Assembly (NCBI GenBank): GCA_029237915.1
Contig: JAQWHD010000002.1
Location: 1 to 40,345 of the forward strand
Direction: 5' to 3'
Source: Thalassotalea sp.
GTDB taxonomy: Bacteria > Pseudomonadota > Gammaproteobacteria > Enterobacterales > Alteromonadaceae
DNA: 40,345 nt
The notes under the pieces are model-generated. The model saw nothing but the letters and a program-made list of their open reading frames with translations. It made no database searches and was not told where the DNA came from. The position numbers were made by a program, and so were the translations under genes. Below, piece by piece: positions 1 through 40,345 of the stretch (position 1 is its first letter; every line of letters starts with the position of its first letter).

Positions 1-356
1 CAATATAATAATTTTTGATGGCATTACTATAAGGAAATAGCTTGTTAGAGCGAGTAAAATAAAGCCATAAAAACAAATTAGATCGCTTTAAAAACACATC
101 AAAAACAATTACAAGTAAAGAAATTACAGCTCATCACAAATGCTTACAAACTAGTTTTTACAGCTACATTTACCTCCAAGAAAACTCACAAATTACTAAC
201 AATGTTTAAAAGCCAATTATGTAAAATACAAGACATTGAAAGATCAAAGTAAATTTTTTTAATCGTTCTACTGAAAAAAAATATATAACGCTTACTTTGA
301 TCTATAGTTAATAGTTAGTGGCTATTTGACCCAGCCAGATAAGGATTTTTATTTCT
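1..356. other. Intergenic region upstream of gltS
   Basis: No convincing reading frame was found on either strand. The stretch is very A/T-rich. Its only clear structure is a 12-bp perfect inverted repeat at 241-252 and 292-303, listed separately. A ribosome binding site AAGGA at 341-345 lies 11 bases before the gltS ATG. The left edge of the window cuts whatever lies upstream. Confidence 0.6.
241..303. promoter_or_regulatory. Inverted repeat upstream of gltS, possible operator or leader hairpin
   Basis: AGATCAAAGTAA at 241-252 is exactly repeated in inverted form at 292-303, with 39 bases between. The spacer is A/T-rich and could hold a promoter. Two half-sites of a regulator, or a long hairpin in the gltS 5' leader, are both possible. 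No regulator can be named from the sequence. Confidence 0.4.
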
Positions 357-1580
357 ATGAATAATGTTATCGAAGTCGGTGTGATTGAATCACTCGTCAT
401 TGCAATATCTGTATTGTTTATTGGTCGATTTATTAATTATATTGCACCGCCATTAAAACGATTTAACTTTCCAGAGCCTATTCTTGGTGGTTTGGTTGTT
501 GCTATAGTGATTACCCTATTGCATAGCCAAGGGCTGGATATAAACTTTAATTTGCCATTACAAAGCACATTTATGTTGTTGTTTTTCTCTACGGTTGGTT
601 TATCAGCAAGTTTTAAATTACTCGCACAAGGTGGGGCTAAAGTATTTATCTTCCTTGGCATTGCCGCGCTTTATATTTGTGTGCAAAATGCCGTAGGTGT
701 TAGTTTTGCTACTATGCTAGGTTTAGAGCCATTAATGGGCTTAATCGCTGGTTCTATCACTTTATCAGGTGGTCATGGTACAGGAGCTGCTTGGTCACAA
801 ACATTCTCTGAAAACTATGGTATGAATACCCTTGAGCTAGCTATGGCGGCGGCAACGTTTGGTTTAGTTATGGGTGGTATTATTGGTGGTCCGGTAGCAC
901 AACGTCTTATTGATAAGCACGGTCTTGAATCAGAATACGGTAAAGGTGGTCACACTCATGAATCTCACCCTGATTTAGTTACTTACGATCAGATGGAAGA
1001 AGATAAAGTTACCGCTAAAAAGGTCACAGAAACATTATTTATACTACTTATTTGTCTTGTTGGCGCCAGCTACATTAAAGGTTTTGTTGATAGCTTTGAA
1101 ATTAGTGCGTTAATGATCCCTGAATTTGTTTATGCATTATTTATTGGTGTAGTTATCACTAACTTCACTGAAATAAGCAAGACATATAAAATTAATAGTG
1201 AAGCGGTCGATATACTCGGAACAGTGTCATTAGCCTTGTTCTTATCCATGGCATTAATGAGCTTAAAACTTTGGGAAATCTTTGATTTAGCAGTACCTCT
1301 ATTAATTATATTAGTGGTACAAACTATTACCTTGGCGCTATTCGCTTACTTTGTGACTTTCAAACTAATGGGTGGTAATTACGATGCAGCAGTTATTGCT
1401 GGTGGTCATTGTGGCTTTGGTATGGGTGCAACCCCAACAGCTGTAATGAACATGGGCGCATTGGTAAACCGTAATGGCCCGTCACCAACAGCCTTTATGG
1501 TAGTTCCTATTGTTGGCGCATTCTTTATCGATATTGCTAACCTTATCATCCTTCAAGGTTACTTAGCTTTTCTTGGTTAA
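357..1580 (+). CDS. gltS: Sodium/glutamate symporter GltS
   Basis: This inner-membrane carrier imports glutamate with sodium ions (ESS family). The 407-residue length is normal for GltS. Hydrophobic segments run through both halves, with a hydrophilic His-rich loop near residues 195-220. The two family re-entrant loops are visible: SGGHGTG at 137-143 and the related GGHCGFGMGATPTA at 349-362, reflecting the inverted-repeat fold. The ATG has AAGGA upstream. The gene is monocistronic, ends at a strong terminator and converges on maeA. It may supply glutamate as carbon and nitrogen source or as osmolyte; that part is inference. Confidence 0.95.
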   Translation: MNNVIEVGVIESLVIAISVLFIGRFINYIAPPLKRFNFPEPILGGLVVAIVITLLHSQGLDINFNLPLQSTFMLLFFSTVGLSASFKLLAQGGAKVFIFLGIAALYICVQNAVGVSFATMLGLEPLMGLIAGSITLSGGHGTGAAWSQTFSENYGMNTLELAMAAATFGLVMGGIIGGPVAQRLIDKHGLESEYGKGGHTHESHPDLVTYDQMEEDKVTAKKVTETLFILLICLVGASYIKGFVDSFEISALMIPEFVYALFIGVVITNFTEISKTYKINSEAVDILGTVSLALFLSMALMSLKLWEIFDLAVPLLIILVVQTITLALFAYFVTFKLMGGNYDAAVIAGGHCGFGMGATPTAVMNMGALVNRNGPSPTAFMVVPIVGAFFIDIANLIILQGYLAFLG

Positions 1581-1599
1581 AGCAAGTTAGCAGCCAATA

Positions 1600-1626
1600 A
1601 AAAAGCGCCTTTCGGCGCTTTTTTTG
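1600..1626 (+). terminator. Rho-independent terminator of gltS
   Basis: AAAAGCGCC, loop TTTC, then GGCGCTTTT and a run of seven T from 1619. It begins 20 bases after the gltS stop codon. Confidence 0.9.
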
Positions 1627-1633
1627 TATCTAT

Positions 1634-1701
1634 AATCAAGAGGGTCAGATCAACTTGAACTCATCTAAGGTAAGAATCAAGTTGATCTGACCCTCTTGAT
1701 T
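1634..1701. repeat. Perfect 25-bp inverted repeat (REP or miniature-element-like)
   Basis: Positions 1634-1658 and 1677-1701 are exact reverse complements, with an 18-base loop. The core AGGGTCAGATCAACTTGA reads outward to the ends. It sits just after the gltS terminator and 5 bases from the maeA stop. Arm length and perfect match are far beyond a normal terminator, and no T-run follows on the maeA side. It resembles palindromes mobilised by REP-associated (IS200-like) transposases; this is inference, since no other copy lies in the window. Confidence 0.7.
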
Positions 1702-1705
1702 TTTA

Positions 1706-3400
1706 TTAGATTGTTGAACGTTTATAAGTTCGGTATTCTGCTTTCCAGAAGTTTTGCTCGATGTTGTTGCGTAATTCCTCATCTGGAATTTCTAATGCTA
1801 AATCTTGCTCTTGGGCAAGCTTACCAATCGCAAAAGCGATTTTTTTGCTGATGTTGGCAATTTCAGTTAACGGCGGTAATAAATCACCTTTACCTGTGTT
1901 TGCTAATGGAGATGCTGCAGCGAGTGTTTCACTAGCAACCATTAACATTTCATCGCTGATGAACTTTATGTTTGCGGCTAAAACACCTAAACCGATACCA
2001 GGGAAAATATAAGAGTTATTACATTGTACTATCTTATGTGTTTTACCTTCATATTCTACTGGCTCAAACGGGCTACCAGTGGCGATAACCACATTGCCTT
2101 TAGTCCAATTAATCACTTGTTCTGGCGTTGCTTCTACTTGCTTAGATGGATTACTAAGAGGAAAGATAATCGGCGTATCTGTGCCTGCAGCCATTGCAGT
2201 TATTACTTGCTCGGTGAATAACCCAGCTTGCCCAGAAACACCAATTAAAATATCAGGTTTGGCACAGTGCATCACATCAAGTAATGAAGCGTACTCACCA
2301 CTGTACTGCCATTCACTAAGGTCATTAGTTTGTTGAACTAGTTTTTGTTGGAAATCACGTAAATCTTCCATACCTTGAGTAAGTAAACCAAATCGGTCCA
2401 CCATAAAGACTTGCTTACGCGCCTGTTCGTCAGTTAAACCTTCAGAGCACATTTGCGCAATAATTTGCTCAGCAATACCACAACCAGCAGAGCCAGCACC
2501 AACAAAGGCAACTTTTAATTCAGATAATTTACTTTTACGAATACGACAAGCTGCTAACAAAGTACCAACAGTTACTGATGCAGTGCCTTGAATGTCATCA
2601 TTAAAACAACATATTTCATTACGGTAGCGCTCTAATAATGGCATGGCATTAGGCTGAGCAAAATCTTCAAATTGTAAAAGCACACCCGGCCAACGACGAT
2701 TTACCGCTTTAATAAAGAGGTCAACAAATTCATTGTATTCTTCTTGGCCTATACGCTTGTGACGAGCTCCCATGTACATAGGGTCGTTTAATAGACTTTC
2801 ATTATTGGTACCAACATCTAGCATGATTGGCATAGTGTACGCAGGGCTGATGCCGCCACACGAGGTATAAAGCGAAAGCTTACCAATAGGAATACCCATA
2901 CCGCCAATTCCTTGGTCACCTAAACCAAGAATACGCTCGCCGTCAGTAACCACAATAACTTTTACTTTATGCTTAGTCGCGTTATGTAAAATGTCATCAA
3001 TTTGATGGCGTTCATCATAAGAAATAAATAAGCCACGGTTACTACGATAGATATCTGAGAAGCGTTCACACGCATCACCAACGGTAGGGGTATAGATTAT
3101 TGGCATCATCTCTTCAAGGTTTGCCTGTACTAAGGCATGAAACAAGGTTTCATTTTTATCTTGAATATTACGTAAGTAAATATGTTTATTTAGTGCTGTT
3201 CGAAAGCTTGAATATTGCATATAAGCACGTTCAACTTGCTCCTCGATACTTTCAAAACGAGGAGGAATAAGGCCGGTTAAATTAAAGCTAGTTCTTTCTT
3301 GTGAACTAAATGCACTGCCTTTATTAAGTAAAGGTGTTTCAAGCAAGGTAGGTCCTGCATAAGGAATGTATAAAGGGAAATTGCTGCTGTCTTGGCTCAT
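1706..3400 (-). CDS. maeA: NAD-dependent malic enzyme
   Basis: It oxidatively decarboxylates malate to pyruvate with NAD+, linking the TCA cycle to pyruvate in the cytosol. The 564 residues match E. coli MaeA (SfcA, 565). Visible motifs are IYTPTVG with the catalytic Tyr at about 103, the nucleotide and malate region [14 protein letters not shown] near 161-174, the metal-binding region FEDFAQPNA followed by [11 protein letters not shown], and a second Rossmann motif [11 protein letters not shown]. The start ATG fits the family N-terminus. It stands alone, convergent with gltS, and the palindrome at 1634-1701 separates the two. Confidence 0.96.
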
Positions 3401-3546
3401 ATTAAGTATCGGCTCTTGTTAAGTATTTATTTGATGGGCTGCTGTAACTGCAAAGCTGTACTGCAAAAAAGTGCGCCATTGTAATGCTATTTAACAATAT
3501 TAGGCAACCAGTAACACTAAGCGTTTTGCATGTTTGATTTTTAGGT

Positions 3547-3747
3547 CTAATCCATTTCATCTATCCAGGCTAACTGAATCGCTTCTAATACTCTCTCGCC
3601 ACAATGATCAGGGTCATCACTAAAGCGTTCTAAATCTAAAACCCATTGCCTAAGTTCGGTAAAATGCAGCCGAGTAGGATCAGTTTTAGGGTGCTCTTCT
3701 ATTAAATCTAAGGCTATTTCTAATGAATCTATCCACTTTAATGTCAT
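3547..3747 (-). CDS. iscX: Fe-S cluster assembly protein IscX
   Basis: The 66-residue acidic protein matches IscX (YfhJ) along its whole length. It begins TLKWIDSLEIALDL, has the central FTELRQWVLDLERFSDDP and ends LEAIQLAWIDEMD. IscX binds IscS and modulates cysteine desulfurase activity, possibly as an iron-sensing or iron-donating adaptor. It is normally the last gene of the isc operon. Here it stands apart from isc genes, on the same strand as and downstream of a cysteine desulfurase fusion. A terminator lies between the two, so independent transcription is likely. The recognition is firm; the partner is inference. Confidence 0.92.
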   Translation of the reverse strand: MTLKWIDSLEIALDLIEEHPKTDPTRLHFTELRQWVLDLERFSDDPDHCGERVLEAIQLAWIDEMD

Positions 3748-3863
3748 ATAAGTTTCTCAATTTATTAAAACTATAGATCAGTTTAGCTCAATTATTTGAA
3801 CTTCATATAATAAGTAGTCAATAAGCAGGTTTAATTCAGGGCAGCACAAGCTCTATTTACAAA

Positions 3864-3890
3864 AAAGCCAGTTAATAACTAACTGGCTTT
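3864..3890 (-). terminator. Terminator after the sulfur fusion gene
   Basis: AAAGCCAGTTA, 5-base loop, TAACTGGCTTT: an 11-bp perfect stem. Read on the minus strand it is followed by a T-run. It lies 28 bases past the stop of the fusion gene and upstream of iscX. Confidence 0.85.
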
Positions 3891-3917
3891 GATAATTTTT
3901 TACAAATTTGGGGGATA

Positions 3918-6230
3918 CTAACTTAGTAAAGCAAAACCACCAGGGACATGATAAACATTTTCAAAGCCCATACGCTTTAATGTTTTTGCTGCAGCGTCAC
4001 TTCGGCTACCACTTCGACAAATACATACATAGCTGTGATCTGTTTTTGAGTCTTTATGAGTATTCACAAAATGAGTGATCTGGGTTAGTGGCACATTAAT
4101 AATTTTTTGATCACGAATATACTCTCTGCGATTGGCTTCGAATTCATGAGGTTCGCGCACATCAAATATCATGACATCAGGATTACTTGCTAAGAACTGC
4201 GAGAAATCACCTGGGTCAACATCAATACTAGGATCAATACTGGCTTTAATATTGCCGCATTGTGCAGATTGAGTACCATTGTTGATATGGCTATCAAGAT
4301 CAACTTTAGCAGCAACAAATTGGGTACTACTAAGCTTGTTAGTTAGCACTTGTGCAAGCACAGGGTTAGTTCTCTTCTCAAGTGCTAAAGTAGTATTAAA
4401 TAACTGTTGATAATCATGTGTTGGGCAAATTAATGTCTCATCAGTTATCACTTGCGCTAGTGCCTGTAATGAATGATACATCTGCACACTATCGCTGCTA
4501 TTTAAGTCGCTTCGACCAATTCCGCCAATTTGTAGAGTGTCACCCACAAATACATAATCGATATCTGCGGCAGCTAATAGGCCTTGCTTAGCATTACCTA
4601 ACAAGTAAGCAACACTATTATCGGTATGCCCCGGCATAGTGATTTTTGCTAAGACTTTATCACCAATAGTGATAGCAGGTGCTAACTGATCATTTTCTAA
4701 AGTTATTTGTTCAGTCAGGCTTTGATCCCAACCTAAACAATCAAAAGATTGTGAGCTTAACTTATCTGTAAATACATTGCGGATCATTTCAACACAGTCT
4801 TCTTGATGCTGATGCATGTGTGTTGCTAGCACGGCTTTGACGGTAAAGTCTTGACAGCTTACTAAGGTTTCAAATTTACTGGCGATCTCCGGAACAGGAT
4901 CTATTAATAAGATTTCTTTATTAGCTTTATCGACATAGCACCAAGTACATTGTTGATCGTATATCCACTGCTGCAAACCATTAGCATTACTATCAATTAT
5001 TTCATCGGCATCAGAAAGAATTAAACAACTGTTTTTAAGTGCGCTAACCGCATCTTTAATCGCCGCACACGCTTTATCGATTTCAGCTTGGGTATTAGCA
5101 GGGCCAAATGACATGCGTATCGCACCTTCACTTTGCCATTTTGGTTTGTCCATAGCATCAAGTACAAAGCTACCTGAAACTTTTGAACTACATGCGGAGC
5201 CAGAGCTTACGCGAATTTTTGCAGCATCAAATAAATCCATAATGTCTTTACTTGATAAACCTTTAACCGAAAAGTTAAGCGTGGTTGGCAGTGAATAAGC
5301 AAAGTCATGGTTAAAGACTATGGCAGGAAATACTTCTCGTAAGGTTTTTTCTAATTGCGCTCTATAGCCAACTAAAACATCATGAGATTTAAAGGTGTCG
5401 TCATTATCATCATTTAACAAGTTAAAGATTGCATTGAGTGATGCTATACCAGGTAAGTTTTCAGTACCTGAGCGTAAACCACTCTCTTGTCCACCGCCGG
5501 CAATAAATGGTGTATAAGGTGCATTATCACGCACATACAATACACCGATCCCTTTAGGGCCGTATAACTTGTGACCACTAAATGGGGCATAATCAATGCT
5601 AGTATTGGTTAAGTCTAATGGGATCTTACCTAGTGCTTGTACGCAATCGACCATCCATAAAACGTCTGGGTTGTTTTTACGAATAACGGTTTGCAGCGCA
5701 GGCAAATCTTGGAATACACCAGTTTCATTATTAGCTGCCATGGTACAAATCATCAATGCATCACCTATGTGCTTGGCAATAAATTCAAAATCTAAAATAC
5801 CGTTACCATCAACAGGGATAGCAACAACCTCAGCGCCAACATTTAAGATTTGATTCCAATGTTTTAACGTTTCAGGAACAGCCTTATGTTCGGTTGCACC
5901 GTAAAGTAATACTGGATTAGCTATTTTAGCTGCTGCAGAGCGAGCAGCAATTAGCGCCGAAATGATTGAAGTTTGAATACCTTCAGTCGCACCACTAGTA
6001 AAAATAATCTCGCCATCAGTAGCGCCAGTAACTTGGCGTGCTAATTTACGAGTTGATTCTAAAATGTACTTAGCACGAATTCCGGTCATGTGACTTGAAC
6101 TTGGGTTGCCGTAACATAAATTCATGGTATGAATTGCAGCTTCAGCTGCTTGTGGCAATACGGGCGTGGTCGCGTTATTGTCTAAGTAAATTTCATCAGA
6201 TTGTGGGTGAATGTCGGTTAAATTGATCAT
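3918..6230 (-). CDS. Cysteine desulfurase / persulfide-dioxygenase-like MBL / rhodanese triple fusion
   Basis: The 770-residue protein joins three sulfur modules. Residues 1-395 are a class V aminotransferase of the NifS/IscS type: LDNNATTP at the N-terminus, H115, D195 and Q198 for PLP contact, PLP lysine K221 in SGHKLYG, and catalytic C347 in SSGSACSSK. Residues about 425-645 are a metallo-beta-lactamase fold closest to ETHE1-type persulfide dioxygenases. The iron ligands H471, H535 (PGHTD) and D564 (VGDTL) are kept, as are GIGRSD and H605 in PTHDY; the second half of the HxHxDH motif is changed to HMHQHQ. Residues about 670-770 are rhodanese with active C738 in CRSGSRS. A plausible job is to take sulfur from cysteine and oxidise or pass on the persulfide. 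No signal peptide is seen. The frame is continuous across both linkers. Confidence 0.88.
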   Translation of the reverse strand: MINLTDIHPQSDEIYLDNNATTPVLPQAAEAAIHTMNLCYGNPSSSHMTGIRAKYILESTRKLARQVTGATDGEIIFTSGATEGIQTSIISALIAARSAAAKIANPVLLYGATEHKAVPETLKHWNQILNVGAEVVAIPVDGNGILDFEFIAKHIGDALMICTMAANNETGVFQDLPALQTVIRKNNPDVLWMVDCVQALGKIPLDLTNTSIDYAPFSGHKLYGPKGIGVLYVRDNAPYTPFIAGGGQESGLRSGTENLPGIASLNAIFNLLNDDNDDTFKSHDVLVGYRAQLEKTLREVFPAIVFNHDFAYSLPTTLNFSVKGLSSKDIMDLFDAAKIRVSSGSACSSKVSGSFVLDAMDKPKWQSEGAIRMSFGPANTQAEIDKACAAIKDAVSALKNSCLILSDADEIIDSNANGLQQWIYDQQCTWCYVDKANKEILLIDPVPEIASKFETLVSCQDFTVKAVLATHMHQHQEDCVEMIRNVFTDKLSSQSFDCLGWDQSLTEQITLENDQLAPAITIGDKVLAKITMPGHTDNSVAYLLGNAKQGLLAAADIDYVFVGDTLQIGGIGRSDLNSSDSVQMYHSLQALAQVITDETLICPTHDYQQLFNTTLALEKRTNPVLAQVLTNKLSSTQFVAAKVDLDSHINNGTQSAQCGNIKASIDPSIDVDPGDFSQFLASNPDVMIFDVREPHEFEANRREYIRDQKIINVPLTQITHFVNTHKDSKTDHSYVCICRSGSRSDAAAKTLKRMGFENVYHVPGGFALLS

Positions 6231-6413
6231 TAATACTACTACTTGCTCTATTTTGCCAACATTCTAACCGCTTATAACTTTTAGCGCTATCTTATAAAAA
6301 TAATAAATAGTTATGGTTAGTACCGTTTTCATTACTTTTTACTATGTACAACTTTTACTCTTTGAATATTAAGTGAATTTTTCACTAGATTAAAATTGTA
6401 ATAGCCAAAAACA

Positions 6414-6441
6414 AAAAAGGCTTACAAATGTAAGCCTTTTT
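6414..6441 (-). terminator. Terminator of the ancestral porin gene
   Basis: AAAAGGCTTAC, loop AAAT, GTAAGCCTTTT, with a T-run on the minus strand. It lies about 40 bases past the natural porin stop at 6482-6484, not the premature one at 6575-6577. This supports the longer frame as the original gene. Confidence 0.85.
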
Positions 6442-6481
6442 ATAGATGAATATCTACAATTTAGATATTGTGCATTAGCAA

Positions 6482-6574
6482 TTAGAAGCTAAAACGAGCA
6501 CCAAAACCAATTACGTCATCTTCAGGTGTATATGATTGACCACCTTCAACATGCGTTGAGTCATCAACTTTAAC
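6482..6574 (-). pseudogene. Separated C-terminal tail of the porin gene
   Basis: In the porin frame, 30 codons follow the TAA at 6575-6577 and end with GFGARFSF and a TAA at 6482-6484. An aromatic-alternating last strand ending in Phe is the outer-membrane barrel signature recognised by the BAM complex. This is the original last beta strand, now beyond a stop codon. There is no frameshift, only one nonsense codon. Confidence 0.85.
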
Positions 6575-7636
6575 TTAAGTGAAAACACGGAAGCTATCAG
6601 ACCAATAATAGGTGACGCCGGCAATTAAATAGCTTTTTTCATAGTCATTACCAGAATCATCGGTAGTAACTTCAACAGCACCACCAAGTACTTCAAAGTC
6701 ATTTTCGAAACGATACGCAACTAAAACCTCAACACCAGTTGATTCATCTAAGAACATTCCTTGGTTGTCACGGTGATGGTTTTCACCATCAACAACTACA
6801 ACTGCAGCATACAGCCCTTGGCCGCCACGAGAGCCGTAAGTAACATTAGCAGCAGTCATTATGCTATCCATTTCTGCGCCAGTATCAGCTTCGAATGTTG
6901 CGGTATTATAACCAACGGCAACATTGACTTTTTCGCCAATGCTGTAATTAGCACCAAAACCAAATGAGCCATCTAATTCAATGTATTCAAAAGGTTGCTG
7001 ACCAATATTTGGAAGTTGTTCAAAATCAGTAGTATCAATTTTTTCGTTACTTACTTGAACCTGTGTACTAACTTTTAAGTTACCAAAAGTGTTACTGTAT
7101 TGAAGTGCTTTTTCAGCACGACCAGTACCAGTGAAACCACCATCACCTAAATCAAAGATACCAAGACCTTCACCACCAAAAATCATGAAGCTATCAGTAG
7201 CAGCGGTAGCCATATAACTTGAGCCCCACTGTTTACCCATAGTGATAGTACCCCATTTATCATGAGTCACACCAAAGTAGCCTAGACGATTAGAAAGTGA
7301 TTGATCAGCATCATCACCACCTAAAGAACTATTTTCTGAACTACCATTTAAAACTAAATCTGAATCATTCTCAGCAAAGCGTACTTTCCACTCAAGTTTA
7401 GCAATTGCTGACCAGCCATCTTTTAATTGGCTATTAAAGCTAAGGTAAATACGGTTGAAATTATCACGGATTTCATTATAACTCTCGCCGCTTGAGTCTT
7501 CACCATTAACTAAACTCGCGGTTACATCACCTGCAAATTTGATTGTGTTTGTATCATCTTTATACAATTCCACTTCAGCGAATGCCGAAGTTGAAAAAGC
7601 AGCCATAGTAGATAGTGCGATTAATTTTAATTTCAT
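6575..7636 (-). CDS. Gram-negative porin, truncated by a premature stop
   Basis: A general diffusion porin of the OmpC/Porin_4 type for the outer membrane. I start it at the second Met (7636) because the signal peptide MKLKLIALSTMAAFSTSAFA begins there and AGGG lies just upstream; a frame start at 7651 would add five residues. The mature part has alternating beta strands, the typical YLSFNSQLKDGWSAIAKLEW segment and the YFGVTHDKWGTITMGKQW strand, and acidic loops. The frame ends at TAA 6575 after FRVFT, and 30 further codons with the natural C-terminal Phe follow. Without the last strand the barrel should not assemble, so this is a recent pseudogene, a sequence error or a read-through case. 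Confidence 0.8.
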   Translation of the reverse strand: MKLKLIALSTMAAFSTSAFAEVELYKDDTNTIKFAGDVTASLVNGEDSSGESYNEIRDNFNRIYLSFNSQLKDGWSAIAKLEWKVRFAENDSDLVLNGSSENSSLGGDDADQSLSNRLGYFGVTHDKWGTITMGKQWGSSYMATAATDSFMIFGGEGLGIFDLGDGGFTGTGRAEKALQYSNTFGNLKVSTQVQVSNEKIDTTDFEQLPNIGQQPFEYIELDGSFGFGANYSIGEKVNVAVGYNTATFEADTGAEMDSIMTAANVTYGSRGGQGLYAAVVVVDGENHHRDNQGMFLDESTGVEVLVAYRFENDFEVLGGAVEVTTDDSGNDYEKSYLIAGVTYYWSDSFRVFT

Positions 7637-7984
7637 GGGGTACCCTAACATTTGATTATTTTATCTTTATTATGTAAAGCAGTGCTTTACTTATAAAAGT
7701 AGACGATATTTTTAGAAATGTATAACTAGATGAATGAATTCATTTCCATTGAGCTGATTAAGTTCAATATTTCAGTTAACTTTTCAATATTGTTATAATT
7801 TATAACAGGCTATTACAATTAATAATATAGGCAAAAACATCATAGGACGAAGTATTACATTTCGATAACATAGTTGTTTAACCACTTGTTAAAAAAGTAA
7901 ATTTTTTCACTCTCCTTTGAAAAAAAACAGCATTCCTTGATAGATGCTTTATAATAGCCGCATAGATAATTAAAGGGTGCCATT
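7637..7984. other. Divergent intergenic region between porin and nnrS
   Basis: No gene was found. Three dyads are visible: GTAAAGC-AGT-GCTTTAC at 7674-7690, AATGAATTCATT at 7733-7744, and TGTTATAA-T-TTATAACA at 7791-7807. A TATAAT-like -10 lies at 7950-7955 upstream of nnrS, without a good -35. The region should hold both promoters. Confidence 0.5.
7791..7807. promoter_or_regulatory. Perfect 8+1+8 dyad, candidate operator for nnrS or the porin
   Basis: TGTTATAA, one T, TTATAACA. The symmetry and 17-bp length are typical of a dimeric regulator site. It does not match the FNR/NnrR consensus (TTGAT-N4-ATCAA) or the NorR site, so the regulator is unknown. Confidence 0.4.
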
Positions 7985-9187
7985 ATGCAAATCACCGACT
8001 TAAACACAGAACAAACAATCCTGCCTATATTACGTTTGGGGTTTCGCCCTTTCTTCTTATTAGGCTCGCTTTTTAGTGCTGTGGCATTAATTTTATGGGG
8101 CTTAAGTCTCAATGGAGTTATAGCTTTAGATTATTACGGTGGAGCAAATTGGTGGCACACTCATGAAATGGTATTCGGCTTTACTTGTGCCATTATTGTT
8201 GGTTTTTTACTCACTGCGGTGCAAAATTGGACCGGACAAAGGGGCTTACATGGCAAGCCTTTACTGTTATTAGTTACTATTTGGTTACTTGGCCGATTAA
8301 GTTTATTATTTCCAAATATCTTAGGTAATTTAGCCACAGCGATCATTGATATTAGCTTTATGCCTTTGGCCGCTTTATTTCTTGCTCTACCTCTTATCAA
8401 AGTGAAGCAAAGCCGTAACTTATTTTTTATCCCTTTGTTATTACTATTCTCTATTGCCAACATAGAAATGCACTTAGTTGCCAATGGATTGTTTAATCTG
8501 CAATTACAACCAACAACCTATGCCTGCGTGCTGTTAGTAACGTTTATTATCTCAGTGATGGCCGGTAGAGTTACCCCAATGTTTACCGCTAATGGTACGC
8601 AAACCGACAAAGTAGCTAGCATTGAGTTATTAGAGAAAATCGCCAACGGCAGTTTATTAATTATTTTACTAACGTATCTGTTGCATCCATTTTTCTCAGT
8701 AAGTAACACGGTTTATGCAATACTCTTTGCCATAGCGGCTGTTAGCCAAATGGTGCGCTGGTTACGTTGGAAACCTTGGATAACATTAAGTGTTCCCTTG
8801 CTTTGGTCGTTGCATATTGCTGTTATGTTCATCTGGCTAGGACTATTTGCTTTAGCTTTAAGCTTTGTTATACCGACTCTACCAAGTAACCATATTTGGC
8901 ACATTTTAACGGTTGGCGGTATGGGAGGCTTAATATTAGCAATGATCTCACGTGTATCATTAGGCCATACCGGTAGCCCGCTAGTAGTGCCAGGTCTTAT
9001 GCCGTTTGCTTTTATGATGATTTCTTTTGCCGCATTGATCAGAACTCTAGGCCCGTGGTTATCACCAGAAAATTATATTATATTTATTAATTTCAGTATT
9101 TTAACTTGGGTACTAGCATATGGATTATTTATTTTCTATTATGCTCCTAAGTTATTAAAAGCACGCAAAGACGGACGTCCAGGTTAA
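7985..9187 (+). CDS. nnrS: NnrS family membrane protein
   Basis: NnrS proteins are heme- and copper-containing membrane proteins that protect against nitrosative stress and often accompany nitric oxide metabolism. The 400 residues form about twelve hydrophobic helices. Family features include the N-terminal LRLGFRPFF, WWHTHEMVFGF at about 56-66, EMHLVANG in the middle, PMFTANG, and HILTVGGMGGLILAMISR with GHTG near residues 305-330; the histidines are the likely heme or metal ligands. A GGGTG-type site precedes the ATG. The stop is three bases from the next gene, so the pair is probably co-transcribed. No nitric oxide reductase gene is in the window. Confidence 0.92.
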   Translation: MQITDLNTEQTILPILRLGFRPFFLLGSLFSAVALILWGLSLNGVIALDYYGGANWWHTHEMVFGFTCAIIVGFLLTAVQNWTGQRGLHGKPLLLLVTIWLLGRLSLLFPNILGNLATAIIDISFMPLAALFLALPLIKVKQSRNLFFIPLLLLFSIANIEMHLVANGLFNLQLQPTTYACVLLVTFIISVMAGRVTPMFTANGTQTDKVASIELLEKIANGSLLIILLTYLLHPFFSVSNTVYAILFAIAAVSQMVRWLRWKPWITLSVPLLWSLHIAVMFIWLGLFALALSFVIPTLPSNHIWHILTVGGMGGLILAMISRVSLGHTGSPLVVPGLMPFAFMMISFAALIRTLGPWLSPENYIIFINFSILTWVLAYGLFIFYYAPKLLKARKDGRPG

Positions 9188-9190
9188 CAC

Positions 9191-10144
9191 ATGAAAGTAG
9201 TATGTTTAGATAGAAGCACCATAGATTCGAATATCGATTTTAAAGGCATTGAAGGGCTAGTCGAAAACATTACTTATCATGAATTTACGCCGGCCGAAAA
9301 AGTAGTATTTAGATGTAAATATGCTGAAGTTATTATTACTAACAAGGTAGTATTAGACAAAGTACAACTTGAACAATTACCAAAATTAAAGCTTATTTGT
9401 ATTGCTGCTACAGGCACAAACAATATTGACATAGAAGCCGCGACCGCTCTTGGTATTAAAGTATGTAATGTAAAGTCATATTCCACACCTTCAGTTGCTC
9501 AGTATGTGTTTTCAATGTTATTAGAGCACATGCAAAAAAGTGCTCATTACATTGAAAACACCCGGCAGAAACATTGGCAAAACAGTCCAATTTTTTGTCA
9601 CTTCAACTTGCCAATAAATGAGTTAAACAACAAAGTTATCGCGATTATTGGTTATGGTGAAATTGCTAAATCAGTAGAGAAAATAGCTCACGCTTTTGGG
9701 ATGAAGGTATTAATTGCCGAGCGCCAAGGGGCAACAAGCATTCGTCCTGAGCGAGTCAGTTTTGAGCAAGCACTGCAACTAGCCGATGTACTAACCCTGC
9801 ATAGTCCACTAACAGCTGATACAGAAAACTTAATCAATAGTCACACCTTAGCTTTAATGAAGCCTAATGCCATTTTAATTAATACCGCTCGTGGTGGTTT
9901 AGTGAAAAGTGCTGATCTATTGAATGCACTAAAAATGAAACGACTAGGTGCTGCGATCTTAGATGTGTTAGAACAGGAACCACCGCCTAGCGATCATATA
10001 TTATTAAATTGTTCATTGGATAATCTATATATTACTGCTCATATTGCTTGGGGCAGTTTAGAGGCCCAACAACGACTTGTAGATGGTATTGCGAATAACA
10101 TAGCTAGCTTTATGGAAGGTGAAGGGTTAAATCAACTCAATTAG
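9191..10144 (+). CDS. D-2-hydroxyacid dehydrogenase (glycerate dehydrogenase/hydroxypyruvate reductase type)
   Basis: A cytosolic NAD(P)-dependent reductase of 2-oxoacids; closest in feel to HprA-type glycerate dehydrogenases, but the substrate is not certain. The 317 residues carry the Rossmann motif GYGEIA at 154-159 and the catalytic triad R234 (NTARGG), E263 (EQEPP) and H284 (TAHIAWGS). The ATG lies three bases after nnrS, suggesting one transcript. Directly after its stop is a diverged and broken copy of its last 50 codons (10141-10290), which points to past gene exchange at this spot. Confidence 0.88.
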   Translation: MKVVCLDRSTIDSNIDFKGIEGLVENITYHEFTPAEKVVFRCKYAEVIITNKVVLDKVQLEQLPKLKLICIAATGTNNIDIEAATALGIKVCNVKSYSTPSVAQYVFSMLLEHMQKSAHYIENTRQKHWQNSPIFCHFNLPINELNNKVIAIIGYGEIAKSVEKIAHAFGMKVLIAERQGATSIRPERVSFEQALQLADVLTLHSPLTADTENLINSHTLALMKPNAILINTARGGLVKSADLLNALKMKRLGAAILDVLEQEPPPSDHILLNCSLDNLYITAHIAWGSLEAQQRLVDGIANNIASFMEGEGLNQLN

Positions 10145-10290
10145 AGAACTTATACATTCTCGCGCACATTACCGCGCGCATTACGCTGCTTGGGGTAGTT
10201 TAGAAGCTCAATAACGACTGACTTGTGGATGGGATTGCGAACAATATCGCTAGTTTTATCAAAGGTGGAGGATTGAATCAACTCAATTAA
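10141..10290 (+). pseudogene. Decayed second copy of the dehydrogenase 3' end
   Basis: Starting inside the intact gene's stop codon, the frame TTA GAG AAC TTA TAC reads LENLY, matching LDNLY of the intact gene. It continues with WGSLEAQ-RL and a tail ending NQLN-stop, in parallel with 10015-10144. It is broken by a 12-base internal duplication near 10162-10185, an in-frame TAA in place of a CAA codon, and a 4-base insertion. Many of the other differences are at third codon positions, so this copy evolved as a coding gene before decay. Confidence 0.85.
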
Positions 10291-10346
10291 CCAACTGATT
10301 GTTCTAGTTGGTCATCGAGTTATTACGAGGTTATTTAAGCCTTTCC

Positions 10347-10568
10347 TTAAGCAATAGCTTGTATTGGGAAGGCCCTATCTCCAACAGTATTTAGCACATC
10401 TATTACCCCCTCACAAATAGCGATAATTGATTTATCTTCCTTAAACGACTGTGGAATATCTAACAAACCTTGATTATTGATAGTGAATTCTTGAACTTGA
10501 TGTTGTAACTCTAATGAATGATTATCGTAATACATTACGGTAACTGATTTACTGCTTATATCTGACAT
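10347..10568 (-). CDS. Small TIGR02922-like protein of unknown function
   Basis: A 73-residue cytosolic protein. It has a beta-rich first half (VTVMYYDNHSLELQHQVQEF), then LDIPQSFKEDKSIIAICEG and VLNTVGDRAF. This pattern matches the small TIGR02922 family, which I recall as multi-copy in Colwellia; the assignment rests on memory of the family. No catalytic motif or membrane segment is visible. It is monocistronic, with no clear partner among its neighbours. Confidence 0.7.
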   Translation of the reverse strand: MSDISSKSVTVMYYDNHSLELQHQVQEFTINNQGLLDIPQSFKEDKSIIAICEGVIDVLNTVGDRAFPIQAIA

Positions 10569-10765
10569 TTTGAACTCTTTTTAATAATTTTTTTATGAGT
10601 TCCATCCGAAACAATATTCATTGAAATAGCTGTAATATTGTTAGCGAGTTGAAGATTCCTTCCAAATCGCTGAACTTACCATAAAGCAGCAAATCATATT
10701 ATTCAAGTTTTATTCTGAAATATCTGATAACGATATCAAAAGGTACTTAATAAATAACGTCTAAG

Positions 10766-12112
10766 TTAAAAGTATTGATCTTTAATTTTTCCATAGTGAA
10801 AATATCCCCACTGCCCTACACGTCGCAATGCAGGAAGGGGAAACTTAGGCAACTGTGAATTGAATAAAGGCAGGTTTGGTAGATCTTTACCCGCGGCTTT
10901 ATCGGCAAGTCGTTTACCTGCTTGTACCGCAAAAGATACGCCATTACCACAATACCCCATAGCATATAAAACATTGTCATTATCTTCGGCACTATTGATA
11001 TGAGGGATATCATCTAAAGACATACAAATCCAACCCGACCATGCATATTGATATTGCAGGTTTTGTAAAGCAGGGAAACTTTGTTTTAATACCGATAATA
11101 AACGTTTTGCGTAATATGGGTCGTCAGCCGACTTGCCCGTAATCGCGCCTCTGCCGCCAAATAAAATTCGATTGTCAGGTAACTTGCGGTAATAATATTT
11201 AAGCGCTCTAGTATCCATTACAACATTCGAGGTAATAAAGTTACATGCTGCAAGTTGTTCTGCACTTAAAGGCTCGGTAACGATAATCTGCGAAAGTACC
11301 GGCAGGGTTCTATTGGCGACACTTAAATGAAAGCCTTTAGGAGTATAACCATTGGTGGCTATAATCACTTTTTTAGCCGTAACTTTTGCTTTAGGCGTTA
11401 TTAATACTTGTTTATTGTTTTCCGCAAACCATTGGTTAACAGGTGTTCCACAATGCACAGTTGCGCCTGCTTGCTGGGCGAGTTGCTGATAGCCCCAAGC
11501 GAGCTTTAATGGGTTAATACCATAACCATCATTGAACCTAAGTGCGCCATGGGCATTTTCATCAGCCATATAATCTTGATGGATATCAGCTCGAGTCAGT
11601 TGTTCAACTTGATAGCCAAATGTTTTTTCTAATAACTTAGCTTGTACTGATAGTGATTTCATCATACTTGGTTTATGGGCAACGCGAATATAACCAGGGT
11701 CTTGTACTTGGCAATCGATACCTTGGTTAATTAATTCATTAACCGTTTCTACGCCTTGGCATACTTCACTGTAGATGCCGCGCATCACTTCCTCCCCCCA
11801 TTGTGAGGACATTGCTGACCAAGGCTTGCGACCTGTTGATTTGAGGATAAAACCAGCATTACGACCACTACAGCCCCACGCAGTTTGATTAGCTTCTAAA
11901 ACTGTGGCCTTTATATTATGTTCTTTGGCTAAATGTAATGCACAAGAAAGCCCGGTATAACCAGCACCAATAATGACTACATCGCTATCAAGATCTTCGC
12001 TCAGTTGACCATTATTTTTAGGAGGGGTGCCTGAAACATCTGCCCAATAGCTAGTTGGATAAGGCTGATTTTCACCTGCCGAGGTTTGGATTAATGGATC
12101 GTACATAGACAT
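10766..12112 (-). CDS. FAD-dependent amine/amino acid oxidoreductase (PuuB/OrdL-like)
   Basis: A DAO-superfamily flavoenzyme resembling gamma-glutamylputrescine oxidase. It probably oxidises a secondary amine or glutamylated polyamine, but the substrate is not fixed by sequence. The 448 residues have the dinucleotide motif GAGYTG at 49-54, the family GCSGRNAGF at 80-88, and a C-terminal flavin-contact region around YAMGYCGNGVSFAVQAGK. The N-terminal YPTSYWADVSG is typical of this subgroup. No other puu genes are nearby, so a complete putrescine route is not shown here. It is divergent from the GNAT gene at 12207. Confidence 0.85.
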   Translation of the reverse strand: MSMYDPLIQTSAGENQPYPTSYWADVSGTPPKNNGQLSEDLDSDVVIIGAGYTGLSCALHLAKEHNIKATVLEANQTAWGCSGRNAGFILKSTGRKPWSAMSSQWGEEVMRGIYSEVCQGVETVNELINQGIDCQVQDPGYIRVAHKPSMMKSLSVQAKLLEKTFGYQVEQLTRADIHQDYMADENAHGALRFNDGYGINPLKLAWGYQQLAQQAGATVHCGTPVNQWFAENNKQVLITPKAKVTAKKVIIATNGYTPKGFHLSVANRTLPVLSQIIVTEPLSAEQLAACNFITSNVVMDTRALKYYYRKLPDNRILFGGRGAITGKSADDPYYAKRLLSVLKQSFPALQNLQYQYAWSGWICMSLDDIPHINSAEDNDNVLYAMGYCGNGVSFAVQAGKRLADKAAGKDLPNLPLFNSQLPKFPLPALRRVGQWGYFHYGKIKDQYF

Positions 12113-12206
12113 TTTAATTTTTCACTAATAATTTTAGTCATGATGGCAAAATAGCATTACAATATAAAGTCTATTTAATAATAAATTTCAGCCTTTGGTT
12201 ACCACA

Positions 12207-12776
12207 ATGAACAAACAAGACATTAGCTACTATGCTTTAACTGAACAGGATTTTACCGACATTATCGTACTTGCTAATCATGTTCATGGTGATGGTTACT
12301 TGAATTTACAGCAGATGCAACAATGGTACGCTAGAGGCTTTAAAGCTGATATTAATGCAAGTTTTGTTGCTTATCACGGCAGTAAATTAGTTGGCTTTAG
12401 AATAAGCTACAGTCAGCAAAGTTGGGCAATCGATCAATGGTACTCGCCAGAGCTTTGGCAAGTAGATTTAAAGGATACTGCTTATTTTAAATGTAATACA
12501 GTAGATGAAGCGTATCGTGGACTTGGAATTGGCTCTAGATTATTAAAATTATCAATTAGCGCTTTACAACAGCAAGGTGCAAAAGCTGGAGTAAGCCATT
12601 TATGGCGACAAAGCCCTGGTAATAGTGCAGTGAAATATTTTACCAAATGTGGTGGTGAATTAATAAAGTTACACCCTGACAAATGGCGCGAAGATAGTCT
12701 AAATGGTTATGAATGTACGATCTGTGGATTTGACTGCCACTGTGAAGCGGCAGAGATGATTATCTATTTTAATTAA
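12207..12776 (+). CDS. GNAT family N-acetyltransferase with a Cys-rich C-terminus
   Basis: A cytosolic acetyl-CoA-dependent acyltransferase of 189 residues. The acetyl-CoA motif A is visible as AYRGLGIGSRLLKLS, and the following helix and NSAVKYFTKCGGE strand complete the fold. I use the ATG at 12207; an in-frame TTG at 12195 would add four residues but is less likely. The tail holds CTICGFDCHC, a C-x2-C-x3-C-x-C cluster that may bind a metal. The acceptor is unknown. It is divergent from the amine oxidase, and its end nearly meets the convergent barrel gene. Confidence 0.82.
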   Translation: MNKQDISYYALTEQDFTDIIVLANHVHGDGYLNLQQMQQWYARGFKADINASFVAYHGSKLVGFRISYSQQSWAIDQWYSPELWQVDLKDTAYFKCNTVDEAYRGLGIGSRLLKLSISALQQQGAKAGVSHLWRQSPGNSAVKYFTKCGGELIKLHPDKWREDSLNGYECTICGFDCHCEAAEMIIYFN

Positions 12777-12788
12777 TGCTATCGAGCG

Positions 12789-14240
12789 TTAGTAAGTAAA
12801 CAGTACTGTCATGTAAAACATACTAATATCGGCATTATCATGTTCAAAGATAGGATTAGAGCTTGTGCTAACCGGAAGTTCGGCTTCTATTCTATCTCGA
12901 GTATCGTGAAGAAACGATCCTGAAAATAAATACGCTGCGCCAAATTCAAATCGTAAACTATACGGTAATGGATCCCATCGCAAACGTGCTTCTATCTGAT
13001 TACCTAAATAACGATCTGACTCACCCGATTCATCTCTTATCCCTGTAGTGGTCCAAGAGTCGGTATCAGAAGCAAGCCAATAAAATTTATCGGCGATCAT
13101 CACGCTAATTTTATCTAATGGGAAATACTCTAAACGCATGCCACCGGCAATTAAGTTACTACGAGCAAAGGGGCCATATATACTGGTTGGCCCAAAATCT
13201 GCTCGTCTTGCACCATAAAGTGTATCGAAGCGGTTGTTTTTACCATCGTTAGGATCTTTATCACCACTAGCATAATCAAGTTCTAATGCTATGCGAGTTT
13301 CATGATCATCAGTTAAGGTATAGCCTATCTCTGCATGTTGAAAATGAGCAAGATGATCTAAACTATCTTCATCCGATAATGCAGCAGATTCTCTAGACTC
13401 ACCTGTTTGCCACATAGTTTCAAATTCATAATCGTATTCACCAACTTTTTTCCGCTTATATATTCTGGCACCTAAGGTTAATAGATCTCGATTTCGGGTC
13501 GTAAAATCAGGACCGTCCTCTTCAACTAATCCAAATAAAAACAATTCGGTGTTAACGCTATCAATTAATGTAGGGGAAGTAAAAAATACACCTAAAAAGT
13601 TTGATTTAAAGTTTTCTTCATCAGCTTCATATTTATTATCGACAAGATCTTGGCGATCACCCGGGGTTCTAACCACAGGAAACATATAAAAAGCAGTCAA
13701 CGACTCACCAGAGTCAAGCTGCCAATTGTTGTTGATACCAGTGAAGTTATTCATGGTATTTCGATAGCCATTACGAGCTACTAATCGGCGACTACCGAGA
13801 TCCATGGTTTGGCGGCCAATTTTTACATAATTATCACTATCCAGTGAAAACATACTGCGATAGTGATAACCAACATAAGCTTGCGCTATAGATAAGGTAT
13901 TAACCATGCTTGAGGTGACTTTAGAATCATCATCAGCTATTTGTTGCCTGGAATCGGCAAACTCAGTAACGATATCGAGTTCACCACGCTGAATTTCAGC
14001 TTTTATACGAGTACGAAATAGTAGAGCTTGATCACTACCTGAACCACTACCAGCTAGGACACCGTTGGCACTTTCAAAACGAGCACGAGAATTCCCAGAA
14101 ACCTTTAACCACTCAGGTAAATCTAAGGTTTCATTTACTCGCCACGGCACAAACGGTTCTTCAGCAAATGCTGATGAAATAATCAGTACAGATGAAGAGA
14201 GTGCCAATATGGCTTTTATAAATAGGTGTTTGATTGACAC
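12789..14240 (-). CDS. Alginate-export-type outer-membrane beta-barrel protein
   Basis: A 483-residue outer-membrane channel. A signal peptide ending SSAFA at about residue 26 is followed by LKVSGNSRARFE, the strand pattern that opens alginate-export (AlgE-like) domain proteins. KIGRQTMDLGSRRLVARNGYRNTMNNF is conserved in this group (about 140-168), and the last strand ends FYMTVLFTY with a terminal aromatic. No alginate synthesis or lyase gene is next to it, so it more likely handles an anionic substrate or small solutes. It is alone on its strand; the 245 bases upstream show no other gene. Confidence 0.82.
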   Translation of the reverse strand: MSIKHLFIKAILALSSSVLIISSAFAEEPFVPWRVNETLDLPEWLKVSGNSRARFESANGVLAGSGSGSDQALLFRTRIKAEIQRGELDIVTEFADSRQQIADDDSKVTSSMVNTLSIAQAYVGYHYRSMFSLDSDNYVKIGRQTMDLGSRRLVARNGYRNTMNNFTGINNNWQLDSGESLTAFYMFPVVRTPGDRQDLVDNKYEADEENFKSNFLGVFFTSPTLIDSVNTELFLFGLVEEDGPDFTTRNRDLLTLGARIYKRKKVGEYDYEFETMWQTGESRESAALSDEDSLDHLAHFQHAEIGYTLTDDHETRIALELDYASGDKDPNDGKNNRFDTLYGARRADFGPTSIYGPFARSNLIAGGMRLEYFPLDKISVMIADKFYWLASDTDSWTTTGIRDESGESDRYLGNQIEARLRWDPLPYSLRFEFGAAYLFSGSFLHDTRDRIEAELPVSTSSNPIFEHDNADISMFYMTVLFTY

Positions 14241-14486
14241 TTACTAAAAATTCCCAAAAGAAATGATGAAAAATCAAGTTTACAATTAATAATTGGCTTA
14301 GGTTTAAACCTAATACCTAATTTTCAATAATGCAAAGATATTATACTTATATTAGCTACAATTTTGGAAATAAAATCAACGACACGCAACTAAAATCATT
14401 ACTGTTAGTATAGTCTGCTTCGATTTGCTTTAACAAAACAATTTTGTAACTTTATACGGTAAAAATGTTTAAAACCTTTAATACCT

Positions 14487-15167
14487 TTAAAACAAAGAGG
14501 GTTGCTGATCAATTATTTGCCAGTCAATCGGTTTTAGTTTATTAGAAACTAGATAATGATTAATTTTTGAAAAATGACGGCAACCAAAAAAACCTCGATA
14601 AGACGATAACGGTGATGGATGCGCACTCGTCAAAACTAGATGTTTATGAGTATCAATAAACCGGCCTTTCTTCTGCGCATGGGCTCCCCAAAGAACAAAG
14701 ACAACGTTGCTTTGGTATTCATTAATTTTAGCTATTATCGCGTCAGTATATTTTTCCCAACCAAGTTTGGCATGCGAGTGTGCGTTGCCTTGCTGTACTG
14801 TTAAAACAGTATTCAACAGCAAAACACCTTGCTGAGCCCAACGAGTTAAATCCCCGTGTGCAGGTATAGAAAAACCATCAATATCACTCTGCAGTTCTTT
14901 ATACATATTAGCTAACGACGGTGGCACTTTGACACCTTGCTTAACGGAAAATGACAAACCGTGGGCTTGTCCTGGCCCGTGATATGGGTCTTGACCAAGT
15001 ATTACCACTTTAACATCATCAAATGGCGTTAGTTTAAGTGCAGTATATATTTCCTCATCAGGGGGAAATATTTCAATACCTTGTGCTCTCTGTTTAGCAA
15101 TAGCCGCTAGCATAGATTGAAAATAATCTTGTTGTTGCTCACTTTTAAGTAATGCTTGCCAGTTCAT
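14487..15167 (-). CDS. ung: Uracil-DNA glycosylase
   Basis: Removes uracil from DNA as the first step of base excision repair. The 226 residues fit family 1 UNG. The water-activating motif GQDPYHG is at 58-64 (D60 catalytic), the uracil pocket has GLSFSV and LLLNTVLTV, and the minor-groove loop [18 protein letters not shown] starts with H183. AAAGG lies about seven bases before the ATG. It follows thrC on the same strand, but a terminator at 15197-15234 separates them, so it has its own promoter or depends on read-through. Confidence 0.97.
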
Positions 15168-15196
15168 GAAGCGCCTTTGTATTTTTAAGATGAAAA

Positions 15197-15234
15197 AAAC
15201 TCTAAGCCAATAAATATTATCATGCTTAGAGTTT
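15197..15234 (-). terminator. Terminator of the thr operon
   Basis: AAACTCTAAGC and GCTTAGAGTTT pair perfectly (11 bp, 16-base loop). On the minus strand a T-run follows. It begins about 35 bases after the thrC stop. Confidence 0.85.
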
Positions 15235-15267
15235 TGTTATACGATTTTGCTCAATAATAGTTGCGCG

Positions 15268-16569
15268 TTATTTTTTACAGCGCTGTAATAAGTAACTACG
15301 TAACTCGGCAAAATCAAAATTTAAATCTTCTGATAAACCCTTCTCGCCAGCACAATCGGCAAGCTCTTTTGGTAAACCAAGAGGACGACCTAAAGTGCTT
15401 TCAACCGTCTCTTTAAACTTAGCCGGATGAGCAGTCCCTAAAAACACACCATATTCAGAATCAGTAATGCCATATTGTAATGCTTTATAAGCAACACTCG
15501 CATGTGGCTCACAAATATAACCTTTGGCATTTAGCTTGTGCATACCCATTTGCGTTTGTTCTTCATCTATCGCGACTGAGCTTAAGCAGTCTTCAGGCAC
15601 AATACCACTTTTAAGCATATGCTCAACGCGTGGCCAGTTATTAGGCTTAGAAACATCCATCGCATTTGATATAGTAGCAACCGTTTCATTTGGCTCCCAC
15701 TCACCAGTTTGTAAGTACCTTGGCACTGTATCATTAAGGTTAGTGGCCGCAATAAAACGTTTAATCGGTAAGCCCATTGCTTTTGCTAATAAACCAGCAG
15801 TTAAGTTACCAAAATTACCGCTTGGGATAGAAACCACTAATTCATCAATATTACCGCGTTGACGATACAACTGTGCGGCAGCTTCAAAATAATAACTGAT
15901 TTGCGCCAGTAAACGGCTAATATTAATTGAGTTGGCAGAGTTTAAGCCAATTGCATCGGCAAGTTCTAAATCATCAAAAGATTGCTTAACTAAGCTTTGA
16001 CAGTCATCAAAGCTACCGGTAACTGCTAATGTTGAAATATTGTCACCTAAAGTGGTAAACATTTTTTCTTGTAGTAAGCTGATTTTTCCTTTCGGAAACA
16101 TGATCACAACATTTATGTTTTCAAGCCCATAAAAAGCATGTGCCACTGCCGCACCAGTATCTCCTGATGTTGCTGTTAATATCGTGATTTTTTCATTATT
16201 AGTTTCAGTGAACTTTTGTAAACATTGCGCCATAAAGCGAGCGCCAAAATCTTTAAAAGCTAATGTTGGTCCGTGGAATAATTCTAAAATAGAGTTTTGT
16301 TCGTCAACTGCTTGAATTAATGCTGGAAAATTAAATGCATTCGTAATGATGTGCGCAAATTCAGCTTCAGATAAATCATCTTCAACAAACGGATATAATA
16401 TTTTAGTACTGCGTTCAACAAGAGGCATAGATAATAAAGCCTCGATATCATCGGCGAAGTTAGGCAGCTCTTTTGGGAAAAATAAGCCTTGATCCTTGCC
16501 TAAGCCTTGGCGTACCGCTTGAGAAAAACTAACTTCTTGTTCTGGGTGCTTTAAATTGTAAAATTTCAT
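15268..16569 (-). CDS. thrC: Threonine synthase
   Basis: PLP enzyme converting O-phosphohomoserine to threonine, the last step of the pathway. I start at 16569 because the family N-terminus MKFYNLKHPEQEVSFSQAV begins there with AGGAAAAA just upstream; the open frame extends 17 codons further without support. The 433 residues include the PLP lysine in LAFKDFGA and the phosphate-binding glycine loop PSGNFGNLTAG. It is the third gene of thrABC, 14 bases after thrB. Confidence 0.97.
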   Translation of the reverse strand: MKFYNLKHPEQEVSFSQAVRQGLGKDQGLFFPKELPNFADDIEALLSMPLVERSTKILYPFVEDDLSEAEFAHIITNAFNFPALIQAVDEQNSILELFHGPTLAFKDFGARFMAQCLQKFTETNNEKITILTATSGDTGAAVAHAFYGLENINVVIMFPKGKISLLQEKMFTTLGDNISTLAVTGSFDDCQSLVKQSFDDLELADAIGLNSANSINISRLLAQISYYFEAAAQLYRQRGNIDELVVSIPSGNFGNLTAGLLAKAMGLPIKRFIAATNLNDTVPRYLQTGEWEPNETVATISNAMDVSKPNNWPRVEHMLKSGIVPEDCLSSVAIDEEQTQMGMHKLNAKGYICEPHASVAYKALQYGITDSEYGVFLGTAHPAKFKETVESTLGRPLGLPKELADCAGEKGLSEDLNFDFAELRSYLLQRCKK

Positions 16570-16583
16570 ATTTTTTCCTACTG

Positions 16584-17543
16584 CTATAACACGCGAGCGC
16601 CTTGCACATCGATTTCGCAAATGTGCACAAACCCTTGGTCTGATTGTAAATAATGCTGTTGTAGATAATCAGCTAAGGTATTAGCCATAGCTTGATCATC
16701 ACATACTGCAAATAACGTGGGCCCTGAGCCAGATATTCCGGCGGCTTTAGCACCATTATTTAATAAATATTGTTTAGTTGCACTGAACTTAGGTAACAAG
16801 CTTTCACGATAAGGTTCAGCAACAACATCGGTAATGTAATTTAACGCTTGTTTGTTATCTTCACGATGACATGCATCAACAAAGCTCGCTAAGTTTTGTC
16901 CGTATTGAATTAATTGCGCGCGAGAGTACATTTCAGGAAGTGCATCTCTAGCCTCTTTGGTCGACATTTCAATACCAGGGTATGCCATTATCCAGTAACT
17001 GCCTTTTAATGCAGGTATGGTTTTAGTAATAACTTCAGGGTCGCTCACCATTAATTGCAAACCACCATAATAACAAGGCGCGACATTATCATAATGCAAA
17101 CTGCCGCTAATTTTAGCTTCCATAGCCCCCATCATGGCAAGCATTTGTTCACGGTTAAAGAAGTTATCATAATATTCATTCAAGGCAACTAATGCACCTA
17201 CGACTGAACAAGCACTTGAGCCTAAACCACTACCAACCGGCATTTTTTTATCAAGAACTAAATCAACACTCAGCACATTTTGATGAAATGCAGTGAGTTG
17301 TTCGTTAAAAAGCACTAAACAATCCCAAACGATATTCTGTTTTGGGTCTTGCGGTAGTTTGTTGGCAAAATTACCAACAACATTCAATGTGCTAGACGTT
17401 CCAACTGCTGATGAAATTTCAACAACATCACCTAATAGCTCACCCGATAGCGGTTGTACCGCCATACCAAGTACGTCAAACCCTACGCTAACATTGCCAA
17501 TTGACGCAGGTGCAAATACTTTAATTTTACTTACACTAGCCAT
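16584..17543 (-). CDS. thrB: Homoserine kinase
   Basis: GHMP kinase that phosphorylates homoserine. The true start is ATG 17543, preceded by AGGAGA; this start overlaps the thrA stop by one base (TAATG), so translation is coupled. The 319 residues begin ASVSKIKVFAPASIGNVSVGFDVLG and carry the ATP loop PVGSGLGSSACS and the C-terminal GAKAAGISGSGPTLFAV. An upstream in-frame start at 17561 lies inside thrA and has no binding site. Confidence 0.97.
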   Translation of the reverse strand: MASVSKIKVFAPASIGNVSVGFDVLGMAVQPLSGELLGDVVEISSAVGTSSTLNVVGNFANKLPQDPKQNIVWDCLVLFNEQLTAFHQNVLSVDLVLDKKMPVGSGLGSSACSVVGALVALNEYYDNFFNREQMLAMMGAMEAKISGSLHYDNVAPCYYGGLQLMVSDPEVITKTIPALKGSYWIMAYPGIEMSTKEARDALPEMYSRAQLIQYGQNLASFVDACHREDNKQALNYITDVVAEPYRESLLPKFSATKQYLLNNGAKAAGISGSGPTLFAVCDDQAMANTLADYLQQHYLQSDQGFVHICEIDVQGARVL

Positions 17544-19999
17544 TACATCTCCTGTTTCCACGCTTGTGTGCGTAATAAATCACCAAATACACCAGCAGCG
17601 GTTACTGCAGCACCGGCACCATAACCACGAAGAACTAATGGAATTGGTTGATAGTAACGACTTAAAATAGCTAAGGCATTTTCACCGTCTTTAATTGCAT
17701 ACAGAGGATGACTTGCATCTACAGCTTCAATTGATACTTGGCATTCACCATTATTAATAGAGCCAACATAACGAAGTACTTTACCTTCACTTGCCGCCTT
17801 TTCAACTTTTTCTGCGAATACCGGATTAAGCTCAGGTAAGCGCGCCATAAAATCATCAATAGAGCCACTGGCATCAAAATCACTAGGTAAAACAGATTCA
17901 ACCTTAATGTGGTTCAGCTCTAATGGCATACCAGCTTCACGCGCCATAATTAATAGTTTACGAGCAACGTCCATACCACTTAAATCTTCACGAGGATCGG
18001 GTTCAGTAAAACCGTTGCTTTTGGCAATTTCAGTTGCTTGAGACAACGACATGCCTTCATCAAGTTTACCGAAAACATAAGAAAGAGAGCCTGACAGTAC
18101 ACCTTCAAATTTGACAAGTTCATCACCTGCTTTAAATAAATTTTGTAATGTATCAATTACCGGTAAACCAGCACCAACGTTAGTTTCATATAAGAATAAA
18201 CGATTAGTTTTAGCGGCATTCTCACGAAGCTTTAAATAATACTGCCATGAGTCCGTATTGGCTTTTTTGTTCGGCGTAACTATATGAAAACCTTCAGCTA
18301 AGAAATCAGCATAAGTCATCGCTAAACCTTCATCAGATGTACAATCAACAATAACCGGATTAATCAAATGATTGGCTCTGGCAAAAGCTTTTAAGTTATC
18401 AACGGAAAAAGGTTTTACATTGGCCTGCATGTCTTGCTGCCAATTTTCTAAGTTAAGACCTTCAGCGTTAAAGCCAATGCCTTTGCTATTGGCTATACCG
18501 TATACTTTCAAATCAATATTTTGCGCGATTAAATGTTGCTGTTGACGCGAAATTTGTTGTAATAATTCACTGCCCACCACACCACAACCAACAACAAATG
18601 CATCAATAGTTTGACGACGAGAAAAGAAGTTTTGATGACATACTTTTAATGCATCAGTACATTTTCTTTGCTCGATAACCACTGAGATACTGCGTTCTGA
18701 CGAATCTTGTGCAATAGCAATAACATTAACTCGAGCTTGCGCTAAAGAGCTAAATAATTTTGCCGCCACACCACGTTGCTGATGCATACCATCACCAACT
18801 AAAGAAACGATAGATAAATGCGATTGCAATTCAATTGGCTCAAGCAACTGATTCAGGAGCTCTAATTCAAACTCTTGTTGTAAGCTTTGCTGTGCACGAT
18901 AAGCATCGTGTGAGTACACACAAAAGCTAATACAGTACTCAGATGACGATTGGCTGATCATTACCAGTGATACGTTTTCTCTGCTCATACAAGCAAATAC
19001 ACGACTTGCCATACCAACCATGCCCTTCATACCAGGGCCCGATACATTAATCATAGTTAATTCATCAAGGTTAGATATTGCTTTAACTTTTTTAAGACCT
19101 TTATCTTCACTAGAAATCAAGGTGCCTTTAGCTTCAGGGTTAGTGGTATTTTTAATTAAACAAGGAATGTGGTGTTGTGCAATGGGTCCAATGGTTTTTG
19201 GATGCAGTACTTTAGCGCCAAAATAAGAAAGCTCCATAGCTTCTTTATAAGATAAATGATCAAGTAATTTAGCATCTTTAATTAAACGTGGGTCGGCATT
19301 AAACACGCCATCTACGTCTGTCCAAATTTCACAGCATTCTGCATTAGCACATACTGATAATACCGCAGCTGAATAATCAGAGCCGTTACGACCAAGAGTA
19401 GTCACTTGGCCTGACTTATTTGACCCGATAAACCCAGGCATAATGGCGATACGCTCAAGCTTATTATAAGTTTCATTGAAAAGCTGGCGACATAAGACCA
19501 TATCAGCAACGGCATTTAATGGCGCTTCATTAGTCTTTAAAAATAGCTCAGGCTCTAAAATAGTAACTTGTTGTTCATCGGTTTGTAGCAATGACTCTAA
19601 AATTGCAACGCTTAAACGTTCACCTAAACTGATAACACAGGCGCGAATATGATCTGGGCAGTAGGCCAGCATAGCCGCACCTTCTAACCAACGTTGTAGT
19701 TGATGAGTCCAACGTTTAAGTGCTTGCTCGGCATGCTGGCGATTGAAATAGCAATCGGCAGATTCTAAACCATCAAATATATGATTAATTGCAGTCAGCA
19801 GATGGTCCATACCAGCAGTTAATTCTTCGCCTTCGGCTAAATTTTCCGTCAATGCAACTAAATGATTGGTAATGCCTTGCGGAGCTGATACCACAACAGC
19901 AATAGGAGACTGTTTGCTTTTGTTAGTGATGATTTCACTTACCGCTAAAAAACGCTGTGCATTAGCTAATGATGAACCGCCGAACTTTATTACTCTCAT
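17543..19999 (-). CDS. thrA: Bifunctional aspartate kinase / homoserine dehydrogenase I
   Basis: Catalyses the first and third steps from aspartate to threonine. The 818 residues match E. coli ThrA (820). The N-terminal kinase has [10 protein letters not shown] and the [10 protein letters not shown] loop; paired ACT-like regulatory segments follow (about 310-450); the C-terminal homoserine dehydrogenase has [11 protein letters not shown] near residue 470 and the catalytic Lys/Asp region with TPNKKAN and [10 protein letters not shown]. Threonine feedback is expected from the ACT domains. The leader peptide and attenuator upstream add transcriptional control. Confidence 0.98.
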
Positions 20000-20020
20000 A
20001 TTATTTCCTTACAATGCCAT

Positions 20021-20055
20021 AAAACAAAAAACCCGTGAACTTTTCAGGTCACGGG
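20021..20055 (-). terminator. thr attenuator
   Basis: CCCGTGA at 20032-20038 pairs with TCACGGG at 20049-20055, and on the minus strand a T-rich run follows. It lies between the leader peptide stop and the thrA start, the position of a transcription attenuator. Stalling in the leader at Thr or Ile codons should favour an alternative fold and read-through. Confidence 0.88.
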
Positions 20056-20075
20056 CTTTTTTTAATTTGTGTTAT

Positions 20076-20159
20076 TTAAACACACCAGCCAATGACCTCC
20101 ATTCGTGTACGAATGGTGGTGATAATGATGGTGGTAAGCGCGTGCATAAATATTCTCAT
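20076..20159 (-). CDS. thrL: thr operon leader peptide
   Basis: A 27-codon frame reads MRIFMHALTTIIITTIRTRM and then EVIGWCV. Five Thr and five Ile codons (residues 9-18 hold TTIIITTIRT) lie just upstream of the attenuator. The length, position and composition match the ThrL leader of enterobacteria, though the sequence is different. Ribosome pausing on Thr/Ile codons when charged tRNA is scarce would prevent terminator formation. A TTGACA hexamer on the minus strand lies at 20190-20195, but no good -10 follows at normal spacing. Confidence 0.9.
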   Translation of the reverse strand: MRIFMHALTTIIITTIRTRMEVIGWCV

Positions 20160-20258
20160 AGGACTTACTCTGCCTTAGCTAATTTATTCTGTCAATGAGT
20201 ATTTACTCGAATTTTACATTGAATATGAATAACACTGTTATTTTTGCTATATGAAGAC

Positions 20259-21002
20259 TTAAACCCAGTATAAATGAGCTTGGTGCTTAGTAAGCCAAAC
20301 CTTTGCTGAATCAGGGTTAGGATAAAATTGTTTAACCAATTGCCAAAATTTAGCTGAATGATTTAGATGTTTGATATGACATAACTCGTGGATGATTACA
20401 TAGTCAATTACAGTCACTGGCGCCATAATTAACAGCCAATTTAGGTTAATCCTATGCTTGGCATCGCAACTTCCCCAGCGACTTTTATAATGGCGAATTT
20501 TTAACGATTGCATAGTTATGCCGGTACTTTGCTGCAACTCAACTATACGCTCAGTTAATACTAAGTTCGCTTGTTCAATAAACCACAGTTGCAACTTTTG
20601 CTTTATTTGTTGCTGTAATTTTTCTTGTTGAAAATCATCAGTGAGAAATGAATTAGCTACATTGACAATAATTTTTTGAGCAAGTGCATCTAGCTCTATA
20701 GAAGTAACACACTGCTCTTGAAAACGTATATCAAGTTGATAAGGTGTTCCTAAATAATAGAACAATTCATCATGGCAAAATTGCCTTTCACTTTTACTAC
20801 TGAGAAGTTGTTGTTGCTCATCAATTTTTCGCCATAGCCACTCAGCCTTAGATGAAACCAAGCGAGTGATCTCATCCTGGCATACTTTAGCGGGAGCTAG
20901 TACACGAACTTTAGATGCTTTAACTTGCAGGCTAACCGTTTTTCGTTTTGCGCTTCGAACCAGCTCATACTCAGGAACTTGTATTGAGTGTTTAGCTTGC
21001 AT
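20259..21002 (-). CDS. YgjP-like (M48-related) zinc metallopeptidase
   Basis: A 247-residue cytosolic protein of the YgjP/DUF45 metal-hydrolase family, related to SprT-like domains. HELCH at 205-209 supplies the zinc ligands and catalytic Glu, with H215 in the LNHSAKFW segment downstream; RWGSC at 175-179 is the family mark. Its ATG lies inside the end of yebG (11-base overlap), so the two are probably co-translated. With a LexA box before yebG, damage-inducible expression is likely. The substrate is unknown. Confidence 0.88.
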   Translation of the reverse strand: MQAKHSIQVPEYELVRSAKRKTVSLQVKASKVRVLAPAKVCQDEITRLVSSKAEWLWRKIDEQQQLLSSKSERQFCHDELFYYLGTPYQLDIRFQEQCVTSIELDALAQKIIVNVANSFLTDDFQQEKLQQQIKQKLQLWFIEQANLVLTERIVELQQSTGITMQSLKIRHYKSRWGSCDAKHRINLNWLLIMAPVTVIDYVIIHELCHIKHLNHSAKFWQLVKQFYPNPDSAKVWLTKHQAHLYWV

Positions 21003-21300
21003 CTTGTAGTTTGGCTGCAGATTTTTTAACTGCTTTTACTTTCTCAACGGCTTTTGGTTTCTCAACCTTAGGCTTTTTAGCCTGTAGAGCAATCAATATA
21101 TCTTCTCTATTCTTCGCTAAGAACACACTGATATCTTCTACTGTTTGCTCTGTTAACTCTAAAGAAGATTGATCAAGTATTGAGGAAAGGCTATCTGCCA
21201 TATCGAGCATTTTGTCATACTCATCTGCAGTTTTCTTATCCATAAATGTTTCAACCTCCGCCCCGTTACGTATAACAACAAACCGACTCTCGACTGCCAT
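20992..21300 (-). CDS. yebG: YebG family DNA-damage-inducible protein
   Basis: A 102-residue protein matching YebG in its first 60 residues: MAVESRFVVIRNGAE, DKKTADEYDKMLD and a helical middle. YebG is an SOS-regulated gene of unknown biochemical role. The C-terminal 30 residues are rich in Lys, Ala, Val and Pro (KPKVEKPKAVEKVKAVKK), a basic tail that could contact nucleic acid. A LexA-type site lies 100 bases upstream. The first gene of a two-gene unit with the metallopeptidase. Confidence 0.9.
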   Translation of the reverse strand: MAVESRFVVIRNGAEVETFMDKKTADEYDKMLDMADSLSSILDQSSLELTEQTVEDISVFLAKNREDILIALQAKKPKVEKPKAVEKVKAVKKSAAKLQDAS

Positions 21301-21399
21301 GGTTATCCCTTTTTATTTATCTAACGAATGCGTTTTTAAGCACATTACAAGTATTTAAAATTCACTTTTTATACAACAAGCTAGCTGATAAAAAACTTT

Positions 21400-21419
21400 A
21401 TCTGTATATATAACCAGTA
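21400..21419 (-). promoter_or_regulatory. LexA (SOS) box upstream of yebG
   Basis: CTG at 21402-21404, ten A/T-rich bases, CAG at 21415-21417 fits the gammaproteobacterial CTG-N10-CAG consensus with the TATATATA core. It sits in the divergent region before yebG, whose E. coli counterpart is SOS-controlled. Confidence 0.82.
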
Positions 21420-21461
21420 TATTAACAAGTTTTACAAACTTTTGGCAATAATTAACTTGCG

Positions 21462-21600
21462 ATGAACGAAAATACACTATTTTTTGTCGCAGAAAAACCG
21501 CCACTCACCTAGATAAAAATGCAGGTTTAACTGCATTTTTATGCGCGCATGTAAATAAATATGTCAAAGATTAAAACCCTAATTGCTAATTTATTAGGGT
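21462..21600 (+). ncRNA. Possible small transcript: short ORF plus two hairpins in a divergent region
   Basis: Between divergent yebG and the DUF3718 gene are a terminator-like hairpin at 21515-21540 (AAAAATGCAG, loop GTTTAA, CTGCATTTTT) and a second one at 21576-21600 (ACCCTAAT/ATTAGGGT). No annotated gene runs into them on either strand. A 16-codon frame MNENTLFFVAEKPPLT (21462-21512) ends two bases before the first hairpin, but it has no clear ribosome binding site. A small RNA or leader is plausible; strand and start are inference. The rest of 21301-21746 shows nothing else. Confidence 0.3.
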
Positions 21601-21746
21601 AGGCACTGAATTTATTAGTGTTTTATTTAATAAAGCATATTTTTACTGAAATGATTTATTACATTCAAGGGGATTTCATTAACAACTTTTTAGCAATTTT
21701 AGGTAACTATTAAAGGGTAGACACAAATAACTAAAGAGAGATAACT

Positions 21747-22082
21747 ATGAAAACTTTAACTAAAATTACAACCGTAGCATTAGCATCAGCAACTTTATTT
21801 ATGGCTTCTGGAGCTTCAGCTGCAATGAGCAATTATATGGAAGGCGCATTAATTGAAGTATGTAAAAGCGCCCAAAAAGACAGTGTGATGAATTTACGTA
21901 AAACCATTAAAAGTCATCGCCTAAATGAAAAAACAGTGGCCATGGGTCTTGTTTGTAATGGCGAGGATGTGATTAGTTTTGCTGAAAATAGTGGCGCTTT
22001 TAAAACCGCGAACCATTTAGAGAAAAAAATTGGTGGCGCCGACATTGTCGATTTAGCCCAGGTGTACTCAGTTAAGTTTTAA
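21747..22082 (+). CDS. DUF3718 domain-containing exported protein
   Basis: A 111-residue small protein with a signal peptide (KTLTKITTVALASATLFMASGASA, cleaved near residue 25). The mature part has two cysteines (CKSAQKD and GLVCNGED) about 36 residues apart, which could form a disulfide in the periplasm. This layout fits DUF3718, a family common in Alteromonadales and without known function. AGAGAG lies upstream of the ATG. It is a single gene; the downstream hairpin at 22101-22131 may end it. Confidence 0.8.
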   Translation: MKTLTKITTVALASATLFMASGASAAMSNYMEGALIEVCKSAQKDSVMNLRKTIKSHRLNEKTVAMGLVCNGEDVISFAENSGAFKTANHLEKKIGGADIVDLAQVYSVKF

Positions 22083-22100
22083 TTGATGACCCTCAATAAT

Positions 22101-22131
22101 ACTCTGAAAGTAATGCCTCTGCTTTCAGAGT
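22101..22131. terminator. Hairpin between convergent genes
   Basis: ACTCTGAAAG and CTTTCAGAGT pair perfectly (10 bp, 11-base loop) between the DUF3718 gene and the SDR gene. There is no T-run on either side, so it may stabilise 3' ends rather than terminate on its own. Confidence 0.5.
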
Positions 22132-22159
22132 ACAATTGCTCTTGCTGCATAACAAGTGA

Positions 22160-22909
22160 CTAACTGAGTCGGTACATTACCCATAAAGGTAATACTTTCA
22201 TCACGTAACGCATCATCGCCCATGGCCAAGTAGGCACAAATGCAACATCCACTTCCTTCTCAATGGCTTTGATCATAGCCTTACAGCCTTTCTCAGCATT
22301 CACTATAAATGGTACTTGGGTATTATGGCTGGTAATTTCCGTAGATATATAACCAGGGTGAATGGTGGTTACTTTAATTGGCGTTTTCATTACATCGATA
22401 CGAATACCTTCAGTTAATGAAGCGATAGCAGCCTTTGAAGCCGCGTAAACAGTAAATGCTCTTCTAAAACCTCGCTGTGAACTAACCGATGATATGGTCA
22501 CTAAATGGCCAAAGTTTTGTTCTCTAAATATCTCCATTGCCGCTTCGCACTGTGCTAATGCGGCAACAAAGTTGGTCATTGCTGTGAGCTTATTAGCTGC
22601 AAATAAGCCAGTGCCTACAGAGCCCCCCTTACCTACGCCAGCATTAACAATAACGCGGTCAATATTGCCAAATTCTTGTTTAGCCTGTTTAAAAACAGCA
22701 AATACTTGCTCATGATCATTAACATCAAGCTCAACCGTTTTCACTTTAACCAGCGGGTATAATTCATTTATTTCAGCTTTTAACTGGGCTAAATTTTCAA
22801 TCCGGCGTGCACATAAGATAAGGTTTCGACCTTTTTCAGCAAACTGCTGTGCCATGGTATAGCCAAGCCCAGAGCTTGCACCTGTAATAATTATATTTTT
22901 GCGGATCAT
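22160..22909 (-). CDS. Short-chain dehydrogenase/reductase (SDR)
   Basis: A classical SDR of 249 residues, NAD(P)-dependent. TGASSGLG at 9-16 binds the cofactor, NAGVG is at 89-93, and the catalytic set is Ser in ISSVSS (139-144), Y155 and K159. The arginines after ILCAR suggest NADP(H). The hydrophobic C-terminus (PTWPWAMMRYVMKVLPLWVMYRL) resembles SDRs acting near membranes or on lipids. The substrate is not known and neighbours give no clue. Confidence 0.88.
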   Translation of the reverse strand: MIRKNIIITGASSGLGYTMAQQFAEKGRNLILCARRIENLAQLKAEINELYPLVKVKTVELDVNDHEQVFAVFKQAKQEFGNIDRVIVNAGVGKGGSVGTGLFAANKLTAMTNFVAALAQCEAAMEIFREQNFGHLVTISSVSSQRGFRRAFTVYAASKAAIASLTEGIRIDVMKTPIKVTTIHPGYISTEITSHNTQVPFIVNAEKGCKAMIKAIEKEVDVAFVPTWPWAMMRYVMKVLPLWVMYRLS

Positions 22910-23049
22910 TAATTCGACCTTTACCTTAAATTTGTATTGTTAATAACAATATCATCAACAACAAATACTTACCTTAACTAGTCACTTAACAGACAAATTT
23001 ATTTTTACATTTGAGTAACTCTTATTAAACATTTAATACAATTTTTTGT

Positions 23050-23078
23050 TTGACCCAATTGAGTTTTTTGACTATTTT
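23050..23078 (+). promoter_or_regulatory. Candidate sigma-70 promoter for the PA3496-like gene
   Basis: TTGACC at 23050-23055, 17-base spacer, TATTTT at 23073-23078. The -10 is weak. It lies about 95 bases before the ATG at 23172. Confidence 0.3.
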
Positions 23079-23171
23079 TCACAATAGATTAACAAGACAA
23101 TTAACATGCAATGCTATAGAGCTAGGTAAACCTTTATAGCCAGATGTTTTCAATCAATTAAGGTAGTAACT

Positions 23172-23363
23172 ATGTCACGTAATAAAATTATTGAAGATGC
23201 AGAAAACAGTATTGGAGAGGCAAGTTTTAATGAAAACATTGCGGACAATAATGATTGTGATCATGCAAGCAAAGATACAGTAAAAACTCGTAAACGTATT
23301 GATGAGTTATTAGAGAAAAAACGTTTGAAAGAATTACTCGATGAAGATGAGTGGGACCTGTAA
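23172..23363 (+). CDS. PA3496-like small protein (putative envelope integrity)
   Basis: A 63-residue, highly charged cytosolic protein. The last third RKRIDELLEKKRLKELLDED matches the conserved helix of the PA3496 family, named for a Pseudomonas protein linked to envelope integrity. The N-terminal half is acidic and variable. No signal peptide or membrane helix is seen. A good binding site (AAGGTAG) precedes the ATG. It converges on the sulfotransferase gene with 14 bases between. Confidence 0.72.
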   Translation: MSRNKIIEDAENSIGEASFNENIADNNDCDHASKDTVKTRKRIDELLEKKRLKELLDEDEWDL

Positions 23364-23377
23364 CTCTGTGCTTTTGG

Positions 23378-24856
23378 TTACTCTAATTCTAGCCAAAACT
23401 TTTGGAGGAAGTGCTTATAAGGCCGCCATTGCTTTTGGTATTTTGTTTGTAACCCTTGACGTAGTTGTACGTCACTTAGAGTCCCTATATAACGTTCACT
23501 ATCTTTAAAGTCTAAACAATCCGCATGAATTTCCAGTTCTAGAAATTTAAATAGATTTTGCAACTCCCCTTCTGGGTCTGCGACTAACTTTTCATAACTT
23601 ATATTATAAATAAAGTCGGGAATAAGTTTATTCCAGTGTTCCATCGTACTTTGATAGTTTTGATGATATTCACTAATTTCTGCAAGTGAACAAAAGTAAG
23701 GCTCAGCTGCGGCAAAGTTGTTGCGAAAAATAGACCAACTCACATCGACAGCATCACGAGTAATATGAATTACCTTAGCGTGTGGCATCAACATGTTGAT
23801 CAATCCAATTGATTGATAATTACTAGGCATTTTATCAATTATATAATCACAATTCGGCGCTACCGTTTGCAGTTGAGTTAAATAATAGCTTGCCAACTTT
23901 TGCAAATGTTCAGGGGTAAGCAACTGACAACCTTGTGGAAAGTGCTGCCCAGTTAAACCGGCTATACCGTCGGCAATAGGACCAGCCATTAATGCCATTT
24001 CGCCAGCACTAGTTATCTTATTATTACCAAGCAACATCTGCTCTAATAAAGTTGAGCCGGAGCGAGGTTGGCCAACAATAAATATAGGAGTTAAAACTGG
24101 CTGCGGCTGTGGAGCTCGGGTGTTTTCCAATAAAGCTTTATTAAAGGTCGACAACAAAGAGCTAAAATATGGCTGCATATCCTTTACAGAGAAATTTATC
24201 TGTTGTCTTTGCAACGCATTTGCCTCATAAAAATAGTTAAATGCTTGCTCATAGTGCTTGGCTTTATGGCTTAGTTCGGCAAATCCATAGAGCAATAGCG
24301 CTTTATTTTCAGGACTTAATTTGTCTTGCGCTTTTGATAATTTATTTTCTTGTGTTGTTAATTGTTTAAGCATGACACTTAGATAGGCTTGGTTATCTTT
24401 ATTATCGAAACAAAGCGCATCCATTCGCACAAGTAACGCAAACGCCCTAATATTGAAAGGCTCAATAGCCTGCAATTCTTTGATATATCTTTGGCTTTGA
24501 CTGTATTTATTCTGTTCACAATAAAATACAGCTAATACTAATAATGTATTAACCGCTTTTGCATTTAATTGATAGGCAAAATTTAGCGCCTGCTCGGCCT
24601 TATCCAGTTTTCTCAAACGAATACAAGCATTAGCAAGAGACAGGTAAATTGCCGGTTGGTTAGGATCTATGGATAAACAGCGTACAAATAAGTCATGTGC
24701 CTGTTTAAAGCTATTTAAATGGTATGCAACCTCGCCTAATCCCCAAATTGCAGTGACGTCTTGCTTGTTTACTTGGATAAGCTGTCGATACACCTGCTCG
24801 GCTTGTTTGTATTTACCTTGCTCTAAATATTGCTTTGCTAAAATTGCAGTCGACAT
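23378..24856 (-). CDS. TPR repeat sulfotransferase
   Basis: A 492-residue protein with about five tetratricopeptide repeats in residues 1-240 and a PAPS-dependent sulfotransferase domain in 255-490. The 5'-phosphosulfate loop is GQPRSGSTLLE at 262-272. The 3'-phosphate region VIHITRDAVDVSWSIFRNNF is at 362-381. It should transfer sulfate to a protein, glycan or small acceptor, with the TPR part binding the acceptor or a partner; the acceptor is unknown. The fold resembles tyrosylprotein sulfotransferases at this level. It lies downstream of the TonB receptor gene but behind a terminator. Confidence 0.87.
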   Translation of the reverse strand: MSTAILAKQYLEQGKYKQAEQVYRQLIQVNKQDVTAIWGLGEVAYHLNSFKQAHDLFVRCLSIDPNQPAIYLSLANACIRLRKLDKAEQALNFAYQLNAKAVNTLLVLAVFYCEQNKYSQSQRYIKELQAIEPFNIRAFALLVRMDALCFDNKDNQAYLSVMLKQLTTQENKLSKAQDKLSPENKALLLYGFAELSHKAKHYEQAFNYFYEANALQRQQINFSVKDMQPYFSSLLSTFNKALLENTRAPQPQPVLTPIFIVGQPRSGSTLLEQMLLGNNKITSAGEMALMAGPIADGIAGLTGQHFPQGCQLLTPEHLQKLASYYLTQLQTVAPNCDYIIDKMPSNYQSIGLINMLMPHAKVIHITRDAVDVSWSIFRNNFAAAEPYFCSLAEISEYHQNYQSTMEHWNKLIPDFIYNISYEKLVADPEGELQNLFKFLELEIHADCLDFKDSERYIGTLSDVQLRQGLQTKYQKQWRPYKHFLQKFWLELE

Positions 24857-24926
24857 AAATTAAAATAGATTTTTGCTGGAAGGAAATGAATAGAAATAAT
24901 CTTCTATTTTTATTAATTAAGCAATA

Positions 24927-24955
24927 AAAAACCACATCAATTTGATGTGGTTTTT
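24927..24955 (-). terminator. Terminator of the TonB-dependent receptor gene
   Basis: AAAACCACATCA, loop ATT, TGATGTGGTTTT. The stem is long and T-runs follow in both directions. It lies 24 bases after the receptor stop. Confidence 0.9.
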
Positions 24956-24978
24956 GTATTTAACTTACTAAATTTAAA

Positions 24979-27537
24979 TTAGAAGTTGTAAGTAGCTTTT
25001 ACGTAGTAGAAAGCACCGTTGTAATCAAATGGACCACTTTCGTAGTAAATACCACCTAATGCACCAGCAGCTTGGTCATTAAGCTTTTGCGCTTCTTCAT
25101 CAAGCAAGTTGTTGCCACCAGCTGAAAGCGTGATGCTTTCATTTAAGTAGTAGCTAACTTCTGCATCGAATGTAACCGCTGCATCTGCAACTTCTGAACC
25201 CCAATCTGATGTATCATCAGCATGTGATGCATAGTACTCACCAAAGTAGTTAGCACGAACAAATAAGCCTACAGAATCCCATGTTTGTGATACTGTGAAC
25301 GTTGCACGATGATCTGGCATACCTTCTTCTAAACGACGGATTTTACCATCAGAAACCGTATCTGGATTCCATTCATCAACCGTAGTTTCGTTAAAGTTAT
25401 ATGCGGCGCTAAAGCCAGTCTCACCACCAAATAATGCCATATTGTAGTTAGCTACAACATCAATACCTTCAGTAGTCGTATCAAAATCGTTAGTAAAGAA
25501 TGTTACACCCGAAATTAACTCTGGATTTTGTACACCTAAATCACGTAAGTCTTGATGATCTGCTGCTAATACATCTATTTGACTAGACTGAGCTAAGCGG
25601 TCAGTTACTTCAATTGAGTATGCATCAACTGTTAAGAAGAAATCACCATTTTGGTAAACAACACCTGCGGCAAAACTTTCTGACTCTTCTGGCGTTAATT
25701 CTTGTGCACCATAAAACTGTGACAATGGATCTGTTGCAGGAGCTAAGAATGTTTGAATTAGGTTGCCGCTAACAATTGAAGTTTGCGTGTTAACAACGTT
25801 TGCTTGACCAACTGTAGGTGCACGGAAACCTGTAGAGTGTGATGCACGTAATGATAAATTATCAGTTAAAGAATATTGCGCTGTTAATTTATAATCTGTG
25901 GTATCGCCAAACGTATTAAAGTCTTCGTAACGAATCGCAGCACCTAATAATAAATTTTCTGTTACTGGCGCTTCAACATCTACGTATAAACCGTAGTTAC
26001 GACGTACATTTTCACCAGCAGTTTCAGGACCAAAGCCTTTAAAACCATGTGAACCAATGTTGAAACCTTGGTCAGCATAAGGACCGGCTTTCCATGATGC
26101 TTCTTCACCTGCAACGATTTCAAACGTCTCTTCACGCCATTCGTAACCAACAGCAAAGTTTAGGTCATCGTACATGCCAACATCGAAGCCGCGAACTAAA
26201 TCAAAGTTAAATGTTTTCTCTAACTGAATGTACTTACCTGTTTCAAATGAAGTAGGAGTATCTAAACCTAATGATGGGTTTAACGTATTTGATAAGTTAA
26301 ATGTTGATGCACTACGCCCAACCGAGCCACTTAAATCGAAATACCAATCGGCTAATAAGCCAGTTTTGATTTCACCTTTAGTACCCATAGTTAGCGCAGT
26401 ATCTACTATGTTACCACCAAACGCAGGAGTATAACCGCCTGGGAATACTTGGTTCATTGAGAAACAGTTAGGATCAGCAACCATTGCTTGGTATTCAGGT
26501 GTATTTAAAACATTATCTACATTCGCAGGGACAACAGCACAAGTAGCTGCACCACCGTTAGCCAAGGCAACGTCACCCACAAGTATAGTCTCACCTTCAT
26601 CAGCTGAGTATACTGAACCACGAGTATGCGGGTTACGGTAGTAGAAGCCACCGGTTACATCACGCTCAGAGTAGTTACCGAACATGTAAAATTCTTTATC
26701 ATCGCCTAAATCAAGACCAATGTTACCAAATACGGTAATATCGTCCTCAATTTCAGGGTTACCCCAGATTTGTGCTGGATTTTGAATATCAGCATTGCCA
26801 GCTTCAGCTAGAGCAGCTGCATCTGGACGCTGTACTGAACGACTGGTTGCATCAGCTTCTTTAAGTTGGAAACTAAAGTTAGCAAAACCGTCATCAGTAA
26901 ATGGTAAACCAATATTACCGTCAACGATTGTTAAGCCGCCATCGCCTTCTGAATATTCGCCGGCTTTAACTGAGATAGAGCCACCATCGCGATCATCTTT
27001 TAATACAAAGTTCATTACGCCAGCAATAGCATCTGAACCGTACTGTGCTGACGCACCGTCACGAAGAACTTCTACTTGCTTTAATGCCACTGAAGGAATT
27101 ACAGAAATATCTGGACCTTGAGCACCATCGTTTACACCACCACCTTGGAATGCAATTACTGATGCACGATGACGACGCTTGCCATTAACTAATACTAATG
27201 TTGAATCTGAAGATAAGCCACGTAAGTTAACTGGCTTAATTAGTGTTGCAGCATCACTGATAGGTTGCTGACGTACGTTGAATGATGGAATAGAGCTAAC
27301 TAACATGTCTAGCATGTCGCTACCGCCTGATTTTGCTAACTCATCGCCATCGATAACATCAACAGGAACTGGTGAATCGGCTACTGAACGAGGCGCGGCA
27401 CGAGAACCAACAACTACGATTTGTTCGATATTTTCTTCTGCAACTGCCGGTGTTTCTTCTGCGGCAAATGCCTGTGAACTGCCTAACGCTAATCCTACGG
27501 CAATCGCTAAATGACCTAATGGAAATTTAGTATTCAT
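24979..27537 (-). CDS. TonB-dependent outer-membrane receptor
   Basis: An 852-residue active transporter of the outer membrane. The signal peptide ends SSQAFA near residue 25. A TonB box-like EQIVVVGSR follows, then the plug domain with VNLRGLSSDSTLVLVNGKRRH and the VEVLRDGASAQYGSDAIAG motif. The large barrel ends FYYVKATYNF with a terminal Phe. The plug and barrel are of the general type seen in Alteromonadales receptors for complex substrates. The substrate is not set by the neighbours: no siderophore or glycan genes adjoin it. An AACATT-TAATT-AATGTT dyad lies at 27727-27743 in the divergent promoter region. Confidence 0.93.
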   Translation of the reverse strand: MNTKFPLGHLAIAVGLALGSSQAFAAEETPAVAEENIEQIVVVGSRAAPRSVADSPVPVDVIDGDELAKSGGSDMLDMLVSSIPSFNVRQQPISDAATLIKPVNLRGLSSDSTLVLVNGKRRHRASVIAFQGGGVNDGAQGPDISVIPSVALKQVEVLRDGASAQYGSDAIAGVMNFVLKDDRDGGSISVKAGEYSEGDGGLTIVDGNIGLPFTDDGFANFSFQLKEADATSRSVQRPDAAALAEAGNADIQNPAQIWGNPEIEDDITVFGNIGLDLGDDKEFYMFGNYSERDVTGGFYYRNPHTRGSVYSADEGETILVGDVALANGGAATCAVVPANVDNVLNTPEYQAMVADPNCFSMNQVFPGGYTPAFGGNIVDTALTMGTKGEIKTGLLADWYFDLSGSVGRSASTFNLSNTLNPSLGLDTPTSFETGKYIQLEKTFNFDLVRGFDVGMYDDLNFAVGYEWREETFEIVAGEEASWKAGPYADQGFNIGSHGFKGFGPETAGENVRRNYGLYVDVEAPVTENLLLGAAIRYEDFNTFGDTTDYKLTAQYSLTDNLSLRASHSTGFRAPTVGQANVVNTQTSIVSGNLIQTFLAPATDPLSQFYGAQELTPEESESFAAGVVYQNGDFFLTVDAYSIEVTDRLAQSSQIDVLAADHQDLRDLGVQNPELISGVTFFTNDFDTTTEGIDVVANYNMALFGGETGFSAAYNFNETTVDEWNPDTVSDGKIRRLEEGMPDHRATFTVSQTWDSVGLFVRANYFGEYYASHADDTSDWGSEVADAAVTFDAEVSYYLNESITLSAGGNNLLDEEAQKLNDQAAGALGGIYYESGPFDYNGAFYYVKATYNF

Positions 27538-27803
27538 GATTTTCTCCCTAATTTATTTACTATATTTTTATTGTTTATATTGTGATTTTTTGAATTATTT
27601 TTTATCAACCAATCTTTTATACGTTAGTAACACCCCATTTACAAGAGCTAAAACTCTAAAAAATAGAGAAATCAGCACAGAAATGTTACATTTATTTACC
27701 TTTTGTTTTAAAAATAAACACCTTTTAACATTTAATTAATGTTTAGTTTTTATAATCTAAGCTAAAATTATATTTATAAAACTTACACTTACCTGAGCAC
27801 TCT

Positions 27804-28649
27804 ATGGACGAAATGACAGAACAGTTTTCGATTATTGCTACCAATAAAGTAATTTTATCCTTGGTAATTGTAATTTTTTTACAATTTATGAGTCACCAAA
27901 TTGTACGCTTGATCAGAAAAGACCATGATTTTCTAAACGAAAAACATCGTACTTGGATTTCTCGTACTAAAAATATGTCGGTGATGTTTATCATCGTTTT
28001 GCTGTTGAGCTTATGGTGGATAGAGCTAGAGAAATTTGCCTTCTCTATTGCTGCGGTTGCTGTAGCAATTGTAATTGCATCAAAAGAATTAATTTTATGT
28101 ATTAGTGGCTCTATTTTAAGGGCGACATCAAATGCCTTTATTATTGGTGATTGGATAAGAGCCGGTGACAATTATGGTGAGGTGATTGAACACAACTTAC
28201 TGTCAACAAGTTTGCAAGAAATAGACTTTGAAAATAATAATTACAACTACACCGGGAAAACGGTAACCATCCCTAACAGCCAATTTTTAACGCACACAGT
28301 TAAAAATATGAATTTTATGAAACGCTATGTTTACCATACATTTTCTATTACTACCGACGGTACAATTAATGTATTTGCCGCCAGAGAGCATATTTTCAAT
28401 AAAATGAATGAGTACACTCAAGAATTTATTGAAGTAGGTAAGCGTTATAATAATGTTATTGAGAAGCGCTTAGGTGTAGATTTACCAGGTGAAGAGCCTT
28501 ACATTCGTATAACCACTAGCCACCTCGGTGATGTTAACTTTACTATCATAATATTTTGCCCGACTGAACAAGCGGTTTCTTTAGAGCAAAGGATCACTCA
28601 AGATTTTATGAATTTTCATTATGAACAAATTTCTGCACTAAAAAACTAA
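27804..28649 (+). CDS. MscS-type mechanosensitive channel family protein
   Basis: A 281-residue inner-membrane channel protein. Hydrophobic segments lie near 15-32, 53-70 and 73-95. The pore-lining helix is at about 77-106 (SIAAVAVAIVIASKELILCISGSI), followed by the MscS beta domain with FIIGDWIRAGDNYGEVIEHNLLSTSLQEID and TVTIPNSQF. The C-terminal alpha-beta domain is present but short. It may release solutes on osmotic downshift. The start I use gives MDEMTEQF; a Met three codons on is also possible. It is divergent from the TonB receptor and ends at its own terminator. Confidence 0.87.
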   Translation: MDEMTEQFSIIATNKVILSLVIVIFLQFMSHQIVRLIRKDHDFLNEKHRTWISRTKNMSVMFIIVLLLSLWWIELEKFAFSIAAVAVAIVIASKELILCISGSILRATSNAFIIGDWIRAGDNYGEVIEHNLLSTSLQEIDFENNNYNYTGKTVTIPNSQFLTHTVKNMNFMKRYVYHTFSITTDGTINVFAAREHIFNKMNEYTQEFIEVGKRYNNVIEKRLGVDLPGEEPYIRITTSHLGDVNFTIIIFCPTEQAVSLEQRITQDFMNFHYEQISALKN

Positions 28650-29095
28650 GAAAAACGACTCACAAAAATTATAAAACTGAAAAAATCGTATTATTTTTTC
28701 AGTTTTTTTTGTACCTCACCATAATTTTGTCACTTTTCAAATTTAATAAGAATTCATCAAAAACAGATAACTACCAATCTATAGATATCCATACGTCTTA
28801 GCTCAAAAATGCAGCGACAGACAAAAGCCCAACAAAAACAACACGTTCGTATATTTATTATAAAATTGTGCAATTTTCAGAACAGTGAATAGTTAATAAA
28901 AGTGAATAAAATCAACTGATTCCATTAAGTTATAAGCGTTTTTATTTTGTTCTAAGGGCACCTCTATTTTTTCTGTTTATTCTCCCTACACTGAAGATGA
29001 AAAAATAATTCATTAACAAGATATTTACATTTAAAACATCTATTAATGGGTATAAAAAAATTAAATAAAAACTATAATTATTTGGGAGTTACACT
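28650..29095. other. Intergenic region between mscS-like and subtilase genes
   Basis: It holds the terminator at 28673-28710. The remaining 385 bases are A/T-rich with no convincing frame, repeat or RNA gene. A GGGAG binding site at 29084-29088 serves the following TTG start. Confidence 0.55.
28673..28710 (+). terminator. Terminator of the mscS-like gene
   Basis: AAAACTGAAAAAAT and ATTTTTTCAGTTTT pair over 14 bp, loop CGTATT, with a T-run to 28710. Confidence 0.9.
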
Positions 29096-30925
29096 TTGAA
29101 ATTATCAAATTTCTTAATCACGGCATTAGCTGTATCAATCACTTCGTCATTTAGTGCACAAGCAGCAGACGATCGCTACATCATCCAAGTTGAAAATAAT
29201 AAAAAAGGCCTAGTTAAAGCGTTAGCTAAAAAATTAGGTGCTGAATTACATGTTGAAGGTAATGGCTTTTTTGCCGCTAGCTTTCAAGGTAAGGACTTAG
29301 CTTCAGTTAAAGGCTTACTTAATAACCCACACGTTAAATTGGTTGAAGAAGATCAGCGCAGAATGCCATCAGCATTATTTAACGATGATGCTGGTGATGC
29401 TACAAAAACACAACTGACTCCGTATGCGGTTTATCAATCACAGGCAAACCAAGTTAGTTTTAACGGTAATGTGGGCATGAAAGTATGTGTCATCGACTCA
29501 GGCTTAGATAGCAGTAATCAAGATTTTGAGTGGGCCAACATAAGTGGTGATAATGATTCAGGCACAGGTAATTGGGATGAAAATGGCGGTCCTCACGGTA
29601 CTCACGTAGCAGGTACAATTGGCGCTGCAGATAATGGTTTTGGCGTCGTGGGCATGGCTCCAGGTGTTGATATGCATATCATCAAGGTATTTAATGCCGA
29701 AGGTTGGGGTTATTCATCTGATCTAGCTTATGCAGCAGATAAATGTGCGACTGCAGGAGCTAAAATTATTAGTATGAGTTTAGGTGGTGGCGGTGCTAAT
29801 AGCGTTGAAGAAAATGCGTTTAAAGCATTTACTGAAAATGGTGGTTTAGTTGTTGCTGCTGCTGGTAACGATGGTAATAATGTCCGCTCTTACCCTGCAG
29901 GCTATCCTTCGGTAATGATGATAGGTGCAAATGACGGTGACAATAATATTGCTGATTTCTCGCAATTTCCATCATGTTCAATAACGACGGGGCGCGGTAA
30001 AAAACAAACCACAGTTACTGATGAAACGGTTTGTGTAGAGGTAACAGCAGGAGGTGTTGATACCCTATCAACTTACCCAGCTGATATGGCAACAAGCTCA
30101 ACATTAACGGCAGATGGAACTTTTGTTGCTTCGTCAGCGATGGAGAACTCAGGCAGCATCTCAGGTAATACATACTTTATGGGTACAGCTGAGACAACAG
30201 ACTCTGCTGCTAATGGTAATATTTGTGTTATCGAGCGTGGTGTTATCTCGTTCCATGATAAAGTTAACAACTGTGAACTTTCTGGTGGTGTTGGTGCAGT
30301 TATTTACAATAATGAACCGGGTATGCTTTATGGTACTTTAGGCGAGACTAACGCAACAACTATTCCTGCTGTTGGCGCAAGTCAGGCAGATGGTGCAGCT
30401 TTAGCTGCAGCTGGGACAATTGATATATCGATTGGTACTAGTGATTATGGTTTTATGAGTGGTACTTCAATGGCAACTCCAGCGGTATCGGGTATTGCAG
30501 CTTTAGTTTGGTCTAATCATACTGACTGTACTGGCAGTGAAATTCGTGAGGCATTAAAAACAACCGCTGAAGATTCTGGCGCAGCGGGTCACGACGTTAA
30601 CTTTGGCCACGGTATAGTTAAAGCTAAGGCAGCTAGCGACTATTTAACAACGAATGGTTGTAGTGGCACAGTTGTTGAGCCACCCGTTGGTGATATAACT
30701 TTAGATGCCAACAGTTACCGCTCAAAAGGTAAGAATAAAGTGGATTTAACTTGGTCTGGCGCATCAACTAGTTCGGTAGATATTCATCGTAATGGCTCGG
30801 TTGTAACAACGACAACTAATGATGGTACTTATACCGATAGTTTCAGAACTTATGGCACTTATACTTACCAAGTGTGTGACCAAGGAAGTGACAACTGCTC
30901 CCCTGAGGTAACGGTAAACTTCTAG
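29096..30925 (+). CDS. Secreted subtilisin-like S8 serine protease with PA and C-terminal beta domain
   Basis: A 609-residue extracellular protease. It starts at TTG 29096; GGGAG is seven bases upstream and the signal peptide KLSNFLITALAVSITSSFSA follows directly. Order: signal peptide 1-23, I9-type propeptide about 26-90, catalytic domain with D134 (VIDSG), H167 (HGTHVAG), oxyanion N258 and S458 (GTSMATP), a PA domain inserted near 310-445, then a fibronectin-like beta domain about 530-609 ending CSPEVTVNF. The last domain is common in Alteromonadales exoproteases and may be cleaved or bind substrate. It should degrade protein outside the cell. It is a single gene with its own terminator. 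Confidence 0.95.
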   Translation: MKLSNFLITALAVSITSSFSAQAADDRYIIQVENNKKGLVKALAKKLGAELHVEGNGFFAASFQGKDLASVKGLLNNPHVKLVEEDQRRMPSALFNDDAGDATKTQLTPYAVYQSQANQVSFNGNVGMKVCVIDSGLDSSNQDFEWANISGDNDSGTGNWDENGGPHGTHVAGTIGAADNGFGVVGMAPGVDMHIIKVFNAEGWGYSSDLAYAADKCATAGAKIISMSLGGGGANSVEENAFKAFTENGGLVVAAAGNDGNNVRSYPAGYPSVMMIGANDGDNNIADFSQFPSCSITTGRGKKQTTVTDETVCVEVTAGGVDTLSTYPADMATSSTLTADGTFVASSAMENSGSISGNTYFMGTAETTDSAANGNICVIERGVISFHDKVNNCELSGGVGAVIYNNEPGMLYGTLGETNATTIPAVGASQADGAALAAAGTIDISIGTSDYGFMSGTSMATPAVSGIAALVWSNHTDCTGSEIREALKTTAEDSGAAGHDVNFGHGIVKAKAASDYLTTNGCSGTVVEPPVGDITLDANSYRSKGKNKVDLTWSGASTSSVDIHRNGSVVTTTTNDGTYTDSFRTYGTYTYQVCDQGSDNCSPEVTVNF

Positions 30926-30953
30926 ATAATTTTATTTAATAATGTAAATAACA

Positions 30954-30988
30954 AAGACTAAATAAGTTTCGGCTTATTTAGTCTTTTT
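30954..30988 (+). terminator. Terminator of the subtilase gene
   Basis: GACTAAATAAG, loop TTTCGG, CTTATTTAGTC, then TTTTT. It lies 30 bases after the stop. Confidence 0.92.
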
Positions 30989-31008
30989 ATAGTAGCGTAT
31001 TGGCTCAT

Positions 31009-31899
31009 TCAACTATTACCTAATAACACTGATTGTTGCTCTTTTACCAATGCCTTTAAATAATCCCAAAGAATTTGTACACGTTTAACCCGCTTACTAT
31101 CCGGCTGTGTCATTAACCAAAACTCTCTAGTAATATCAATGTCATTATCTAGTACAACTTCCAGTTCATCATCACTGCTCGCTAAAAAGCAAGGTAACAC
31201 GGCAAGGCCTAAACCACTTTTTACTGCCATGTATTGAGCAACCACACTGGTACTTCTTACTGCTGGTGTAACACCGGGTGCAATATCATTTAGAAATTCT
31301 AATTGATCACTGAAATCTAGGTGCTCAACATAACTAATCCAAGCTTGTTGCGTAAGATCGCTAATAGTAGAAATATTATTGCTGCGGAGATATTTTTTAC
31401 TGGCATAAACTTTGAGGCGATAATCACAAAGTTTAGTCACTACCATAGAGGTATTTCTCGGTTTACCTATGCTAATGGCAATATCAGCTTCGTGTTTATA
31501 GAGTTTTACTTTACGTAGTAGGGGTAATACATCAATGCTAATATTTGGGTATAACTTGTTGAATTTAACAAGGTTTGGTGTAACAAAGAAGCTACCAAAA
31601 GCTTCTGTTGTACCAACTCGCACATTACCACTTTCTTCTAAATCTAAGCCTTGCAAAGATGCAACCGAGGATTGCAGCGTTTGTTCCATAGCTTGCGCAG
31701 ATGCAAACAAAAGCTCACCTTGTGCGGTGAGATAATGGCCTTCTACACTGCGTTCAAACAAACGAACTTCAAGAGACTCCTCTAATTGATGGATACGCCT
31801 AGACACCGTTGAAGAATCAACCCCTAAGGCTCTTGCTGCAGTAGATAAACGTTGTGTTTTAGCTACTTCTAAAAATATTTTTAAACTTTCCCAATTCAT
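31009..31899 (-). CDS. LysR family transcriptional regulator
   Basis: A 296-residue regulator. I start at 31899, where the family N-terminus MNWESLKIFLEVAKTQRLSTAARALG begins; the frame runs 23 codons further but that part overlaps the operator-like dyads. The winged helix-turn-helix lies in residues 1-60 (STAARALGVDSSTVSRRIHQLE), and the periplasmic-binding-like effector domain in about 90-290. It is divergent from mmsA and probably controls it and itself. The inducer is unknown; a branched-chain or beta-alanine catabolite would fit the target. Confidence 0.9.
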   Translation of the reverse strand: MNWESLKIFLEVAKTQRLSTAARALGVDSSTVSRRIHQLEESLEVRLFERSVEGHYLTAQGELLFASAQAMEQTLQSSVASLQGLDLEESGNVRVGTTEAFGSFFVTPNLVKFNKLYPNISIDVLPLLRKVKLYKHEADIAISIGKPRNTSMVVTKLCDYRLKVYASKKYLRSNNISTISDLTQQAWISYVEHLDFSDQLEFLNDIAPGVTPAVRSTSVVAQYMAVKSGLGLAVLPCFLASSDDELEVVLDNDIDITREFWLMTQPDSKRVKRVQILWDYLKALVKEQQSVLLGNS

Positions 31900-31933
31900 A
31901 GTAACGCAGTGTAGCAAAGAAATTATTAACCGT

Positions 31934-31969
31934 CTTGCAAATATGCAAGACAGCATTGCATTGTACAAT
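31934..31969. promoter_or_regulatory. Paired dyads between LysR gene and mmsA, likely operator
   Basis: CTTGCA-AATA-TGCAAG at 31934-31949 and the palindrome ATTGTACAAT at 31960-31969 lie in the 155-base divergent gap. LysR regulators usually bind two sites in such gaps. The spacing between dyad centres is about 23 bases, near two helical turns. Confidence 0.55.
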
Positions 31970-32054
31970 CTTGCGCGCTAATCATTAACCCTTTATCCTG
32001 TGGGCATTCCAATAGTGCTCATTGAGCAAAACTAGATTATGAAAGGCTACTATT

Positions 32055-33554
32055 ATGTCAATTCGTGAAATTCCATTATTAATCAATGGTGAAAAGATCA
32101 GATCAAAAACTGATACTTGGTTAGATGTTTTAAACCCTGCAACTCAAGAAGTTGTTGCGCGTGTGCCTATGGCTACGATTGAAGAAGTGGATGCAGCAAT
32201 TGCCAGCGCTGCGCAAGCATTTAAAACATGGAGCAAAACGTCTATTACAAAACGTATGCGTATCATGCTTAAGTTTCAACAGTTATTGCAAGAGCGCACT
32301 AGCGATATCGCCGAATTAATTACTTTAGAGCACGGTAAAACCTTACCTGATGCTGAAGGTGAAGTTGGTCGTGCTTTAGAAGCCGTAGAAAATGCTTGTT
32401 CAGTTACCCGTTTACAAATGGGTGAAATGTCGAATAATGCTGCAACCGGTGTTGATGTTTACACATTAAACAAGCCTTTAGGTGTAGGCGCAGGTATTAC
32501 TGCATTTAACTTCCCTGTTATGCTACCTTCATTCATGTTTCCGCCAGCAATAGCTTGTGGTAACACCTTTGTATTGAAGCCTTCAGAGCAAGATCCATCA
32601 TCAACTATGCTAATGGCTGAACTTGCTATTGAAGCTGGTGTTCCTGCCGGCGTATTAAACGTAGTTCATGGCGGACCAGATGTAGTAAATCGTATTTGTT
32701 CACATGATGACGTTAAAGCAGTGTCATTTATCGGTTCAACTCATGTTGGTACTCATGTTTACAACTTAGCAAGTAAACACGGTAAGCGTGCACAATCTAT
32801 GATGGGCGCTAAGAACCATATGGTTATTATGCCTGACGCTAACAAAGATAGAGCGATTAATGATTTACTAGGCTCGGCATTTGGCGCGGCTGGTCAACGT
32901 TGTATGGCAAACCCAGTGACTATCTTAGTTGGTGAAGCTAGAACTTGGTTACCAGAAATTGCAGAACGTGCAAAATCTATGGTAATTGATGCGGGTACAA
33001 ACCGTAACGCCGACTTAGGCCCAGTGGTATCACCACAAGCTAAGCAACGTATTATTAAATTGTTAAACTCTGGTGTTGAACAAGGTGCTAACTTATTAGT
33101 TGATGGCCGTGATGTTGTTGTTCCAGGTTATGAAAAAGGTAACTTTGTTGGCCCAACAATGTTCTCTGGCGTAACTACCGATATGGACATTTACACTCAA
33201 GAAATCTTCGGCCCTGCACTTTGTGTATTAGAAGTTGAAACGTTAGATGAAGCTATTGCTATCATCAATGCCAACCCTAATGGTAATGGTACTTCTATCT
33301 TTACCTCTTCAGGTTACGTTGCTCGTAAATATGAAAATGATATTGATGTTGGTCAAATTGGTATTAATGTGCCAATTCCAGTACCAGTAGCGTACTTCTC
33401 ATTCACTGGCTCTCGTGCTTCTAAGTTAGGCGATTTAGGTCCAAACGGTAAAGAAGTGACTAAATTCTGGACTCAAACAAAATCAGTTACAGCTCGTTGG
33501 TTTGAACCAGATCATGAAGAAGGCCAAAAAGTACATACGACTATCAGTTTATAA
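32055..33554 (+). CDS. mmsA: CoA-acylating methylmalonate-semialdehyde dehydrogenase
   Basis: Converts methylmalonate or malonate semialdehyde to propionyl- or acetyl-CoA, in valine, beta-alanine or inositol breakdown. The 499 residues are normal for the family. N152 (FNFP) and the nucleophile C283 (GQRCMA) are present. The usual aldehyde dehydrogenase general base Glu is replaced by Asn in GAKNH (251-255), the mark of the CoA-acylating type. AAAGG precedes the ATG. It is single, divergent from its probable LysR regulator; the other mms or beta-alanine genes are not here. Confidence 0.94.
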
Positions 33555-33590
33555 GTCATAGATATTTAGATAACTGGTTTCATAAATAAC

Positions 33591-33634
33591 AAAGCCGACA
33601 TTCTTGAAGTAATTCTAGAATGTCGGCTTTTTTT
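33591..33634. terminator. Terminator between mmsA and folD
   Basis: AAAGCCGACATTCT and AGAATGTCGGCTTT pair perfectly (14 bp, 12-base loop), with a T-run on the mmsA side. The genes converge, so it may serve both. Confidence 0.92.
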
Positions 33635-33653
33635 ATTTGATTAAAAGGAGCTA

Positions 33654-34514
33654 TTACAAGTTTTGCTTCGCGGCTCTAAGGGTATTTTTTAATAAACAGG
33701 CAATAGTCATTGGCCCTACCCCTCCTGGTACAGGTGTAATACCTGATGCAACTTTACTCACTTCGTCAAAATCTACATCACCGACTAATTTATCTTTGCC
33801 TTGCTCGTTAGTAATATGATTTATGCCAACGTCAATTACAGTGGCGCCTGACTTTACCCAGTCGGCTTTTATCATTAAAGGTCTACCTACCGCGGCCACA
33901 AGAATATCTGCTTGCCGACAAAGTGAAGGCAAGTCGGCACTTCGAGAGTGAGCAATAGTAACGGTACAGTTTTCTTGTAAAAATAATAAACTAACCGGTT
34001 TACCAACGATATTAGAGCGACCAACAATCACCGCATGTTTACCTGAGAGATCTTCGCCTAAATGCTGTTTAGCCAAAATCACACAACCTTGTGGTGTACA
34101 AGGTACAAGCGCACCAGCATCACCATTAAGTAAGTGGCCAGAATTCATGGCATGAAAGCCATCAACATCTTTTTCAGGAATAATACTAGTTATGATAACT
34201 TGTTCATTAATATGCTTAGGCAGAGGCAATTGCACCAATATACCATGCACACTGTGATCGTGATTTAAGCCATGTAATAGCTCAATAAGCTCAGCTTCAG
34301 TCGTTGTTTGGGCTAAGCGGATTTCCTTAGAGATCATTCCAACTTCAGTAGTTTGCTTTATTTTATTACGCACATAGACATGACTGGCAGGATCATCTCC
34401 GACTAAAACGACTGTCAGTCCCGGAGTTATATTATGTTGTTCTTTTAATTGTTGTACTTCTAGCTTTAACTCGTTTCGCAACTCTTGTGCGACAACTTTA
34501 CCATCAATTATCAT
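33654..34514 (-). CDS. folD: Bifunctional methylenetetrahydrofolate dehydrogenase / cyclohydrolase
   Basis: Interconverts methylene- and formyl-tetrahydrofolate in one-carbon metabolism. The 286 residues match FolD. Y47 and K51 in VYVRNK are the catalytic pair, [10 protein letters not shown] forms the folate pocket, KDVDGFH and the NADP site GRSNIVGKP follow, and [15 protein letters not shown] is near the C-terminus. The ATG overlaps the stop of the upstream cyclase gene by one base (TAATG), which implies translational coupling. Pairing of folD with a cyclase is probably positional, not functional. Confidence 0.97.
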
Positions 34515-36739
34515 TATACTTCCGTTGTTTGAGTCTCTTTTATGTGAGAGTGTGTTGGTTGAGAGTCTATTGGCTCTGATACGTTTTCTATTTGTACTAA
34601 GTTACGACCCGATTTTTTAGCTTTATAAAGTCTTGAATCAGCAACTTTAACCCAATCTTGAACATCTCGAGAAAAAGATGCAGGGGCTAATATTGCGCCG
34701 ACACTGGCAGTAATATGAATGATTTTATCATCCGGGGTATAAACTACAGCTCGCTCAATTCGATGACGTAATTTTTCTAATTTATACTCAAGGTTATGTT
34801 GCGATATGCCAGTAATCAAAATAACAAACTCTTCTCCACCATAACGGGCGTTAACGTCTGTCTCTCGGCAAAACTCAGACATCATAATTTGCGCTACTTT
34901 ACGCAAACAGTTATCTCCTGCTAAATGACCATGCAAATCATTAATGTCTTTAAAGTTATCTAAGTCAATCATAATAACGGCAATAGTTTGTAGATTACGA
35001 TATGCCAACTTTTGAAAAAATGAAAATTGTCGGTCGAAATAGCCTCTATTGAAAATTTTAGTTAAACCATCTTTTTCAGCAAGCTTAGTTAATTTCTCAT
35101 TTGCAGTTTCTAATTCTTGCGTTCTTAATTCCACTTGATTTTTAAGTTCTTGTTGATGAGTTAATATCTGTTTTTTACTAAGCTGTAATTCATCATAAAG
35201 TGAACTTATTTCTTTCGATGCAGTTTTACGCAATGGCTTAAATTTATGTTCATCATTTTCCTCAACCCTGCGAATTTGTTTAAGGATAAACATCAGCGGT
35301 TTAGTTAAACGAATACCTATTCTTTCAGCTAAACCTAATGAAATTAATACCGCTAAAATCAATAATGCAAAGAGCAGTAAATACTCTCTTTCAACCGGGC
35401 TAATTACCTTATCGGAATCGAGCATCACATAAATGTTCCAGCCATTACTTAATTTACCGGCCGACAAAAAGTAGTCATTCTTTAACTCACCACTTTCGGT
35501 TGAAATAGTGACTAAACCGCTCGATTTAAAACTAAGGTCTTTTTTCTCCTGAAATTTAAAATGGTCGCTAAGCGTTAGCGGAACTAGTGGTGTTGCATAA
35601 ATAATTCGGTTACTAGTATCTGATATTACATAATCGAGTTCTTGTAACATGGCATCAGGCATCAACGTGGCCAACGAGTGCCACTTAATGGTAACTTGGA
35701 CCATACCTGCAGCTTGCTGCTTGTTAGCTTCGCTAAAATATGGATGACTGATTAAAATAACAGGCTCGGGCACAGCCGCGCTACTCATTCCTTTCGCAAT
35801 AATCACATCCTTGCTTGCCATAGTTGCATTAAAGTTAGCTTGTAAATTAATGCTATTACTAGATTGAATGGCTTGTTTAAAATTATCACTTGTATTTGAG
35901 GCAATCACATTACCATCAACATCGGTGAACAATATTTCATCAATGTATTGATAATCGCGCTGTTGCTGAGTAATTAAAGCAACTTGCTGTTGGTAATTTA
36001 TTTGCGGGTTATGAGTTAAGCCATTGGCTATATTTTTAACGACTAGACCATACATATTTAAAAAGTCATTGGTGCGATGAACTAAATGTTTTTTACCATC
36101 AATAAGGTTACTCTCGATGATCTCATGTTGATAAGTAAGTACTTTATGAGTAACAAATAATGACGTCGACATAATACAAAAAATAACGATTAACGAGGTT
36201 GCGTAAACAATTTGGTCTTTTAATCCGCGAACAATACTGGGTTGCTGGCGAAAAGAAATGCTGAAGGTTTTCGAAAAGAAATAGACAATTAAACCGGCGA
36301 TACAAGCACAGAGTAAACCATTAAATACCTGCTTAACCATGATTAATAGTTTTAATTGATAAGGTATATCTGCCACGGTAGAGAGTAAGATCATTGTCAC
36401 CGGGGTACCGATAAAGATCCAGAAGAACAAATCACCATAAAGGACATACCAACCACGGTTGCGTAGGAAGGCAATACATATAGCTTCAAGACCAAATATA
36501 ATAAAACTAAAAGGATGACCTGCAGTAAATACTAATGAGGATGTAACCACTAACGCAGCAAATAAGCTATAAAGCACGCCAAAGCGCATAGCGACAATAA
36601 CGAAAGCAATATTACCTAAGATTAAATAGACATTAGCAAATAAAGGCAGTGGCGTAATATTAACTAAATAACCTATGGCAGAAAGCAACAAAACAAAAAG
36701 TATCGGTTTGATTTGCTCTTTTAAGGGATGATTAAACAT
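34514..36739 (-). CDS. Membrane diguanylate cyclase (GGDEF) with extracytoplasmic sensor
   Basis: Makes cyclic di-GMP. The 741 residues hold an N-terminal hydrophobic block of five or six helices (about 10-155), another helix at 176-196, a Cache-like periplasmic sensor (about 200-445), a helix at 453-470, HAMP-like and coiled-coil linker (471-550), and the GGDEF domain (555-720). The active-site motif is GGEEF at 634-638. An inhibitory-site RETD lies at 625-628, five residues before it, so product inhibition is expected. No EAL domain is present. The N-terminal multi-helix block with a Cache domain means two possible input parts. Confidence 0.92.
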
Positions 36740-36905
36740 AATTTTTATTATTTTTATTATTTTTATTCTTTTTGTTGCCTGCGTTTCTTAAAATTAACAT
36801 TTACCTGTATATTATGCACATATTAATAACTACCTATTGTAAATTATTTTACCTATAATTTTTTTATAATAATCAAATAGTTTAAATGCACTTTGGGGAA
36901 CTCTA

Positions 36906-39005
36906 TTGGGCAATAAAATAATCATAGCGATGATCTTAGGTTTGATCATTGGCTTTAGCACTCATTTCACCTTACCTATCATTGACCTGATTGGTCAGGG
37001 CTTTGTCATGCTTTTACAAATGACCGCCCTACCTTATATTTCAGTCTCGTTAATTTACGGTATAGGTTCAATGAGTCGCCAACAAAGCAAGCAACTATTA
37101 AAATATGGCAGTACAAGTTTTATATTTTTAATATTCACGGTTTTGTTTTTTATTTTTCTGGCTCCTATCGCCTTCCCTGACTGGACCGCTGCCGCTTTTT
37201 ACAGTGCTAGCGCAGTCGAAGTTAAACATGAATTAAATATATTACAGCTATTCTTACCCGCAAATCCTTTTAATGCCTTTGCCGAAGCGGTTATCCCTGC
37301 AGTGGTAGTTTTTAGTATATTCATTGGTATTGGTTTCATTGGTGTCGAAAATAAACGCAGAAGCTTGTATGTGTTCAAAGATATGAGAGAAGCGCTTTCT
37401 ATCGTCACCAATATAGTTATGTATTTAGCTCCTATAGGTGTGTTTGCTATTTCTTTAAATGCTGCAGCAACATTAGTACCTGAAGAGTTAGAAGGCTTAT
37501 TAGTCTATATTGTCACGGTTGCGAGTATTGTCGGCTTACTAAGCTTTATCATATTACCAATGACATTAACCATACTTACGCCATTTACCTACAGACAAGT
37601 AATCACTATTGCCAAGGCACCTCTAATTACGGCTTTTGCAACAGGAAGCTTATTTGTAGTCTTGCCCCTCATTGTTGAAAATGTACGTAAACAACTACAA
37701 GATTATGCAAAAATTAATACCGCAGCAAAACGCGTACCTTCAATATTGGTGCCTATCTGTTTTAGCTTGCCAGTGGGCGGCAAACTGCTGGCAATATTAT
37801 TTGTCTTGTTCGCTGGATGGTTTTCAGGAGAAACAGTACCTGTAGGAGACTACCCCAAGCTAATGCTGATGGGAGTTATGCAATTATTTGGCTCAAGCAT
37901 AATTGCGGTACCAAATTTACTCGACAGCTTTAATGTGTCACACAGTATGTTTGAACTGTTTTTAGTATCAGAACAATTAATTATTTCACGCTTAGGTTCA
38001 TTACTGTCGGTAATGTTTATTACAGTATTCAGTTTACTGGTTACTTTGATGGTATTAAAACAAGTTAAATTTAACTTAAAACCTTTCGCCTTATTTACCA
38101 TCGGGGCGCCGTTATGTACAGCCTTGGTTTTTACCGCATTAAGTTTTGGTTTTGATTCAATAAGTCATCAATACAAAGGCTACGAAAAATTCATCAACCG
38201 CGACTTATTACTACCTCCGGCAAAAGCTACTTATTTAAAAGAACCTTCGGCACTTGCTGCTAATGAAGTAAATTCATCTGACACACTAGCCAACATTCAA
38301 GATCGTGGCTTTATTCGTATGGGCTATTATCGCGACTCTCTTCCTTACGCATTTCATAATAAAGATGGTGTACTTGTTGGTTTAGACATTGAATTAGGCC
38401 ACTTACTCGCTTACGAATTAGAGGTTGATATTGAGTTCGTACAAATTTATCGAAGTCGTACTAATGAGCTACTTAACAGCGGTTATTTGGATATTGTTTC
38501 AGGTATTCCAGTGACTCCAGCCAATCTAACGAAGTATAACCTTAGTGCCCCTTATATTAATGAACCCGCGGCTTTATTAGTAAGAGACAGCGATCGTCAT
38601 AAATTCTCTAGATGGGCTGATTTAATTGGCCAAGAAGATCTAGTAATTGGCATACCTGAAGCATTTTTCTATGCTGGAGGGGTAAAGAAAAACTTACCTG
38701 ACAGCGTTGTTTGGGAATTATCTACGCCTAGGTTATTTTTTAAGGAGCAAGGTGAAAAAATTGATGCGATGATTTTTGGCGCAGCTGGAGCTTCGGCTTG
38801 GACTCTACTTTATCCTGAATACTCAGTGGTGCTTCCTAAGCCGCAGATACAACCAATTGCAATCGCCTTCCCTCTGGCAAAAGAAGATGCGGCGTTTGAG
38901 CACTTTATAAGTCATTGGATTGCGATGAAAAAACGTAGCAATACAATTTCTGCCTTCTATACTTATTGGATAGAAGGTAAAAGTCCGGGTAATTTCATAA
39001 GATAA
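36906..39005 (+). CDS. SLC1-like dicarboxylate/amino acid symporter fused to a periplasmic binding domain
   Basis: A 699-residue fusion. Residues 1-415 resemble the DAACS/SLC1 (GltP, DctA) fold with about eight membrane helices and re-entrant segments. Residues about 455-690 are a type 3 solute-binding domain (RGFIRMGYYRDSLPYAF, LVGLDIELGHLLAYELEV). The binding part follows the last membrane helix and should face the periplasm. The canonical SLC1 Ser-rich HP1 motif and NMDGT are not seen; the aligned places read ITAFATGSLF (241-250) and FSLPVGGKLLA (286-296). The start is TTG 36906 with GGGGAA six bases upstream; the nearer ATG is out of frame. The substrate is unknown, perhaps an amino acid or carboxylate. 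Confidence 0.85.
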   Translation: MGNKIIIAMILGLIIGFSTHFTLPIIDLIGQGFVMLLQMTALPYISVSLIYGIGSMSRQQSKQLLKYGSTSFIFLIFTVLFFIFLAPIAFPDWTAAAFYSASAVEVKHELNILQLFLPANPFNAFAEAVIPAVVVFSIFIGIGFIGVENKRRSLYVFKDMREALSIVTNIVMYLAPIGVFAISLNAAATLVPEELEGLLVYIVTVASIVGLLSFIILPMTLTILTPFTYRQVITIAKAPLITAFATGSLFVVLPLIVENVRKQLQDYAKINTAAKRVPSILVPICFSLPVGGKLLAILFVLFAGWFSGETVPVGDYPKLMLMGVMQLFGSSIIAVPNLLDSFNVSHSMFELFLVSEQLIISRLGSLLSVMFITVFSLLVTLMVLKQVKFNLKPFALFTIGAPLCTALVFTALSFGFDSISHQYKGYEKFINRDLLLPPAKATYLKEPSALAANEVNSSDTLANIQDRGFIRMGYYRDSLPYAFHNKDGVLVGLDIELGHLLAYELEVDIEFVQIYRSRTNELLNSGYLDIVSGIPVTPANLTKYNLSAPYINEPAALLVRDSDRHKFSRWADLIGQEDLVIGIPEAFFYAGGVKKNLPDSVVWELSTPRLFFKEQGEKIDAMIFGAAGASAWTLLYPEYSVVLPKPQIQPIAIAFPLAKEDAAFEHFISHWIAMKKRSNTISAFYTYWIEGKSPGNFIR

Positions 39006-39040
39006 TTTAATAAGATGATTTTACCTATAAATAAGCATAA

Positions 39041-39151
39041 AAATCATCGCTAAGGTTTGATAATATTGAAAAGTTACAATTTCAAGGTTCCATTTTATCG
39101 CAAAGCAGATTAGAGTATCAGTTAGAACAGTTGCAGACATTACAGGAATAA
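39041..39151 (+). pseudogene. Open coding-like fragment before the EF-hand gene
   Basis: From 39041 a frame of 36 codons without ATG or GTG runs to TAA 39149-39151, one base before the next ATG. Its end reads SILSQSRLEYQLEQLQTLQE, an amphipathic helical pattern. Only rare ATT or a late TTG could start it. It may be the 3' relic of a gene once coupled to the EF-hand gene, or chance. No family recognised. Confidence 0.3.
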
Positions 39152-39152
39152 T

Positions 39153-39374
39153 ATGATGCAAGTTACAGAATGGGTTGACGAGTTATTTGAAATTTTTGAT
39201 GAAGACAAAGATGGAGTGATTAATCGCTCTGAATTTGTTGAGCTAATTGATTGCTTACTTCAGCAAAAAGGCCTAAATATGTGTGAAACAATTTTCCTTA
39301 AATTTGATAAAAATCATGACAACAGCATCAACAAGGAAGAGTTGACGGAAATGATCATCGATTTGGCTCTTTAA
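39153..39374 (+). CDS. Small EF-hand calcium-binding protein
   Basis: A 73-residue protein with two canonical EF-hand loops: DEDKDGVINRSE near residues 16-27 and DKNHDNSINKEE near 51-62. Each has the acidic ligands at positions 1, 3, 5 and 12 (Asn replaces Asp at position 3 of the second). The whole chain is one calmodulin-like pair, and no signal peptide is seen, so it should bind Ca2+ in the cytosol. The start is ATG 39153, or the adjoining ATG at 39156; AGGA lies upstream. A target is not known. A terminator follows. Confidence 0.88.
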   Translation: MMQVTEWVDELFEIFDEDKDGVINRSEFVELIDCLLQQKGLNMCETIFLKFDKNHDNSINKEELTEMIIDLAL

Positions 39375-39391
39375 GAGTTAAAATACATATT

Positions 39392-39420
39392 AAAAGTCAG
39401 CTACTTAGCTGACTTTTATT
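39392..39420 (+). terminator. Terminator of the EF-hand gene
   Basis: AAAAGTCAGCTA and TAGCTGACTTTT pair with a minimal loop, followed by ATT. Confidence 0.82.
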
Positions 39421-39495
39421 GTTTGTTTAAATGAACCAAAAGATTTGTTTTTGCTTACATCTAGACAGATTTCTTTAGCATTAGCTACTGTAGCA

Positions 39496-39837
39496 TTAAT
39501 TACTGTAGCAAAAACTAACCGGGGTTTGCCAGTAAGGAAAGCCTGCAAGACAATTCGCCACTTCGCCTAAAACACTCCACGCTCCCAGCCAGTAGCAAAG
39601 AAACAAAACTCCCCACAAGTAATCAATCCAAGTTGATGGTTTAAAGCCTTTGTTTATAAATGGCAGCGAGATTTCTCTTTTAAAAAATTTTTTACTAAAG
39701 CCATTACTAGGGATATAAAAAAGCTGATAAATGTAGGTAATACATAACAAAATAAATACTGCATGTTGAATAGAAAGGTATAGGCCAAGTAACGCCAAAG
39801 CAAAGAAGATAAAACTATAGCGAACTCTGGTTATCAT
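39496..39837 (-). CDS. Small membrane protein of unknown function
   Basis: A 113-residue protein not assigned to a family. It has hydrophobic segments at about 8-22, 26-44 and 70-86, with a basic stretch (GFSKKFFKREISLPFINKGFK) between the second and third, so an inner-membrane location is likely. GGGAG lies five bases before the ATG, a strong binding site that supports it as a real gene. It is alone on its strand, next to the IS-like remnant. Confidence 0.6.
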   Translation of the reverse strand: MITRVRYSFIFFALALLGLYLSIQHAVFILLCITYIYQLFYIPSNGFSKKFFKREISLPFINKGFKPSTWIDYLWGVLFLCYWLGAWSVLGEVANCLAGFPYWQTPVSFCYSN

Positions 39838-39888
39838 CTAAACTCCCATTACTATTATTGGCTATAGGTATTGATATAACCTTAGGGG

Positions 39889-40086
39889 GCTTTGTCGGAA
39901 AAGTAAATCTCCATCAACGAAAAAAGCCCTATCATAAGACAAGCCGATTACCTAACGTGGATCTTTCAGTGGTTTAATACTCTAAAGCCTAGATGTTATA
40001 AGCATCTAGGCTTTTTATTTTAAGAAAGATATTTTTCCAGAGAGTTGGGTTCAATTGGTCGGCTAAGTGCCACTTTCCGACAAAGC
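39889..40086. mobile_element. IS-like remnant or miniature element with 13-bp inverted ends
   Basis: GCTTTGTCGGAAA at 39889-39901 is exactly inverted at 40074-40086, and the match extends three or four bases further with one gap. The 198-bp unit has no transposase. ATAACCT occurs at 39876-39882 and at 40087-40093, a possible target-site duplication; the right copy abuts the end, the left is six bases away. The interior holds a frame reading IRQADYLTWIFQWFNTLKP (from about 39934), which could be a transposase relic, and a terminator hairpin. GGCTTTGT-type ends occur in several DDE insertion sequences; the family is not certain. Confidence 0.55.
39984..40018 (+). terminator. Terminator-like hairpin inside the IS-like remnant
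   Basis: AAAGCCTAGATG, loop TTATAAG, CATCTAGGCTTT (12 bp), then T-rich. No plus-strand gene runs into it, so it may be part of the element. Confidence 0.65.
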
Positions 40087-40135
40087 ATAACCTGTTAAAA
40101 ATCACCAAAAAGTAAACACAATATTAGAAAAAAAG

Positions 40136-40186
40136 CGCCGTCATTCCACCGTGCTTTTGGGTGGAACCCTCTTTAGATATAAAGAG
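40136..40186. repeat. Two small hairpins upstream of the GIY-YIG gene (REP-like)
   Basis: GTCA-TTCCACC, nine-base loop, GGTGGAA at 40144-40166, and CTCTTTA-GATA-TAAAGAG at 40169-40186. The first has the shape of the GTCATTCC...GGAA repeats that are widely dispersed in proteobacterial genomes. Only one copy is in this window. Confidence 0.45.
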
Positions 40187-40250
40187 CCTATAAAAACAAT
40201 CCCTAAATTCAACTACACTTAAATTTCTCGCATTGAAAAGGATTTCGATC

Positions 40251-40345
40251 ATGAAAGAACCAGCCATATACATCATAACAAACACTACCAATAGCGTTTT
40301 ATATATCGGTGTTACTAGCAACTTAGTTCAGCGAATATATCAACA
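40251..40345 (+). CDS. GIY-YIG nuclease family protein, 5' part only
   Basis: The frame opens at ATG 40251 with an AAAAGGA binding site upstream and runs off the window. The first 31 residues, with IYIITNTTNSVLYIGVTSNL, carry the IY(I/V)-YIG signature (YI at 7-8, YIG at 18-20) and the following VTSNLVQRIYQ, as in small single-domain GIY-YIG proteins of the UvrC-N superfamily. Full members are about 80-100 residues. Function in these small proteins is mostly unproven; a link to dispersed repeats has been suggested by neighbourhood, and a hairpin lies just upstream here. Confidence 0.85.
   Translation, partial: MKEPAIYIITNTTNSVLYIGVTSNLVQRIYQ

Follow-up and report, generated by a model that had tools for sequence, protein, structure and literature searches.

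One gene in the window, the whole 40,345-nucleotide stretch of Thalassotalea sp. DNA analyzed here, reads as three sulfur-handling enzymes joined in a single chain. This raises the questions of whether the three domains are real and complete, whether they could pass sulfur from one to the next, and how far the middle one, which resembles persulfide dioxygenases (PDOs), still works as an oxygenase.

Three sulfur domains in one reading frame

The original prediction placed a NifS/IscS-type cysteine desulfurase (CD), a PDO-like domain and a rhodanese in one frame. Searches against Pfam and the sequences of the PDB bore this out, and a script check found all the residue numbers given (K221, C347, H471, H473, H475, Q476, H535, D564 and C738) to be correct. 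The frame starts with an ATG at 6230, its stop ends at 3918, and it encodes 770 uninterrupted amino acids (Table 1); the first plus-strand frame across the same interval contains many stops. The architecture recurs, with full-length homologs in all 15 Thalassotalea genomes examined, the window's own included, and also in other genera. Among 72,556 plasmid records, three carried the fusion, all of them Pseudoalteromonas replicons. We compared substitution rates for 11 of 15 chosen pairs, the rows of the other pairs lying outside the de-duplicated set. Between the window protein and the relative L026, dN and dS were 0.031 and 1.22 for the CD, 0.104 and 1.96 for the middle domain and 0.022 and 1.08 for the rhodanese, values of dS above 1 being rough. 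Because homologs are present in 15 of 15 genomes of the genus and dS far exceeds dN in all three domains, the fusion is not a chance frame. The structure predicted for the full-length protein was confident (mean pLDDT 87.8, pTM 0.84), and a Foldseek search with this model gave solely desulfurases and selenocysteine lyases among the 50 matches listed.

Table 1. Positions in the window of the fusion gene, its domains and key residues, and the neighboring elements
Feature	Position	Strand	Basis or remark
iscX, only copy found in the genome	3547..3747	minus	PF04384, E 3e-29; neighbor of the fusion
Terminator-like hairpin and T run, directly 3' of the fusion gene	3864..3890	minus	same stem scanned on the plus strand
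CD–PDO-like–rhodanese fusion gene	3918..6230	minus	770 codons and stop
Rhodanese domain, residues ~670–768, loop C738-R-S-G-S-R	3927..4223	minus	Pfam Rhodanese (PF00581) at residues 682–766, E 2e-10
C658, read as the Cys of Type I PDOs (ETHE1 C247)	4257..4259	minus	opposite the BpPRF K-C-G Cys in the alignment
PDO-like metallo-beta-lactamase (MBL) domain, residues ~418–640	4311..4979	minus	4ysb, E 5.6e-19; 5ve3, 4.3e-18
H605-D606-Y607, equivalents of AcPDO H171 and Y173	4410..4418	minus	kept in 110/110 intact members
Iron ligand D564, GD motif	4539..4541	minus	alignment to PDOs
Iron ligand H535, PGH motif	4626..4628	minus	alignment to PDOs
H-M-H-Q-H-Q, residues 471–476	4803..4820	minus	H471 (iron ligand) and H473 kept; H475-Q476 replace Asp-His
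CD domain, residues ~13–400 (H115, PLP lysine K221, persulfide cysteine C347)	5031..6194	minus	Aminotran_5, 1ecx
Terminator-like hairpin 5' of the fusion, after a porin-like gene	6414..6441	minus	hairpin scan

Enzymes of the cysteine desulfurase family use PLP to convert the sulfur of cysteine to a cysteine-bound persulfide, leaving alanine. The first domain of the fusion matched Pfam Aminotran_5 (residues 14–386, E 1.5e-61) and the NifS-like enzyme 1ecx (E 1.3e-64), and shares with the IscS and NifS desulfurases the aminotransferase class V fold, the PLP lysine and the Cys in an S-G-S-A-C loop, the marks of group I. Its scores fell short of the NCBIfam equivalog cut-offs of both NifS (286.1 bits vs. 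530.75) and IscS (223.1 vs. 643.2); judged by sequence, the domain is a member of the group I (NifS/IscS-type) superfamily group outside both named subfamilies. At the other end of the chain, C738-R-S-G-S-R743 forms the C-x-x-G-x-R loop of single-domain sulfurtransferases. Both ends are strictly conserved: H115, K221 and C347, as well as D690, C738, R739 and R743, were present in all 158 distinct relatives.

In the domain search of the 770 residues, Aminotran_5 and Rhodanese matched and Lactamase_B fell slightly below its cut-off (residues 430–473, E 2.3e-4, 21.6 bits vs. 22.7); in both intact relatives scanned it lay above (33.7 and 39.3 bits). With residues 419–770 as the query, the PDB sequence search gave Myxococcus xanthus PDO (4ysb, E 5.6e-19) and the PDO-rhodanese fusion BpPRF (5ve3, E 4.3e-18, aligned over both domains), followed by weaker matches to human ETHE1 (4chl, 2.6e-10), CstB (3r2u, 2.8e-8) and glyoxalase II (6rz0, 8.3e-7). 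In the alignment to 4ysb, H471, H535 and D564 line up with the PDO's T-H, PGH and GD residues. The best NCBIfam match of the middle domain was GloB (E 3e-18, 66.1 bits vs. a cut-off of 200.8), which would fit a glyoxalase-II-type dinuclear thioesterase. The dinuclear metal ligands of glyoxalase II include the Asp-His of H-x-H-x-D-H, however, and the window protein has H475-Q476 there; 33 of the 110 relatives with an intact iron site lack the Asp, the His or both. As C658 is a PDO-type residue and PDOs far outrank GloB in the PDB search, we give the thioesterase reading hardly any credence and keep the predicted kinship of the middle part to PDOs.

The iron site and its fate across the family

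We compared the middle domain with Type I PDOs residue by residue. The window protein carries the 2-His-1-Asp iron triad (H471, H535 and D564) and the GSH-site Arg and Tyr with the Type I Cys (R573, Y607 and C658). The GSH-site Lys (K212 in AcPDO, K216 in BpPRF) aligns with a Ser, in an uncertain stretch, and K642 lies five residues earlier. In place of the full T-H-x-H-A-D-H motif, the window reads T-H-M-H-Q-H-Q. The original prediction stood in its domain assignments and catalytic residues, and the middle part is closer to PDOs than to glyoxalase II. The predicted fit of HMHQHQ to a mononuclear site needed correcting, as such a site does not usually look like this: according to passages of PMC6060420, T-H-x-H-A-D-H is retained in Type I and Type II PDOs alike. 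The same passages describe AcPDO variants D61A and H62A as having undetectable activity and D141A as retaining 1.5%, assign AcPDO H171 and Y173 to a hydrogen-bond network and GSH binding, and report the GSH-site Arg and Tyr to be conserved across all PDO types. Of the Cys residues in Type I PDOs, C224 (ETHE1 C247) alone is called strictly conserved there, within the pair "C224/228"; C658 aligns to BpPRF chain position 248, which is C228 if K236 of that chain is the K216 of PMC6060420. Since the Asp-His pair essential in AcPDO is altered in the window's clade, PDO activity of the middle domain is doubtful there. Q476 alone need not be fatal, because Type III enzymes also replace the last His of the motif, with Phe or Tyr (PMC6060420, same passages); the Asp is lost too.

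For the family-wide comparison, 290 relatives passed the main search, of which the best 80 were used, and the proteins from f213, a Burkholderiaceae-like family, were 44 of 81 matches (the 30 best, 13 picked short or intermediate frames and L137). The iron triad was complete in 110 of the 158 relatives: in 110 of 114 outside f213 and in none of the 44 examined inside it, these not being a random sample because they were picked partly by best rank or short frame. The intact members all keep H473, H605-D606-Y607 and C658-G659, and 97 of the 110 keep R573, residues with AcPDO counterparts that count for activity (PMC6060420); the C658 equivalent was found in only 2 of 40 members with a broken site. 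The Asp-His pair is kept in 77 intact members, 73 of which have Asn at residue 575 (AcPDO D141), so that the pair and D575 occur together in only 4 of 110. The window's clade retains D575 and is highly variable at residues 474–476. Nested within it are two Thalassotalea proteins (L034 and L035) that read T-Q-R-D and have H535 changed to Tyr, a loss of two of the three ligands. In the f213 members examined, what is left of the middle domain is a metal-less remnant or nothing, the short forms having 510–541 residues in all. Profile–profile comparison identifies the degenerate middle with the intact domain (probability 100, E 2.8e-49, against 0.6% for the rhodanese control), and a model of one such middle with its rhodanese had the PDO-rhodanese structures 5ve4/5ve5 as top matches (E 1.6e-11), with TM-scores of just ~0.4. 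The invariant family core, by sequence, is the CD with the rhodanese, the PDO part having decayed or disappeared in some lineages; as the PDO-less forms keep both together, the pair is the conserved unit.

Our trees were quick ones with SH-aLRT support only. In the CD-domain tree, rooted on IscS/NifS-like enzymes and containing long branches (L135 and the outgroup) and open forks at the base, the short CD-rhodanese forms nest within the degenerate clade. The distribution of intact and non-intact sites needs three changes, two of them forced by supported branches, and that of the middle-less forms needs three, one of them forced; repeated deletion of the middle domain is therefore likely but not forced. 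The MBL domain also changes faster, its mean identity to the window being 0.335 vs. 0.644 for the CD among 92 more distant relatives. Across 115 proteins, N575 accompanies a kept Asp-His pair and D575 mostly a lost one. We do not claim compensation between the two, because the tree holds too few independent changes (one starred pair, three in all, p 1).

These patterns bear on a rival reading, in which the middle domain of the window's clade has given up oxygenase activity and persists as a spacer, structural or thiol-binding, that is being lost, and the protein is a CD-rhodanese transpersulfidase making glutathione persulfide or sulfide, as in Pseudorhodoferax. The lost Asp-His pair of the window protein and its nearest relatives, the variable residues beside it, the position of L034 and L035 and the examined f213 members, none of which has a working site, all favor it. 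So does the presence of a separate Type II PDO in 15 of 16 genomes with an altered fused site vs. 2 of 6 fusion-bearing relatives keeping the Asp-His pair (Fisher p 0.009, kinship ignored). The window's genome itself has such a stand-alone enzyme (L143), so the fused PDO may be redundant. Fifteen of the 16 altered-site genomes belong to one genus, however, and the single miss is a 78%-complete genome; compensation for the altered site by the stand-alone enzyme is suggestive only. Against the spacer, the window retains H471, H473, H535, D564, H605-D606-Y607 and C658, the middle domain is under purifying selection in the comparison with L026, and Type III PDOs likewise do without the last His of the motif. 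Because the clade keeps the D575 that most Asp-His keepers have lost, its second-shell network may be rearranged rather than destroyed. We consider the spacer reading unlikely, though it deserves real weight.

Gene neighborhood and the adjoining iscX

Terminator-like hairpins on both sides of the fusion gene suggest a single-gene transcript; the scan found 5 such sites in the region vs. 2.2 expected, and both hairpins are to be read with that caution. We clustered the neighbors in 100 stretches, consisting of 99 loci (some genomes twice) and the window. No conserved operon partner emerged, the largest neighbor families being present in 22 of 100 stretches and following genus, and no conserved sulfite- or thiosulfate-handling neighbor was seen among them. 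As these families track genus, no operon partner supports a pathway.

One neighbor is iscX, which is missing from the end of the isc operon (L147) of the window's genome. Both genes occur in 18 genomes among 59 relatives; in 15 of them iscX lies directly 3' of the fusion, on the same strand and no more than 500 bp away. This adjacency, and the fact that it is the sole iscX of the genome, could point to a specialized iron–sulfur-assembly desulfurase tied to IscX. The linkage was seen only in Thalassotalea-like genomes and one other, however, and a terminator-like hairpin separates the two genes. Mutation of the R220/R223/R225 patch of IscS abolishes IscX and CyaY binding (PMC5801593). Unlike IscS, the fusion lacks this patch (residue 220 is Arg in 4 of 86, 223 a gap in 86 of 86 and 225 Pro in 83 of 86), has a linker in place of the C-terminal tail and carries extra domains. 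The gap at 223 is not special to the fusion, since two NifS-like outgroup enzymes share it. Taken together, the hairpin, the missing patch and tail and the narrow linkage argue against IscX as a functional partner, and we rate a dedicated assembly role as very improbable.

A candidate sulfur relay and its known relatives

With moderate confidence, we predict that the fusion is a cysteine-fed persulfide relay that hands sulfur from Cys347 to Cys738 and carries a sulfite-making dioxygenase as an optional module of the same chain. The CD, with PLP on K221, would strip the sulfur from L-cysteine, free alanine and hold a persulfide on C347, from which it would move on to rhodanese residue C738, within one chain or within a dimer. 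By analogy with ETHE1 and CstB chemistry, C738 might then hand it to glutathione or another small thiol, the Type I PDO-like iron site could oxidize the thiol persulfide with O2 to sulfite, and sulfite with a further persulfide might leave as thiosulfate. The net outcome would be cysteine to alanine and sulfite or thiosulfate with free sulfide kept low. The dioxygenase step would be a dispensable module, complete in most members outside f213, altered in the window's clade and broken or absent elsewhere. Weighing against a relay with the dioxygenase are H475-Q476 where AcPDO needs D61-H62, Asn575 in 73 of the 77 intact members that keep the Asp-His pair, the Ser aligned, in an uncertain stretch, with the GSH-site Lys, the faster change of the MBL domain, the stand-alone Type II PDO of the genome and the absence of a conserved sulfite- or thiosulfate-handling neighbor among the clustered stretches.

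All three chemistries are already known, as are the pair fusions PDO-rhodanese and CD-rhodanese; we found no three-domain chain in the literature searched (titles, abstracts and passages among the matches listed, with subscription papers mostly outside its coverage). The CD-to-rhodanese order has its printed support in a fusion without the middle domain, CD-Rhd of Pseudorhodoferax sp. Leaf274 (WP_056898193.1; C334 and C466). Passages of PMC8931425 and PMC12319549 report that it makes sulfide from cysteine, that its rhodanese Cys speeds this production and that it transpersulfidates roGFP2; it is the basis of the CyReB sensor (PMC12319549), and a CD-rhodanese fusion is described as an unusually fast desulfurase (PMC8931425). 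Like the window protein, it has CD then rhodanese in one chain with both catalytic Cys (C347 and C738 in the window), but no dioxygenase domain. It is likely a member of the same family as our short forms, a comparison by length and spacing only: its CD Cys is at 334 vs. 338 in five of eight short forms, and its Cys–Cys spacing is 132 vs. 140–152.

The other relatives lack the desulfurase. BpPRF of Paraburkholderia phytofirmans (5ve3–5ve5) is collinear with the fusion across PDO and rhodanese (query 423–766, E 5.4e-17) and shares the iron ligands and the K-C-G Cys, but has T-H-V-H-A-D-H intact. CstB of Staphylococcus aureus (3r2u) also joins an MBL-fold PDO to a rhodanese in one chain, with the weaker match given above. 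The window protein has the PDO-then-rhodanese order of the CstB/PRF type but also a further catalytic domain, the N-terminal CD (13–400). The Type I enzymes human ETHE1 and M. xanthus PDO (4chl, 4ysb) share the iron triad, H-D-Y, the G-R Arg and the C-terminal Cys; they are single domains with T-H-x-H-A-D-H intact. The collinearity with BpPRF, and the title of the BpPRF paper, which states a role in sulfur assimilation, would suit a protein working mainly in the assimilation direction, in which the rhodanese moves thiosulfate sulfur to glutathione, releasing sulfite, a second sulfite comes from oxidation of GSSH by the PDO, and cysteine sulfur enters through the CD only when it is plentiful. 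We find this improbable: the PDO-less forms still keep the CD and rhodanese, and CD-Rhd prefers cysteine over thiosulfate (2.2e4 vs. 2.7e3 per M per s, from a passage of PMC8931425).

If active, the three chemistries in one chain would take cysteine to sulfite or thiosulfate by a self-contained route, bypassing free H2S and the usual sulfide:quinone oxidoreductase entry. We tentatively propose, at somewhat less than even confidence, that the family is a single-chain cysteine-to-sulfite/thiosulfate converter releasing little or no free sulfide, together with a natural series of module loss from a three-domain ancestor. The CD-rhodanese enzymes of the Pseudorhodoferax type would then be remnants left by wear and excision of the dioxygenase, possibly more than once, and the window's clade an intermediate with a rearranged iron second shell. 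The 158 relatives form a natural experiment, with intact, altered, broken and absent dioxygenases on a constant CD-rhodanese frame; comparing these natural enzymes could show what the oxidation step does and where the sulfur of cysteine ends up, and the family suggests an origin of the CD-rhodanese fusions.

The fusion family and its hosts

The window's fusion gene reads as one frame in which Pfam recognized a cysteine desulfurase (CD)-type domain and a rhodanese, with a lactamase stretch between them falling marginally below the cut-off. The residue numbers of the original prediction all agreed with the translation, and its assignment of the middle domain as persulfide dioxygenase (PDO)-like was borne out by a PDB sequence search with the C-terminal 352 residues. 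The matches were 4ysb (E 5.6e-19), the PDO-rhodanese fusion BpPRF of Paraburkholderia phytofirmans (5ve3, across both domains, 4.3e-18), ETHE1 (2.6e-10) and CstB (2.8e-8), with glyoxalase II (8.3e-7) behind the PDOs. The closest structure to the N-terminal part was NifS-like 1ecx (1.3e-64). The full-length AlphaFold2 model was confident (mean pLDDT 87.8, pTM 0.84), its 50 listed PDB matches all being desulfurases and selenocysteine lyases.

Features of the fusion locus and other parts of the window
Feature	Position	Strand	Remark
Fusion gene	6230 to 3918	minus	770 residues, single frame
Aminotransferase class V domain	fusion residues 14-386		Pfam
Metallo-beta-lactamase stretch	fusion residues 430-473		Pfam, slightly below cut-off
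Rhodanese	fusion residues 682-766		Pfam
Terminator-like hairpin	3864-3890		right behind fusion gene
Terminator-like hairpin	6414-6441		after upstream porin-like gene
iscX	3547-3747	minus	next gene downstream of fusion
Outer-membrane porin-like gene	6575-7651	minus	ending readable about 6480-6575
Symporter fusion	36906-39005	plus	sodium:dicarboxylate symporter and solute-binding (SBP_bac_3) domains, one frame
Sulfotransferase fusion	23378-24856	minus	sulfotransferase domain joined to TPR repeats

The same architecture recurs in same-genus genomes and several other genera. Full-length relatives were found in all 15 same-genus genomes, the window's own included, and in 22 of the 59 genomes of the relatives set (E below 1e-200). 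At E 1e-90 or better, the order sample contained the fusion in 43 of 394 genomes and 14 of 115 genera (the middle domain being broken in two of the 43 genomes, G410 and G024), the class sample in 1 of 369, namely the window's own, and the phylum sample in 10 of 398, one of the ten lying outside the order. Named hosts among the best 80 of 290 relatives include Thalassotalea, Thalassomonas, Shewanella, Pseudoalteromonas, Colwellia, Paraglaciecola, Rheinheimera, Ferrimonas and Marinobacter; an annotated plasmid record names the fusion merely "aminotransferase class V-fold PLP-dependent enzyme." In the 11 pairs giving a result, dN was a small fraction of dS in every domain, with dS above 1 and hence rough in many pairs, two values saturated and small counts for the closest pairs.

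A constant core and a variable middle domain

The alignment covered 158 distinct proteins. The first searches supplied 115, including the window's, and 43 more came from f213, a genome family that looks Burkholderiaceae-like, the name being assigned by inference, where 81 of the 245 genomes have a match at E 1e-62. The CD residues H115, K221 and C347 and the rhodanese residues D690, C738, R739 and R743 were present in all 158. The iron triad H471/H535/D564 was complete in 110, comprising 110 of the 114 proteins outside f213 and none of the 44 within it (L137 and 43 others); the four exceptions outside were L135, L136 and a closely related Thalassotalea pair, L034 and L035.

Among the 48 triad-less proteins, the middle region was kept in 40 and practically missing in eight (0-25 aligned middle residues, total length 510-541). 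A Pfam scan of eight proteins lacking an intact site and of two intact relatives found CD and rhodanese and nothing else in the former, and the lactamase domain also, above cut-off, in the latter. In hhalign, the degenerate middle matched the intact one with probability 100 (E 2.8e-49), against 0.6% for a rhodanese control, and on this profile comparison the two are homologous. One model of a degenerate middle plus rhodanese had PDO-rhodanese structures as top matches, with low TM-scores of about 0.4. With eight IscS/NifS-like enzymes as outgroup, the CD tree, to which long-branch warnings apply, showed the fusion family as one clade (support 100) and likewise all 44 f213 proteins (98); the eight middle-less forms nested inside the latter and required three changes, one of them forced by supported branches. 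Given the triad losses, the homologous degenerate middle and this placement, the likeliest history is that the middle domain first decayed and was then deleted.

Outside the active sites, C402 and C428 were kept in 109 of the 110 intact proteins; among the 40 degenerate ones the counts were 27 for C402 and 29 for C428. A relay or structural role is possible.

The iron site

H473, H605-D606-Y607 and C658-G659 were invariant in the 110 intact members, and R573 was present in 97. In the PDO of A. caldus (AcPDO), the counterparts of H473, H605, Y607, C658 and R573 are H59, H171, Y173, C224 and R139, whose alanine variants have residual activity from undetectable to about 10% (PMC6060420). C658, found in all 110 intact and in 2 of the 40 degenerate members, is a good marker of an intact middle domain.

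Against a working dioxygenase stands the state of another pair, AcPDO D61 and H62, both essential, activity being undetectable in D61A and H62A (PMC6060420). Both equivalents (the DH pair) were kept in just 77 of the 110 intact members; the window's fusion carries H475-Q476 there, and its clade is freely variable at the motif (T-H-K-H-D-E-Q, T-H-L-H-Q-H-Q, T-H-Q-H-E-N-E, etc.) and includes L034 and L035, with two of three iron ligands gone. The proposal that HMHQHQ fits a mononuclear site is half borne out: a second metal is disfavored by the motif, yet the missing pair is retained by mononuclear PDOs of Types I and II. Type III PDOs do without the last His (PMC6060420), and losing that residue is therefore not conclusive in itself. 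Asn replaces AcPDO D141 in 73 of the 77 DH-keeping members, and the D141A variant has 1.5% activity left (PMC6060420). In our judgement, the middle domain of DH-type members is probably an active GSSH dioxygenase; for the window's own, this activity is slightly less likely than not.

A stand-alone PDO (L143, on C17 of the window's genome; nearest 4efz, 9g8t and 4ysk, E 1.7e-86 to 2.4e-84), labeled Type II after 4ysk of P. putida, has equivalents in 14 of the 15 same-genus genomes, and genomes with an altered fused site mostly also carry one.

Genomic surroundings and a proposed relay

With terminator-like hairpins on both sides, the fusion gene is probably transcribed alone; the scan gave five sites against 2.2 expected, and any single site could be chance. 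Promoter-like sites in the scanned region were fewer than in shuffles. The upstream gene had no Pfam or NCBIfam match, "porin" being our own interpretation; its frame has an in-frame stop about 30 codons short of the C-terminus in the L008 and L030 homologues, past which the expected ending is still readable, and it is either recently broken or affected by a sequence error. Near the fusion in 12 neighbor-clustering stretches (L037, L050, L052, L066 and others) lies a small protein of about 178 residues with a signal-like N-terminus, directly upstream on the same strand in nine, which we take from its look to be a candidate member of the DUF442 phosphatase/sulfurtransferase-like family.

The iscX behind the fusion is the sole one found in this genome, and no terminal iscX was found in the isc cluster on C16 (L147; iscR, S, U, A, hscB, hscA and fdx, named by sequence look). 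The fusion adjoins iscX in 15 of 18 relatives carrying both, and iscX lies behind it, away from the isc operon, in Thalassotalea-like genomes and in a single genome from a different family (G049, L041). IscS binds IscX and CyaY via an Arg patch (PMC5801593); as this patch was not found in the fusion family, a partnership was set aside and the neighborhood read as gene order. Two NifS-like outgroup enzymes also lack the patch.

The component domains are already known, and PDO-rhodanese and CD-rhodanese fusions both occur in the paper listings and passages searched, where the three-domain chain was not found; as far as searched, the combination, its distribution and the loss of its middle module are undescribed. 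The two-domain CD-Rhd of Pseudorhodoferax has a layout like the fusion's but without the middle domain. It desulfurates cysteine with a kcat/KM of 2.2e4 per M per s, and roGFP2 receives persulfide from it; with GSH or beta-mercaptoethanol, the CD activity of its C466S variant is about ten-fold lower (PMC8931425, PMC12319549). For the three-domain chain, the domains, their residues and the pattern of conservation are what the sequences show. By analogy, the same CD-to-rhodanese relay would supply its attached iron site with glutathione persulfide, to be turned into sulfite there, and the rhodanese may afterwards make thiosulfate.
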